Origin: Neonectria sp. B-13
Taxonomy: Eukaryota > Ascomycota > Sordariomycetes > Hypocreales > Nectriaceae
NCBI GenBank assembly: GCA_002682825.1
Contig: NOKP01000001.1
Coordinates: 3,599,296-3,663,295, forward strand
DNA length: 64,000 bases
Reading direction: 5' to 3'
Of this stretch, positions 1-64,000 are shown one piece after another; positions within the stretch are counted from its first letter, which is position 1, and each line of letters begins with the position of its first letter. Under the pieces are notes generated by a model. That model did not search any database and was not told the origin of the DNA. It saw only the letters and a program-made list of their open reading frames with translations. The position numbers and the translations under genes were made by a program.

Positions 1-91
1 ATGAAGGCAAGGAGGGTGTTTTGGAGAGGTTTGACAGCGGCGACGAGGGCGCTGGGCTTGCCGGAGCCGACAAGGGGCTCGAGGTGTCCAT
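1..91 (-). CDS. Possible N-terminus of a gene running off the left edge
   Basis: On the minus strand an ATG at 89-91 in a good context (CAACACC before it) opens a frame that stays open to the window edge, giving 30 residues rich in Ser, Pro and Ala (starts MDTSSPLSAPASPAP). Such low-complexity N-termini are common in fungal regulatory proteins, and the 400 bases upstream on this strand are CT-rich like a fungal 5' leader. No domain is visible, so the function is unknown. The alternative is chance open frame in GC-rich DNA. Confidence 0.4.
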   Translation of the reverse strand, partial: MDTSSPLSAPASPAPSSPLSNLSKTPSLPS

Positions 92-463
92 GGTGTTGGA
101 GAGAGATTCCAGGTTACGGCGAGGGAGAATAGAATCAAGGACCAAGGGCACCGGGCGGAAGTCGAAAGGAGTGACGAAGGAGACGCGGCTAGAACATGGC
201 GGTACGGCGAGTAGTTGGGTCGAGTTGCGAGGTGGGCGAGGCGGCAAAAGGCGCAGGCCGTGGAAAAGGCGAGGTGCGTGAGTAATAGGTCCGAGGGTGA
301 TTGCGTTTGCGTGTGCGTGTGTGTGAGTGTGGTTTACGCGTGTGGGTGAAGAGATTGTAACGGAGATGTGAGGGAGAAGTCAAGAAGGGAAGGAATCCGG
401 ATGACAACAACCTAATTAACAACAGCCAACCTAGCGACCAGCTACCAGCGACCGGCCGGAAAC

Positions 464-482
464 GAGAGAGAGAGAGAGAGAG
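464..482. repeat. GA/CT microsatellite
   Basis: About nine GA units in a row. On the minus strand it would be a CT tract in the leader of the gene starting at 91, a common arrangement in fungal promoters and 5' leaders. Confidence 0.8.
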
Positions 483-2360
483 TGAGATGCCGGGCGGTTC
501 TCGATCGGCAGGCGGAGTCGGGGGGGAGTAGCGCGAAGGTAGTATTAAGACCAGCAAAGCACCGCGGCACCACAGAATTCACCTTGACCCAAGTCCTCAA
601 GGTACGGCTGCGACTGCGGCTTGGGCTGGACTCCAGACAAAGGCCAGTCAGTGCCTCGAAACCAGGTCTGACTGGCCCCAACTGGTTCGACGCGGGACTC
701 GGAAGAGCCACAGGGGTAGACCAGACAGACTAGACTCTAGACAGAGAGACATGGAAGAAGTGCGGTCGCACCTTGAGCACCCGGGGGACCCCTGAACCAG
801 TGGCCCACCTCCTCCACTCCCAGCACCCGCAACAACCTGCGTGCGTGCGCTGTTTGTTGATATTTGGCCAACTCATATCCCGGCCGGTGTTTTGACCCAT
901 CCGTGTGGATGGGATGATGGGCGGATGCGAGGTTGAGCTGTTCCCCGGGCCGGATCACCGACTAATCGTCATCCTCCGTCGCAGGTCCAACAATGACTTG
1001 TTGTTTGTTATTCACTGTTCATACTAACTACAGCATGGACTAACCAAGCTCCAGACTACGTACAGCCAGGTCCTTCGAAAGACGACAGCCCCATCTCAAA
1101 GGAAGACAAACCCGTCAGCACGCACAGCAGTCATCCTTCCATCAGGCAGAAAGCACAAAGGGCTGCCATCCATCCCGAGTCCATCTGACGTGCATTGCCT
1201 TATTCCGCCACTGGCGGGCACAATTTGGCTAATTGGCTCCCGCCATTGATCTTAGAGCCCGGCCTGGTACACCGTACTATGTACTTCACACGGCATAGTA
1301 GTCCTGCATGCATGCAAAGGACAGCCTTCCTAAGGTCAAAGGGGCAAACTCTTTTCCTGGTTTTGAGGCAGAGCCAAACAAACAAAAACGCCCCCGCCCA
1401 CAAACATCACATGCTTGAAGTGGCGATTGCTGAACTCTTTCGTCGTTGAGGAGTCCCTCGATGGTACTTAGTCCAAAAATAGGCCCTTTGGAGATCTAAC
1501 ATGATGTAAGAAAATGAAGCACCGCGGGCGCTTACCCGGTTTGACTGTTGTGTAGGTACCGCACTCTCGGGGGGAAATGCCACATCTAAAACAATCACGG
1601 CCAACAGGAACACCATCAATGACTGATTCCATGCGGCTGTGAAGATCATCAATGCACCTACTGCCGAGGAAGTCTTGGCGTTCCGGTACATGCATGAACC
1701 TGCATCGATCACCAGTATGCTAATAAGCGGGCTCGTCTCGGGTCTCGGTACGTACCTACTAGGGATTCAACCTCGACAACCTCGATTGAACGCCAACATC
1801 ATCTCACCACCCCATGACCTACGTAGACTTCTTTATCCTATCATGGCGATAGAACCCATACTCCAGTGCAAAGGCTAACCCCTGGAAGTATTTTGCGGGG
1901 AATCTGGCCATGTTCTTTTAGAGAACGTCTATTGTTCGTCGGAACCCCCGTTCCCGCTACGGAGGTTCCGCCCATGGACTTTGCTACTCTCTGAGATGCA
2001 AGATACTTCATTTCGCGAGACAAACCAAGCACCTACTTGCTCAAAATATCGGAGTGGTTCCAGTCGATTCATATGAAAGCAAACATGTTCACAAACAAAA
2101 CTAGAGGATAGATCAAATGGACTGCTCATATGAGCCGTAGAGGAAAATGACGAAACCCCAAGTTGTCGATGCAACCTTTAGGCTTCCCCACACGACCAGG
2201 GGGATGCCATTTTCCACTCCACCATGAATCAAGGTCCTGACCAAGATACCAATTCAAAGAGTAGAGGAAGCATGGATTTCGCCAAGATCATCTCTGGTCA
2301 CGCGAAGAGCCCTTGCAGGACTGCCGTGGTCAGCGGGGTAGGACCTGCCCCGCATGAAGC

Positions 2361-2368
2361 TATATAAG
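2361..2368 (+). promoter_or_regulatory. TATA box of the esterase gene
   Basis: The sequence TATATAAG lies 63 bases before the esterase ATG, which leaves room for transcription start about 30 bases downstream and a short leader. It is one of the few clear TATA boxes in the window and fits a regulated secreted enzyme. Confidence 0.7.
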
Positions 2369-2430
2369 ACAGCTCGCAACCCCGTCAAGTCATAGCTACA
2401 CAGGCTATCTCGCCCTCATATTTCGTTGCC

Positions 2431-3993
2431 ATGCTTTCTTTCAAGCTTCTTTTCGTAGCTCTCATGCTGAGCGGACTCACGTCTGCTCTTACCAGGTCAA
2501 CCTCCTCGGCGTATCCCAACGAGCTTACAGTCGAGACTCACACGGGCACTTATACGGGCCTCCGCAACGAGAACTTCACCGGGGTTCGGGAGTTCCGCAA
2601 CATCCCTTTTGCTCAACCCCCGGTAGGCGAGCTTCGATGGCAGCCTCCAGTCGCTCTGCCGTCCTCGGATAAGCACCACTTCTCTACCCGTTTCCCGCCC
2701 TCCTGCCCGCAGTTCGTCTCCAAGTCCAAGTCTCTCTGGAACCAGTTCCTCCCGTCGCTCATGATCAACAACGGCGAAGGCGGTAATCAGACACACCAGG
2801 TTGCCCAAACGAGCTCCGAGGACTGCTTGAGCCTGGCTGTGTGGACACCATACAAGGTAAAGCGGAACGCAAAACTCCCGGTCCTGTTCTTCATCACCGG
2901 TGGAGGGTTCCAATCCGGGGGCATAGAAATCCCAAGTCAGATACCCGCCCAGTGGGTGCATCGTACGCAGTCGCACATCGTCGTGGCCATCAACTACCGC
3001 GTCAACATATTCGGCTTCCCCAATGCGGCTGCCCTCAATCACCCCAACCTCGGGATCCTAGATCAACGCATGGCGCTCGAGTGGGTAGCCGCCAATATCC
3101 AACAATTCGGCGGCGACCCCAAGGCCATCACGCTTTGGGGTCAGTCTGCTGGCGCAGAGTCGGCCGACTATCTCTTGTTCTCCCATTGGAACGACCCAAT
3201 CGCCCATGCGGCCTTCATCCAGTCCGGCACAGCACTTGTGCCCCTGAAAAGCGCCGACTACGAGCACACAAACTTCACCTACGTGGCGAAGCATGTGGGC
3301 TGCGATTTCCCCAACGACTCTACTGCCGAGCTCAGCTGCATGCAGCAGGTCCCTTATCCGCAGCTGATCAACTTCATCAACACGCACGTCTCGACAAAGA
3401 AGATCCTCTTCGGGCCCATCGCCGACGAGAAGATCTGCTTCTCCAACTACCCGCAGCGTGCCGCGAAGGGCAAGATGGCTCGTATCCCGGCCATCATTTC
3501 CAACTGCGCCAAGGAGACTGCCAGCCTGAGTGGATGGCCCGACGACTTGGCCGCCGGCCCAGACCCGGCGAAGATCCTCAACGGCACGCTCGCGACGTGG
3601 GTATGTACGACGGCCGACACCTGCAAGCTCCGTGCCGCCCTTGACGCCCCGACGTACCGCTACCAGTTCGCCGGCAACTTCTCCAACCTGAGCCCGCTGC
3701 CCTGGATGGGCGCGTTCCACGCAGCTGACCTGTTCATGAACTTTGGCACGTACGAGCTCCCTGGAAACCCGACGGAGCACGAGGCAGCCGTGAGCCGGGC
3801 GATGCAGGATCACATCCTTGCTTTCGCGCGTGATCCGCTGAAAGGGACCAAAAGTATCGGCTGGATCCCGTATCATTACGGTTCGAATGTTATTCGGTTT
3901 GGTGGGAGCGATGGAAGGGTTGCTCAGAACGTCAGCGGGTATGAGATTGATGGTCCTTGCTACGGAAATGGGACATACGATCTCTCACCGTGA
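2431..3993 (+). CDS. Secreted type-B carboxylesterase / lipase
   Basis: Single-exon 520-residue alpha/beta-hydrolase of the carboxylesterase type B family (PF00135 family), expected to hydrolyse carboxylic esters outside the cell. Residues 1-20 form a signal peptide with a hydrophobic core and Ala-x-Ala-like end. Family marks are the NIPFAQPPVGELRWQPP block near residue 57, the EDCLSLAVW motif near 130, an oxyanion-hole GGGF near 157 and the nucleophile elbow GQSAG with Ser239. Glu362 (in NCAKETAS) and His430 (in GAFHAAD) are the likely rest of the triad; the His environment differs from the usual GxxHG, and the protein is somewhat short at the C-terminus. Several N-x-S/T sites fit secretion. 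A TATA box sits 63 bp upstream. Substrate cannot be told from sequence. Confidence 0.9.
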   Translation: MLSFKLLFVALMLSGLTSALTRSTSSAYPNELTVETHTGTYTGLRNENFTGVREFRNIPFAQPPVGELRWQPPVALPSSDKHHFSTRFPPSCPQFVSKSKSLWNQFLPSLMINNGEGGNQTHQVAQTSSEDCLSLAVWTPYKVKRNAKLPVLFFITGGGFQSGGIEIPSQIPAQWVHRTQSHIVVAINYRVNIFGFPNAAALNHPNLGILDQRMALEWVAANIQQFGGDPKAITLWGQSAGAESADYLLFSHWNDPIAHAAFIQSGTALVPLKSADYEHTNFTYVAKHVGCDFPNDSTAELSCMQQVPYPQLINFINTHVSTKKILFGPIADEKICFSNYPQRAAKGKMARIPAIISNCAKETASLSGWPDDLAAGPDPAKILNGTLATWVCTTADTCKLRAALDAPTYRYQFAGNFSNLSPLPWMGAFHAADLFMNFGTYELPGNPTEHEAAVSRAMQDHILAFARDPLKGTKSIGWIPYHYGSNVIRFGGSDGRVAQNVSGYEIDGPCYGNGTYDLSP

Positions 3994-4499
3994 AAATCTA
4001 GATACTAGAAAATGCCTAGCAAATAATCACTTGCATGTTTGCTTGAGCTGAATGGATGAAGCAACCTTAGCATCCCAACAATGACGAGCCGTGTAAGTCG
4101 GATTGTCAGTAGCTCTTCAATAGATGCATATCCCCACTTGCAGTACGGAGCAATTCCCACGCATCATCTCCGGCCCACTGGTTGGTTGCCCGGAAACGCG
4201 CCACCCTTGGCAGAGTCCGGGGTCCGTCTCCACAAAGGCCCAGGGATCTTCTCCTTGTCGCCCCACCAGATCTAACGCCAGAGAAGCGCCCTGCCGCGTC
4301 AAACGTCCACGCTAATCCCCATGAGCAAGTGAGGACTATATGCTTCGTCCATTAGCATAAAGGAGTCCGGAGCCAACTTGTGGGGAAAGAGAGCTGTTTG
4401 CTCAGAGGAGTGCTTTGTTCATAAAATCTTACAGTATATATCTCGGCTATGTCAAACCGCATCGCATGTTCTATACCTCTTACCCATCCGGTTGCGCCT
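3994..4499. other. Convergent 3' spacer
   Basis: The spacer lies between the stop codons of the esterase (plus) and the rhomboid protease (minus). It should hold both 3' untranslated regions. No gene is seen. Confidence 0.6.
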
Positions 4500-6203
4500 T
4501 TACTTCGGTAGCGCTCGCGGCTCGCCCACTGACTCGCTCGCCTCTTCCGGAGAGTCGACAGTGTTGCCCTTCTTTTCCGAGGGGTACTCAAACACCTTCT
4601 TCTCCCTTTCCGGCCGGCCCTTATTGAGGTACTCGATGCCGAGAATACCCGCCACCATGCCAACCAGATGCGACGTGATGTCAATCTTGAGCTTGGCGGT
4701 CTTGCCAAAGATGGCCAGCTGCGGCACGAAGAGGAGCGCGAGGAACACGATGCCGTGCACGCCGTTCTCCGGTAGCCCAAATACCTTGAAGCCGTCGGTG
4801 CGGTGCTCCCAGAAGTATGCCGAGAGTAGACCCAGCGTCGCCCCCGACGCGCCTAGCGATGAGAGGTGCAGCCATCCACGCAGCGTGTAAGTGGTTAGGC
4901 TGCCCAGGAAGCCGAGCGCGCCGCAGCCGAAGTAGAGCGCCAGGAAGTTGGCCCGGCCGACGTCCTCGTGCAGAGCGGCGCCCACGATGCCCAGCGGTAT
5001 CATGTTCACGATGAGGTGGCTGAGTTTCTGGTGCGAAAATGGCGCCGTGAACAACGTGATGGGCTTGACCGTGGCGACTACGAAGAGCATGTAGCGGTTG
5101 AAGAAGGACCACAGGGGAGGAAATCGCCACCCGATGTAGGCGATGATGTTGAGGCCGATGATGGCACACACAGTTGCATTCGCGGTCGAAATGTCGGGGA
5201 AGATTCGGTATCGGGCGTCGGGTTCTTCGTAAATCATGCCCACAGACACGAGGAGTCCAATGACAAGGGCGACGACGGTGGCGGACGGGAGGATGCGTTC
5301 CCACGGCCTGAGGTCAGGAGGTGCGTCGAGATCCGATGTCGCCTTCTTATGGTACTCGGCAATCTTGGGGTTCTCGATCTGTCGCTCCTGGCCGCTGACC
5401 TTGGCAAGCGGGCCAGCTGGTACCTCTCCCCGGGCCAATGCGGCATTGCGCTCCTCCTCTTCAGCCATCTCTTTGACCTTCCTTTTGGCAATATTCCGTG
5501 ACCGCATCTCGTCAAGCTTGCTGTGGCCGTATACAGGATCAGGCTTGTAGGCCTTGGCGGTGTCTTCCTCCTCCACCTTTGCGGCGGTCTTTGCGCTCTT
5601 CTCCTCGGCCGCCTCCATGTCTAGTTCCATCTGTGCCAGCTCGTCCTCGGCCCGCAGGCCCGCATTCAGGACTTCTTCGACGGGTATCGACTTTCTTAGG
5701 TAGGCGAGGGCCTTGGCGATCTGGTCCTTGGTGTACTGCGCCGTGTGGATGGCAAAAGCCGGGTCCTCGAGGGTTCCGGCGACTCGGCGGCCGTGGAGAA
5801 TTCGAAGCAGGTGGTTCGCCCTCTTGGAATTGATGCCGCGGCCAAAGACCCTGAGCACCTCCGAGTCGGTCAAGTCAAGACTTCTAAACGCGAGGCCGAC
5901 CTGGTCTCGGTAATCCTTGGGCAGGTCCTCGTAGTTTCGGATAGTCTTATCGGAGAAGATGGTTCGTCGGGTCACGCAGGGATAACTCGACGCAATGACG
6001 GGACTTCGGCACCTGGAGGGCGATGAGGGCAGACCCTGTCGGGTTCTGGGCGCGCAGCCAGAGAGCCATCGGGCGGGTGAGAACGGTCGTGTGGTAGAAG
6101 CGGCAGAGGTGGTGGCGGCGGCGGTCGCCGCTCTGGAACTCACGCCACGGAGGGCGGTCCTGAGCCAGAGCCTGGACGAATTGGGACAGACGAAGAGGCT
6201 CAT
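4500..6203 (-). CDS. PCP1: Mitochondrial rhomboid protease (Pcp1/Rbd1 type)
   Basis: Intronless, 567 residues. The start at 6203 (MSLFVCPNSS) gives an Arg/Ser/Ala-rich, acid-free N-terminus typical of a mitochondrial presequence; the open frame continues upstream but without another ATG giving a better fit. A long matrix-side region with a coiled coil (residues about 200-300) precedes a polytopic membrane domain with the rhomboid marks: a GASGA motif with nucleophile Ser453 and, in the last helix, HLVGMVAG with His512 as the catalytic partner. In yeast the family member Pcp1 cleaves cytochrome c peroxidase precursor and the dynamin Mgm1 in the inner membrane. The gene is divergent from the Tma17-like gene over 379 bp. 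Confidence 0.88.
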   Translation of the reverse strand: MSLFVCPNSSRLWLRTALRGVSSRAATAAATTSAASTTRPFSPARWLSGCAPRTRQGLPSSPSRCRSPVIASSYPCVTRRTIFSDKTIRNYEDLPKDYRDQVGLAFRSLDLTDSEVLRVFGRGINSKRANHLLRILHGRRVAGTLEDPAFAIHTAQYTKDQIAKALAYLRKSIPVEEVLNAGLRAEDELAQMELDMEAAEEKSAKTAAKVEEEDTAKAYKPDPVYGHSKLDEMRSRNIAKRKVKEMAEEEERNAALARGEVPAGPLAKVSGQERQIENPKIAEYHKKATSDLDAPPDLRPWERILPSATVVALVIGLLVSVGMIYEEPDARYRIFPDISTANATVCAIIGLNIIAYIGWRFPPLWSFFNRYMLFVVATVKPITLFTAPFSHQKLSHLIVNMIPLGIVGAALHEDVGRANFLALYFGCGALGFLGSLTTYTLRGWLHLSSLGASGATLGLLSAYFWEHRTDGFKVFGLPENGVHGIVFLALLFVPQLAIFGKTAKLKIDITSHLVGMVAGILGIEYLNKGRPEREKKVFEYPSEKKGNTVDSPEEASESVGEPRALPK

Positions 6204-6582
6204 TGCGAATGAAGAGATGCGCAAAATGCGCGCTGGGGAGCCGCGGGTGCAGCGAGGCCAGAAAAGGGCGATCCAGCCAGCGTCAGGCGTGAGGGGATGG
6301 TATGATGAGGACGCATGAATTAATTTAGAGTCGAGGGCCGAGGAATTTTGGCAGGGGACCGGCACAGAGGTACGTACCTGCCCGCTGTGCTTCGTTCTAC
6401 CGGCCGAACGCGCCACGCTCGGAAGCCTGAGAACCCCACCAAACCGGGTGCCGTTGATTCAACAGCTGCCCCGCGATTCTTGACAACTTCAAACCAAGAA
6501 CACAGCCAGCTCTACGAGTATCGACCGCGACTTGCAATTATATGCGTATCTTTGAGGCCTCCTCGTCCGTCCTTTAAACAAA
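6204..6582. promoter_or_regulatory. Divergent promoter region, rhomboid / Tma17-like
   Basis: These 379 bp separate the start codons of two oppositely transcribed genes and must hold both promoters. No TATA box stands out. Confidence 0.6.
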
Positions 6583-7209
6583 ATGCCACCCGCCGCCATG
6601 TCCTCCTCCGCCGACACGACGCCCATATCGCCCGCCCGCTTCGCCGCCGCCCTCAAAGACCTCTCGCTGGCCATGCTCCACCTCAAGGTCCTCGAGATCC
6701 GGAACTCCATCGCCCACCTGCAATACTCCAACGACCAGCTCAAGCCCTTCGCCGAGGGCTCCGCCGCCGCGCTCGACAGCGCCGACGCTGCTGCTGAGGG
6801 CGCCCCCGACCAGGACTGCATCGACGCCATCAAGGAGAACGACCAGGTCATTGACCGTATGGCCGAGCGCATCGCCATCATCCGCGTCGAGGTCGAGGAC
6901 CGTGGCCTTAGCTGGGAGGAGTTCAAGAGCCGCGACGAGGCCGAGTCAAAGGAGGAGGACGAGCCTACAAAGACCAATGGCGAGACCACCACCGCCGCCA
7001 CCTCCACTACCACATCGGCGTCCAACCCGTGGACCGACGGCACCTTCCAGACCGGCACGATCCGGAATGGAGAGGTTCACATGGACAGCCCGGTCAGCCG
7101 GCCCGAGGGTGGCAGTCTGAGCGACGAGCAGCTGCGGCGGGCTTTGGAAGAGCGCATGCGGAATCTTGGGACGGATGACGACGATGATGAGGGGGGCATG
7201 CACCTGTGA
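6583..7209 (+). CDS. Tma17/Adc17-like proteasome assembly chaperone
   Basis: Intronless, 208 residues. The N-terminal half is helical and resembles yeast Tma17 (Adc17): a stretch reading LEIRNSIAHLQYSNDQLKPF near residue 34 and, after an Ala/Asp loop, CIDAIKENDQVIDRMAERI, matching the Tma17 pattern of NSI-HLQ-SN followed by a second helix starting with an E-N-D/E core. Tma17 helps pair Rpt6 with Rpt3 during assembly of the 19S regulatory particle base under stress. The C-terminal half is acidic and low-complexity and longer than in yeast. The assignment rests on remembered similarity over two helices; otherwise it is a conserved hypothetical protein. Either the first ATG or the Met five residues later could start it. 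Confidence 0.6.
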   Translation: MPPAAMSSSADTTPISPARFAAALKDLSLAMLHLKVLEIRNSIAHLQYSNDQLKPFAEGSAAALDSADAAAEGAPDQDCIDAIKENDQVIDRMAERIAIIRVEVEDRGLSWEEFKSRDEAESKEEDEPTKTNGETTTAATSTTTSASNPWTDGTFQTGTIRNGEVHMDSPVSRPEGGSLSDEQLRRALEERMRNLGTDDDDDEGGMHL

Positions 7210-7839
7210 GGGAGCCACATCCCCAAAAGCACGACTTTTTGCATGGGCTGGCGTTTTAGGAGGCTGGGACAGAAAAATATCATGACAGAATACCCCGAGA
7301 ATTAAAAGACCCGGCGTCGCATGTGGTAGTATCAGGGGGGGCACGGGGACAAGGCACATGTCTCACAGAGCGGGTTCCAAAGCAATTTTGAAGTCAAGTT
7401 TGCTATTTTCCATCTTTGCCAGCTATCAAACTGCTGAACGATGATGATGCCCCGTGTAGTAGAAACACAAAATAGGGACACTTTTGTGGCTGCGCCGTGG
7501 GCGATAAACTAAATGGACCGCCTTCCTGTTGAAAGAACCAAGACAAAGCAGAAGTAAAAAGCATACGCCAACACCTGATTGCTATGCGACCCAATGCCAA
7601 TGCCAATCCAAACCATTCCCATATGATGATGCTTATAGACAAGAGTGAGACCTAAAACGAAAGGAAAATGACAAAACAAAACCAAAGCGAGGCAGGGGGT
7701 GGGTGTGAGGGGTTGCGGGAAGTGAGAAAGTGGATGAGAGAGAGTATAGAAAGATGCGATTGAGGCGGGGAGCATCGCAGTTGAGGGTGGTGTGTGGGGA
7801 TGAATGACTCTGGGCCATTGTTTGTGGTGTGGGTGTTAA
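7210..7839. other. Convergent 3' spacer
   Basis: The region lies between the Tma17-like gene (plus) and the unknown gene on the minus strand and should contain both 3' ends. Open frames here are short, AT-poor artefacts. No RNA gene is recognised. Confidence 0.5.
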
Positions 7840-9066
7840 CTAGTCGGTGTCATCGCCGACTGGAGATGCCGCCCCTGATAGCCTCTTTGCCCGGAGTGAT
7901 TTCCTCTTGGTGCGTTTCGAGGACATCCGGCTGCTGTTGATGGACCTCGTGCTTAGGATGGTTTCGAGGTTAGGCCGTTGCGCAGCATGACTGGATGTCG
8001 CACGCTGACCCAGCGTCATCGAGCTCTGGGAGAATGGAATTGGCTCGTCTGATTCGTCGTCTGACGATGCAGCTCCTGGCGGCGCGGCAACTGGTCGCAT
8101 TCGACTCATGCGCTTATCGCGGAAGTTATCCGTAGAGTCATCGGAAGTGTCGAAGGATAGGCTCCGGGTCCGAGTTATACTCATAGAGCGATTCGTTCGC
8201 GTCATAAAGAGTGACTCGATCAGCTCGGTTTCTGTAGGGTTGCTGTTTGGGTTGCTGTTCTCCTTCTTCAACTTCTCCATGACAAGTTTCTCGTGCACCA
8301 AGCGGCCAAGCTGCACGTCCTCGCCAATTAACGTCTTGCCACTCGACTTGCTACCGGAGCTCCCGGCACGGCTGACGGGGATCTTGCCCTCCATGATCTT
8401 GGCTGGCGGCGGAGGTTGAAGCATCCATCGATGGGCGTTTTTGGACGGGATCTTGCTGCTGACGACAGGGGGATGGTAGTCGTTGATGGGCGGGTTCTTG
8501 GGAGTGAAGTAGAATTCTCGTCGGTCCTCGTCCGTCACCTCCTTGTTGTCCATGCCGAGGGTGGATTCGATCAACCGGCCGGCCGAGTCGCGTGCCTTGG
8601 AGATGGCGTCCATGAACTTCTGGCTTGACCATTGCCCCCATAGCTCCTCATCCTCGCGCTGGTACCCTCGCCGCCGATTCCAGTCGTCGGAGAGGCTGTC
8701 GTCTTCGGTAACAACAGTGGTGCTGGGCGCGATGTTGAGACGACTCCCGCCGACGTTGGTCTGTTCTGACATGCTGAGGGCGCAGCTGTCGCCGCCGGAG
8801 CTGGTGAGGCCGCGCTGGCTCGAGTTCTTGCTGGCGGACTTCTTGGGCAGGCTCGGGCCCATTGTGATTTCCTCCTGCCAGTAGGGGTTCGTGTTGAAGG
8901 GCGAAGGGTGTTGGTAGAGGCCCGGCTGGTCGACCTCCAGCTTAGCCTTCTCCTGGCGCTCCTTCTTGGCCTGGACGCGGGCCTTCTGGCGATGGCGGAC
9001 CTTGGCACATGGCGTGCAGGCGACGATGTAGAAGACGGCGGATTGGAAGGCGATGGGGAAAGACAT
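7840..9066 (-). CDS. Conserved fungal protein of unknown function with N-terminal hydrophobic segment
   Basis: Intronless, 408 residues, ATG in good context. Residues about 3-18 are hydrophobic and carry ACTPC, followed at once by a strongly basic helix (KVRHRQKARVQAKKERQEKA), then a conserved-looking block QPGLYQHPSPFNTNPYWQEE and a region with W-x-x-Q around residues 135-165. The rest is Ser/Asp/Arg-rich and probably disordered, with SRMSSKR-type basic clusters at the C-terminus. The hydrophobic-then-basic start suggests a membrane anchor or a lipidated Cys with the bulk in the cytosol. I recall similar proteins in other Sordariomycetes but no assigned function. Confidence 0.75.
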   Translation of the reverse strand: MSFPIAFQSAVFYIVACTPCAKVRHRQKARVQAKKERQEKAKLEVDQPGLYQHPSPFNTNPYWQEEITMGPSLPKKSASKNSSQRGLTSSGGDSCALSMSEQTNVGGSRLNIAPSTTVVTEDDSLSDDWNRRRGYQREDEELWGQWSSQKFMDAISKARDSAGRLIESTLGMDNKEVTDEDRREFYFTPKNPPINDYHPPVVSSKIPSKNAHRWMLQPPPPAKIMEGKIPVSRAGSSGSKSSGKTLIGEDVQLGRLVHEKLVMEKLKKENSNPNSNPTETELIESLFMTRTNRSMSITRTRSLSFDTSDDSTDNFRDKRMSRMRPVAAPPGAASSDDESDEPIPFSQSSMTLGQRATSSHAAQRPNLETILSTRSINSSRMSSKRTKRKSLRAKRLSGAASPVGDDTD

Positions 9067-12000
9067 GGTTGTCGCCTTGGATCGGGTCGCGCCCCGACAT
9101 GAAAGAGAGTTGTTGCCGTTATTCGGATCGGTCGATAAGAGCGGAGGATGATTGCGGATGGTTTACAACATGAGAAGGGAAAGGGGTCGGTCTGGAAGAT
9201 TGGCGATGAAGTTCAGCTGGGGGTGGGATAAAGCGACCAACATGCCCTGCAAATGAGCGGCGCAGTTGGTTTAGTACAGTAATTCGTAGAGAGGTGCAGC
9301 ACCAAGTAGTTGGGGGGCGGGTGGACGGAGGCGCGCTTAGGTCAACGCCATCGAGGTGCAGGTGTAGGCGCAGATGCAAGTGCAGGTGCAGAGAGGGGGG
9401 GAAGGAGCGGACGGACAGCGGGGAGTGAGAGAGTGTGTGTTTGTGTGAGAGAGCGGAGAGGGGCGAATGGATGGAAATGACGGTAAGCCACGCACACAAA
9501 CGGGTGACCACCTAGAGCTGAAGGCCGAAAAGGCTAAACAGAACAACTCGCCAAAGGCGTAAAGTGTTTTGGATGTTTGATTGAGGACAGCCAGGAATGG
9601 GAAATGGGGGGGAAACGGAAACCTGGTGGCGCGGCCGTGAGGGGAGATTGAGATCAGGGGCGACGTCGTTTCACGGCCAGGTGCGGCGGCCGCTAGTCGA
9701 GTAATTATAAACGGGAAGCGTCGTGGTTCTTGTTGCCAGAGGCTCCAGGACCAAAAGGTACCCGGGGTGGTCTGTGTTCGTGGCTTTGGGGGGGGGAGAC
9801 TTGACGACCAGCTGGGCACTAAGGCAACGGCTAGTTCCCACGAGTGCAGTAAGACGGCAAGGTTAGCCCGTTCCTGGGAGACTCGTCGAGCTGAGTCGGG
9901 CGTGTTGTGTGTGAGTGTCCGGTTGTTGGGTGCAACTGGCACTGACTGCTTCTGTGCAACAACGGCGGCGTTGGTGTCAGGTTGTCAGGATCCGGGAAGA
10001 GGGGACAAGGGTCTCAGATATACTGCAATGGATCCGTACGAAACGAATGCATCTGATACTGTGCTATGCCGATGCGCCGGGCGATTTGGATCCCTGGGGT
10101 CCCGTCGCCGTTTGTTGAGACAAATGGCGCAGAAACAGACGCAGACACAGGCGCAACGCGGCAGACGCTGCGCCAGATAGATGGATGCACGCACTAGCCG
10201 GTGTCCGTGATGACGCGCGGGTGATGGAATAGGCAAAGTACCTTTACGAAGCACATGTTTAGCTGTTGATGGAGCCATGGCATTGACATTGAGGGTCGGG
10301 TTGGATGGATACGGAAATGGATTGTCGATACGCCTGCGCAATACGACCTCACCACGCTCAAAGACGAAACGGAAACGAGAACTGGAGGGAGGGAACGAGA
10401 AATGAGGGCATCCTTGGGCCCATGGAATCCAATCCCACCTACCCTTGCGTCCAAGGGTCCATGGCACGTTGGCGAGGGGCAAGGGAAGGGATACATACTT
10501 ACGGCCGACACGGGGGACCTTCCTACCAGGGCAATCGCCCACCAACATGCAAGTACACATCGTCAACGACCGAGCCCCTGCCCCCGCGCCGGACTCGGTA
10601 CGAATACAATGACCGGTGTACGACGTAGGCCCAGCCCCAGCCAAGACGCCCGCTCGGCGAACGCTCCAGCTTGCAAGCGCGTGGACAGCGGGACTGCAGT
10701 GAGTTCGGTGGGTGCAGCGACCTAGCTTCTTCTTCCTTTTCAGCGCCTACTAAAGCATGCTGAGGAGGAGCTGCACCGACTGGCCTCGGGGGGCTGGGCT
10801 GTTCCACGGCCACGCTGAAAGGATGGATCCATGATCCCTCCCTCCATCCCGCCCCGGGACCAATCCCCAGGCCGCCTCCCCTCAGCGGATGCCCACCCCG
10901 GACGGCGGAATGGCGGCCTGCAGCCATGCATCTGCATGGCCGAGGGAACGACCGTCGCCGAGACCAGAGCCAGAGCCAGAGCCAAGCCAAGTGCGTGTTC
11001 CAATTGCGAGTTCCAATTGCGGGTGAGCCATTCTCCATTCGTAGATTCACTCACTCACCACCAACCCACGCTGCTTTGTTGCAGCCGTTAGTCCGTGTTG
11101 TTAGTTCCCAGTCGCCACCGCTCTCAGCAACCAGTAAGTAGCCAAGCTCGGCCAGTACGAATACTTTAAGCAACTGACCAAGGTTTTAGGTGCGGCTGGT
11201 TGCTCGTCCACTGCAAACTCTACGGAGTAGGCGCCGCCAAGTCGCCCGTGGAGACGCGTGGTGTCTTCTGGCGGTGACGTCGTGAGGCGTCCAGTTCCCG
11301 GCTCCACGGCGAAATATCTCTCTCGTTGCAGGAAAGCGGTGGGGGATTCACTGTTGATCATGCCCGTCCGTGCCGGTCCCAAGCCGTCGCCGCTCGGCCC
11401 CATTCGCACCCGCATCGCCCGAGCCCCGAATCGTCCTCGTCACCTCGCTGTAACTTCTCAACCTACTTACCCTGGGCCCCTCTTCTCGGTTGTCCTCCGT
11501 TCGACAATTCTCGGCCCAACTCGCTCTCGCAACCCGGCTTGGCAGCCTCCGTCCGACGTGGCCCCCCTCCGCCATGCTGCATGCTGTACATGAGCCTGCT
11601 TTTGCCTGCATCGCCGCGTCCTATTTGTCCCAGGTCATGCAAGGGCCCAATTGTCAACCACGGATCCTGCGTCTTGCTGCTTTTAGCTGTGCGCTCGCTG
11701 GCTAAAAGGGCTGGGCTGGCGTCTTTGGTGTTGCCCGCCAACCCGCCCAATCGCCCTGCCTGGATCGACCATCGTGGTCTTAGTGCCAAGTAGGTGGGAA
11801 AGGCAAAAGACATCATCGACCTTGCGTAGGTACTACGTCGACTAGTAGTAGCTTTCATGTGTAGTCATAACAACGTGGGCGTCTTTTTGCAACTGGCCGC
11901 CCGGGGAGACTTTGGACGGAAACCCCAACGCGCGGTTATGTAGTCGGTGTGTAGAACGTGAACCATATCTGCAACAATTGCCCTTCCGAGTGAGATCCAA

Positions 12001-12424
12001 CCTGTCCACGCGAGGGCCGCAGGGCACCAATGGGTTCCTTGTTGGCCTTGCTTGCAGGCGACCCAGGCACTTGCAGATGTCTATTTACCGCATCTTCCCT
12101 ATCCCACCTCCGCATTCAATCCGGTCCCCTCCCTCCTCTGTTATCGTCATGCATGCCTCAGCCCATCCCTGCGCACATCCCCCTCACAGACAGACTCTAA
12201 CACGTAGTGTTGGAAGGTTACGAGGTTCTAGGCGTTCAATATAAGCAGGAAAAAAAGTTGACTACTACGTTGCAGACTCTTCACATCAAGGTTTCCCTTA
12301 GTTCGTGAGCTTTCAATAGTGCTTGCTTAGAGCTTGACTTCAGCTTAGGGCGGTGGTATTTACCGAGGCATCCTTAAAGCTTACATAACATCACAAAGTC
12401 ACAACGAGAGTCCGAAGGTGGGGG
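9067..12424. other. Long gene-poor region
   Basis: About 3.4 kb upstream of the minus-strand gene at 9066. Open frames exist on both strands but are compositionally biased (Pro, Ser, Arg from GC-rich DNA) and lack domains, plausible starts or splice structure. A degenerate GGTGCA-like hexamer run lies at about 9351-9392. The first 500-800 bases are probably the leader and promoter of the gene at 9066. Confidence 0.5.
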
Positions 12425-12855
12425 CTAACCGGATTTCAAAGGGATCAGAATCGCCTGTCCGCCAGTATCATAGTTACAACTTATTACAGCCTTGTACTTC
12501 TCCCTGGTGGGATCTCGGTAAACCGCCTTCAGACTAACTTCAGACCACACTGACCATCCATCCTCCTTACTCAAATGCACACATTCCGCCATCTCCACAG
12601 CCGTCATGGGGCCTCGGTTCTTTGTCCTCCAATTCAAGACGTGACCTCTTTTAACCATGCGTCTCATCCTCCAGTCAGCCACCTCATTGGGTGTGGGAAT
12701 GCATTCGCAACCCAGAAATGTCCCAATGACACCGTAACTCCAGCCTCAAACGCTTGCGCTATCGCAAGGTGGTCCAGTCGATTGTTGGACAGCGCCTTCG
12801 GATCCAAGTATATTGCACGCAAACAACGAACCAGATTGAAAGAGAAAAAGAACAA
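12425..12855 (-). pseudogene. Possible broken or unrecognised small gene
   Basis: Two overlapping minus-strand frames together read like one protein. The upstream frame (from 12855) reads LDHLAIAQAFEAGVTV; the downstream frame continues GVIGTFLGCECIPTPNEVAD and on through an ordinary-looking 95-residue sequence to a stop at 12425. The switch falls near 12735-12750 and needs a one-base change in reading frame. Composition is less GC-rich and less biased than the flanking sequence. There is no signal peptide or known domain. It could be a frameshifted relic, a sequencing error, or chance; an intron does not fit well because the branch site would be too close to the acceptor. Confidence 0.3.
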
Positions 12856-12890
12856 GAAAAAGAAAAGAAGACATGAAAGAAATAAAAGGT
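12834..12890. repeat. Purine-rich low-complexity tract
   Basis: An A/G-rich stretch built of AAAGA-like units, downstream of the gene ending at 13019. It may belong to that gene's 3' region on the opposite strand (T/C-rich there). Confidence 0.6.
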
Positions 12891-13018
12891 TATTGATGTT
12901 TTGAGTGACGGCCAGTGTACAATGGAATAGTGGTGAAGGCGTAGGTTGTGGTCGCCAAGGCGCTGTGGCCGATGTTCAGTCATGCTGAGGTCTGTATCAG
13001 CACCTGTTGCATCTAGAA

Positions 13019-14269
13019 TCACCACTCCTCCTCTTCCAGGTCCTCCTCGGCAGGACCATCCTTAGTGCTCAGCGCCGAAAAGGATCCAAAGGATTGGGAT
13101 GGCTTGGAAGCGGCGTTGCCGACAGGCTGCTTGGGCTGAACGGCGGGACGAGACTGGGAAGGCTCATCGCCAGAGTCGACAGAAGACTCATTCTTAGTGG
13201 CCTTCTTGGACGACTTGGTCTTGACAGTGCTCCACTCATCCTCATCGCTCTTGAGCATTTCCATCTGCTCCTCCTCAGAGGGGAGGGACGAGATCCAGCT
13301 GCCATCAGTAGACTTGGCAGCGGTCGACGACTTTGCGGAAGTGGAAGTTGCGGACTGGTCGAAGGTGTCGAGGGGTTGGTGGAAGCCGTTGGTCTTCTCA
13401 GCAACCGGAGCAGTGCTGGGGGCACCCTGGGTCCAGGAGGACTTGGTTCCATTCGCAGCCATGAATTGCGATCCGTCCTTGGCGGCACGGCCCTCGGCGA
13501 CACGGGCTGTTCGGCGCTGCTTCTCCTCGAGCGTCTTACGCTCCTTCTCCGACTCCTCGCGGGCGGCCTTTGCGGCTTCAGCCTTCTTGCGGTTCTGTCG
13601 CTGCTTCTTGGACTCGACAGGCTCAGGCGCCTTGGTAACCTTCTGCTTCTGGTTCTTGGGGGCAGTATCGGTCAGGCGTAGAATGGGGGGGCGAGAAACC
13701 ACGGGCTCAAGCATGTCAGAGACATCGCCTGCGACAGCGGGGCCAACCTCCGGAGAGGTGACGGGGGATGCGTCGTTATCAGCATCGGCGCCAGCGGTTG
13801 AGGATGGCGGCGATTCCTTCTTCTCGGTAGTGCCGGCCACCTGGTTGGCGCGGGACTGCTTGACGTACTTCTCCCGCTGCTTCCCTCCATCGGACTTGGA
13901 GGCAAACTTGGTACCCTCCTGCACCTTGGCGAGCTGTTTGGCAAATTTGAGGTTCTCAGCCTCGTCCGATGCGTTGTCCTGGACGTTGCTCAACCAGGCT
14001 TGGGGCTCGGATTCTGGCGCACTGGCTTTGGGCTTGGCGGCCTTCTTGGAAGACTCCTGGGCCTCCGAGGTAAAGCTTGCCATGCGTTGCTTCTTCTTCC
14101 TGTCCTCTTTGCGTGGCTGCTCTGTAGGTGTGACCTTGGTAACCTTGGCCGGGGCGGTGCCAACTCGCTTCTTGTTCTTTGAGGTCGAAACCTGGTAGAT
14201 GACATATCCGACACCGAACAAAGCGGCATAGCCACCGATTGTGTAGAGGAGGCTCATGTTGTCGGCCAT
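13019..14269 (-). CDS. Membrane-anchored, charged coiled-coil protein of unknown function
   Basis: Intronless, 416 residues from the ATG at 14269 (MADNMSLLYTIGGYAALFGV). Residues about 7-25 form a single transmembrane helix, followed by a Lys-rich stretch, so the bulk should face the cytosol. The middle is Lys/Glu/Ala-rich with predicted coiled coil (around residues 215-265, KKQRQNRKKAEAAKAAREES). The C-terminal part has Trp-centred short motifs (SSWTQGAP, GSWISSLPSEEEQ, EDEWSTVKTKSSKK) and ends with an acidic EEEEW. This layout recalls animal metadherin/LYRIC and ribosome-binding ER proteins, but I see no decisive homology. The open frame upstream of 14269 is leader sequence without a good start. 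Confidence 0.8.
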   Translation of the reverse strand: MADNMSLLYTIGGYAALFGVGYVIYQVSTSKNKKRVGTAPAKVTKVTPTEQPRKEDRKKKQRMASFTSEAQESSKKAAKPKASAPESEPQAWLSNVQDNASDEAENLKFAKQLAKVQEGTKFASKSDGGKQREKYVKQSRANQVAGTTEKKESPPSSTAGADADNDASPVTSPEVGPAVAGDVSDMLEPVVSRPPILRLTDTAPKNQKQKVTKAPEPVESKKQRQNRKKAEAAKAAREESEKERKTLEEKQRRTARVAEGRAAKDGSQFMAANGTKSSWTQGAPSTAPVAEKTNGFHQPLDTFDQSATSTSAKSSTAAKSTDGSWISSLPSEEEQMEMLKSDEDEWSTVKTKSSKKATKNESSVDSGDEPSQSRPAVQPKQPVGNAASKPSQSFGSFSALSTKDGPAEEDLEEEEW

Positions 14270-15889
14270 GTCGAAGTCGTTGTGGATGGGATGAGGGTGG
14301 TTCGTTGGATCGCGTGGCGATGATTCAAGGCTCGGAAGTGATGTTGAAAGGGGGGGAGGATGTGTAGATGACGAAGAAGGAGGAGGGAGTCGGGGAATTG
14401 GTGAAGAGATCAAACTTGTTGGAGATAAAACAAGGAGAGTTCGGGGAGATTGGTCGAAGTTCGACGCTGGCACGTCTTGCTGGTGAAAGCTAGGCGTGAT
14501 GGTTGGCGAGTCTACAGCTAAGAAGGCTGCGGTGTCGCAATCATAAGGCCAGATCGTCTTCGGCAACGGGCCTGCCCACGCAACAGGAACAGGGATGTGT
14601 GGACGGCGCAACAACGATGGAGGAAGGAAAGCCGAGAGAGAAGGGGCGAGGAGGCTTGACGAGGATGAAAAGGGGGAGGAAAATGTTGGAACGGGACGAG
14701 AAAATGATGAGGTGTCGAACTTGGCGCAAGGGTCGAAGAAGACACAAGGTGGCTTAAAGTGTACGGGCAACCAGTCGTGTTGCGCAGCGTGAGGGAAGCA
14801 ACGTCGCGGATCGAGCACTACAGGGAGGTCGATGGATGGTTCGCTGGGCGTGGTGCAGTGGGCTAGTGGCCAGGTACGCCGGAGCAGCAGGCGTAGCGGC
14901 GGGGCGTACGCGGGCTGTCAGATGCACCGCACCGCCCAGGTAATTTCAGGTACCTTGCCACCGGATTGCGGCGTGCGAGGTACGAACCCACGGAACTTTG
15001 AAGACGGGTGGGTTTGATGCTTTTGATTGAGCGCGGCTCGGCCAATCTTACTGGCACTTTCGATGGTCCACCTTGGTGGTCGTCTCGTCTTGCCGTCGCA
15101 GAAAGTGCAGGGCCCAGAGTTGGGCGTGGCACTATTGACTGTTGGCGCGCCGGTGGGTAGGTTGCACGCGACGAGGCCCTGAGGTGATGATGGTGCGAGA
15201 GGGAGAGTTTCGCATGTGCAGAGCAAGCCAGCCGTCGACTGAACGTTGACGTTGCCGTTGACGCTGTACAAGTGGCCCCTAAATAATGGTACGTGCTGGC
15301 CTAAAATCGGCACTCAGGGGGCGTTCATTCGAGGGATTCATTCCTCAGCAGTGAGGGCGGGTGATGTTTCTGGACATAACAACATTGGGTGGACAATGCA
15401 CCAAATTATGGCAATTGGCTGAACATTGACGTTAGAGTGCATAACACTGATTTGTCCACTCTCCAGCCCGGGCGTCTAAGGTAGCGGCCCGCCCATCAGC
15501 TGGCTTCTGGGCTCCCGCGAATCTGGAGGCTGCCTTAGGTAAGGCAAGTTTGGTAGGCCAGCAGTGGGTCACGGCGTCTGATTTTTTTTTTCGCGATAAT
15601 TCCTGGCCCGAGTCGAGTGCCCCTCCATGAGCGGCATTGTTTTTGGTGGGGTCTCTTTACATGATCCCCCTCCTCCTTCAACTGTGCACGTATTAATGCC
15701 GGGCATCTCTTTCAGGTACGCAGTTCTGTCTGTTCTCACCTGATTCCAATCCGAATCTCCTCAATCAGATCAGAATCAGAACATCGCGCTAACTACGTGT
15801 CCCGCACTACACAGCGTCGTCACAAGCAAGCCAGATAGTGGGGTAAATCGCAGTCCCGATCTCGCATCGAATTTCATCTTCCCCGACCT
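14270..15889. promoter_or_regulatory. Divergent intergenic region upstream of MTD1
   Basis: About 1.6 kb between two divergent genes. A CT-rich stretch near 14270-14480 fits the leader of the minus-strand gene. No gene or repeat is recognised in the rest. Confidence 0.5.
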
Positions 15890-15944
15890 GTGAGTGAGTA
15901 AAATGCAGGGTTGAAGTAAAAGCTGCTAACACGGACTCCTCCAG
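15890..15944 (+). other. Probable 5'-UTR intron of the MTD1 gene
   Basis: A GTGAGT donor at 15890, a GCTAAC branch site near 15923 and an AG acceptor at 15943-15944 define a 55-nt intron ending 29 bases before the MTD1 start codon. No coding frame is involved. Intron-containing leaders are common in fungal housekeeping genes. Confidence 0.65.
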
Positions 15945-15973
15945 GTTCAAGAGCACCGTGTAGAGTTCTCAAA

Positions 15974-17114
15974 ATGGCCTCCCAAGACACTCCCAAGACC
16001 TGCAAGGTCATCACTGCCGACACCATTGCCAAGAAGCTTCTGGCTGAGGTCAAGGAGACCCTCGCCAAGGTCCAGGGCTCAGCCGGCGGCGAGCCTACCC
16101 TGGCGGCCTTCCTCGCAAATGGCGACCCCGCCGCCGTCAAGTATGCGGAGTGGTCCAAGAAGACTTGCGAAGAGAAGTGAGACAATCCTGCGGATCATTG
16201 CCTGGTAACCTGGCGAATGCCTCCAGGACTGATGCTGATGTATGCCATAGCGGCTTCACCTTTGATCTCCGAACGGTCGAAAAGGACCTCCTCGAGGAGG
16301 AGATCATGAAGGCCAATGATGATGAAAATGTGGACGGCATGATCGTCTACTACCCCATCTTCCCCAAGAACCCCACCCACGACAAGTACGTCCAGGAGAC
16401 GGTCGAGCTTGGCAAGGACGTCGAGGGACTTCGACACAAGCATCTCCACAACATGTATCACAACATCCGATTCCTAGATGCTCCCGAGAACCGCAAGAAG
16501 TCCATCCTCCCCTGCACGCCTCTTGCCGTCGTCAAGATCCTCGAGCACCTCCAGATCTACAACCCCATCCTCGCTTCCGGCAACCGTCTGTTCGGCAAGA
16601 CCATTACCGTCATCAACCGGTCCGAGGTCAACGGCCGTCCGTTGGCGGCACTCCTGGCCAACGATGGCGCAACCGTGTACTCGGTGGACGTTACTGGCGT
16701 CCAGCTGTTCACTCGTGGTCAGGGTATCAAGAAGCCCCGCCACCAAGTCGAGGACAAGGAAGACTGGGGTCTGGAACAGTGTCTTCCCCTGAGCGATGTG
16801 GTTATTGGAGGCGTGCCATCCGAATCCTTCAAGGTACCCACTGAGCTTATCCGAGAGGGTGCCGTCTGCATCAACTTCTCGTCGTACAGAAACTTTGACG
16901 GCCCCGCCATCAAGGAGAAGGCCTCCATTTACGTGCCATCTGTTGGCAAGGTTACGATTGCCATCCTGCTGCGAAACCTTGTGGTAAGTTTCTATCCATG
17001 GTCTCACCAGAAAGCCCCAGACTAACTCGTCAGCGTCTCATCGCCAACCGACCCTCGAAGGACCAGTCTCAGGGCAACATCCAGGCCCGAAGTGAGGCGT
17101 TTGCGGATGACTAA
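15974..17114 (+). CDS. MTD1: NAD+-dependent 5,10-methylenetetrahydrofolate dehydrogenase
   Basis: Three exons: 15974-16176, 16251-16983 and 17034-17114, encoding 338 residues; yeast Mtd1 has 320. The introns (74 and 50 nt) have GTGAGA/GTAAGT donors and the second a CTAAC branch site; splicing joins CEE to NGFTFDLRTVEKD. The enzyme oxidises 5,10-methylene-THF to methenyl-THF with NAD+ in the cytosol, feeding purine synthesis. Seen in the sequence: the substrate-domain block VDGMIVYYPIFP, the PCTPLAVVKILEHL block, and the dinucleotide-binding segment KTITVINRSEVNGRPLAALL, where the family has a distinctive VNRSxxVGxP-like turn, and the late VPSVGKVTIA segment. It lacks the cyclohydrolase and synthetase parts of trifunctional C1-THF synthase, as expected for the monofunctional enzyme. 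Confidence 0.94.
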
Positions 17115-17630
17115 ATATATGCAACCGCCGCAGAACGAACCACGCGAGTAGCGGTCGTTGAGGCGCCGTTACCTCGATGCTTGAATTGATGATACCTGGT
17201 GACCACGGGTTTGGTTAGACCAACAAAAAAGTAAAACATAAATATATGGGTGACTGGGATTTTACATTTAGACAAGAAAAAGGGGGGAAACTGTTGTTTT
17301 TCAGGAGTCATTACATAGACGCGAATAAACCAAATGGGCATACGAAGACCGAGCCTCAACCTTCGAGACGGGCCAGTGAATTATGACAGGTGACCAACAT
17401 TTACTGTTTTCACAGAGTTGAACGCCAAGGCCGGAGCTTCAAAACAAAAGGTGAGACAAAACAGAATGAGGACGAGAGGTTTCCAAGTGCATTCAAAATG
17501 GAATACATGTTGCTTTATATACAGGGAGCGATCATCATAGAATGTAGGTTTGAGTAGTACTGCCCATGTGCCTAATTCTCGTCATAACTAACATTCCCAG
17601 TCAACGTATTATAATAGAGCTTCGCTGTAT

Positions 17631-17752
17631 TGACATGTCGTTCTCTTGACATGTTGTCTTGACATGTCGGCTAGGCATGTCGTTGTCTTGTCATGTTGTC
17701 TCGACATGTTGTCTCGATATGTCGTCTTAACATGTCGTTGTCTTGTCATCAT
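17631..17752. repeat. Degenerate GACATGT tandem repeat
   Basis: Eight or nine copies of a 11-17-base unit with the core GACATGTYGTCT, where the inner ACATGT is a palindrome. Copies vary in spacing and by C/T changes (CATGTCG versus CATGTTG, GATATG for GACATG), which could reflect repeat-induced mutation or simple divergence. Confidence 0.8.
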
Positions 17753-18016
17753 GTACGCCCTTCGTCTAGGACTTCCATGCAACCAGGGGTTATCCAGGGA
17801 CTATCAATCAAGCTGATCGCGGGGCACGATCCAAAAGCTCAACCAAAACCACAGTACCGCCAGCAAGGTTGTACATCCAAATCAATTCAAAGTAAATGAT
17901 TTCAAGCATCTTGCTGGCTACTACTAAGATACTATAGAGGTTAAAATTCTGGAAAAATTATGTCCACATTATTCCAATGTTCAAATGATGCTTTGCGTCT
18001 CGCTCAAAATTATCGG

Positions 18017-18051
18017 CGAACCCCGGCGGACGGGAGAGACGTCCGGGTTCG
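18017..18051. repeat. Imperfect inverted repeat (hairpin) upstream of nucleoside hydrolase
   Basis: A left arm CGAACCC-(CGGC)-GGAC pairs over 11 bases with GTCCGGGTTCG at 18041-18051, leaving a 9-base loop and a 4-base bulge. It also contains facing CGG and CCG triplets, the half-sites favoured by fungal Zn2Cys6 factors. It lies about 330 bp before the start codon. Confidence 0.55.
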
Positions 18052-18379
18052 TCGCGGAGGGGCTTATCTCATCAAGCGGCCACCCCACCTCGCCACCTGC
18101 CCGAAACTACCTAAGAGAGGGGAAGTGCCAACCACAGCCAAGATAACCACTTCCAGATCCAGTTCCTATATCCCGACTTATAGCCAGCCCTTCAACCTCC
18201 AGTTGACATACTGCTTGCCTGTCCAGCTGTAGCTTCAGGGAGGTTTTCATTGGCTTGCGTTTCGTAACTATACAACGAATCCGCCGGTGCTACAATTACA
18301 GCCTCTGCGTGTCTCGGCATCCGTCTATACTTCATCCCTCTCTTGAGTCTAGACTATAGACACACACTTTCAAGTCAAG

Positions 18380-19857
18380 ATGGCTCCCAAGCACAGAATC
18401 ATCATCGACACGGATCCAGGTATGATAATTCATCTCCCATTCGTTTATTTATCGGCATTCTAACTCGTCGCAAGGCGTCGACGATGTCCTCGCTATGCTC
18501 CTGGCTCTTAGCGCCGCCCCGGAGGAACTCGATGTCGCCATGATCTCGGTCACATATGGCAACGTCCCCTTGTCAAGGTACGGTTCATGTCGATAAGGCA
18601 CAGGCACCAGGACTGATCATGCTCACAGCACACTCCACAATGTGGTTTCTCTCTTCCACGTTCTCGACAAGGAACTCGAGTGGAGGAGGTCGGCTGGAAA
18701 AGCCGAGGGCTACGGGGCAATGAAGGCCAGCAAGCCCATTGTTGCCGTTGGGCCTGAACATCCTCTTTGCGACGATGAGTTGATGGCTGACTACTTCCGT
18801 AAGTCCTGCATTTTTCTCTTACCGTGACAGTCTAGGCTAACAAGAGTCTCGCCCGCATCCAGATGGCATTGATGGATTACACAACGTCCATGAGGCCCAT
18901 CCACAACTCAATCCTGCGGATACTTGGCAGAGTCTGTTCAAGGACGGCGAGGAAAGCTTGGTTAACCTCGATGATTTCTCTCCCCACTTCACCCCGTCCA
19001 AGGCCCCGGCTCACAAGGAGATTATCCGCCTTCTCAAGGAGAACCCGGCCGATACCATCTCCATCCTGTCTCTTGGGCCGTTGACCAATGTCGCTCTCGC
19101 GGCTGCCGAAGACCCCGAGACATTTCTCCGTGTCAAAGAACTTGTCGTCATGGGTGGTGCTGTGCATTGTGAGGGCAACGTGACTCCCGTCGCCGAATTT
19201 AACTGCTACGCCGACGCCGTCGCAGCCGCTCGTGTATACGCCCTCACGTCGCCCAACCCCGACTCGACTATGCCTCCAGTGCCCCAGGAGCTCTCGACAT
19301 TGTCTCCTTATCCCGCCAGGCTCTCTCGTCAGCTCAAGTTGACGCTCGCTCCCCTCGACATCACCACTCCCCATCTCATTACCAGGACCTACTTCCAGGA
19401 GAACATCAAGGCACATGTCGATGCTGGCAGCCCCCTTGCCACTTGGACTTCACACTTCCTCAACGGCGCTTTTGGTAAAATCGAGGGCATGCTGGGAGAC
19501 GGAGAAGAGCCAGGTCTTTCGCTGCACGATCCCCTGACTGTTTGGTACATGTTGACCCATGACGACCCCAAATGGAAGACGCCCGCGAAGCCCGAAGATA
19601 TCCGCATTGAGTGTTCGGGCCAATGGACTCGCGGCATGCATGTCATCGACAACCGTGTCAGGGCGAAGCCTGCTGAGACTGCAGTGGCCCTGACTGCGAA
19701 CCCCGACGATGACCCCGAATTTGTGGCCCTGGACCAAGTTCCCGGAGATGAATCGGCTTGGTTGAGTGTGCGTAAGGGCAACCGAATCAACCGACTCCTC
19801 GAGTCCCCCGGAGAGGATCTCTTCAAGGAGGTATTGATGAAGAGGCTTTTTGAGTAA
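18380..19857 (+). CDS. URH1: Uridine/inosine-preferring nucleoside hydrolase
   Basis: Four exons (18380-18419, 18475-18577, 18629-18798, 18863-19857), 435 residues; yeast Urh1 has 340, the extra length lying in loops and the C-terminal part. The enzyme splits ribonucleosides to base and ribose for salvage. Calcium and ribose-binding marks are present and are restored only by splicing: the N-terminal IIIDTDPGVDDVLAMLLAL motif spans intron 1 and the HGIDGLHN motif spans intron 3. Further family blocks are ISILSLGPLTNVALA, VVMGGAVHCEGNVTPVAEFN and the late SLHDPLTVWY with the active-site His-Asp pair. Introns are 51-64 nt with CTAAC-type branch sites in two. Whether uridine or inosine is preferred cannot be told. 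Confidence 0.92.
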
Positions 19858-20103
19858 GCGTTGCAAACACCTCAACAGCAGGGAGATATATCAGCATATA
19901 AGGTTGGATAAATGCGAAGTGGGTGGATTGAATAGGTGCCTACCCTTGGAAATGCCAAATAGATTGTCTAAAACTCCGCATACTCAAACGCCGTAATCTT
20001 TGCCGTACCACCAAACAGGAGAGATTTCCGTCTCCTAGCTGTGTATGCCATACATACCCTAGAAATAACAATTGCAAATCATGCGGGCTTCCATTCGACC
20101 CTG

Positions 20104-20543
20104 TCATACGTGTTTTATACCTCCAATCGGTGAGCCCTTGACTTCCGACCAGTTGATGCTATCATCGAGCGCTTCGTCGACGAGACCAACCGAGCAGACG
20201 TTGTCGCCGCGCACAAGGTAGAGGCCGAGCGGCACCTGGGCGGAGGGCTCTAGGTCGTCGGGCGTGCGAATGATTCTCTCAGTGGCGTTGTTTAGGACCT
20301 ATAGAAGGGAGGTATCGCGGTCAGCACGGGAGGATAACTATGATGGGGAGCTTTGGGGTGTTGGAACAGCCGTACCAGGTTCGTGCTCTGGTCACAAGCT
20401 GCCAGGGTGCCGACGAGGATGCGGGAGTCGGCCGTCACGATCAGGACTTTCTCTAGAGCGCGGGGTCGCGGTCAGCGTGGGTGTCTCGAGCTTGGATGTG
20501 GAGGTTCCGTCGTACTGTTCAGGTATCCTCCGAGGGTCGCCAT
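20104..20543 (-). CDS. LSM8: LSm8, U6 snRNA-associated Sm-like protein
   Basis: Three exons on the minus strand: 20516-20543, 20376-20452 and 20104-20298, giving 99 residues, the usual LSm8 size. The joined protein starts MATLGGYLNKKVLIVTADSR, continues with the Sm1 signature ILVGTLAACDQSTNLVL and the Sm2 signature LGLYLVRGDNVCSVGLVD (the RGDN element), and ends SPIGGIKHV. Both introns (63 and 77 nt) have GTACG donors and CTGAC branch sites. LSm8 marks the nuclear LSm2-8 ring that binds the 3' end of U6 snRNA. The gene is easily missed because its exons are short. The U2 snRNA gene lies 1 kb upstream on the same strand. Confidence 0.95.
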
Positions 20544-21569
20544 GATGTCTTCGTACCGGCGCGGACGTGCACCGCACCGTTTGGAAATGCAGGGTTTATA
20601 AAAAGGGCGAAGGGAGGGTTCTGTATTCGTGGCGGAAGAGTTTTGGCGGACGGCGGACGGCTTGCGTTTGTACGGAGGTATGTTGGGTTGCTCGTCCTCG
20701 AGGCGGGCGCGGGCAGAAGCACTTTTTGGAGGAGCTGGTGCAGGACACGCGCTACGCCTGATTAGGCACGCAAGGTGCAGAACTCCAGGCGAAGGGCACG
20801 CGATGATTCGGAGTTTCATGGCAGATCATGAAATGGCGGGCCGTCGCCGCCGGCCGTCTTTGGTGTCTCTTTACGTGTACGCTTGTATAGTCTCCCTATT
20901 CGAAGTAGTTGCGGATTTTGCAGGAATTACAAGCTGGTTCTGGCAGAACACATTGTTTTACTTTGGCTGCTCTTCAGCATCGACGAAAAACAACGGCCAA
21001 CCTTTTTGGCTCGAGGTTTTGCACCCTTCCCTCTCCGACACTTGCAACACTTCGCACACCCAAGAGGCACTCCGTAGACATTGATAGGGCTACAAGTACA
21101 AATTTACGAGTACTATATAGATTGACTCAACAAAGTTGAAACTGCTTTTGAGAACGGGTTCCTTGAAAATAAGCTACCCTAGAGACAAATTTGTCGGTGA
21201 AGTGGAACTAGCGAGGTTCAGTTGACAGACAGGCGTGAACAAACAGCGACGACGTCAAGAGCAGGCGGTGAGCGGGAACAAGATTGAAACAGAGCCGCAC
21301 AACAGAAGCCCGCCGCAACTGAGGGAAGCAGCACTAAGACAGCATGAACATTCAGACCACAACTTCCACGCAGTTTAAGATCACAAGAATGCTACGCAGG
21401 GCCAGGCTGTACCGCAAGCAATACGCATGAGCGCGGAGAGAGCGGGGCAACGAGGTCGTATCTTCACCCACACAATAATTGAAGGTCCTGCAGTCGTGAG
21501 AAAAAGAACATCTTCTTCACCACCCAGGCAAGCCTGAGATAGCAATGAAAAGTTGAGCTCAGCGAAGTT
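20544..21569. other. Intergenic region between LSM8 and U2 snRNA
   Basis: It contains the LSM8 promoter (next to 20543) and, at the right, the sequence downstream of U2 on the minus strand. Short open frames show no domain. No further RNA gene is recognised. Confidence 0.5.
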
Positions 21570-21753
21570 CGCGTCACCTGGAGGCAGTGTAATACCAGGG
21601 ACACAGTGGGTGGAATCATGTGCAAGCACAGAGGAAACCTCCCGAGAACCAAAAATAGGAATAATCAATGTTGGTCTCCTTAGAGACCTTTCAGAGATTA
21701 AACTGAAAAGAACAGATACTACACTTGATCTAAGCCAAAAGGCAAAGAGAGCT
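21570..21753 (-). ncRNA. U2 spliceosomal snRNA
   Basis: The minus strand reads the near-invariant U2 5' part: CTCTTTGCCTTTTGGCTTAG, then ATCAAGTGTAGTATCTGTTC, which contains the branch-site-pairing GUAGUA (plus-strand 21717-21722). Stem-loop II follows and then the Sm site AUUUUUGG (plus-strand 21649-21656). The 3' stem-loop IV is visible as CCTGG-loop-CCAGG near 21577-21599, with the conserved GGTATTACACTGCCTCC loop. Both ends are estimated: the 5' end by alignment to known U2 starts, the 3' end just after stem IV. U2 pairs with intron branch sites, matching the CTAAC/CTGAC elements used throughout this window. Confidence 0.95.
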
Positions 21754-22373
21754 AAGGAGAAAGGAAAGAAAAATAGAAGAGCGGCGAGTGAGCGAGAAAT
21801 TTATACTTGAATATGCGGGCGGTGAATGAGGGCTGGCGGCAGAATTTGCGTGGTGGGGGACGAGCGCTTGGCCTGAGGTTGACTTACATCTCAGGTTGAC
21901 CCAAGGCACGAACTTGGTGGGACTCCATCGTTTGCATTAAGACCATGGGTGCCTGGATACTACTAGCTTAGGAGGTTCATTGGTAATTATGCACGGAACA
22001 TGGATCGTTGAATGGGCTCATGACCGAGCTAATTGATGTCTGACTGGTTCCCGCGTACCTCCCGCGTACCAGCGGGTGGAATAAGCAGACCGACAAGCTT
22101 GAAGCTTTCAGCCAAGTTTCCCTGATTTGACTCCTATGGATATTATCTGTTCGTATGCTGATCCGTTTCCTGGAAATTTTGCCGTGACTGCGCACCAGCT
22201 TAATGTACGCTACCTTACTCCGTATTTACGGTAGTAGGCAGCACTCGGTAGACCACTGGTGGGTTCCTTTGCTGTCGCCTTCAGCCTCAAGGCACCACCA
22301 CTGACTGTATGACCACACAGCATTTCACTATGCAACCATTCTCACTATCGCCCCTTCATCGCCGTCGCCATGA
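21754..22373. other. Intergenic region, U2 promoter side
   Basis: It holds the U2 upstream region at its left end and the 3' flank of the HeLo-like gene at its right end. A directly repeated CCCGCGTACC occurs twice near 22050-22075. No gene is seen. Confidence 0.5.
21799..21805 (-). promoter_or_regulatory. TATA-like element upstream of U2 snRNA
   Basis: On the minus strand TATAAAT lies about 46-52 bases upstream of the estimated U2 5' end. The position is a little far for a standard TATA box but plausible if the RNA start is a few bases upstream of the estimate. Confidence 0.45.
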
Positions 22374-24267
22374 TCAAATCACCAACTCGTTTAACCGCTC
22401 AAGGATCACCTCATAGTAACGTACGCCGAGATGGATACCGTCTGGATCAGCCGCTGCCTGTTGTGCGGCGTCACCGCCAAAGTCTTCGTTGTCCTCGTCT
22501 AGGCAAGTCAGGCAGGAGAGCACGACCCGTGAATACCTCTCGCCCATGGCCTGCGGGAGCCGATCCCGAGCAAGCTGCTCCATGAATTCCTTGGCCTCGA
22601 AACCCATGGCACCGGAACCATTATTCCGGCGTCGAGCATCACTGCCTGACTGTGTCAACCTTGTCGCGAGGTCAAGAATGGGTCCGCTGGGGCTGGGTGC
22701 GTCAGAAGGGTAGTCGACAAAGGACTCCCAAAGGCCAATTTCGAGCAGGCAAACACCGAGACTATAAATGTCGTGCTGCATGCGGTACATGTCCTCCGGG
22801 TTCTCTCCCTGGCGGCTTGGATGTCGGTAGATGTTCTCGTACCAGGAATTGTCGCCCTGAAGGCTTGTGACGCCATCAGCGGAGCGAAACCGATCAAACC
22901 CGACGAGGAAGGTCGCACTACGAGAGGACTCGAGATCTTCTAGGAAAAGGATAGACTCGGGGCTAATGCTCTTGTGGACGAATTTGAAGGTGTGAACATA
23001 ACTGATAGACTTGGCTAGCTCCTGCGCGATACGAACACGACGAGTGACGGATAGAGCAGCCCCTCTGTCTCCAGGGTACAGGATGAGGACCTGACGCAAG
23101 CTCTGGGGTACCTCCATGCCGTCCGGGATCCGAAAGAAGAGGTCAAAGGAGAGGATACGGGAAGGCTGGCGGGGATCGGTTCTTCGCATGGCGCCCTTGC
23201 AGCTGAGGAGGCCAAACGTCATGGGATCGGCACGGGAGAGCCTCTGCGCCAGGTCGCGAACGTCGTTTGTCATGGCATCGGTGTTTCCAGACTTGCACCT
23301 CAAGGAGTCGACGATGAACCAGCGATCGCTGGAGCCGCGGCGGCGGGCCGCCTTAGCCTTTGAGTAAGGTATGGGTGTGAAATCGAAGGCCGTCGAAGGG
23401 AGAAATATGGACTGGTGACGGCCATCAGGACGGATGGCAGTCCTGATGTCGTTGGCCAAGGAGAGTGGAGAGGTTTGCTGCAGTCTCGTGGTCAGTGCGA
23501 AGTTTGGTCGAGGCTGGTGAGGTTGCGGCCGTGGTGAATGACTCCCGGACCCGAACGGCGATGGAGGGGGAACAGGCGAAACAGGCCGTGGTGATGACCC
23601 AGGTCTGTCCAAGAATTGTTGGCCTGGTGGGGGAATGGGCGACACAGGCCGTGGTGGTGGCCCCGGTCTAGCCAAGAACTGCTGGCTTCGTGATTGATCT
23701 TGCACCATGGCTTTGCGCAGCTGGCTGTCGATGACGGGACTCGCTATGCACATGATGAGGTACCACGAGGGATCGAAGCGTCGCTGCCATTCCTCCAGGT
23801 CCCGGATCACGCTGTCCAGGGCGTCCTTGACGAAGGCATACTTGCCTCTCCGAACTCCCCTGGAGAAACCAAAGAAGCCGGGCCTGACGTCACCGCCATT
23901 CTTCTTCTTTGCTACTAAGATACCCTCGAGGCTGGTGTTTGCGGACGAGAGCTTGGTTGCGAGGACGCTGAGGGCACTGTCCAGGACGCGGCGATGCTCG
24001 GCGTCAAGGACGGGACCCAGAGGTTGAATGAAGTCGACCTGGATCCGCGTGCGAGTCCAGCAGTTCTCGACTATGGTGATGCGCTCCGACACTTCCTCGT
24101 TTGCGGCCTTGTAGTTGTCGCACGTTTCTACTATGAACGCTATGAGCCTGAGTTGATATTAGCATCGACGATGATAGTGGTGGGGGCGGGGCCAGAAGTC
24201 GAGGAGAGGAGAGGAGTACCTACTTGGCGCAAAGCTCAACGGTCGATATGATGTTGCCCACGTCCAT
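22374..24267 (-). CDS. HeLo-like helical-bundle protein with C-terminal pseudokinase (MLKL-like architecture)
   Basis: Two exons (24224-24267 and 22374-24147; 76-nt intron), 605 residues starting MDVGNIISTVELCAK. Residues 1 to about 155 form an amphipathic helical region with the look of the HeLo/HeLo-like cell-death domains of fungi. A Pro-rich linker (about 165-230) contains two copies of a 21-residue unit (QQFLARPGPPPRPVSPIPPP type). From about 270 a kinase-like fold follows, but there is no glycine loop, HRD is replaced by VHKSISPES (about 405-413), and DFG by GFD (431-433), while the YRHP and DIYSLG positions of a kinase C-lobe are kept. It is thus a pseudokinase. The order helical bundle then pseudokinase is that of the animal necroptosis executor MLKL. 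Related proteins are frequent in filamentous ascomycetes; their role is mostly inferred. Divergent from the active kinase next door. Confidence 0.8.
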
Positions 24268-24768
24268 CTTCTGAAGCAATCACAGCTACTCGAGAGAATG
24301 GTTGATGAATGGGATGAGTCGAATCGATCTCGAGTGAGGCAGCCTGACACATACATACTGGGAAGGGATTGCGAACTACATGCTGGAAGCGCCTTGCCGC
24401 CGCCCTGCATGGCGCCGCCTAGCCGGATGGAGCTGGACACTTGGTGGGGAGACGGCGGCCTCACAGGCAATAGTCAATACTTCACAGCCCTGTGCGGCTG
24501 AGCGCCGTGCCAAAACCTGATTTGACTGAGGTGCAGGCGCTGCGACAGACCTGGATGATGGCTCAGTTCGTTCCCTCCATCTTCCCTTTCTTCGCCTCGT
24601 CCAGAATTAACTTGTCCGGGCTCTGCGGTGTGTTTCTTGTCAGTGTCGTTGTCGGCGTCTTTTGCTTGTGCTGTACGATGCAAGCGACAAAGACATGTAC
24701 GTTCTCACCTTCAGGATCCACATGAGAGCGCATGTAGCCTGCTGGCACCTAGCATCACACCCGCTTGC
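24268..24768. promoter_or_regulatory. Shared divergent promoter of pseudokinase and kinase genes
   Basis: These 501 bp separate the start codons of the HeLo-like/pseudokinase gene (minus) and the kinase gene (plus). Both promoters must lie here, so co-regulation is plausible. No TATA box or clear symmetric site was picked out. Confidence 0.6.
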
Positions 24769-27700
24769 ATGAGACCAACGGCGCTCATGATGAGCCCGCA
24801 AGGCCAGGATCATGGCCAACAGCCTCAACATCAGCTTTCGAACCAGCATCACCGAGTCCCGGATCTAGTCCGCGACTCTCAACTGAACACCCGCTTTCTC
24901 CCCGGTGGCGTGACCCAGCATACCGTCCATGTGACGTCTAACCACTCCAGCCGAAGGCGGAGGATCCGCGTCGAGGAGACCTGGCACCGAGAGCGAGAGC
25001 TTGGAAATGGCACCTTTGGCCGTGTATGGCTCCAGAGATGCGCCTCGGGACCTGCGACTGGGAGTCTCCGAGCCGTTAAGGAGATGCAAAAGGATCCAGC
25101 GCTGCCCGTGGATTACACGAGAGAGCTGGAGGCTATGGCCAAGTTTTCTCACGAGAAAGTGCGGTGTTCCGATGATCAAGGGCTCATAACTTGTGGAAGC
25201 TTTGCTGACTCCCTCCTCTCAAGTACGTTCACTGTTTCGTCAAATGTCACGGCTGGTACATGTCCGAGAATATGGTCTTTATCGCTATGGAGCACCTCGA
25301 GCACGGCGACTTGCAAAAGTACCTAAATCAGCCCTTCCCCGAGAGCCAGGCCAAAGAGATTGCCTCGCAACTTGCAGAAGGTCTTATGTATCTGCACGAC
25401 AATGGCTTCGCTCACCGGGACCTTAAGCCAGCGGTGCGTAACACTATGATACTCTGAACGATACTGTTCTAAGTTGAAAAACTAACATGATCGGCTCTCG
25501 CTGCTATAGAACATTCTTGTCCATCGGCCTGGACCTAATTGGTGGGTAAAGATTGGCGACTTCGGCATCTCCAAGCGTGCAGAGCAAGAGAATACAGCCT
25601 TGCGGACTTTGATCGGGACGGAGGGTTACTTGGCTCCAGAGATAATCGGCTTCGTTTTCAATCAGGACTCGTCATCGTCCGACCCATTTTCGTACACCTT
25701 CGCCGTTGACATGTGGGCACTGGGCGAGCTCACGTTCCGCCTAATCGCCCAGCGTCCCGCCTTTCCTAACCGACAAGACCTATTCAACTGCGTTGTCCGA
25801 GGGTACCCGTTTCCAATGCCAGCCCTGCAAGCTAAGGACGCGAGCGAAAACTGCTGTGACTTCATAATGAAGTCTATGATAGCCGACCCGGAAAAACGTC
25901 TGACAGCACATGAGGCCACTGCCCATATCTGGATACAGACGTCAAGACCATCATCGCGAGCTAGCTCTACGTCGTCAAGATTGTGAGTGATGAAGAGATG
26001 CCAACCATGGTCACATCAGCCGTCTGATAGAAACGAAACTAACAGCTGCGCTTCAAATCTAGGATGTCTGAGGTGCTGACCATTAGTTCCAACCCGTCAG
26101 TTCAAAATGCGCACTTGGCCGGTACACCGTCAACCTCGCAGTTGATAAGCCCGTTCGAGGACACGGCTCAATGGAGCACTGGTATTCAGGAACCTCAACA
26201 CCAGCTGTCGACGAGTCCGTTCGAGAACACGGCACAATGGAGCACTGGATTCCTGGAACCTCAACAAGCTCAAGCTGCCCAGCAGAGGTTAAGCACTAGT
26301 ACTTATATACAGCCACAGGACGCAGATAGAGTCAACTTAAGTTCACAGGAACTGCCCAATAGTCAGCGTTGGAGTGGCCCTCCCACCCCTTCACTGACGC
26401 CTCAGCCACCTCAGCCTACCCAGTCTCCAGGGTTTCCAGAAACAGCACAACCAACCCTGGTCTCACAGGTCCCGGCCATCCAGCAGCTGAAAACTTTGAC
26501 ACCTGGCTTAATCCAGAGTTCTTCTCAGCAGTTCCCGCATGTTGCCGACTCCTCAACTTCGACTGAGGCGCCAGCGACTGAGTATCAACCTCTATTTCAC
26601 GATGGGCAAGCGGATTCCAGGACAGAAGTACCTGTGAACGATACGCAATCTTTAAGTATAACTGATGCTGGGTACTCCACTCACTCTGGCTCGATAGTAT
26701 ACGCCGAAGATGACGTTGATAAAAGTGCTGAAGAGGCTTTGCCGTGGGCTCGCCCGATTAGCATGCCACCGGAGTATTACCCGTATAAACCCCGACGAGA
26801 GGAGAGTTACTCATTGTCCAACTTGGCGGAGGCAACAATGAGAGCGAAAGCGCAAGTGGAAGCAGCGCAGTTGGAAGTAGAGGAAGTGAAGAAGCAAGAG
26901 GCAGAGGCTGAAGTTAAAGCGAGGTTATTGAAACATAAGGAGGAGAAGGAGGAGTATGACAGGTGGTTGAATCGTAAAAAGATGCAACGACGAAAGCTGT
27001 CTCGCGAGCTGTCTAAACTGCAGAGCGAGTATGAAGCTCATAAGTCGAAATATGAACAACGGAGGCTCCAGGAGGACAACGTGGAGAGGGATGAACACTA
27101 CAGAGCTGCAGGACACAATATGCCTCCACTTCAGAACACTTTTGAAGCTCAACAACGGAAGCATGAGCAATGGAAGCTCGCGGAGGGGAAGGGATACGAG
27201 GTTTTCAGCACTGAAAGCGAGGAACAGCAACGAAACCGACCAACGGAAACTGACAAATTCGACGCCTTCGAGTCTTCTCGAACTGACATTGATGCCCCAA
27301 GCGCCGCCATACATGCTTCTGGCAGCAAAGAGTACTCACTTCACTCCACCCGTTATCGGATAGGGACTCAGACACAAAGTTCACTGCCCGAGTCAGGGAA
27401 ACAATCGAGCATGTTCGACACCTACTCGCCATATGAGATCGACGTCAATACTGAGCGCGAGATGTTCGTCAACGATGTGCCCAACCTCCGCGAGTCGCAC
27501 AGTTCCACCATCAGCACCTACAAGCCCCCTCCTGCCAGACTCATTCCGCCGTCTACGCCCTTCGATGGCGAGTCAACCGAAATCGCAGGGACCGCCCGAC
27601 GGGTTCGGAGCCTCTCGAACTCCTCACAACCGCCCAACTCACCCTTGAAGAGTTCACCCCCATTCACGACGCCTGCGGCTCGTTTGTCACCGGACTTTAC

Positions 27701-28055
27701 GCAGAAGTCAACAGGGCCATCAGCCATCAGCCGGCCACCGAAACCCACGAACAAGGAGGTCACCACGGGAATCGCTCGGTTGGACAAGCTCGACCTCACA
27801 TGGCGCAGCCATATCGGACAGGATCTCCTCAACAAAGGGCTGGACGCCGGCGTGGTGTGGCAGAACTATGAGTTCATCGCAGATTTCTTGGAAGAGAGGC
27901 AGCAGATGATGCCATTCCTGGAGACTCCAGCGCCACCTCCATCACCTGCCGTTGAAATGGTATCGCACTTCGGCGTGAAGGATTTACGTGAACAACCACA
28001 GAGAGATCGAGACAGTGGGTTCCGAGGTTGGTTGAAGAAGAAATTCGTACCATAG
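24769..28055 (+). CDS. Protein kinase with long disordered/coiled-coil tail, next to the HeLo-like pseudokinase
   Basis: Four exons (24769-25158, 25224-25433, 25510-25982, 26063-28055), 1021 residues. Introns of 65, 76 and 80 nt carry CTGAC or CTAAC branch sites. The kinase domain (about 73-345) has all catalytic marks: GNGTFGRV (79-86), Lys104 in AVKEM, HRDLKPANIL with Asp196, DFG (217-219) and APE (242-244); two of these are completed only by splicing. The tail has a 22-residue tandem duplication (PFEDTAQWSTG / PFENTAQWSTG), a Pro/Ser/Gln-rich stretch, a charged coiled coil (about 610-760) with internally similar blocks (SEYEAHKSKYEQRRL, TFEAQQRKHEQWKL), and a basic aromatic end GFRGWLKKKFVP that could touch membranes. 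The exact subfamily is not recognised. Met7 or Met8 are alternative starts. Confidence 0.85.
26151..26270 (+). repeat. 66-nt in-frame tandem duplication in the kinase tail
   Basis: Two adjacent copies with period 66 bases (22 codons); the CCGTTCGAG core starts at 26151 and 26217. Copies differ by a handful of bases, so the duplication is not very recent. Confidence 0.8.
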
Positions 28056-28435
28056 GTCATGCGAACACATGCTGGTTAATTTAATGTTAGTTATAATTTG
28101 TTGCGTGTGCCATTATGCCAAACGTTGAAATATACCCTACGGCTTTGTTTCGTGGCGTGCGAGCATGGACGTTAGAGCATCATCGCGCATTGTCTGGCTC
28201 TTGAGCAATTTGATTCTTAAAGACTATCAAGTCCTGAGCTGAAAAACTGCGTCTCTTCGGGCGTCTTCCCGGCATCCAAACGCCATATCCTGGGTGCGCC
28301 GTCCCTATGCCATGATGGGCCCTCGGGCCAGAGCCATGCGAAAATTCCGGTTCCATCTTCATACACATTGACAAAGAAATTCGGACCCCAACGCCTCTCG
28401 TCTCATACTAGTACAGAGTCTCTTTGGCCCCTGGT
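28056..28435. other. Convergent 3' spacer
   Basis: 380 bp between the kinase (plus) and the cyclin gene (minus). It should contain both 3' ends; nothing else is seen. Confidence 0.6.
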
Positions 28436-29877
28436 TTAGTTCTCAATGAGTTCACCCTCATCCTCCGACAGCCGTGCCCGCTTCTCTGCGCGGCCATCCT
28501 CTGCCTCCCCGTCTTCCATTTCTCTTCGTTTCAGGGGCGATTTGGGTGCGTAATCCATCTCGTCCGATTTCGCCTGTGAGCCGCCTTGGTCTCGGACCTC
28601 GCTCTCCTTCCTGTTGCCGTTCATCTTGGCACTTAGACCCGGACTGCGACTACCACGGTCAAGCTCCATAGGCGTTCCGTTGGTCGAAGACTGAGTGTCC
28701 GGTTGACTCAGTAGGGTATCTCCTCGCCTTCTGGTGTTCTCGAGATGAAAGGCTGGTGATGGCAGCGACGGATTCTGCTTTCTAAGCGGGTTCTCCGTGT
28801 AAAACTGTCGCATCACCTCGATGGCCATTGTGCATCGATCCTCGTCTCCCCTCAAATGCTTCCACCACGGCTCTCCATTAATGTCGTCGATTTGCTGGTT
28901 TGTGTGCGCGCTGGCAAAGAAGATGGCGCTAATGGCAACATCCTTGGCCTCGATCAGAAGCGGTATGGACGTCAGGCAGGCATCGTTGCAGAATGCCCAC
29001 GCGTTGTGTCGCAGGTTCTTGTTGTGTATGATCTTGAGCCTGTCGAGCAACTTGTAGAGGTGACGGTAGGGGTTGTCGATCATGAGGTCGAACGTCAGCT
29101 GTTCCAGCATGACCTCCTCGTATGTTAATATGCTATCTCTCCATCGCCAGTATTCCTTGCTTTGTTCGTCGATGATGAGTTTGGCGTTCTTCTGCGCAAC
29201 CTTGGCGACCGCAATGATGATGTCCTTCGTTTTTCGGCAGTTCTCTTCCGTCTTGTTGGCCAAGAAGAGGGCTGTGGCGGCAATGTTCTGATAGGAGGCA
29301 ATGTTAGCGACTGGCCACGCAGGAAGCCTCTCAGCCCCACCGAATCATGAATTTGATCCCGACCTGGGCCGAGAGTGAAACTGGGACATCGACTTAGAGT
29401 GAGACTTACATAGTGATGAATGCCCCCCTTATCCTGTACCATGCTCGAGCGCATGTAGAACCGGTGAAAGAAAACGGCCGCGACCCAGAGGGTGATCTGG
29501 GGCAGGTCCAGCATGACGCCGCTCTGGTAGATGAAGTTGACGCCCTTCGCCTTGCGCATTCTGTCCTCGGCCGGGGTGAGCCCATCGACTATGGAGGGCG
29601 AGCTGCGCACCTCGTCCGACGTAAACGACCATTGATTGGGACCAGGCGACGGGGTTTGCGCGCCGGACTGCGCCGGAGACGTCTGGTTGGGGCGCACCAG
29701 CGGGCGCGGAGGCGACGTGCGGGTCGAGTGCTGCGGAGGAGTCGGGACGGCGGGGGGGATGGCGTCGCGGCGTCGAGGAGACCGGGAGCGGGATTCGCGA
29801 TCTGGTCGGGCGGCTCCAGGTACAGCTGGAGGTTGGTAGCCTTCCCTAGGAGGGCGGTAGCGGTCGATGCTCGCCAT
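28436..29877 (-). CDS. P-TEFb-type cyclin (Pch1 / cyclin T-K family)
   Basis: Two exons (29410-29877 and 28436-29287; 122-nt intron with a CTAAC branch), 439 residues from MASIDRYRPPREG. The N-terminus is Arg/Ser/Pro-rich. The first cyclin box begins near residue 108 with KAKGVNFIYQSGVMLDLPQI and ITLWVAAVFFHRFYMR, and across the splice site continues NIAATALFLANKTEEN, the Lys-Glu pair typical of cyclin-CDK contact. A second cyclin fold follows (LEQLTFDLMIDNPYRHLYKL). The acidic, Lys-rich tail after about 350 is low-complexity. The family partners CDK9-type kinases (Cdk9/Pch1 in fission yeast, Bur1-Bur2 in budding yeast) that phosphorylate RNA polymerase II and Spt5 during elongation. A cyclin K/L assignment is the main alternative. 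Confidence 0.85.
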
Positions 29878-30275
29878 GGCCGGCAGTACTATGATGTCGG
29901 GTTGGCGATGGTGGGGAGAAGGCGACGGCACCAGATCATGGAGAAGGAGGAAAGGTTGCGTGAAAGAGTCGAGTTGGCTGATGTCAAGATGATGAAAGCC
30001 TGGGCCTGGGAAAGCCGTGGTTTAAGTCGGCGGCGAGGTTGGAAGCAGGGGCCAAGCAAACTTGTTATCTAATCGCAAAGGGTGGCATCACATGACCCAG
30101 CCACCCGGAAAGTGGGTGCGCCCAGCGCCCAAACGTTCTATTCAACTCCGTTGTGCACTGGTTGTGTCGTTGTTTTTGTTCTTCCCCGCCAATCCTATTC
30201 AACACCAAGAAGCCGTGTGATCCAGGGTATCTCAAAGTAATGCAAATTAGTCTCACACAGACATATCCCAGCTCC
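29878..30275. other. Intergenic region
   Basis: About 400 bp holding the promoter of the cyclin gene (left) and the 3' end of PRP4 (right), both on the minus strand. No gene is seen. Confidence 0.6.
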
Positions 30276-31835
30276 TCAGATACCTTCGCCGTCGTTGCGG
30301 CCCCATAGTTTCACCGTGCGATCATGTCCTCCACTGACGATCCACTTCCCGTCCCTGCTGTAGTCCACGCTCGCAACCGGCCCCGTGTGGCCGCTGAGTG
30401 TCTGGACCAACGTCCAATCGTCTGCCGAGAAGATTTTGACGTTCTTGTCGAATCCGCTCGAGACGAAGAACGTCCCAGACTTCTTGGGCAGTTGAGCCCC
30501 CTTCTCGTCGACTCCGGGAGGGATGCCATCAACAGGGTCATCCAGACCCTTGAACCAACGCATGTCGGAAACTAAGCTGGTATGCGCACCGATTCCACCG
30601 GTCCTCTGAACCTTCCGGACATCCCAACACTTGATCCAGCCGTCAGCAGACCCAGTCAAAACTCGGTGTCCATCAGAGCTCCAGTCAAGCGCGTGAATGG
30701 GCTTGATGTGGCCGTCCAGGTGGCCGTCCAGGATCATAACCGTGCGTCCAGACCTTAGATCCCAGATTCTACCGATGCTATCGAGACCTGCACTGGCCAG
30801 CAAGGATCCGTCGGTATTAAAGCTGACAGCGTAGACACCTCGGGAGTGTCCTTCTTGGAGGAGCACCTCTGCGGTCGTTTCCACATCCCATAGGCGCCAT
30901 GATGTGTCCTCGGACGCAGATGCGAGATAGCGGCCGGAGGGGTGGAATTCAGTGCGGCAGACCCGCTGGGAGTGGCCTTGGAGGGTCGATAACGGGGTGT
31001 CCTTGTTCAGCGACCAGAGTTGGATGAGGCCATCAGCACCGCCCGAAGCTAAATTGACCGAGTCTGGGGAGACACCCTGCTCGGGTATGGTGGCACCAGG
31101 GAACCAAGATATGCCGCTGATTTTATTGGTATGGCCGCGGAAGGTCATCTTCTCCGTCATGCTGGGTATCTCGACCAGCTTGACTTGCCCACCCCAGTTG
31201 CCCACGGCTACCAGTTCTCCGTTGGGGGATATCCTGGTCATGCTGAGATTCCTTTCGCCAACAATTTGACTGCCCTGCAGCTCAAACGCTTGCAACCTCT
31301 CCTTAATCTGTTTCCGGAACTTGACTTGTGTGCGTAGAGGAATCGTGGACTCGGCCTTTTGAAACTTGATTCTTCGCTTTGCACGGGGCATCGAATACTC
31401 GGCGAGCTTGATGCGAGCCTGAAGTAGCTCGGGGCCACCTCGCGAATAGAATTCCTCCTCTTGTTCCTCTGCTTCGTCCTCGGCCGCGTCCTCCATGGTG
31501 ATGTCGCCGTTCTCCAGCCCAGCCATCTCCGCCTGGATCGTCAGGAGTTCGCGCAAACGATCTCTGCGATCCACAGGCCCCTCTCCGAAGAGCGTCACGG
31601 GCTCTCCCATCTCTCGCAGCTTGGCCCGGACTCGGCCATCGTCGGTCGGCACAGCTATCGTCGCAGCAAGCCTCTTGCGGTTGAACTGACTTAGGATGGC
31701 GGAGGCTTTCTCGGGGGCAACTCCGGAGCCTCCCATGTGAATATCGTAATCGTGGTCATCGGGGACATCTTCCAAGGCGATCCCTTGGGTTGAGTCGGCT
31801 TCCTCCACGTACGCCTGCCGCGATGGGTGCATCAT
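30276..31835 (-). CDS. PRP4: U4/U6 snRNP protein PRP4 (WD40)
   Basis: Intronless, 519 residues from [12 protein letters not shown]; human PRPF4 is 522. The open frame runs further upstream to 32144 but with no ATG there, so that part is leader. Residues about 70-115 carry the SFM motif ([20 protein letters not shown]) that names the splicing-factor family, then an acidic helix, then a seven-bladed WD40 propeller (about 195-519) with clear GH-x-WD units such as [12 protein letters not shown] and [15 protein letters not shown]4 with PRP3 bridges U4/U6 in the tri-snRNP. One blade junction carries a 12-base in-frame duplication (LDGH twice, at 30708-30731). Confidence 0.93.
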
Positions 31836-33292
31836 CTTGGCGGATGGGCGAGTCGCAAGACGTGGTGGAGAAGCCTTGGTGGATATATTTTCGATGGAGA
31901 GACGTGGTGAAGGGGCTGAACGGGGTCGCGTTCCAAGGGGCACGTGTTGGCGACTGTCGTGAGGTCGAAGTGTCGGAGATGGTGGAATAACTTCAATGAG
32001 TTGGAGCCTGGCTACACCATCGATTGCTCTCTGAGTGGATGCTTTGCAGGCCGGGACGTGAATTTTCTCGGTGACGGTGGTTAGTTTCGCCGAGAGGTTG
32101 CCTGTGGACCTGGCTGGTAGGACCCTGACTGAGGTGACCTCCACCGGATTGAATCACTGAAAGGAAAGCCTGGGGTTTAGTGGATTCTGGCGGAAGTGGC
32201 CGCTAAATCGGGACCCAGTCGTTACTTTCCAGTGCCCACCGCCCCCCGATCGCCACATCCATGCTCCCTGCAGCTTTTTCAAGCAAGTTCGGGCAATCAG
32301 GTTACGGGTGATGTCAGGTCTCCAGACATCCGGCTCGGGCGACGAGCGGCGAGAACCGCCACGATAGAAAAAAGAGTCCACCCTCAAACCTGCTCGAGCA
32401 AGGACAAAAGTCTGTCCACTTGGAGGGAACATGCGAGGGCGGAGCTCAGCCTGATTTAAGCCTTGGGCCGCCGTGCACGATCCATGCTGCCTGAGAGAGA
32501 GGCATTATTTGGCCCGCTCCGTGCCCCGTGGCTCATTTTCTTTCATGGAAGCGGTAACTATTCCCCCCAGATGCTGGCTGTTGGTGCTACGTGTAGTGAA
32601 ATTACGTGCAGCGTTGTTACAGAACAGGGCGAACGCTAGACGTCCGTTCCCGAGCGGGCGGTCGGCGGGCTCCCTGTCCTCCACTGGGCTGCTAAAAAAA
32701 AACCTTGCCCCGCGTGCTGAACCGGGTAAGGCGACGGGGCTCAGGGGGCGCTTTAGGGGGGCGCTGTCAGCGGAGCCCGGGGGGAATTACGCTTGTTACA
32801 GCGTGGTGCAGGGCGCCGCAGCCAGTCAACGCCGCCCAAAAGTCTGCCTGGGTGCGCTGGCGCTCTCACTGGCCCGGGCTTTTCAAGGCCACTGAATGGG
32901 TTTTTTTCTATTAAAAATGTCTCGGCCTCACCTGGATCCAACCTTCCCTTTCCTCCTTTACACCATTTGGTGAACCTACCACGTCACCTACGACTCTCCC
33001 TCTCGCCCTGTACCGCCCGCCAATGCATATAGCAAAGACCGCCGACGTTCGCACTTCATTTTTCCGCTACCAGATGCGTGTTTCGAGCTATCGCCAGATC
33101 CTGCGACACTTCGAATCCGTGCCCCGCGCTGATCCGGAGCGACGACGAGGCTCCCCCTGAATAACTCGACCGCAGCCTGCTGCACTTGTTGACTCTTTGA
33201 CGAGTGTTTGAGTGCTGTAGTTGGTTATTTCACGGGTTGACCGAGCCACCTCCTCTCCTCCTTTACTCCTACTCCTCCCCCCCGACACGACC
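31836..33292. promoter_or_regulatory. Divergent region between PRP4 and the Psk1-type kinase
   Basis: About 1.46 kb. The left 300 bases are an open but ATG-less continuation of the PRP4 frame, i.e. leader. The middle (about 32640-32900) is very GC-rich with a short A-run at 32695-32702. The right end is the CT-rich leader of the kinase gene. No other gene is seen. Confidence 0.5.
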
Positions 33293-34840
33293 ATGATAAG
33301 CCGAGTCCCCGCCGCGGTCACTACCATCCGCGGCTTCCAGGCAACTCCCGTAGCCTCTGGCGATGAGGACTCCGACCACGGCCTTGGAGATACTCCGCGC
33401 ATGCCCACCCGCAGCGGACGTAAGCTTATCCACGATGTCGTCAGCGCGAACTGCAGCCCGACCCTCCGCGCCAGCGGTTCCCCGGCCGTATCGGGCATTG
33501 CCAAGCTCCGACACCAGATGGAGCCCTTGAGCTTGGATGGTTCTTCATCGCCATGCGACTCCATGAGCCGCACCAGCAGCCACCAGGGCCTCGGTCTGGG
33601 TGTTTGCAAGCAGCTGATCAGCCGCTCGCAGAGCCGCGACGACATCCGCAGCGAAACTAGCAGTAACGGCTCGGATAACGGCTCCGTTAGTTACGAGGTC
33701 AATCTCGAAAACGACTTTATTAGTGAGAGTGTTCGCGAGCGCACTGGGTTCAAGCAACCCCTCGAGGGCGGCTTCAACCCGCACCGTAAGATGACGTCGG
33801 AGGACTTTGAATCACTCCGATGTCTTGGCAAGGGTACCTACGGAACGGTGATTTTGGTAAAGCAGCGCGCTACTGGGCGGCTCTACGCGCAAAAGCAATT
33901 TAAGAAAGCGTCCCTGGTGGTTCACAAGAAACTGGTCGAACAGACCAAGACTGAGCGTCAGATCCTCGAATCGGTCAACAGGCACCCGTTCGTGGTCAAG
34001 CTCTTCTACGCCTTCCAAGACCACGAGAAGCTCTACCTGATCCTCGAATATGGACAGGGCGGAGAGCTTTTTACCCATTTGAACATGGAAAAGATGTTTT
34101 CGGAGACTGTTGCGGCCTTCTACATGGCCGAAATGCTCCTCGCCATTGCGCACCTCCACAACGACCTGGGAGTCGTCTACCGCGACCTCAAGCCCGAGAA
34201 CTGCCTGTTGGATGCCGAGGGCCACCTTCTTCTGACGGATTTCGGCCTGTCCAAGGTTGCCGTGGAGCCGTCGGAGGGCTGCAACTCGATGCTGGGAACG
34301 GTTGAGTACATGGCACCCGAGGTTGTGCAGGGGAAGAGATACGGCAGGGCGGTCGACTGGTGGTCGTTTGGCGCTCTGGGATACGATCTGATGACAGGAA
34401 ACCCACCTTTCCGCGGCCAGAATCACGCCAAGATCCAGGAGAACATTGTCAAGCAGAAGCTGGTACTCCCATACTTCCTGAGCCCCGACGCCAAAGACTT
34501 GCTCATCCGGCTTCTGCGCAAGGATCCCAACAAGCGACTGGGAGCGGTGATGCCCAAGGACATGCAGACGATGAAGAAGCACCGGTTCTTCCGCAAGATC
34601 GATTGGAAGAAGCTCGCAGCACGAGAGCTGGAGCCGCCCATCCAGCCCATGATCACGGACCCTGAGCTGGCCGAGAACTTCGCACCTGAGTTCACAGACC
34701 TGTCGCTTAGTCCGGTCCTGACGAGCAAGGACATCTGGCCGCCAAGCGTCCCCAAAGACGACCCATTTGGCGGGTTCAGTTTCGTTGCGTCATCGAGCCT
34801 GCTCGAGAATGATGGCTTCGCGTTCGCGGCGCAGATCTGA
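33293..34840 (+). CDS. AGC-family S6-kinase-like protein kinase (Psk1 type)
   Basis: Intronless, 515 residues from the ATG at 33293 (MISRVPAAVTTIRGF); an upstream in-frame start lacks an ATG. A Ser-rich N-terminus of 165 residues is followed by the kinase domain: GKGTYGTV from Gly179, YRDLKPEN with Asp298, DFG with Asp316, activation loop GTVEYMAPE. An AGC C-terminal extension follows, with a DWKKL turn and a hydrophobic motif GGFSFVASS near 495. Overall it most resembles fission yeast Psk1 and animal p70 S6 kinases, which phosphorylate ribosomal protein S6 under TORC1 control. The activation-loop position for PDK1 is the Ser/Thr just before LGTVEY. Substrate and pathway are inferred from family. 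Confidence 0.85.
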   Translation: MISRVPAAVTTIRGFQATPVASGDEDSDHGLGDTPRMPTRSGRKLIHDVVSANCSPTLRASGSPAVSGIAKLRHQMEPLSLDGSSSPCDSMSRTSSHQGLGLGVCKQLISRSQSRDDIRSETSSNGSDNGSVSYEVNLENDFISESVRERTGFKQPLEGGFNPHRKMTSEDFESLRCLGKGTYGTVILVKQRATGRLYAQKQFKKASLVVHKKLVEQTKTERQILESVNRHPFVVKLFYAFQDHEKLYLILEYGQGGELFTHLNMEKMFSETVAAFYMAEMLLAIAHLHNDLGVVYRDLKPENCLLDAEGHLLLTDFGLSKVAVEPSEGCNSMLGTVEYMAPEVVQGKRYGRAVDWWSFGALGYDLMTGNPPFRGQNHAKIQENIVKQKLVLPYFLSPDAKDLLIRLLRKDPNKRLGAVMPKDMQTMKKHRFFRKIDWKKLAARELEPPIQPMITDPELAENFAPEFTDLSLSPVLTSKDIWPPSVPKDDPFGGFSFVASSSLLENDGFAFAAQI

Positions 34841-37352
34841 CAGGTCTTGACTCTCTGCTAGATCCTTGAGGGCCTGCGATAGGGTCGTCTGCGATAGGGT
34901 TGTCTGCGAGAGGTGATAGCATGAAGGGGGAATGTGATGCAGGCGGGTGGAAAAGTAATTGTGCAGCGAGTTTGGGCCTTTGGTTTATCGGGTGTTAGAG
35001 GCGTACACACCAGGATGGGTCTAGTTTCCTGTTTCTTGCATCTTGTTTCTGTCGGGAGCCATGCCGGCAAGTCTCGGTTGTTGGCATGATAGACGAAGTG
35101 GAACGACTGAAGCAATACACGATAGATTATGCCTCAAGAGAGAAAGATAGAAGAAGAAAAAAATCATATCATATCTGAACGCCACGACCAAAGCAATTGC
35201 CGGCAGGTGAAAGACCGCGTCATCTCGGCTTCGAGTGGTGGAAGGGCGCCACACGGACGAGGGCAACGTCAGCACCTGGGGGCTGAGTTTGGCGGTTGGA
35301 GGGGATCAGCGAAGGAGCAAAGACGAACACACCCAGTTGCGGGTTGAAGGCAAGGCGGCAGACGCCCGTTTGGTGTTTCATGGCGCTGTGTGCGTTGTGC
35401 AGCGTTGAGCGTGCAGCGTGATGGACCCTGGGCAGGCCTAGGCAGGCCTGGACTGGGCGGATTGGGCTAGCTAGTTAATGTTTAGTTGCTGGAGCGAGGA
35501 CGCCATCTACCGCAGTGCCGTGCAGTTGCCGAACAGGGAGGTCATCCCCGTCCTTGGCTTGCCTGGTGCCTCGTACAATATTCGTACACACATGATAGAT
35601 AGCCCGGCCTGCCTCTGCATGCCCAGGCGCAGCCGCCGCAGTACAGCAAAAGGGCGAGTTGGCAGTTCAGGGGAGGAGGACCACGCAATCACCCTCCTCT
35701 TCCAATGTTATGTCTTTCTTGCGTTCCCCCCCAATCGACGAGATTGCATTGGAACGCGTTTGACATTGGCTTTGGCCGATCGCCGCGTAGTCATGGTTTA
35801 TTCATCCAAGTTTAAGCATGAAAAAAGAACCTTGTCTCCCGCCCGTTGCCGATGACGAGGGTAGATAGATGGATGGATAGATGGATGGATTGTTGCTCGC
35901 CTCAAGATTAAACCCTTGTTAAAGGGTCTTGGCAGCGTTGTCGGTTGGGTTTCTTGGGAACTGCTGACGTACCACTATGTGACGATGTGTCGGTACTGCG
36001 TGCGTACATAGTCGTTTTCTCAAGCCCGTTCATCAACCGGGGTCTAGACCTTGGGTCGTTTGGAAATTGCCGTCTCGTAATTGGGTATCGCAGAGGCTCG
36101 TTAGGGGGGGGAATGTCCAGGAGGCCTCTTAGGCTCATTGTGATAGGTAGCGAGTGCCGTCCGGGGCAAGTTCTCCACGGGCACCTCAGTCTGGGGCAGA
36201 GTGACAGGTGGAGCGACCGCTGTAATTTGTCACCTCGTAGTTTGCACAGGCCAAGAGTGCAGTGAAGAACCATCCATCCTTAGCGAAGCAAAGTCTATTC
36301 TTCGTGTCCTGGGTTGAGCCCGGCGAACGAAGCCCTGATTGCTCCGCATCGGGAAGATTGAGTGCCCGCACAGCCGACTTCAAAAGCTTCCTCGGCTCCA
36401 AGGCCGGGCTAATTAAATGAACACTGAATACTTCGTAGCATTTTTGTGTTTGTAGTGGCAATAGCCCTGAGAAGCTTATCCTTAGAGTGCGGCAGTGCTG
36501 CATCGCTGGGATCTGGGAAGTGGGTTATCCCAGCATTTGCGTCGGCCGCCCGTCCAGGCGTGTCGCATTGCTTCGCCCTCTGCATTTGTCAGTCTCACTT
36601 TCGGTTGGTTGATCCCGTTTTGGCGCCGAGTGCTGCTGTAAGTGTCTGCTGCAGGAGCTTGCATCAGACATCCATCCATTAGTACCTGTGCCTTGTTGTC
36701 GTCAGCGCCCATAGGACCATACGTATTCGTACCTCAGTCAGATAGTCCATGATCCATGATGACCTACAGTACGTACCTCCCTACTGCGCATTGCATCTCA
36801 CTTGTTCCGGAGCCATGACCTTCCGCCGCCGCCATCATCTCCCTCCGCGTCCACGCGCTCCGTGCCGGCGTCCCCCAACGGCACGCATACCCGAGTACCA
36901 AAGAAGCCAATCCCAAGGCGCTCGGCCTAGCCTGACGCCGGCGAAGTGGACATTTTTAGACCAAAGCGATCTAAGTCCCAAGACGTTCCCAAAGAGGTGG
37001 CAGTGTGCTGAAACCCTATTTTTCTCTTTCAAAGCGACATCATCAAAGAGCGGAACGCGATGCTGACGACACAAGGGGGTGTGAGCCTCCTGCTTGCAGC
37101 TTGGCGCTCCCTTCGAATCAGGATCGTCCCCAGGCCATCCTCCCCCAGCTAGTCTCGGGCTCGCACACCTTCCGAGTGTGGCTTGCTGCTAGAATGCTTC
37201 TTCGATAGAACCCCCTGGCCCTGTCTCACAGCCGCCGCCCAACCTGTCCATATATGGCTCTGGCCATACCCCTCGGGCACACTGCATCGCATCAACACTC
37301 CCCTTCATCCCATAGCTTGACTTGACTCGCACTCAAGCCCTTTCACCGAACA
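34841..37352. other. Long intergenic region
   Basis: About 2.5 kb without a convincing gene. A GATA/GATG-type microsatellite (TAGA, TGGA units) lies at about 35864-35890. Short open frames have no domains. The right end is the promoter and leader of the DOMON/b561 gene. Confidence 0.5.
35864..35890. repeat. GATA/GATG tetranucleotide microsatellite
   Basis: Mixed TAGA and TGGA units in a row, six to seven copies. Confidence 0.75.
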
Positions 37353-38754
37353 ATGAAGTCAGACCTTGGCACGCTGGCTGCCGCCGCCGCCGCCTTGTTG
37401 TGTAAGATTCCATGCCCAGCGTCCATAACCGCTTGATCCAGACTTTGTTGCTGACACAATTTCCTTATTCGAACATTTAGATGCCCGCGGCACATCAGCA
37501 ATCACCTCCTCATTCTGCCCCGGTGGGGGCGATGTTTGCTATCGCTGGGGCGTTCCAGAGACGGCCGCGAGCTCGGGGTCGGGAGACGTCTACTTCCAGA
37601 TCAAGGCTCCCTCCACTTATCAATGGGTCGGCGTTGGCATCGGCTCGAGAATGGCCGGTGCTGAGATCTTCGTGATTTACCAGGACGGCAGCGGCAATGT
37701 GACCCTGAGCCCTCGATCCGGCAAAGGCCATGTCATGCCTGAATACTCGGAGCGAAGCGCCGTGGAGCTGCTCAGCGGATCTGGTGTCAGCAACAGCGAA
37801 ATGACTGCCAACATCCGATGCGGTGACTGTTCCTCACTCGACCTCTCTGGTTCCAACTCGTGGCTTGCTGCCTGGAAGACGGGCGACAGTCTGGATTCGA
37901 CCAGCCCCTCCGAGACCATCACGGAGCACGACGAAAACAACGTCTTCAATGTCAACTTTGCCTCGGCAACCTTCAGCTCTACCGGAAACCCCTTCGTGAG
38001 CGGTTCCAGCAGCGGCGGCGATAGCAACAGCGACAGCAACAGCGACAGCGACAGCGATTCCAACTCCGACTCGGATGATTCTGGATCTGACGCAGGCAAC
38101 GCAGTATCCGGAAGCAGCAGCGGCGGAAGCGATACACTTGCTTCTGCCCACGGCATCATCATGGCCATCGTCTTCGTGATCGCGTACCCTATTGGAGCTG
38201 TTGCCATGCCCCTTATTGGAAGCTGGCTCATCCACGCAAGCTGGCAGATACTCGCTTTCCTGCTCATGTGGGCTGGGTTTGGTATCGGCTATGTTTTTGC
38301 TCGTGATAACGGCTCTGTAAGTCTTCCGTATGCCCTCGCATCTACCACCTCCACGTTGCTAACAGAGTCCTTCCAGTGGTTTAACAACACACATACCAAG
38401 ATGGGAACCGTGGTCTGCGCCATGATTAGTCTGCAGCCAATTCTCGGATGGGCGCATCACAAATATTTCGTCAAGCACCAGCAACGAGGACTCATTAGCC
38501 ATGCTCACATTTGGTACGGCAGAGCTCTCATCATCATTGGCATTGTCAACGGAGGGCTGGGGCTTCAGCTTGCTAGTGCTCCTCAACGGTTTATCATCGC
38601 ATACTCGGTTGTTGCTGCCATTATGAGCGTCCTGTACGTTGCCGGCAGCGTTGTCGGTGGAGTGCAGAAGCGGCACCGCGCGAAGCAGCTCATCTCCCCT
38701 CAGATGACACACGAAGAAGAACAACCTGCGACTCACCACAGTCGGTACCAATAG
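37353..38754 (+). CDS. DOMON domain plus cytochrome b561 transmembrane protein
   Basis: Three exons (37353-37401, 37481-38316, 38377-38754), 420 residues. Residues 1-20 are a signal peptide whose end is encoded across intron 1. The extracellular part (about 21-170) resembles the cytochrome/DOMON domain of cellobiose dehydrogenase (FCPGGGDVCYRWGVPE, WVGVGIGSRMAGAEIFVIYQ with Met74 a possible haem ligand; Cys pair CGDC). A Ser/Asp-rich linker (about 190-232) leads to a b561 core of five helices with His240, His268, His322/323 and His337/339 as candidate haem ligands. The layout suggests transmembrane electron transfer, for example ascorbate or metal reduction at the cell surface; substrate unknown. 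Intron 2 is 60 nt, keeps the frame and has no stop. Confidence 0.87.
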
Positions 38755-39613
38755 ATTTGACTTCGTGGGGGTTTGAAACAGCGAAAATGAAAATAATAGC
38801 ACTTGCTTTCCTTTGAGCGATGCAGATGTTTGTTCAGGTATATATCACGGACAGGAATAGGGGACGGAAAGGGTAGAGCATGGGGGGAGGGGGAGACAGA
38901 GACATGGAATTTCATGTACTTGCCTAATCCATGTACGAGATGGATACTCGAAGATACATACACTGTACTGACTGTACGGTCCAATATTTCATAGCGAAAT
39001 GAACATCGCTTGAACTTGAGATGCCAAGGTGGAAAACTAAGGGGTGGCGTGAAAGTGGCATCCCATATGGTGAGGTCATACTTCGTATGCCGCGGCGCTT
39101 GCCACGATGCTTCGAGCTTCGAACCGTCGCTTGACGCACTAAGGAGCCCGGCGCATGATGTCGAGATTCCCCGCTGTGATCAAGCAGGAAATCGATGATA
39201 CGTCGAGAACGTCCAAGAAAAGGGGCTAACGCAAAGAGAAACTGGAAGTACGTACGAAGGCGACGTTGGGAGAATGAAGCCTGCGAGAAGACGCCCCTGC
39301 CTGTCAAGATTGATAACAATCGGAAAGCAGACTGAAAGTAAACTCGCAGCCAACCAGAGCTCGTGCACACCACGTGATTCGCCGGCCAGCTCCCAGCCGT
39401 TTTGATCCGGAGCACCGTGTCTCTCGCCCGGGCGACGGGCGCGCCACCACCAACAGGAACTGGGTGACTGGCCTGAGGCAGCAACTCCACGAGCCAGGAC
39501 CGCTCCAACCGGGAGGCAGATTGACCTCACGATTTTCCCCCAAAACCCTCAGTCCGCCCCAGATCCCTCCCCGTATCCGGAGTACCCAATTGAGCCACGA
39601 CCAGCCATCCAAC
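38755..39613. other. Intergenic region
   Basis: About 860 bp containing the 3' end of the b561 gene and the ATP14 promoter. No gene recognised. Confidence 0.5.
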
Positions 39614-40330
39614 ATGCTCAGCCAACTGTCCCGGGCCACGGTAAGCAAAATTTCGTCCATGTCCCAGCTTTCGCCCGGACGCCTCGTCGCTGTTTGCCCA
39701 TAGTAGTAGTTTCGCTGACGTTTTCCCTCTTTTATAGCGCTCTCGCTCCGCCGTCGCGGCCGTTTCCCGAGTCGCCAGAGGCAATGCCGTCCAGGTGAGG
39801 GGCTTCATCGCTCCTACCATCTCCCGACGAGGTAAGATGATAATCCTCGATGCCTCCCTCGTCCCCATTCGCGTCTCCTTTCGATGCAGTCGGCCTCGAG
39901 CGTCGTCGGTCGGATGAGAATTCCAATAGCCGAAGCTACGCTCCACCCGAGCTCCGACGTCGCCAAAACCACCCCTCCCCATCGCCCCTACACGCAATCA
40001 TGGCACCCAATCGCCAATGGCTCAGAAATGCTAACCTGCCGTTCCTCTCCCGCAGCCGACTTCGTCCAGGAGATCTACCTGAAGGAGCTCAAGGCCTACA
40101 AGACCCCCGAGGTCAAGGCCTCCGACTCCGAGGGCAACGTCCAGATCTTCAGCGAGCCCAAGACCCCCGTCTCCCCCGAGGAGACCAACCTCGCAAGCAA
40201 CCTCCAGGAGTACGAGACCATGGCCGTCGAGATCGAGGGCCAGGACGTCGCCGCCCAGTCCGCTACCGGTGCCGCCGAGGTCCCTGACTGGCTCGAGGCT
40301 GAGGAAGACGAGGAGGCTGCTGCTCACTAA
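39614..40330 (+). CDS. ATP14: Mitochondrial ATP synthase subunit h
   Basis: Three exons: 39614-39640, 39738-39831 and 40056-40330, 131 residues; yeast Atp14 precursor has 124. The first two exons encode a mitochondrial presequence rich in Arg, Ser and Ala and without acids (MLSQLSRATRSRSAVAAVSR). Exon 3 gives the mature protein, starting ADFVQEIYLKELKAYKTP, the conserved subunit h opening, and ending with a very acidic tail (PDWLEAEEDEEAAAH). Subunit h belongs to the peripheral stalk/F0 part of the ATP synthase. Intron 2 is long for this window (224 nt) with a GCTAAC branch site shortly before the acceptor. The exon 1 split leaves only nine codons before the first intron. Confidence 0.9.
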
Positions 40331-41427
40331 ACGGCTTCTTACAACCTGGAATAGACGCCCGGTCACCTGGCTCTGGCCCGTCGTGGTCTTGAGATGCCAG
40401 ATGAGGGAATCATGAAAAGAGGTAGGCTGGCATCACCAGCGGGAGGAATTGCAGAACGGGGTTGCAGCAGTGGATTAGGAATGATAATCCTGTGTACATT
40501 TTCCTAAAATCAGCCTTTGGTTGTCTGTAGGAACTCATTTCGAATGCGAAAGCCAAATGAAGCAAGCAATCTTTGACCGCGCTGTATTCACAGCCTCGCG
40601 AACCGCATCTTGTGAGGCATATACCATCGCTGTTCCGAGCCGCTAAATTCACAGCCTCCCTCAACTCAACTGGGCTTGCTGGTTTCAACTCCTACGGATT
40701 CTACAGTTTCTTCAGGACGTATCGCAATTGCCATTATCGAACGTTGTATTGACTATTATCTCTTCTGCAATGTTTAACTCGGAGGCTTGTCCAAGTGGCT
40801 GCTAGCCTTATTTCACATCTACCACTCAACAACCTCTTTAGAGAGCTAACTAGAGACTTTTTTTCTTTTCATGTACAAGGTAGGAAGGATGTTGCCTTTG
40901 CATCGCCCAACAGCCGGTAAAATCGAAAGGTTCCGATTCCGCCAATCTCTCGTCACAACGCGAGTTCAGTCATTGGCAGACCCGGGTGGCGAGTAACGTC
41001 ATTATGTATGACATGCGACCTTCTAACAGAGGCGCGCAACGCACGTAAGGCTCTCATTGCAAGAAAATGTTAATAACACGAAAATATAAGAGTCCCCTGC
41101 TTTGAGGTCTCGAGTCCGTTGTTTCTGGCATTCTGAAAATTCGCACATGACCCAACAAAATTTCGGGGAACAAGACTGGGGGACTGGCACAGTGGACCGA
41201 TCCCAAATACTCCCTTCACAACCATAACGCCATGATCCTGTTTTCAGCACGATGACCGATGCAATGCAATACCAGCCGACCCCTATGCAATAATGCCATG
41301 ATTAGGTATCCATGCCCACAGGGCAAGGCTTGATTTTTTTTGTTTTGCGGATTACTTTTAGGACACGGATGAACCCAATGATCGTCAAAACGCCACGCAT
41401 TTGGGGGAATGTAAAAACGCGTTAGAG
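40331..41427. other. Convergent 3' spacer
   Basis: About 1.1 kb between ATP14 (plus) and SCH9 (minus). It is more AT-rich than the coding parts. Nothing beyond 3' regions is recognised. Confidence 0.5.
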
Positions 41428-44175
41428 TTATACGTCAAAGTGCGAGCCTCCCACCATTTGCTCATCGTGTGTTGACTGTTTCACGATACCGCTCATCCGA
41501 TTTGCCTTTCTCAAGTCGATATCGTCCAAGTTGTCCCAATCGTCATTATCGTCGTGGTGCGCATCATCCATGTCCTCATCGTCCATTATCCTATGACGGT
41601 CACGGTAGTGGTCGTCAAGAGCGCTCTCGTCCACAAAAGTGAAGCCCTGGAAGTTTGCTTGCACGGACGGGGAGAGCGGGGTAGAAGCGGCATAGCCGCG
41701 GGCCAACGCAGCGGCTCGTTCGTTGAGGGAGCCGTTTTGATCCAAAGCGGTCGTGAACTCCGGGTCAAAGTACGAGACATCGGTCTCAGACTTCAACTTA
41801 GGCTTGAACGGAGGAGTGATGAGCTTCTTGGAGAGAAGAGTCCAGTCGATATCGTTGAAGAAAGCATGGCGCTTGAGTTCCTCGGCATCATCCGTGGCTC
41901 CCAACCGGTGCTTCGGATTTCTGTTAAGTAATCCTTTCACAAAGTTACGACCTTCCTGCGAGAGAGTATCCCTGGGGAACCGAACTTTGCCAAACGCAAT
42001 GTTCTTGTACATTTGCTGCGTGTCCTCGGCGTAGAAGGGACTCCAGCCACAGCACATCTCGAATACTAAAACGCCGAGGGACCAGAAGTCGACCATCTTG
42101 GTGTAGCCTGACTCGTCGAGAAGAACCTCAGGCGCTAAGTACTCGGTAGTTCCGCAGAACGTGTTCGTAGTGTCGTTCTTGGTGAGGTTTGCCTTGGACA
42201 GACCGAAGTCGCAGAGGGCGATGTGGCCATTGGCATCAAGAAGGATGTTCTCTGGCTTCAAGTCTCGATAGACAATGTCGCTGTGGTGCAGGTGCTGAAT
42301 AGCCAAAATCAACTCGGCAATGTAGAACTTGGCGCGCTTCTCATCGAATCGTCCCTCCTTTTGAAGATGCCAGAAGAGCTCTCCTCCGGACATGTAGTCA
42401 GTGACCAGGTATAGCTCCGAAGGTGTCTGAAAAGAGAACTTGAGGCCAACGATAAATGGTGAGTCGGACATGGCGGTTCGGACAAGGATGTTTCGCTCGC
42501 CCACAGTGTGTGCCACTTCCTTCTTCTGCACAATGACCTTTTTCTGAAGAACCTTCATGGCATAGATGCGCTGAGTGTCCTTCTTCCGTACCTGGTACAC
42601 CTGGCCGAACGTCCCCTTGCCGATAAGCTTGAGAATATCGAAGTCGGTTGGGCCAAAGTGTTTCCGTTCGGTCCTCTGGTAGAGGGCTTCAACGTATATC
42701 TCACCCGTTGGGGCATTTTCAGCCATGGTATCGGCATGGCCCTCTAACTGGAACCATCCCTTTACAGGATCGTTGGGGTTTGCGACGGCCTGAAAGTCAA
42801 CGTGTCCTAGGAACTCCTCGCCTGTGGCGGCATGGTCGTACACGGAGATGTCGACCAGCATGTTTGAATCAACAACATCGCTAATTCTTGTTAGTGGACT
42901 ATATCCATGGACACACAGGATCTGTCGGGAAACTTACAAGGCCGCTTCGGCATCCCATTTTGGGCTCGTAAACGACAGGCGTCCGGATCGGTTTCGGAAC
43001 GTGTTGTAATCGCTGATACTGGTGTTGCTGCTTTGGCGGCTGCGCATCGGGATGGCCATGGCGCGGCCAGAATCGCTTCCTTGCCGTTCGATTGCGATGC
43101 CGCCCACTTTCGGGGTGGCGACACGGAGAGTGGCCTCCTCTTCGGAGGGCCGTGGACCGCTCGAAATAAGCTCACTCCGCTGGAACACAACGACGACGTA
43201 AGGGTCTCGGCTCTTCCGCAGACCCCGAGCTTCCGTAATCTTGATCGTCATTCTCCCCCTGGGGGCCGGCGCCTGAGCACCTGCCGATGATCTCGGAGTC
43301 TGAGTCCCGCTGACTTCGGCACCATCGTGGCTGGTCTTGCTGCTGCTAGAATTGTCCCTCTTATCTGAGGCCGAGACTGACGGCTGAGCAGTGGATAACG
43401 CTCGAGTAGGAGTCGGGGGGCCGCTCTTGAACGTCATAGCACGAGTTAGCTCCCTGAGTCCATCGAGAGAGTACCACTTGCCAGGGGCAGCACGAGCGGG
43501 AGCACTCGAACCAGAACGGGCTTCATGAGGCGAGGAAAGATTGGAGACTTCGGGCAGGGTTATGGAGGTGGAAGGGTCCGATTCAGGAGGTGATGAGTCA
43601 TCGTGTGATTGGAAGTGTGTAGTGGTGAAGAGAGAAGGGTTAGGCATCTTGGTTCGCAAAGGCAATGGGAGTGACTTTGCAGGTGCAGCAGCGCTGCTGT
43701 CTGCGCCTGCAGAGGTCATGTCTTGGGAGATGGAGCTCCCAGAAGACGACGGCTGAGAGGTTGGCGGAGTTGGGTAAGGGTTAGGGACGCTCAGCTTGAC
43801 GTGCTCTGCGCTTGGCTCGAGACCTGGAAGCTCGTGTTGCAGGAGCAAAAGGTCTGGAGTCAAGGAATCGCAGTCTGGGAGAGAGTTCTCAGTGTGCGCC
43901 CGCGACTGCAGGCCGGTAGGTGAAGTGGATTCGTCTCGGGCCTGGCCCAGAGGCATAGCACTCTCGGGCTGGCCGGGGACTGGAGATGGGACGTTGGCTG
44001 TAGAAGGATTTAGACGAACCTGGCCAAAGTAGCTCATAATGCCGGGCAAGCGTTTGTCCTGAAGGTCGGGTTGGGGGGTGGCTACGCCAGATCGAGGCGT
44101 TTCGAAACCAATGTGATCGACCCCATCCTCATCAGTGGCTGCGGACCTGGTGGTTTGGTTAATAACCCCATGCAT
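41428..44175 (-). CDS. SCH9: C2-domain AGC protein kinase SCH9
   Basis: Two exons (42938-44175 and 41428-42880; 57-nt intron with GTAAGT donor and CTAAC branch), 896 residues from MHGVINQTTRSA; yeast Sch9 has 824. A Ser/Pro-rich N-terminal region of about 310 residues precedes a C2 domain (RMTIKITEARGLRKSRDPYV onward) that is split by the intron and resumes DVVDSNMLVDISVYDHAATG. The kinase domain has GKGTFGQV (500-507), Lys522, YRDLKPEN with Asp619, DFG (637-639), and the PDK1 site TFCGT with Thr653; a FDPEFTTAL turn motif region and hydrophobic motif NFQGFTFVDE follow, then an acidic tail. In yeast Sch9 is the TORC1-activated S6-kinase equivalent that sets growth, stress resistance and lifespan. 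Confidence 0.93.
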
Positions 44176-45394
44176 TTTTGTAAGAGATTTCGAGTGAGTG
44201 AATAAATGCTTTTGCCCCAAAGATGCGGCGCGGGGAAGAGCAAAGTGGGAACACTAGTTCATGACGGCTGCCAAGCGCGTCGACTAGAGGGGAAGCAGGG
44301 CAAAGGCCGTGAGGGACCGTGAGGCGTGAGGGACCGCGAGTGATAGTGGGCTCTGAAGAGGTGACTATGACGAGAAAAACACGGGATGGGGAAAGGTCCG
44401 TTGAGGTCTCGAGGGCGGTGGTGTGTTGTGGGCGTGGGTTGCGAGGTAGTGGAGGGCCTGCCTGCAACAATGGAGTGCGGTAGCCGTGCCGAGAGCGGAT
44501 GTCGATGGCAGAAAGTGGGATGCGAAGAGCAGAGCAGAGCAGAGCAGAGCAGAGAGCGCAAGAGAGCGCAAGAAAAGCGCAGACGGGGAGGATGAGGAGG
44601 TGGTGGTAAAAAAAAAGGGGAATGACGAGATCAATTTTGCTCGGGAACAACACAGCAGAGCAGAGCAGAGAGAGAGAGAGCAAAGCGAGCCATGTGGCCG
44701 GGGTGGGCTTGCTCAAGGCTTGTCTGACCGAGAGGAGAATGAATGGAACTTGGAAGAGACTGACGGGCCCTGAGCGCGGCCGTGGGACTCGGGAGCGGAG
44801 CGAACAGTGCTGAAGGGCGATGGCGGGGTCAGGGACTGAGCGACTCAGCGACTCAGCGACTCGGCGGCTCATGGCTCATTGCTCATTAGCGACTCAGCGG
44901 GTGAGCGACCCAAGGACCCTAGGATCCAAGGGACGGACCCAAAGGCCGGCGGATGGGATCCAATCACGGCGGAGGCGAGTCAGGCCGCAAGGGGAGGAGC
45001 TCGTTGCATGTGGTAAAGTCTCTTGGAAACCTCTAGGGCTGGCCGCAGTGGTCGCAGTGGCCGGCTGCGATGGCGAATGTCCGGGTCCACCGCGATGTCG
45101 TCAAGGGGACGGCGCCGGCTTGATTGGCACTGAGACTCTGGAAGTCGGGTGGCCAAGAGCCTCCGGCGTCGCGTGGCCGGGCCTAGAGCTACTGAGCTCT
45201 CCCTGCTGGGCCACCTCCAGCTTCCCGGGCAATGGGATGAATGTCACCCACTGGGCTCAGGTGGTCAGGGCAGCAGCCAGCAAAAAGCAACCCGACAGCA
45301 GTACTTTGCAGACAGAGCAGCAACGGTGGTGGTTGGGGAAGCCAAGGAAGGGCCTGTGGACTGTTCCCAGCTGCCTGCCTGTTCCCGGCTGCCT
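44176..45394. other. SCH9 upstream region with simple repeats
   Basis: The leader and promoter of SCH9 (minus strand) lie here. AGAGC pentamers occur at 44526-44555 and again at 44652-44680, and a GACTCAGC run at about 44835-44862. The stretch next to the gap holds an 18-base tandem unit at 45361-45394. No gene is seen. Confidence 0.5.
44526..44555. repeat. AGAGC pentanucleotide microsatellite
   Basis: About five to six units of GCAGA/AGAGC; a second cluster with GAGA run follows at 44652-44680. Both lie upstream of SCH9. Confidence 0.8.
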
Positions 45395-45494
45395 NNNNNN
45401 NNNNNNNNNNNNNNNNNNNNNNNNNNNNNNNNNNNNNNNNNNNNNNNNNNNNNNNNNNNNNNNNNNNNNNNNNNNNNNNNNNNNNNNNNNNNNN
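45395..45494. other. Assembly gap (100 N)
   Basis: Exactly 100 undetermined bases, the conventional length for a gap of unknown size. Open frames that run through it are artefacts. Confidence 0.99.
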
Positions 45495-48400
45495 GGGGGA
45501 GGCGACGGAACAAGCAGGCTTTCCACGGCAGGCGGTGTCGGGGGGGGGGGTCGAGGAGCCATTGGGCCTAGCCTGAAAGAGACGCTGACTCGCCCGAGTC
45601 GACAGCCGGGCCCGCTGAGCTCAGGTGCTGAGAGCCTGAGAGGCCATGGGCCTTCACCACCACCCATGTGCGCCTGTGGACGCCAGGCGGGGGGGGAGGC
45701 GGGAGGGGCTCTGGCAAAGCCGGGACCTCGAGTACAGGATTCCGATGCTAACCAAGACCTGCGAGGACGGGATGGACACGACGGACACCAACTTTGGGCC
45801 GCAATGGGAACAAGAGCGTGACTGCAAGACGGGATCGAGTGGGGAACCGAGATAGATACGAAGCAGATGCTGGGGGGCAGGGCCGTACGGTAGGAGATAC
45901 GATAGATAACGACAGAGGAAACGGGTAGATCACGTACTTTGACATCATCGCCTGTGTGGCTCTGCGCAGCAGATCGAAGCCGCCTCCAGCTTGGTTCTCG
46001 GTGCCCGTCATGGCAGCGATAGCTGGGGGAGCTACCACGGGGGCGTCGAAGGAGGTACGTCGGCCGGGTCTGGCTTCGAGGTGGGATATCGGTTCGAGGG
46101 CGTCGTGGGACACCTGGCGGGTGCTCGCGAGGCCGGAGGAGGGGGATGGGGGCAGTGATGAGAGGACGTCCAGAAGACGATGGTTTATGTTGGGAGAGGA
46201 GAGATGAAAGCGGCGGAGAGAGTTGATGGAGATGATAAGATGTCCTTTTTGGGGCGAAGTGTGAGGGTGGGCTGGGCGAGGTTAAAGCCGCCGTACAGTG
46301 CGCCCCAACGCACGTAGCGATGCCACAAACTAAAGCAGCGCTGAGGAGGGTCCGCAACCCGCGACGCTCGTCCTCGTCGAGCTGGGGAGGACAAGCTCAG
46401 CCGGGTCTTTCGGAGGGGCGGTTTTAGAGTTGGTAGAGGTGGGTGGGGGAAGAGAGAGAGGGGAGAAGGACTGCAATGCGGCTTGATGCTTCGATGCTTC
46501 GATGCTTCGGCTTCTCGCAGCTGCGAACGAGGTTGGTGCTGGGAGAGCTTTTTCTGTCCGTGCCGCGATGTTGAGTTTGTTTCGGCTCCCTTTATTATTC
46601 GTACTTGATTGATGGCCCAGGTGCCCCGTGTAAGCGGTCATGGTCAGCTCAGCTCAGCCCCGTACTACTGGGTACTGGTACAGGCGGCTCATCTTATATT
46701 CTCTTCAGTTCTCGCGGGTCTTTTGGTGCGTTGCATCAGCCCTGGCGCCATCCCCTCCTCCTTGTCGGGACTTCTGAAGTGAGAGATCCCTGCCCTTAGT
46801 ACCTAGGAAGGTAGGCTGGTAGGCAAGGCAAGGCAACTAGTTACTTACCCTGATTCCGATAGTTCTTGGCCTTGGTGGTCGGGCTGGCGGATCGCACCTT
46901 TGACCAGAACCGGTGCACCAAGATCCGATGGAGGGGAGCCTCTCCGGGCACGAGCAAAGCTGCTGAGATCGGGCTTTGGAGGCGCAGCGGCAGTGGTTTC
47001 TGGAAGGCCCGAAACTCCCCAGTTACATGATGCGTCCTCACACACTGCAGAAGCCGCCCCAGTCCACACAGTTCGCAGTTCACAGTTCACGGCTCACAGT
47101 GCGTACAACTTCCTCCAATGGACCGCTGATGCCACTGCGCGGGCTGGTGGAGGCGATCGATGGATCCTCTCTGGGACGGGCTGGTGGGCACGCAAGGTGG
47201 AGTCTTGCTTCATGGGTGTGGGCTTTGGCGGCTTCGATAGCTCTGCTGCTCTCATGCGGGACCTCGCTCCCCGTCCCGGACGATTGCTCAGGATTACGGT
47301 ATACACTGTTGGGGGCACGCAAGAAGCTGGTGAAGCTGGCAAGTTGGGTGGCGGCGGCGGCAGAGGGGTGAGACATTGACCGAGTGGGAAGCTGGGAGTT
47401 GGGAGGCGAAACGAGACAGACAGACAGAAAGAGACAGACACCTGCAGATGCAAGCCATTCCAAGACGTGTTCGGATGAGTAAGTCAAGTCAGCTGCTTTG
47501 ACGTAGGATCTCGTCTGGGTTATTAGGTAAGTACAGTAGTAGGTATCTACGTAGGCACTACTACTAGTAGTTAGTATACGTGGTCGAGGTGGTTTTGTTA
47601 GACAGATGGATGGCCAGGCACGCAACTGGACAGCCAGATGAAAGACAAAGATGAACAGATGAACAGATGAACAAACACTTCAGCTGGATCGAGCATGTTT
47701 CCCACGTCCGTGAACCATGTCAGGCTCACCTCAGCCTCCAGGTCCTTGCCCCGCAAGAATTTAAATAGGGCAGTCTGTCAGGGCAATTATCCGTACGTGT
47801 CTCGGAGTACGCGATGCCCAGCTCTGAGTGCATTTTCCTTCTCGGCTATGCCACCAGCGCTGCGGTTTCTGTCTCTCAGTTTCCGTCATTATATCATACC
47901 TGTCAGATTTCACTCAGGTTGCCAGGTCAGGAGGCTGACGACGAGTGGTCATTTTTTCATTGAGCCACCACGCAGCCAGCTCTTGCGCGGTTCGCCCCCG
48001 CCATGTCGAATCAATCATCTCCCAGAGAATTATTCATGGAGCATGGACGCTTCCAGTGACGGCTTTCCGTGAAGCTGGGGCATCCTGGTAACCGCCAACG
48101 CGGAGAGTCCAACCTGGCCCGCCGGACCTAGCATCGGCCATTGACTGCAAACCGCGGTGTTGGGAATGTCAACTCATGAACAGCATCCGCCTCTTTTGAA
48201 CTTGCTTCGTGCCCAACCCCCGCTTCCCTCGACGTGGACGACTCTCCCTGGAGGGCATCTTGTAAGCCCAGAACTTGATGCCCACTAATTACCTAGATCA
48301 CCATGTCTACCGTCTCCAGGTACAGGGGGTGTCAATGCCGAGGTGCAGGACCAGGGCCAAACTCCCTAGGCTGGTTGGGAATCGATTTCTGACCGCTTAC

Positions 48401-50073
48401 AGAGTGCACCCACCCCCCTGGCCTGGCTTGCGGCTGAGGCCAGGTTTAGGTGTGTCTATTCGGCTGAGGCGCTGGAATATATTGCCACTCTTGCGGGAAG
48501 AGAAGATGGGCTCGTGAGAAAGTGACATCTGCTTCCCAGGTCGGTTGGTGGCTTGGCAGGTCTTACCAAAAGCCTTGCCGCATGCCCAGGGCCAGGCCTA
48601 GTGGACGAGGCCGCCAAGTCACAAATGCAAATGCTCTTGATGCCATGACCATCTCCAAACATTCGTATCCTAAGCCTCAACTAACGTTAGTATAGGCACA
48701 ATATGACACCCATCGGCGAAGGAAACGTGCTGGACTCCACCTGGTTGTTCGCCTCTCTCCGAATACGGTAGGTCAAGCAGGTCAGTTATCCATGCCCACC
48801 ACCCCACGGTCCATCCGCCGTCCGGTCCCAATAGACTGGTCACCCCACGGCTCGATCGCGGACCTTTGTAAGTCCTTCCCAAGGAGCCACGGAACCATTG
48901 GGCGACAGCGCGGTTGCAACACCCCGGATCCGCGGTGCTGTGTAACGGTATGGCATGTCACATGTCTCACCTCGCATGTCAAGCACAAGCAACCCCGTGG
49001 CCCGGATGGATGGATAAGAGAGTATGGATAGGACGAAGGGAGACGAAACTGATTCGACTTCGCAAGGCGATGTACGCGGCACGTCATGTCTAGCAACATT
49101 CCAGGCGCGTGCTTCGGCTGTGGGTGGATGGCGGTGTCAGGTGAATATGGTTGGACGGTCATCTTGAAGCATGTGAGCGAGATCGTCTCGGCCGCGGTGG
49201 TCTCGAGCCTGCTCGCGGAAGGTTCACCTGTCCATCTGATACAGTGTCGTACCGAGACTGTGGGGGTACAGCCTCTTTCCCAGTTGCCAGAGGTTGTGCA
49301 ACCAACAACTATGATGCATCTTATTTGAAAGTTGCTTTTCTCGGGCGCAAACCCTGATTCCCCTGCTAAAACTCGATCTTTACGGATATACCAAGTGCTG
49401 ATTAATTTCTTGGGAGACGGTCATCTCGGGTCATCGTCTCGTATCCATGACGAGCCTGGGAAAGTTGATTACACAACTACCTGCAAGCCGCTCGATACAG
49501 AGGAACATGATGGAGTGGAAAGCCGACAAATATCCTATTTTCAAGTATGTATGTGAGACCGAACTATCCTCTTCTAGCTTGTTTTGGCTTGGTAGCTAGC
49601 CTATACGATCGATCCCTCGAACCTATTATGTCTTCGTGCTGGGAACTCAACCAGAACTAAGCGCCATCCCGACTGAAAAGCTAGGTATGACACCAATCAA
49701 GAGACGTAACTAAAGTGCAATTGCTGGTTGTCATCAATAAACAACTATCCTCAACACGAGTTGCGAGTGGTCATGGCTACTCTCAAGGCCATTGGACCAA
49801 CAGTGTCGTTCTCAACCCAGGTGCTTTTCTCAGCGCGTCCAAACGACGCCACAACCACAAATCCGCAGTTGTCACGGTATGAAAACCAAAAACCAAAGTC
49901 TAGCGATATCACATTTCCGATAACAGCTCTTCGCTTCCCGAAACGAGCCGCACGCATGACGCGGAGTCTGTTGGCTCGAGGCCTCACCGTCCGTCAAGTC
50001 TCACCGCCATCCTTCGAGACGGTGACACCTTAGCGGTCAGAGACATGGCCAGGTTCTCCGGAAGAGTTGCAGT
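45495..50073. other. Long gene-poor region right of the gap
   Basis: About 4.6 kb without a supported gene. The left part is G-rich. Simple repeats occur: GATGCTTC at about 46484-46510 and ATGAACAG at about 47648-47672. Open frames on both strands are short and compositionally biased. A short minus-strand ATG frame at 45938-46011 followed by a good donor was considered and not accepted. Confidence 0.45.
46484..46510. repeat. GATGCTTC tandem repeat
   Basis: Three near-perfect 8-9-base units in a gene-poor stretch. Confidence 0.7.
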
Positions 50074-50420
50074 TCATTGCTTAGAGTCGTTTATCATCTT
50101 GAGCCATCTTTGCTCCATCTCGGGCGTCACTCCTTGGGGAAATGCCTTAGATCTGTCCTTGTTCCGCGGCAGCAGCGGGTCGGGGTAATTCTCTGGAGGG
50201 TTGTCATTAGTCGGACCTAGGCACATTGGCGCATGGGGCACGACCGCATTTCGTAGCTATCAGGCGGACGGGACATACTCATGTTGAACTTCTGGTCCAG
50301 AAGCCTGGACTTGGCAGTCTCACACTCTTCCATCATTCTCCTCGCGCTCGTGTTGGAGCTCGCCGCTTCGGCCATCTGGCGGTGCTGAAGAAGTGGCGAT
50401 GAACGGGATCCGACTGGCAT
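50074..50420 (-). CDS. Small two-exon protein of unknown function
   Basis: Two exons (50279-50420 and 50074-50192) joined over an 86-nt intron with a GTATGT donor, an ACTAAT branch site and a CAG acceptor, giving 86 residues. The reading frame closes exactly and the intron signals are strong, which is why I accept it. The protein is helical and charged: an N-terminal Ser-rich start, RRMMEECETAKSRLLDQKFN, then KNYPDPLLPRNKDRSKAFPQ and GVTPEMEQRWLKMINDSKQ at the end. There is no transmembrane helix or signal peptide and only one Cys, so it is not a twin-CX9C protein. It may be a small conserved mitochondrial or nuclear factor; I cannot name the family. Divergent from the SUZ-domain gene. Confidence 0.7.
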
Positions 50421-51041
50421 TGTGAGGCCCGAGGGATGCGTATGGAGAAGAGGATGACAGGAAATACACCAGCGAGAACCGGCACTGCCTTTTCAGATGG
50501 AGAATTGGCGTCTCGAGGGAGATTTCTCGCCTGAAAGTGTGAGTTGTGGTTGCTGATGTTTGCATCCTGATGGGTGAAGCAGCGGCTCAGCTTCGGGTTT
50601 GCCCCACCATCAACCACCCCACAAACACAGGACGGATCTCGGAGGCCGTGGCACTACTGGCCACCAGGGTGCCGCCTTAGCCAGGTGCTAGACAGCTCTG
50701 ACAGAAGCGACTTCGGAGTTACAAGTGAGACCTGCGGCTGCTTCGCTTGTCTCCAGGTCGCTGTTGGGTCCCTCAAGGTCCACCAGACTGCGCAATTCGT
50801 TACTGCTTGCCCCACGCCGGCCTATTGCTTCCTTGTGTGAGGCCCAAACTTGACCCAAAGATCACCACTCTCTCTTTCAAACCACCAAATCCCGTCTGCC
50901 CGTAACTTAGATTCCCACATCGCAACCACCTGGCTACGTCTAGCAGCGCATTTATCGCCGATACACACCGCGCCCATCGAAGCAAACCAAGCCTCAGCTG
51001 TCACTCGCTGCCGGAATAGCACATCCACAAAATCGGCGACA
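50421..51041. promoter_or_regulatory. Divergent promoter region
   Basis: About 620 bp between the small two-exon gene (minus) and the SUZ-domain gene (plus). No gene and no obvious TATA box are seen. Confidence 0.55.
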
Positions 51042-51905
51042 ATGGGGAAGACAACGGCGGTCCCCGATGCGTGGGAGGACGACTGGGAAAACCAGGCTGA
51101 CAAGGTGGTCGACGAGGAGCCTCAGAAGCAGGAAACAGAGCCCCAGGCTCCCCTCAGCAAGGCGGAGCGGCTTGCACAGCATGCTGAAGCCAATCGAAAG
51201 ATCTGGGAGTCCGCGTAAGCTCGACCTTCCCCTCCCTCCTTCGACTCAAAGGGTACCCATGGAATTATATCTGACACCTTTTTTTCTCACCCCAACAGTG
51301 ACTCCCCTCAGACGTTTCACTACGTCGAAGCCAGCGCCAGTGTACCCCTCGCCAACAGCTTTAAGCCCCAGGTGAAGGTGCTCAGCCGGAAACCCGTCAT
51401 TGCGAAGCGGGACCCCGTAACAGGCCTGCCGATCGATGACGGCGACGAGGAGACGAAGAAGGAGGTCCAACTTACCCCAGAGGAAATCCGCGCAAAGCAG
51501 AAGAGGGACCGGGAGGAGAAGCAGCGACGCTACGAGGAGGCCCGCGCAAAGATCTTTGGCGAGTCAAATCCGTCGTCTGGGGCATCGTCGCCAGGCGCCG
51601 TTACCCCACCCAGACCCGATGGCCACTTCGCTCCGCGGGGACGCGGCCGAGGGAGAGGAGGGTACCGGAATAACGAGAACCGCCAGTTCGATGCCCCCCG
51701 AAGACCCCTTAACCCCTCCGGGCCCGGCCGCGAGCTGTACGACCCCAACTTTACGCCCAAGCCGGAGACTGCGCCGCAAAGACGAGCCAATGATGTTCCA
51801 ACTCCGGCCAAGGCCGAACAGAACCCAATCCGAGCACCGAGAGGACCGGACGGAAGTGGACGGGGAGGGTTTGGCTTCGCTCAGCGCGGTGCCAAGGAGA
51901 GTTGA
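51042..51905 (+). CDS. SUZ-domain RNA-binding protein (SZRD1-like)
   Basis: Two exons (51042-51214 and 51299-51905; 84-nt intron with CTGAC branch), 259 residues. The start MGKTTAVPDAWEDDWENQAD has the acidic Trp-containing opening also seen in human SZRD1. The SUZ domain runs from about residue 80 (VKVLSRKPV) to about 165, ending in the signature TPEEIRAKQKRDREEKQRRY then EEARAKIFGE. Next comes an RGRGRGRGG segment, and the C-terminus NPIRAPRGPDGSGRGGFGF matches the SUZ-C motif (IRxPxGPDGxxGF). SUZ domains bind RNA and act in translation or mRNA localisation. Superficial similarity to eIF3j lies only in the acidic start. The stop lies 23 bp from the NAR1 stop, so the 3' UTRs must overlap. 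Confidence 0.82.
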
Positions 51906-51928
51906 TTTATCTATCGACCAGCTTACCC

Positions 51929-53659
51929 TTACCATCCACCTCCAATCTTTCCAGCCAGCTGCACCACTCTCTCGGTATCTGTGGTCTTGTCCTTTCCCAC
52001 GTCGCTAATCACCTCACGATAGCTCGTGAATGCTAGTCTATCCAAGCCTATGTCTGTGACATGCGCCCAATGCGCCAGGGTATCATTTATGTACGAACGG
52101 GAGATGCCACCGATGACATCTCCGGCATCCTTCCCGACAATGTCGACATCGGCCTCTTCTCCCGAGAAGTATGCCTCGTCAACCTCTGCCAGCCATTCCT
52201 TCAGCTCTTGCGGACCTGGCTTTCCGGACACATTCCTGCGCTCCATGACGACGGGGTCGTCGACCTTGACCTGACCTCCGCCGTTGGTGCACCCTCCCGG
52301 GCAAGCCATTACCTCAACATAGCTGTACTCGAGGGAGGCTGCTTTGCCCACTGGCTTGCGGGCGCTGCCGAAGGGCTTTCCGCCGGGCATGCGTGATGGC
52401 CGTGCGGGTCTTAGCCGTCGGACCAGATTTTGGATATTTCTGAAGCCATAGTATCGAGCAGCCCTGAATACTGGCTCGCCGTTGACTACAACTGAGTATT
52501 CTGCGACATCGACATTGCGGCCGCGAGTGGTGACAATCTCTGCGCCAGGGGTCTGTGCTGCCCGGCTTTGCAGGATATGGTTTAAAAGCCCCCCAGAGGA
52601 GCCGGCCTCACGGGGCGAATTCCTGGAAGTCCGATGGGGGAATAGGAATTTATTAATCTTTTGGTCGGGGAACGGGGTCGAGATCGTGTTGGAGGATGCG
52701 GTTTTCGGGATGTCGAAGAAATTGAGACCGCTGGATTCAGCAAGCATGAGGATCTCTTTGCTGGTGATGACGCAGTCGACATCGCGAACCCCTCGGCTTC
52801 CCGACTCACTCCCCGCCCAGACTTCCTCCGTCAGCTCCTCACGACTCGCCTCGAGCTTCTTGTCGAAACAAGGCATGACGGCCACGTGCCAGATCCGACT
52901 CGGGGAGATGCCCAACGTCCTGCTTAGAGTCGTCTTCAGCATGGTCCCCATGAGGGCCTGTGGCGATTTGACCTTGGACAGGTGGGGGAGGACATGGGGG
53001 TGTGTCTTCTCGGCATAGCACACCCAGCCGGGACATGATGCAGCTAGGATGGGCTTCGAGGGGGTAATAGTCCCGTGCCGTCCGGCGGCGAGGACCTCGT
53101 CTGCACCAAGGACGAGGGTTGCTTCCCTGGCAACATTGGTGTCGACGACCCATGTGAACTCGTTCTTCCATTTGCCGGCTTTGGCAATGCCTTCCGAACC
53201 CCTTAACAAGTTGTCGAGCATGTGCGCTACGTCTCTCTCCGAAACGTTGCTACCGCACGCGGCCGCCAGGTTGGCCCTCGTCTGCGGACTCACACTGGCA
53301 ACAAATAGCTTGGCGTTTTCATTCTCCAGCCCGTGTACATTGAACTTGCCGTCGATGTCCGGCCCCACCACTCGAAGGGCGGGCGCAGCATCTAAGGTGG
53401 TGAGCACCTCGGCATGGCTTTGCAGGCTGACGAGTACGGCCTCGGCAGAGGTAACACAGCCAGAGCAGGCGAGGCAATCGGTGAGAGAGATCTGGGCGGG
53501 CTCGTTGTTGTTGGCGGCGGGCTGCTGGCCATCGAGGATGACTTCGGTCTCGTTGTATTGCGGGGGCGGGGCGGCGGGGAGGGTCTCGATGGGCTTGATA
53601 CAGGCGACTCCGGGGGAGATGAAGTCGTTAAGGTCGTCGGCGGAGAGAATGGCACTCAT
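51929..53659 (-). CDS. NAR1: Cytosolic Fe-S cluster assembly factor NAR1
   Basis: Intronless, 576 residues, within the range of fungal Nar1. It is an iron-only-hydrogenase-like protein of the CIA machinery that hands [4Fe-4S] clusters to cytosolic and nuclear apoproteins. The N-terminal cluster ligands are visible as Cys20 (VACIKP) and a CLACSGC set (residues about 62-68). The hydrogenase-like core holds further ligand Cys in SCPGWVCYAEK and MPCFDKK, and in VMACPGGCTNGGGQ near the C-terminal third, the pattern expected for the second cluster. The active-site diiron Cys of true hydrogenases is not expected to be functional here. Tail to tail with the SUZ-domain gene. Confidence 0.95.
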   Translation of the reverse strand: MSAILSADDLNDFISPGVACIKPIETLPAAPPPQYNETEVILDGQQPAANNNEPAQISLTDCLACSGCVTSAEAVLVSLQSHAEVLTTLDAAPALRVVGPDIDGKFNVHGLENENAKLFVASVSPQTRANLAAACGSNVSERDVAHMLDNLLRGSEGIAKAGKWKNEFTWVVDTNVAREATLVLGADEVLAAGRHGTITPSKPILAASCPGWVCYAEKTHPHVLPHLSKVKSPQALMGTMLKTTLSRTLGISPSRIWHVAVMPCFDKKLEASREELTEEVWAGSESGSRGVRDVDCVITSKEILMLAESSGLNFFDIPKTASSNTISTPFPDQKINKFLFPHRTSRNSPREAGSSGGLLNHILQSRAAQTPGAEIVTTRGRNVDVAEYSVVVNGEPVFRAARYYGFRNIQNLVRRLRPARPSRMPGGKPFGSARKPVGKAASLEYSYVEVMACPGGCTNGGGQVKVDDPVVMERRNVSGKPGPQELKEWLAEVDEAYFSGEEADVDIVGKDAGDVIGGISRSYINDTLAHWAHVTDIGLDRLAFTSYREVISDVGKDKTTDTERVVQLAGKIGGGW

Positions 53660-54592
53660 TGCGCCGGGTGTCGCTGAGGGAACGAGAGACTGTTATGTGT
53701 GTCGCGTGGGACGTTGAGGTATGAGAAGGGTGTTCGTCTGTTCGTCTTGGTGGATGGAGGTGGCCGATATTTGATATTTGGATGGTGGCGGCACCGTTCA
53801 GATTATGGGGGTTCCTTGTCTGGATTTTTTTGTCGTTTCCCTAGGCGCAGGTGCAAGCGCAAAAGCAGCTGACAAATGAAAGGCTGCAACCGTTTGGGGA
53901 TCAAGAAGCGATTATGTACGAAGTGCGTAGCATGCGGACTGCCCGTGGGGACACTAAATGTATGAGTCAAGAGGGCTGAATTGCGATAGGCGAAGATAGG
54001 GAGCAGGTCTCAAGGTCAACAAGACGTATCCGTAACTCCTCGGAGGGCCGATAGAAGGGATCCGTTCCTGGCAGCTAGGAGATGCGGCTGCGCAATTACA
54101 GCGTGAGGATTTGCAATGGTTTGGGTCATCGGGAGATGGCCGGAGAAAAAAAAACCGCCCCTCCACCCCCCGGCCCTGGACCGGAGTCCATGCGAGATCG
54201 GACAGCGGAAGCGACGTCTCCCTGCAGCGGACGGCCGGGTGGCAATTGGGCTATGGTTTTGGGAGGGGGGGACGGAATGGAAGGGAGTTCACCACACTGG
54301 TGCTAGTGCTCTTTGGAAAGGCGGACGCACAGTGTGTACTGAGTGCTGGACGTACGACGCTTGCGGGGTGGTTGTCGTTGCACGCCGATTCGCGCCAGGC
54401 CGGTGACGTCGACGCCGGGCCTCAGGTGTGCTGTGTTCCGGTACACCAACTGTGGTGCCACACCCAGAGCTCGACCTCCATCACCATAACCATCTTGAGA
54501 GCCTCGCAGCTATAAACAGAACACTCGATAGCCTCACAGCACAACTCGATAGCGATAGAAAATCAATCCCAGCATCGTTTCGATCCAACACA
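53660..54592. promoter_or_regulatory. Divergent promoter region
   Basis: About 930 bp between NAR1 (minus) and the four-helix membrane protein gene (plus). Open frames here are short and domainless. Confidence 0.5.
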
Positions 54593-55294
54593 ATGAGCGT
54601 ACGTCACCGTCCAGGCTTCCCACCCCGCCACTAGCATGGCTGACCGTGTGCCATCATCACAGGCCGCCGCGTCGTATAGCTTCGCCAACCTCGCCTGGCT
54701 GAGCACCCAGGCCCTCCCTCTCATCGTCTGGCCGTCCTTCATCGGCTCCCTGCTACGCGACGAGCACGAGGCTACAAGCTGTGCGCTCTCTCTTCCCAAG
54801 CAAGCGCATTCACTCGTTCGTAATTGACCCTCGCGCAGCTCTGGAAGTCTACTTCGCCCGCTCCCTTGGCCTCGCCCTCCTCGCCCTCGGCCTCATCATC
54901 GTCGTCCTCTCCGGCGCCGTGCCTCTCACCTCGGCTGCAGACGGTTCCGTCCTCCCTGCTAACCTCTCCTCGCCCTTGCAACGCCCGCTAACCCGCAGCC
55001 AACACAGGCTCCTCCGACGAAGTCTCCCCGTACGCCAACGCCACCATCCTCATCTCGACCATCCACCACGCCTCCGCCGCCTTCTACTGCTACGGCCGCT
55101 TCGCATGGACCGGCGAGACGGGCTACCTGCTCGGCTGCCTCGGCAGCGCCGTCTTTGGCAGCTTCGGGCTGTACTGCGTCATGTTCGCCGGCGACAAGGC
55201 CATGATCAGCCGCTACCACCACTTCGACCAGAGCACCAGCGGCTTCCCGTTCAAGAACTCCGAGTCGTACCGCTCCAAGAAGAAGGCCCTATAG
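54593..55294 (+). CDS. Small four-helix membrane protein, conserved, function unknown
   Basis: Four exons: 54593-54598 (only ATG AGC), 54663-54780, 54839-54943 and 55008-55294; introns of 64, 58 and 64 nt. The joined protein has 171 residues, starts MSAAASYSFANLAWLSTQAL and has four hydrophobic segments (about 9-30, 45-68, 82-102, 112-135). The last exon reads SPYANATILISTIHHASAAF, then CYGRFAWTGETGYLLGCLGS, and ends with a basic tail SESYRSKKKAL, a possible ER-retrieval-like KKxx variant. I recall similar uncharacterised proteins in ascomycetes but no function. The start is chosen because the micro-exon ATG has a GTACG donor and the frame then closes; the alternative is an internal start after residue 40. 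Confidence 0.75.
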
Positions 55295-55548
55295 TGACGG
55301 CGTGGGACGCAAACATTGGTGGTAAATCAGGTCGTCGTTCTTTTTGCATTATGTCGCTGGCTGTAGAAAACATAGCCGCATCTTCCTTGAATATCCCCCG
55401 AAATTCAAAAGCCAACTCCGTCAACTCCTCTCGTACATGTTTGATATTACAACGCGCCCCGAACGCCGTTTCTCGGACGGTTCCTGCCAGATCGGCGTGC
55501 CTTGACGGGCATGACTGGCGTAATGGTTCCGTTGGCAGAATCGGCATT

Positions 55549-56716
55549 CTACTCCTCCTGGACCTTGGTGCCATTGGCCTCGACCTCGACCTCGACCTCC
55601 ACATCCATTCTCTCCATCCCCCCCGGTCCCTCGACGCTCTCCACCGCTCCGGGAACCTGCACATCGGCAGCACCAGAGAGAATGGCCTGTCGTCGATCAT
55701 GCCAGTCCACCTCGCACTTGATCACCTGCGACAGGAGCACCTCCTTCTCCAGCCACTCCTTGTAGTAGAGGTCCTCCCACTCCTTGCACTCCTTCTTCAG
55801 CGACTCTCCGACGTCCTCGGCCCACTTGGCCTCCCAGTAGCACTTCCGGTACAGTTTGTCGACGGGGTGTGCCAACTCATCGGCGCCGAAAAGCTCATCT
55901 GGCAAGGCCGTGAAGTACTCCGAGTTGTGCTCATCCCCGTTGGCAACATCGTCCAAGCCGTCGTCCTGTCCGCCGCCGTGCGATTGCGGCGTCTTGATGA
56001 TGATCTTGAGCTTGCCTCCTTTCCCGGTAGGGCCAGACTGCATCGACTTGGGGACAGGATCGGATGGCCGCAGCGCCTCTGTCTCGTGGACTGTGCGCAT
56101 GTGCTTCGCCAACGCGTCGGATCTAGTAAATGAGCGGTCGCACTCTGCGCTTCGATTAGCCCCGGGTTGGTCAGCAGAGGTGGAGGATGCATCATAACAT
56201 ACCGGGCAGGTAGCAGTAGAACGGCTTCTCCCTCGTGTGGCTGCGCATGTGCGCCTTGAGAGCGTATCCGCTCGCATGGGGCAGGCCCTTCCTGTTGCAG
56301 CTCCTCCATTCGCACGTGTACTTCTTCTGTCGGTTCTCGATGTGCGAGTTGTGGATGTGCTCAACTAGCTTGTCCATGTTGCCCTGGTCGCCGGCGGGAC
56401 AGCCGTCCCAGTCGCAAACGGTGACCTGGTCCTGGAAGTCCTCCTCGTCGAGCCGCGCGTTGATGGGCGAGCTGGGGATGTCGCCCGAGGTATCGGATGA
56501 GACGTCCGACATGCCCTCGAGGACGTCGGGCTCTGGTACAGTCTCGGGTTCGGCGTCAGGGACTACCGCCGAGGATGTCGTCGAGCCACCATCTAAACGC
56601 TGGCGCTTCGACGGCCGCAAGGACGCCTCCTCGTCTTCGTGACCGTCCTCCTCATATTGCTCCGATTCGTCCATCGAGGAGAGGGGGGACTCGGGGGGTG
56701 AGTAATCGCGAGCCAT
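55549..56716 (-). CDS. C2H2 zinc-finger protein, probable INO80-complex subunit (Iec1-like)
   Basis: Two exons (56203-56716 and 55549-56144; 58-nt intron), 369 residues. An acidic Ser/Pro-rich N-terminus precedes three C2H2 fingers: VCDWDGCPAGDQGNMDKLVE with HIHNSH, then YTCEWRSCNRKGLPHASGYA with HMRSH, and FYCYLPECDRSFTRSDALAK with HMRTVHE. The third finger is assembled across the intron. The pattern matches fission yeast Iec1, a zinc-finger subunit of the INO80 chromatin remodeller, and its Aspergillus counterparts. A basic patch (GGKLKIIIKTP) and a long C-terminal helix rich in Glu, Lys and Trp (EWEDLYYKEWLEKEVLLSQ) follow. If not Iec1, it is a DNA-binding regulator of this finger type. 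Tail to tail with the four-helix gene. Confidence 0.7.
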
Positions 56717-57370
56717 AATCGCGACAGCTCGAGTTCGAAAACCGCGTCTTCGGGGGAAAAGTTGATGGTGGCTTTGAGGTGAGGCGTTGACGTGGCTGGA
56801 GGCAGTGACAGCTGGCTAGGTTCAGAGGAATAAATCGCCTCAAAGCTGGATTGAGCGTGTCTGGCACCGCGAAGGGTTCGTGAGATGGCGTTGGGCGAAA
56901 ATGTTCAAGGTGGCAGGATGACGAGACCGCAGTCTGGGCCATAGGTTCGAAAAACGCCGGTACCGATCTAAGGAGGTCCGGTTGCACAGTGTGGGGTCCA
57001 TGTAGTTGTTTTGGCAGATGCGCCATACAATTTGGGTGTGTGATTATACAGTGCGCCATTATACAAGGGACAGTGTGCGATGCCGCTCTCGTCGCAAAGG
57101 TCGCGAGAAGGCCAACTGCACACCAAGAACCGCGTTGCTTTTACTATTCCCTTACATGAGCCGCGCGCATCGGCTCAATCGCATTCCCGACGCTTTTATC
57201 TATCCCTCAAATCGACAACCAAACAACTCCAACCTTCAACCATAAAATGTGTCGATAATTCACGACCGAATGCAGTCCCCGTACAAGGGTTGGATGGTCA
57301 GAAACCCAACGCCACAACAGCCATTTTCCCAGCCCATCAGGGATCAGCACTGCAAGGAGCTACCAAATAC
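56717..57370. other. Intergenic region
   Basis: About 650 bp with the promoter of the zinc-finger gene and the 3' end of DAHP synthase. No gene is seen. Confidence 0.55.
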
Positions 57371-58730
<1,360 letters not shown>

Positions 58731-59546
58731 GATGACTTTGTTTTGGGTGGCGACGGGGGGTTTAAGGCTCAACGTGAGTAAATAAAATAAATAAAAGTAG
58801 TAAGACAAGGCAAACCCAATCCACGGCCTGAGAGAATATGATCAAGAGAAGATGCTCAAGAGAACAGCGTTTGTTAGCACGAGGGAGTCATGGAAAAATT
58901 ACCCACCCTTGCCCTTTGCGCCGGCCGGCGTCGGTGTGTCACGCTTCAATCGACGGCTTTTGAACTGCCCCGCACTGATTGGAGGGCCTACGGCACCCCG
59001 CCATGAGACCTGGAGCCACAGCGGGCGAGGTACCTACACCACAGCAGGTACCCTCTAGCTCGCAGCGGCCTTGTCTAAGTGCGAAGTACCGGGTTCGGTT
59101 CTTGAGCACTCGTACGGTTCTCTACAGACCGCCACATGCAGTGCAGGGCGGGATGAGAGGAGGCTCTGGATGAGCAGTTGACAGGCTAGTTTCTGTGTTT
59201 GCCAATAGAAACGTATGAATGTGCTCTCCGTGCAGACCGCTGCTCAACTGGACTTGAAAGGCGTGCCAAATGTCCAATGTCGATGTAAATGCCATGTCGG
59301 TGTCAATTTGTCAGGCAAAGGGCGTAAAACAAGACATGACTTGACATGGCCACATTCAGTGCGCCCTCTCTAGTAGCCGCATCTCCCGAGCCACGCCCCT
59401 GAGTGAAATACCCTCATTGGCCCTTCACCATCACTTTGAGCAAGGCCGGACAGCTGCTTTCCGTCTGACACAGGTTCGCTTCTTTCCTTTTCATCATCAC
59501 TCGTATCTACCGAGACCCTGTCCGTCTCTCACCGAAACATCTGTTC
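58731..59546. other. Intergenic region
   Basis: About 815 bp with the DAHP synthase promoter and the 3' end of the cyclophilin gene. No gene is seen. Confidence 0.55.
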
Positions 59547-61545
59547 TTAGACAATATCGATGTTGAGAATCTTGATATCCTCTTCCGGCTTCTCTTTGTG
59601 CGTCCTCGCAGCCTCAATCTTGTTGATCACATCGAAGCCCTGCGTCGCACGTCCAAAGATGGTGTGCTTCCCATCTAGCCACGGCTGCCATTGCTGTTAG
59701 TGACCAAACCTCCAAAAGGTCTGGAGTCAAGTTGGGGAACTTACCGTCTTCTCCGTCGTAATAAAGAACTGGCTGGCATTCGTGTTGGGTCCGGCATTGG
59801 CCATGCTCACCGTGTACGGCTTGTCGTGCTTCAGACTGCTGAACTCGTCTTCAAACTCCCTTCCCCAGATACTCTCGCCTCCAGTCCCGTCGCCTAGCGG
59901 ATCTCCTCCCTGAATCATAAACTTCCGAATCACTCGGTGGAATATGGTATTGTTGTAGTAGCCGTTCTTTGAGTGGGTGACGAAGTTCTCTACCGTCTTG
60001 GGCGCAGCATCCGGGAAGAGGCGGATGTGGACGTCGCCGTAGCTGGTGTGGATGACTGCTCCCGTACCTGTCTCGGCCGCCTTGGTCTTGGCATCCTTCT
60101 TCTGTCCCAACATTGTCGGTCGCTCGTTTTGGACGTCTCGGTTCGACTTGGACACGTCTTCCTCGTTTGAGAACATGTAGAAACGCACCTTGCCAACGCC
60201 AGTTGCCACTAAGATTGGGTCGCGGGTCTCGGATTCCTGGAGAAGGGGGTTGCTGGAAGCGCCCATCTGCACCGTCGTGACCCCCTTCTTTTGAGGTTGG
60301 CCTTGGTAGATGGAAAGGTTGACGGCCCTGAAGTTTTCGTCCTTCCCGTACACCTTAACCACCTGGTTGGTATAGGTGTTCAGGACCTTGATCCCCATCA
60401 TTGACCCATACATAATGAAGTTTCCAGACTCGTCAAAAATGACATTGGACTTGGTCTTGAGAGCCAGCGACTCAACTTCCCTCTCGTGAGCTGTCCTCCG
60501 CCCAAACTCCACGTTGTCCAGCTTATGTGAGCCCGTCCCTGCACGATGCATCTCCTCGACAGCCTGGAGAGATTCGTCGTATGTGCGATACAACTTCGCC
60601 GTCGCAAAGTCGAATATGCGAATTTTTCTATCCGGCAGGGAGAACGTTGCGAGATGCTTCCCGTTGGGAGACACGGTCAAACATGACGGTACCGACTTGG
60701 CCTTCTTGAAGTCGAAGAGGTTCGTTGAACTTTTGTACTCAAAAAGTCCTTCAGGCTTCTCGTAGTTCCCACTCGGTCGCCAATACTCCAGCATCCCGTT
60801 CTCGTCCGCAGAAACGACACAGTCGTAGGCCTCGTTATACACCATCAAGTGCACCGGGCTCCTATGCAGACCCTTGATCGTATGGATGGCCTCCTCCTCC
60901 TCTCCCCTGCCGTCGTAGATGTGTATCAGGGGCTTGGCCTGCTCGGAGACTGCCAGCAGCGGCAAGGAGGCACCCTTGGCATGGACCCAGCATACGCAGT
61001 TGGGCACGTAGCTGAGGGAGATCATAGACAGCAGATCAAAGGTAATGACATCAAATATCTTAATCGTCTCGTCGGCACCGGCAGTCGCAAAACTCCGCCC
61101 ATCCTTGCTCACGGAGACCGACTTGATCTCGCCATTGTGTGCCTTGAACTCCTTGACGAACTCGATGCCCTGGGCCATCTTCTTCCAGAACTTGACGACG
61201 CCATCAACGGAGGACGTGATGAGAAACTCTGTCAGGGGCGTCCAGGTGGTGAACAGAACTTGCTCCTTGTGCATCAGTGACTTGGAGTACCGGGCGGCCT
61301 TGGGCAGGGCTGAGACGTAGAGCTTTTCGTGGGGCAGGACTCGTCGCTTCTTCTTGGGCGCTTCGGAGGGCAGCTGGGGGCCCATGTCATCATCGGAAGA
61401 GCTGTCTGGACGTCTGTTAGGACGGCATGCACGCGGCTTGCGCTGGGGTGGAGGAGAGCCTCGACGTACCATCTTCTTCGCGAAACTCCGAGTGGCTGCG
61501 CTTTTGCGAGCGGTTGTCGTCTTCGGCAGCAGAATCGGCCGCCAT
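59547..61545 (-). CDS. WD40-repeat cyclophilin, spliceosome-associated (PPWD1/Cyp15 type)
   Basis: Three exons (61470-61545, 59745-61405, 59547-59684; introns 64 and 60 nt with CTAAC branch sites), 624 residues; human PPWD1 has 646. A short acidic N-terminus ([20 protein letters not shown]) precedes [19 protein letters not shown] and four or more WD40 repeats (about 75-320). The C-terminal peptidyl-prolyl isomerase domain (about 470-624) has the catalytic [32 protein letters not shown], and, after the last intron, [19 protein letters not shown] with the cyclosporin-contact Trp and His. PPWD1 is found in the human spliceosomal C complex; fission yeast has Cyp8-like relatives. Divergent from the FAR-17a-like gene. 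Confidence 0.92.
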
Positions 61546-62148
61546 CGTGAGGGTTTCGGGGCGTTGTATGAGAGTTCTCGGAGGAGTATCGAGAAGTTCA
61601 ATTGCAAATGGTCCAAAGAGTGACGAGCGACGGCGATCAAGGGGTTGAAGATGGCCCGGGGATACTTTCCGCGAGATGATGCAGCCTGCAGGGCTGTCGA
61701 ATCAGCTCTGGATTCTGTCGAATCAGGCTCTGGATTCTGTCGCGCGGCGATCGTCAAGCTTTCAGCCTCGTGTGGCGGCGGGCGAGGCCGGTGTGGCTTG
61801 TGTACCTCCCCCCTGTCCATCACGTCAGGGTCAAGCTTCGGTCCCCTGATCCGCCCACTCTTGAGGTCATGATGCGATGGTTCTGGCGGCCGACCAATAA
61901 TGCCAGGGCCTCTAGGGTTCTGTTAGTCACTTTTCGGAGGGTTTGCGTGCAGCAATCTCTTGTCTCGCTGTCCAAGTTGCCTCCGAAACTCCGGCCAGGG
62001 ACCCGCTGTCAGGGTCTGGTGTTATTTCTTCAAAACAGAGCACTTCAACAACTACATCACCAAATGCTCACGTACTGCAGTGTTGTGGCTCCTCTTTGTT
62101 GTTCATAACTCCTCCACGTGCTCTCACATCGCTTGTCTGCTCGTCAAG
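61546..62148. promoter_or_regulatory. Divergent promoter region
   Basis: About 600 bp between the cyclophilin gene (minus) and the FAR-17a-like gene (plus). An imperfect direct repeat GGATTCTGTCGAATCAG-like unit occurs near 61700-61742. No gene is seen. Confidence 0.5.
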
Positions 62149-62938
62149 ATGGCCCGTCACCCTATTCAACGCCACCCTCTCCATCGTCACGCTCTCCAGC
62201 GGCTAACATCGCCGTCTCGATCGTTGTCGCTGCTTCTCCACGTCTTGGGCGTGGCATCCTTCAGCTACAGCTTTCACTTTCTGACAGCCTGGGACACTCC
62301 CTTCTCTGAAGCTTACGGATGGCACTTCCAATTCCTCACCATCATCGGCCTCACGTCGGCGCTGGTAGCCTTCGCACTCGGCGTCGTGGCTGATGTGACC
62401 TTGTTTCCTGCCTTCTTCTACGCCAAGAATGCCGTCGCCGTTCTTGCTACGCCGCTGGAGGTCGTCATCTCAATCCTCTACTGGGGCATCAGACTCATCG
62501 ACACTACGTTGCTCATGCCAGAGGACTTCCGCCTGCCTCTCCTCCCCGACGTGGGATTCCATCTCGCACCCGCAGTGTTCCTCACACTTGACCTCGTTCT
62601 CTTCAGTCCTCCATGGACGATCTCAGCATATGGCACAATGACACTCAGCACCGTTCTAGCTTTTGCGTACTGGTATTGGGTTGAGCTTTGCTTCAGTCAC
62701 AACGGATGGTGGGTCGGGCCGACTGGCTACCGAAATCAAAGGGTATATCGCTTACACTCACAGGTATCCTTACCCCTTATTTGAGTTGCTTTCCACAGTT
62801 CAGCGTGCTGGGCTTTTCACCTTTTCCGCGGGGCTCGTCACACTTTCTTCCGCGGGACTCAAATGGGTTTATGCGAAAGTCAATGGGTATGAAAAGGCAA
62901 AGAGAGAGGCTTGGAAACCTCTCAAGAAAGTAGAGTAA
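62149..62938 (+). CDS. FAR-17a/AIG1-like multi-pass membrane protein
   Basis: Two exons (62149-62708 and 62764-62938; 55-nt intron), 244 residues. The start MARHPIQRHPLHRHALQRLT is chosen over an upstream frame that has no domain. Six hydrophobic segments follow. The family marks are the conserved Thr-rich TPLEVVISILYWGIRL segment and the His at GFHLAPAVFLTLDL, the layout of FAR-17a/AIG1 proteins, some of which hydrolyse fatty-acid esters of hydroxy fatty acids using a Thr/His pair. Splicing restores HNGWYPYPLFELL. Substrate in fungi is unknown. It converges on the ferritin-like gene with only 113 bp between stops. Confidence 0.8.
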
Positions 62939-63051
62939 GTAACGTATCGACATTATTACGACACCCTGCTTGGCCACTATTGCCATGGGGTATTATGGTT
63001 CAACTATGTACAAAGAAGTACATATCCAACTCAATCGCAATCGGAACAGAT

Positions 63052-64000
63052 TTAGCAGATAACCTCGAGGATGGCAACACCAGCAACAGTGTTATCATCG
63101 CCAGCCGTGACATCCTTGCCGTCGGCGGTGCTCAGGGTAACGTAGACCTGGCCATTGGGGGCGGGCTGGCCGTCTGTGGCGTAGTTGGCACCGGGGATAG
63201 TGGCGACAAGCTGGGAGATGTTAGAATGGGAGGAAGATAAAGGATGGATATTTTTCAACACTTACATCGTGCTTGGAAACCTCAACGGGGACATAGTAGG
63301 TCTGGAGACCGGAATAGAAGACAGCGTTGAGCTTGGCATCGCCCTTTCCAGCCGCCTCAGCGTTCTTGTACGCATCCTTGAAGACAACCTTGGTGCCAGC
63401 CTTGTAGCCGTGACCGTCGGGGTCGGTGGCAGTCAGGGTAGGGAAGGCCTTGAATGGGAGCACAGTGTCGGGGGCAAGGCCAGTGATGAACTGAGCAGCC
63501 AGCGAAAAGACCTGGTTGAAGTCGAGGGGAGTGTCGAAGGGGACGGGGAAGGGCTTCTGGCCAAGAGCGGCGCGGATGTACGAGGCGTGGCGAGCCTCAA
63601 CGGTCAGGATGGAGCCAGCGGCCGTGAGATAGTCCTTGTCCGCGATGGCGGCGGCGGCACCCAGGTAGGCGGAAACACCAACGCCCTCGAGGACACCAGC
63701 GAGACCGATGAAGCCGTGGACATCGGTCACGGGGAAGGCGAACGTAGGCTCTCCGATGGCCTGGGCGCCCAGGGCACCAGTGAGGAAGTCAACGTGAGTC
63801 TATTGTTGATGTCAGTATAGGAGCGAATGAAGAAGTCATGTTAAGCAGGCAATTCACCTTCTCGTCCTCGTAGATCCTCATCAAGTTGGGGTAGAACTGC
63901 TGGTCGAAGCCGGCCGCGCAGAAGTCAGACTCGGTGTAGTTCTTGATACCCTCCGTGTAGAACTTGCGCTCGAGGTACTCGAGAGCCAGGGCATAGTTGA
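63052..64000 (-). CDS. Ferritin-like domain protein (Rds1 type), 5' part outside the window
   Basis: Three exons seen on the minus strand: beyond 64000 to 63858, 63799-63266 and 63210-63052, with introns of 58 and 55 nt (CTGAC and CTAAC branch sites); the start lies off the window. The visible 278 residues carry the four-helix ferritin-like pattern, e.g. NYALALEYLERKFYTEGI, IYEDEKTHVDFLTGAL (the E-E-x-x-H type motif, created by splicing), and LTVEARHASYIRAAL. The C-terminal part is a beta-rich extension (VATIPGANYATDGQPAPNGQ). This architecture is that of fungal Rds1-like stress or glucose-responsive secreted/cell-surface proteins. Whether iron is bound is unknown. Convergent with the FAR-17a-like gene. 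Confidence 0.85.

What the first reader, a model, noticed from the sequence alone, without database searches (positions are those of the whole stretch)
22374..28055. Head-to-head pair of an MLKL-like HeLo/pseudokinase protein and an intact protein kinase
Seen: a helical-bundle protein with a dead kinase domain (HRD and DFG lost) and, across a 501-bp shared promoter, a kinase with all catalytic residues, a long coiled-coil tail and a basic aromatic C-terminus. Known: in animals RIPK3 phosphorylates the pseudokinase of MLKL, releasing its four-helix bundle to damage membranes; fungal HeLo and HeLo-like domains (HET-S, HELL) are membrane-active cell-death domains. Inference: the pair may be a fungal kinase/pseudokinase-executor module for regulated cell death, comparable to RIPK3-MLKL. 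HeLo-like/pseudokinase proteins are frequent in filamentous fungi; the linked active kinase is the unusual part.
Basis: partly seen in the sequence, partly recalled or inferred. Interest (0 to 1): 0.8.

Follow-up and report, generated by a model that had tools for sequence, protein, structure and literature searches.

The report
Fungal kinase and dead-kinase executor pair
Two neighbouring fungal genes, one for a working protein kinase and one for a dead kinase joined to a helical bundle that may attack membranes, stay side by side in many ascomycete fungi and look like a fungal counterpart of the animal RIPK3-MLKL cell-death switch, although nobody has yet shown that they kill cells or touch each other.

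Summary
Gene A (minus, 22374-24267, 605 aa): N-terminal helical bundle, proline-rich linker, kinase fold without catalytic residues. Gene B (plus, 24769-28055, up to 1021 aa): catalytically complete CAMK/CHK2-like kinase with a long, mostly disordered tail. 501 bp separate the starts. In the same genome the four near-complete A copies (44-50% identity or the window itself) each stand head-to-head with a B-family kinase; four more distant relatives, three of them with a Pfam HeLo domain, have a divergent kinase of other types. In other fungi A and B share a contig in 11 of 23 organisms found in both lists (about 1.4 expected), with consecutive locus tags in 6. A and B trees match (r 0.83, 0 of 5000 permutations). 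A Thr/Ser in A's dead activation loop is kept in 208 of 209 family rows. Best reading: a sensor kinase switching a HeLo-like pseudokinase executor, analogous to RIPK3-MLKL but not homologous on the kinase side. Interaction, phosphorylation, killing and expression are untested, and HeLo membership of A's own N-terminus is not proven by sequence.

The parts
22374..24267 (-). Gene A: helical bundle (HeLo-like by inference) / proline-rich linker / pseudokinase, 605 aa; exons 24267-24224 and 24147-22374, intron 24148-24223 (76 bp)
   Evidence: orthologue P0001 94% over full length
23697..24267 (-). A residues 1-165: predicted helical bundle; helix 1 holds the most hydrophobic 19-residue window of the whole protein (KD 1.81, residues 3-21)
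   Evidence: (orthologue P0001)
23472..23696 (-). A residues 166-240: proline-rich linker, predicted disordered
   Evidence: pLDDT below 50 at 167-236 of P0001
22377..23471 (-). A residues 241-605: pseudokinase (sub-threshold DUF7580/Pkinase matches, kinase fold)
22866..22868 (-). Codon of A Thr442 in the dead activation loop; T or S in 208 of 209 family rows: candidate phosphorylation site
24268..24768 (.). 501-bp divergent intergenic region (possible shared promoter)
24769..28055 (+). Gene B: serine/threonine kinase with long tail, up to 1021 aa; exons 24769-25158, 25224-25433, 25510-25982, 26063-28055
   Evidence: orthologue P0121 57% over 99%
24982..25935 (+). B kinase domain, residues 72-342 (with two introns), all catalytic motifs present
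26163..26180 (+). First TAQWST motif (B residues 392-397)
26229..26246 (+). Second TAQWST motif (B residues 414-419)

Best explanation
The pair is one two-gene module: B is a signalling kinase and A its executor. Shown by computation: an intact kinase beside a dead-kinase/helical-bundle protein, long-conserved linkage, matched trees, and a near-invariant Thr/Ser in A's dead activation loop. Inferred: B's variable C-terminal tail (WD40, TPR, SH3, WW or NACHT-WD40 in relatives, disordered here) senses non-self or damage; activated B phosphorylates A in the dead activation loop (Thr442); this releases A's N-terminal bundle, whose hydrophobic first helix enters the plasma membrane and kills the cell or hyphal compartment. 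It works like RIPK3-MLKL, with a CAMK-type kinase in RIPK3's place.
For: Own genome: the window and the three other near-complete A copies (C41, C114, C2; 44-50% over 317-356 aligned residues) each have a divergent B-family kinase. Four more distant relatives have a divergent kinase of other types: C66, C95, C72 and C54. That is 8 of 14 distinct A-matching places, two of the 14 being fragments; rough chance 1e-17, and 1.5e-8 without the four window-type copies. Other fungi: same contig (inferred from equal contig length and organism) in 11 of 23 organisms, 1.4 expected, consecutive tags in 6; five organisms looked up fall in Sordariomycetes, Eurotiomycetes, Lecanoromycetes and Dothideomycetes, the last by one same-contig case. 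Three gene models contain both: P0211, P0309, P0301. Trees co-vary, r 0.83, 0 of 5000 permutations, 16 of 18 pairs used. T442 is T/S in 208 of 209 rows. Distant homologues carry Pfam HeLo in the same open frame: C72, C50, C54. B relatives are fused to WD40, TPR, SH3, WW and NACHT-WD40.
Against: A's N-terminus matches no HeLo model (0 of 52 members at E 0.01; of 18 N-termini alone, one touches PF17111 at E 0.036), and hhalign is weak (P 0.0035 to PF17111-type and 0.051 to HeLo-type domains, probability below 10%). T442 is not the only conserved Ser/Thr in A: ten others are S/T in more than 85% of rows, and R436, G446 and W450 of the same loop are also kept. T442 is not shared by six distant homologues, though S/T lie one or two residues away in three of them in a loose alignment. 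The B tail model shows no docking of the WST motif, and it is absent at the usual place in paired kinases C114 and C2. 12 of 23 organisms do not show the two on one contig. Orientation is not always divergent: the joined models imply same-strand order. C114's A and B place differently in the two trees (low support). There are no data on interaction, phosphorylation, localisation, expression or killing.
Confidence: 0.58

Rival explanations
1. The pair is a complex in the opposite sense: the pseudokinase A is an allosteric regulator or scaffold of kinase B (as STRAD is for LKB1, or JAK JH2 for JH1, both recalled), and the helical bundle only localises or oligomerises it; no cell death.
For: A's pseudokinase profile hits TYK2 and IRAK4 first, and pseudokinases often regulate active kinases (recalled). 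HeLo homology of A itself is unproven.
Against: Homologous pseudokinases carry true HeLo domains in the same frame; helix 1 is the most hydrophobic stretch; the dead activation loop holds a near-invariant Thr/Ser, which fits a substrate better than a regulator.
Confidence: 0.2
2. The pair is a self/non-self (het) or poison-antidote locus: B normally holds A inactive, and mismatched or missing partners free A to kill.
For: Divergent two-gene layout in 8 own-genome places; B's tail is 47-65% identical to N. ditissima by segment while A's pseudokinase is 96% and B's kinase domain 87%; WD40 repeats that look near-identical by eye in relatives P0190 and P0129; one A relative is annotated as one model with a HET-domain protein (P0330).
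Against: Fast divergence of disordered tails is common; no population data on alleles were available.
Confidence: 0.17
3. The two genes are neighbours only because they arose by tandem duplication of a kinase or share a promoter, with no joint function.
For: Both are kinase-fold proteins on a short divergent spacer.
Against: They are not sister sequences: B is CAMK/CHK2-like and A nearest TYK2/IRAK4, and none of the 120 A relatives listed matched B's kinase domain above 60 bits. The linkage appears in other orientations, spans distant classes and recurs with other kinase types.
Confidence: 0.05

Closest known systems
Animal RIPK3-MLKL necroptosis switch (described in PMC12881547, passages and section 18 read)
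   Same: Active kinase plus a protein made of an N-terminal helical bundle and a pseudokinase with a regulatory loop that can be phosphorylated
   Different: The kinase is CAMK/CHK2-like, not RIPK; a RHIM was not searched for with a model and none was noticed; the genes are physically paired; killing and phosphorylation are unproven
Fungal NLR/HeLo-effector gene pairs (nwd2/het-S, pnt1/hellp; PMC7885112 and PMC10197012, passages read)
   Same: Two-gene sensor-plus-HeLo(-like) executor modules
   Different: There the sensor is an NLR that templates an amyloid motif on the effector; here the partner is a protein kinase and the executor carries a pseudokinase
Fungal gasdermin/protease two-gene clusters (PMC10197012, passages read)
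   Same: Enzyme gene next to a membrane-killing effector gene; the enzymes are fused to WD40, TPR and ANK repeats
   Different: Proteolysis there, proposed phosphorylation here; unrelated effector fold
[quoted passage not shown]
   Same: Gene A's architecture appears to be of that kind
   Different: The passages seen describe no linked active kinase partner
Plant MLKL-like proteins (seen in search listings and in section 18 of PMC12881547)
   Same: Helical bundle plus kinase-like domain
   Different: No paired kinase gene is described in what I saw

Membership tests
HeLo / HeLo-like (HELL) domain | Match to Pfam HeLo (PF14479) or PF17111 (called HeLo-like in PMC9815663, PigL_N in the present Pfam) at the N-terminus | tested here: not met
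   0 of 52 A-family members at E 0.01; of 18 N-termini alone one PF17111 hit at E 0.036, among the 25 of 28 families shown
HeLo / HeLo-like (HELL) domain | N-terminal bundle of about four helices | tested here: met
   Four long and two short helices in residues 1-164 of P0001, pLDDT mostly 80-95
HeLo / HeLo-like (HELL) domain | Structural match to HET-S HeLo or the MLKL 4HB | tested here: inconclusive
HeLo / HeLo-like (HELL) domain | Hydrophobic first helix able to target membranes | tested here: inconclusive
   Window protein KD 1.81 at residues 3-21, own-genome HeLo loci 1.39-1.98 except one at 0.82; but only 45% of 188 N-termini have their best window in the first 12 residues, some models being truncated
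HeLo / HeLo-like (HELL) domain | Cell killing and membrane permeabilisation | not testable with these tools
   Needs experiment
MLKL | Pseudokinase domain C-terminal to a helical bundle | tested here: met
MLKL | Phosphorylatable residue in the dead activation loop | tested here: met
   T442: 194 T, 14 S, 1 A of 209 rows; actual phosphorylation untested
MLKL | Sequence-level membership of the MLKL family | tested here: inconclusive
   Profile best hits TYK2, IRAK4; MLKL not among the 60 of 597 rows shown
RIPK3 | Catalytically complete kinase | tested here: met
   HRDLK, N and DFG positions invariant or nearly so in 43 sequences
RIPK3 | Kinase of the RIPK/TKL group | tested here: not met
   Best PDB matches CaMK1G, RAD53, CHK2
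RIPK3 | RHIM amyloid motif | not tested
   None noticed by eye; no motif model run
Fungal two-gene regulated-cell-death cluster | Conserved physical linkage of sensor and executor genes | tested here: met
   Linkage met; the sensor and executor roles are inferred
Fungal two-gene regulated-cell-death cluster | Sensor is an NLR or a protease | tested here: not met
   B has only a kinase domain over threshold in Pfam; relatives are fused to NACHT-WD40, WD40 or TPR

The most novel reading that the evidence does not exclude
Filamentous ascomycetes have their own kinase-to-pseudokinase necroptosis switch: an ancient, repeatedly rebuilt two-gene module in which NLR-like sensor kinases of apparently three different kinase types phosphorylate HeLo(-like) pseudokinase executors, so that the RIPK3-MLKL logic arose independently in fungi.
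Probability: 0.45. Interest if true: 0.92.

Novelty: new variant of a known kind. Interest (0 to 1): 0.8.

Why it matters
Fungal necroptosis-like death is described as NLR-to-HeLo amyloid signalling: PMC5485727 (passages read) notes that the amyloid motifs do not sit at equivalent positions in the mammalian and fungal pathways, and PMC12881547 (section 18 read) calls for wider study of fungal HeLo/4HB proteins. A conserved, multi-copy kinase/HeLo-pseudokinase pair would supply a kinase step. It would also give clean gene pairs for testing whether phosphorylation of a pseudokinase releases a killer helix bundle outside animals, and would offer new candidate allorecognition or antiviral loci.

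Tried and rejected
Tandem-duplication origin: rejected because A and B are not sister sequences. Head-to-head layout as the conserved trait: kept only for this genome; joined gene models elsewhere imply same-strand order (P0211 and P0309 kinase first, P0309 lacking part of the bundle; P0301 A first), and they may be annotation merges rather than real fusions. Complex prediction through P0211: dropped because MAFFT appears to have laid the kinase rows on the pseudokinase (rows at 14-18% identity; alignment A3). WST motif: a loose pattern ([TSA][AG]xW[STPQAN] within 150 residues after the kinase) is in 49 of 103 tails against 3.4 in shuffles (18 of 121 B-type proteins dropped for short tails); W at 90% or more in 43 kinases; not docked in the model, absent at the usual place in C114 and C2, present in C41; no role assigned. 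C50 kinase: same strand, 3 kb away, looks coincidental. C1:4352373, C1:3860854 and C94:1045601, and the fragments C54:254280 (58 residues, 44% identity, a stop) and C39:5223249: no divergent kinase seen in the lists, but one search scored only 123 of 317 candidates, so absence is not shown; conversely the C54 kinase was missing and came from a search made after C66 was seen, which favours finding pairs. MLKL not among the rows: that says nothing, as the kinase domain filled the lists. Weak Pfam hits of the N-termini to other helical families (ULD_2 in 4 of 18, best E 2.5e-4; single hits to others) and a 14-3-3 stretch in the PDB (E 0.014) were not pursued. Mirror tree: 2 of 18 pairs (C41, Monosporascus) dropped because their kinase pieces are short; the pairs were chosen by linkage. 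DNA of the other fungi was not available, so their orientation and spacing were not read. Literature: the listings and passages of six papers showed no kinase/HeLo-pseudokinase gene pair; two searches found no paper; most listed papers were not opened, and subscription journals and preprints are not held.

Full report
What is there. The window is part of a filamentous ascomycete genome (G000, 60.9 Mb, window at C1:3599296-3663295), close to Neonectria: gene A is 94% identical to Neonectria ditissima AK830_g8502 (P0001). Gene A (minus strand, 24267-22374, one 76-bp intron) encodes 605 aa and gene B (plus strand, 24769-28055, three introns) up to 1021 aa. A has no Pfam domain over threshold, only DUF7580 (E 1.7e-4) and kinase models below cut-off, while B is a clear Pkinase (E 1.8e-50).

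Linkage inside the genome. A search with A gives 14 distinct places once mirror copies are counted once, two of them fragments. The window and the three other near-complete copies each have a B-family kinase head-to-head: C41 (A 236258-237722 minus, kinase 238542-239408 plus); C114 (503806-505323, 505935-507001); C2 (724258-725424, 726315-727458). Spliced alignments (A 44-50% over 317-356 residues) show dead motifs in these A copies and HRD with DFG in the kinases (DLG in C41, whose kinase was read only in part); two phase-0 introns, as in B, occur in the kinases of C114, C2, C48 and C96. Four further, more distant places also have a divergent kinase, but of other types: C66 (kinase frame 141133-142590 minus, HeLo frame from 142887 plus), C95 (30832-32535 minus, pseudokinase 32825-34474 plus), C72 (624801-626681 minus, 627555-629378 plus), and C54 (kinase frame from 246094 plus, HeLo-pseudokinase 245056-243725 minus). 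These kinases read HGD (C66, C95, C54) or HKD (C72) for HRD, and C54 has DFA for DFG. From the C66 kinase the nearest relatives in the genome are C39, C95 and C54 (27-40% identity), while B's family is not listed; C72's nearest are generic kinases. So apparently three kinase types have been paired with such dead kinases. With 141 kinase matches in 60.9 Mb a divergent kinase within 2.5 kb has a chance of about 0.3% per place; 8 of 14 gives roughly 1e-17, and 4 of 10 without the window-type copies 1.5e-8. These are rough figures: places are not independent, the lists are lower bounds, and the C54 kinase was not among the 141.

Linkage in other fungi. Of 23 organisms named in both my A-type and B-type rows, 11 have both on one contig, judged by equal contig length (about 1.4 expected), and 6 have consecutive locus tags: N. 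ditissima g8502/g8503, Cylindrodendrum hubeiense g8852/g8853, Diatrype stigma 011177/011178, Endocarpon pusillum 07589/07590, Polycauliona sp. 006071/006070, Psora testacea 000674/000675; 12 of 23 do not share a contig. Three more gene models contain both proteins: P0211 Talaromyces pinophilus, P0309 Purpureocillium takamizusanense, P0301 Monosporascus. Five organisms looked up belong to Sordariomycetes, Eurotiomycetes, Lecanoromycetes and Dothideomycetes. Tree distances of A and B over 16 of 18 pairs correlate at r 0.83 (0 of 5000 permutations as high), and at 0.78 without the two closest relatives (0 of 5000). The own-genome C2 and C41 copies group with Purpureocillium, Monosporascus and Aspergillus floccosus in both trees rather than with the window, so the match is not just the species tree; C114 places differently in the two trees with low support.

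Clues to mechanism. In A's dead activation loop Thr442 is T in 194, S in 14 and A in 1 of 209 rows (window included). Several other positions are also kept (R436, G446, W450 in the loop; ten other Ser/Thr above 85% along A). T442 is present in all four own-genome copies paired with B-type kinases and not at this column in six distant homologues, three of which (C95, C72, C66) are paired with other kinase types and three (C50, C1:4352373, C1:3860854) with none found; in three of the six an S/T lies one or two residues away. This is what a substrate site of B would look like, though a structural role is not excluded. B-type kinases carry C-terminal WD40 (Polycauliona, Psora), TPR (Penicillium solitum), SH3 (Aspergillus floccosus) and, in relatives not seen linked, WW or NACHT-WD40, a range of sensors like that of fungal NLRs and gasdermin proteases (PMC10197012, passages). 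A short motif around W-S-T follows the kinase domain in 49 of 103 tails against 3.4 in shuffled tails. The kinase domain is 87% and the tail 47-65% identical to N. ditissima by segment, against 96% for A's pseudokinase: the tail evolves fast, as a sensor or merely a disordered region would.

Reading. I take the pair as a kinase-controlled executor module. The linkage, the intact/dead kinase division, the helical bundle and the conserved Thr/Ser are computed results; phosphorylation, release of the bundle and killing are inference by analogy with MLKL as described in PMC12881547. On the kinase side there is no sign of homology to RIPK3: B's best PDB matches are CaMK1G, RAD53 and CHK2. HELL-pseudokinase proteins as such are already mentioned in print (PMC12881547, passages), and two-gene death modules are known with NLRs and proteases; I saw no paper on a kinase partner in the listings or the passages opened, and searches found none. 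PMC12258605 (passages) reports a kinase domain in only 12 Sordariales NLRs, in nine of them C-terminal and CHK2-like, discussed there as integrated decoys. I therefore rate it a new variant of a known kind.

Noticed in passing
21563-21755 (minus): U2 spliceosomal RNA gene (Rfam RF00004, 159.5 bits) just beyond gene A's 3' end.
   Followed up: no
G000 contigs C41, C114, C72, C95: Matches come in mirror pairs whose coordinates add up to contig length + 1: these contigs read as full-length palindromes, probably an assembly artefact that inflates the 60.9 Mb.
   Followed up: partly
G000:C96:39354-44800 (L077 and neighbours): A B-family kinase stands divergently beside a HeLo gene (PF14479, 68.7 bits) followed by NACHT-like sequence (read by eye) in broken frames: perhaps a HeLo-NLR remnant next to the same kinase type.
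   Followed up: partly
P0129 (Fusarium keratoplasticum): B's kinase type sits at the N-terminus of a protein named NACHT with many near-identical WD40 repeats.
   Followed up: partly
P0190 (Psora testacea) and B 26163-26246: The WST motif is repeated in tandem (three times in P0190, two in B, four in P0122, counted by eye); function unknown.
   Followed up: partly
A 23472-23696 and kinase relatives P0124, P0125, P0167 (SH3), P0123 (WW): A's linker is proline-rich while several B-type kinases carry SH3 or WW domains, which bind proline-rich stretches (recalled): a possible docking pair.
   Followed up: no
P0330 (Fusarium decemcellulare): One 1428-aa model joins an A-type protein and a HET (heterokaryon incompatibility) domain; merge or real fusion not resolved.
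   Followed up: partly
G000:C114 about 507850-508050: The region behind the C114 kinase has a cysteine/histidine pattern like a RING finger, read by eye only.
   Followed up: no
P0153 (Endocarpon pusillum) and P0132 (Diatrype stigma): The paired kinases carry a chitin synthase fragment and an Msb1/Mug8 domain respectively: integrated baits or annotation merges.
   Followed up: no
G000:C39:5750452-5751027 plus and 5756312-5756653 minus: A HeLo gene and a kinase of the C66 type lie within 6 kb, facing each other rather than divergent.
   Followed up: no
G000:C35:1537140-1537901 minus and 1541556-1542182 plus: A DUF7580 pseudokinase and a kinase match lie a few kb apart in divergent orientation, possibly a ninth pair.
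   Followed up: no
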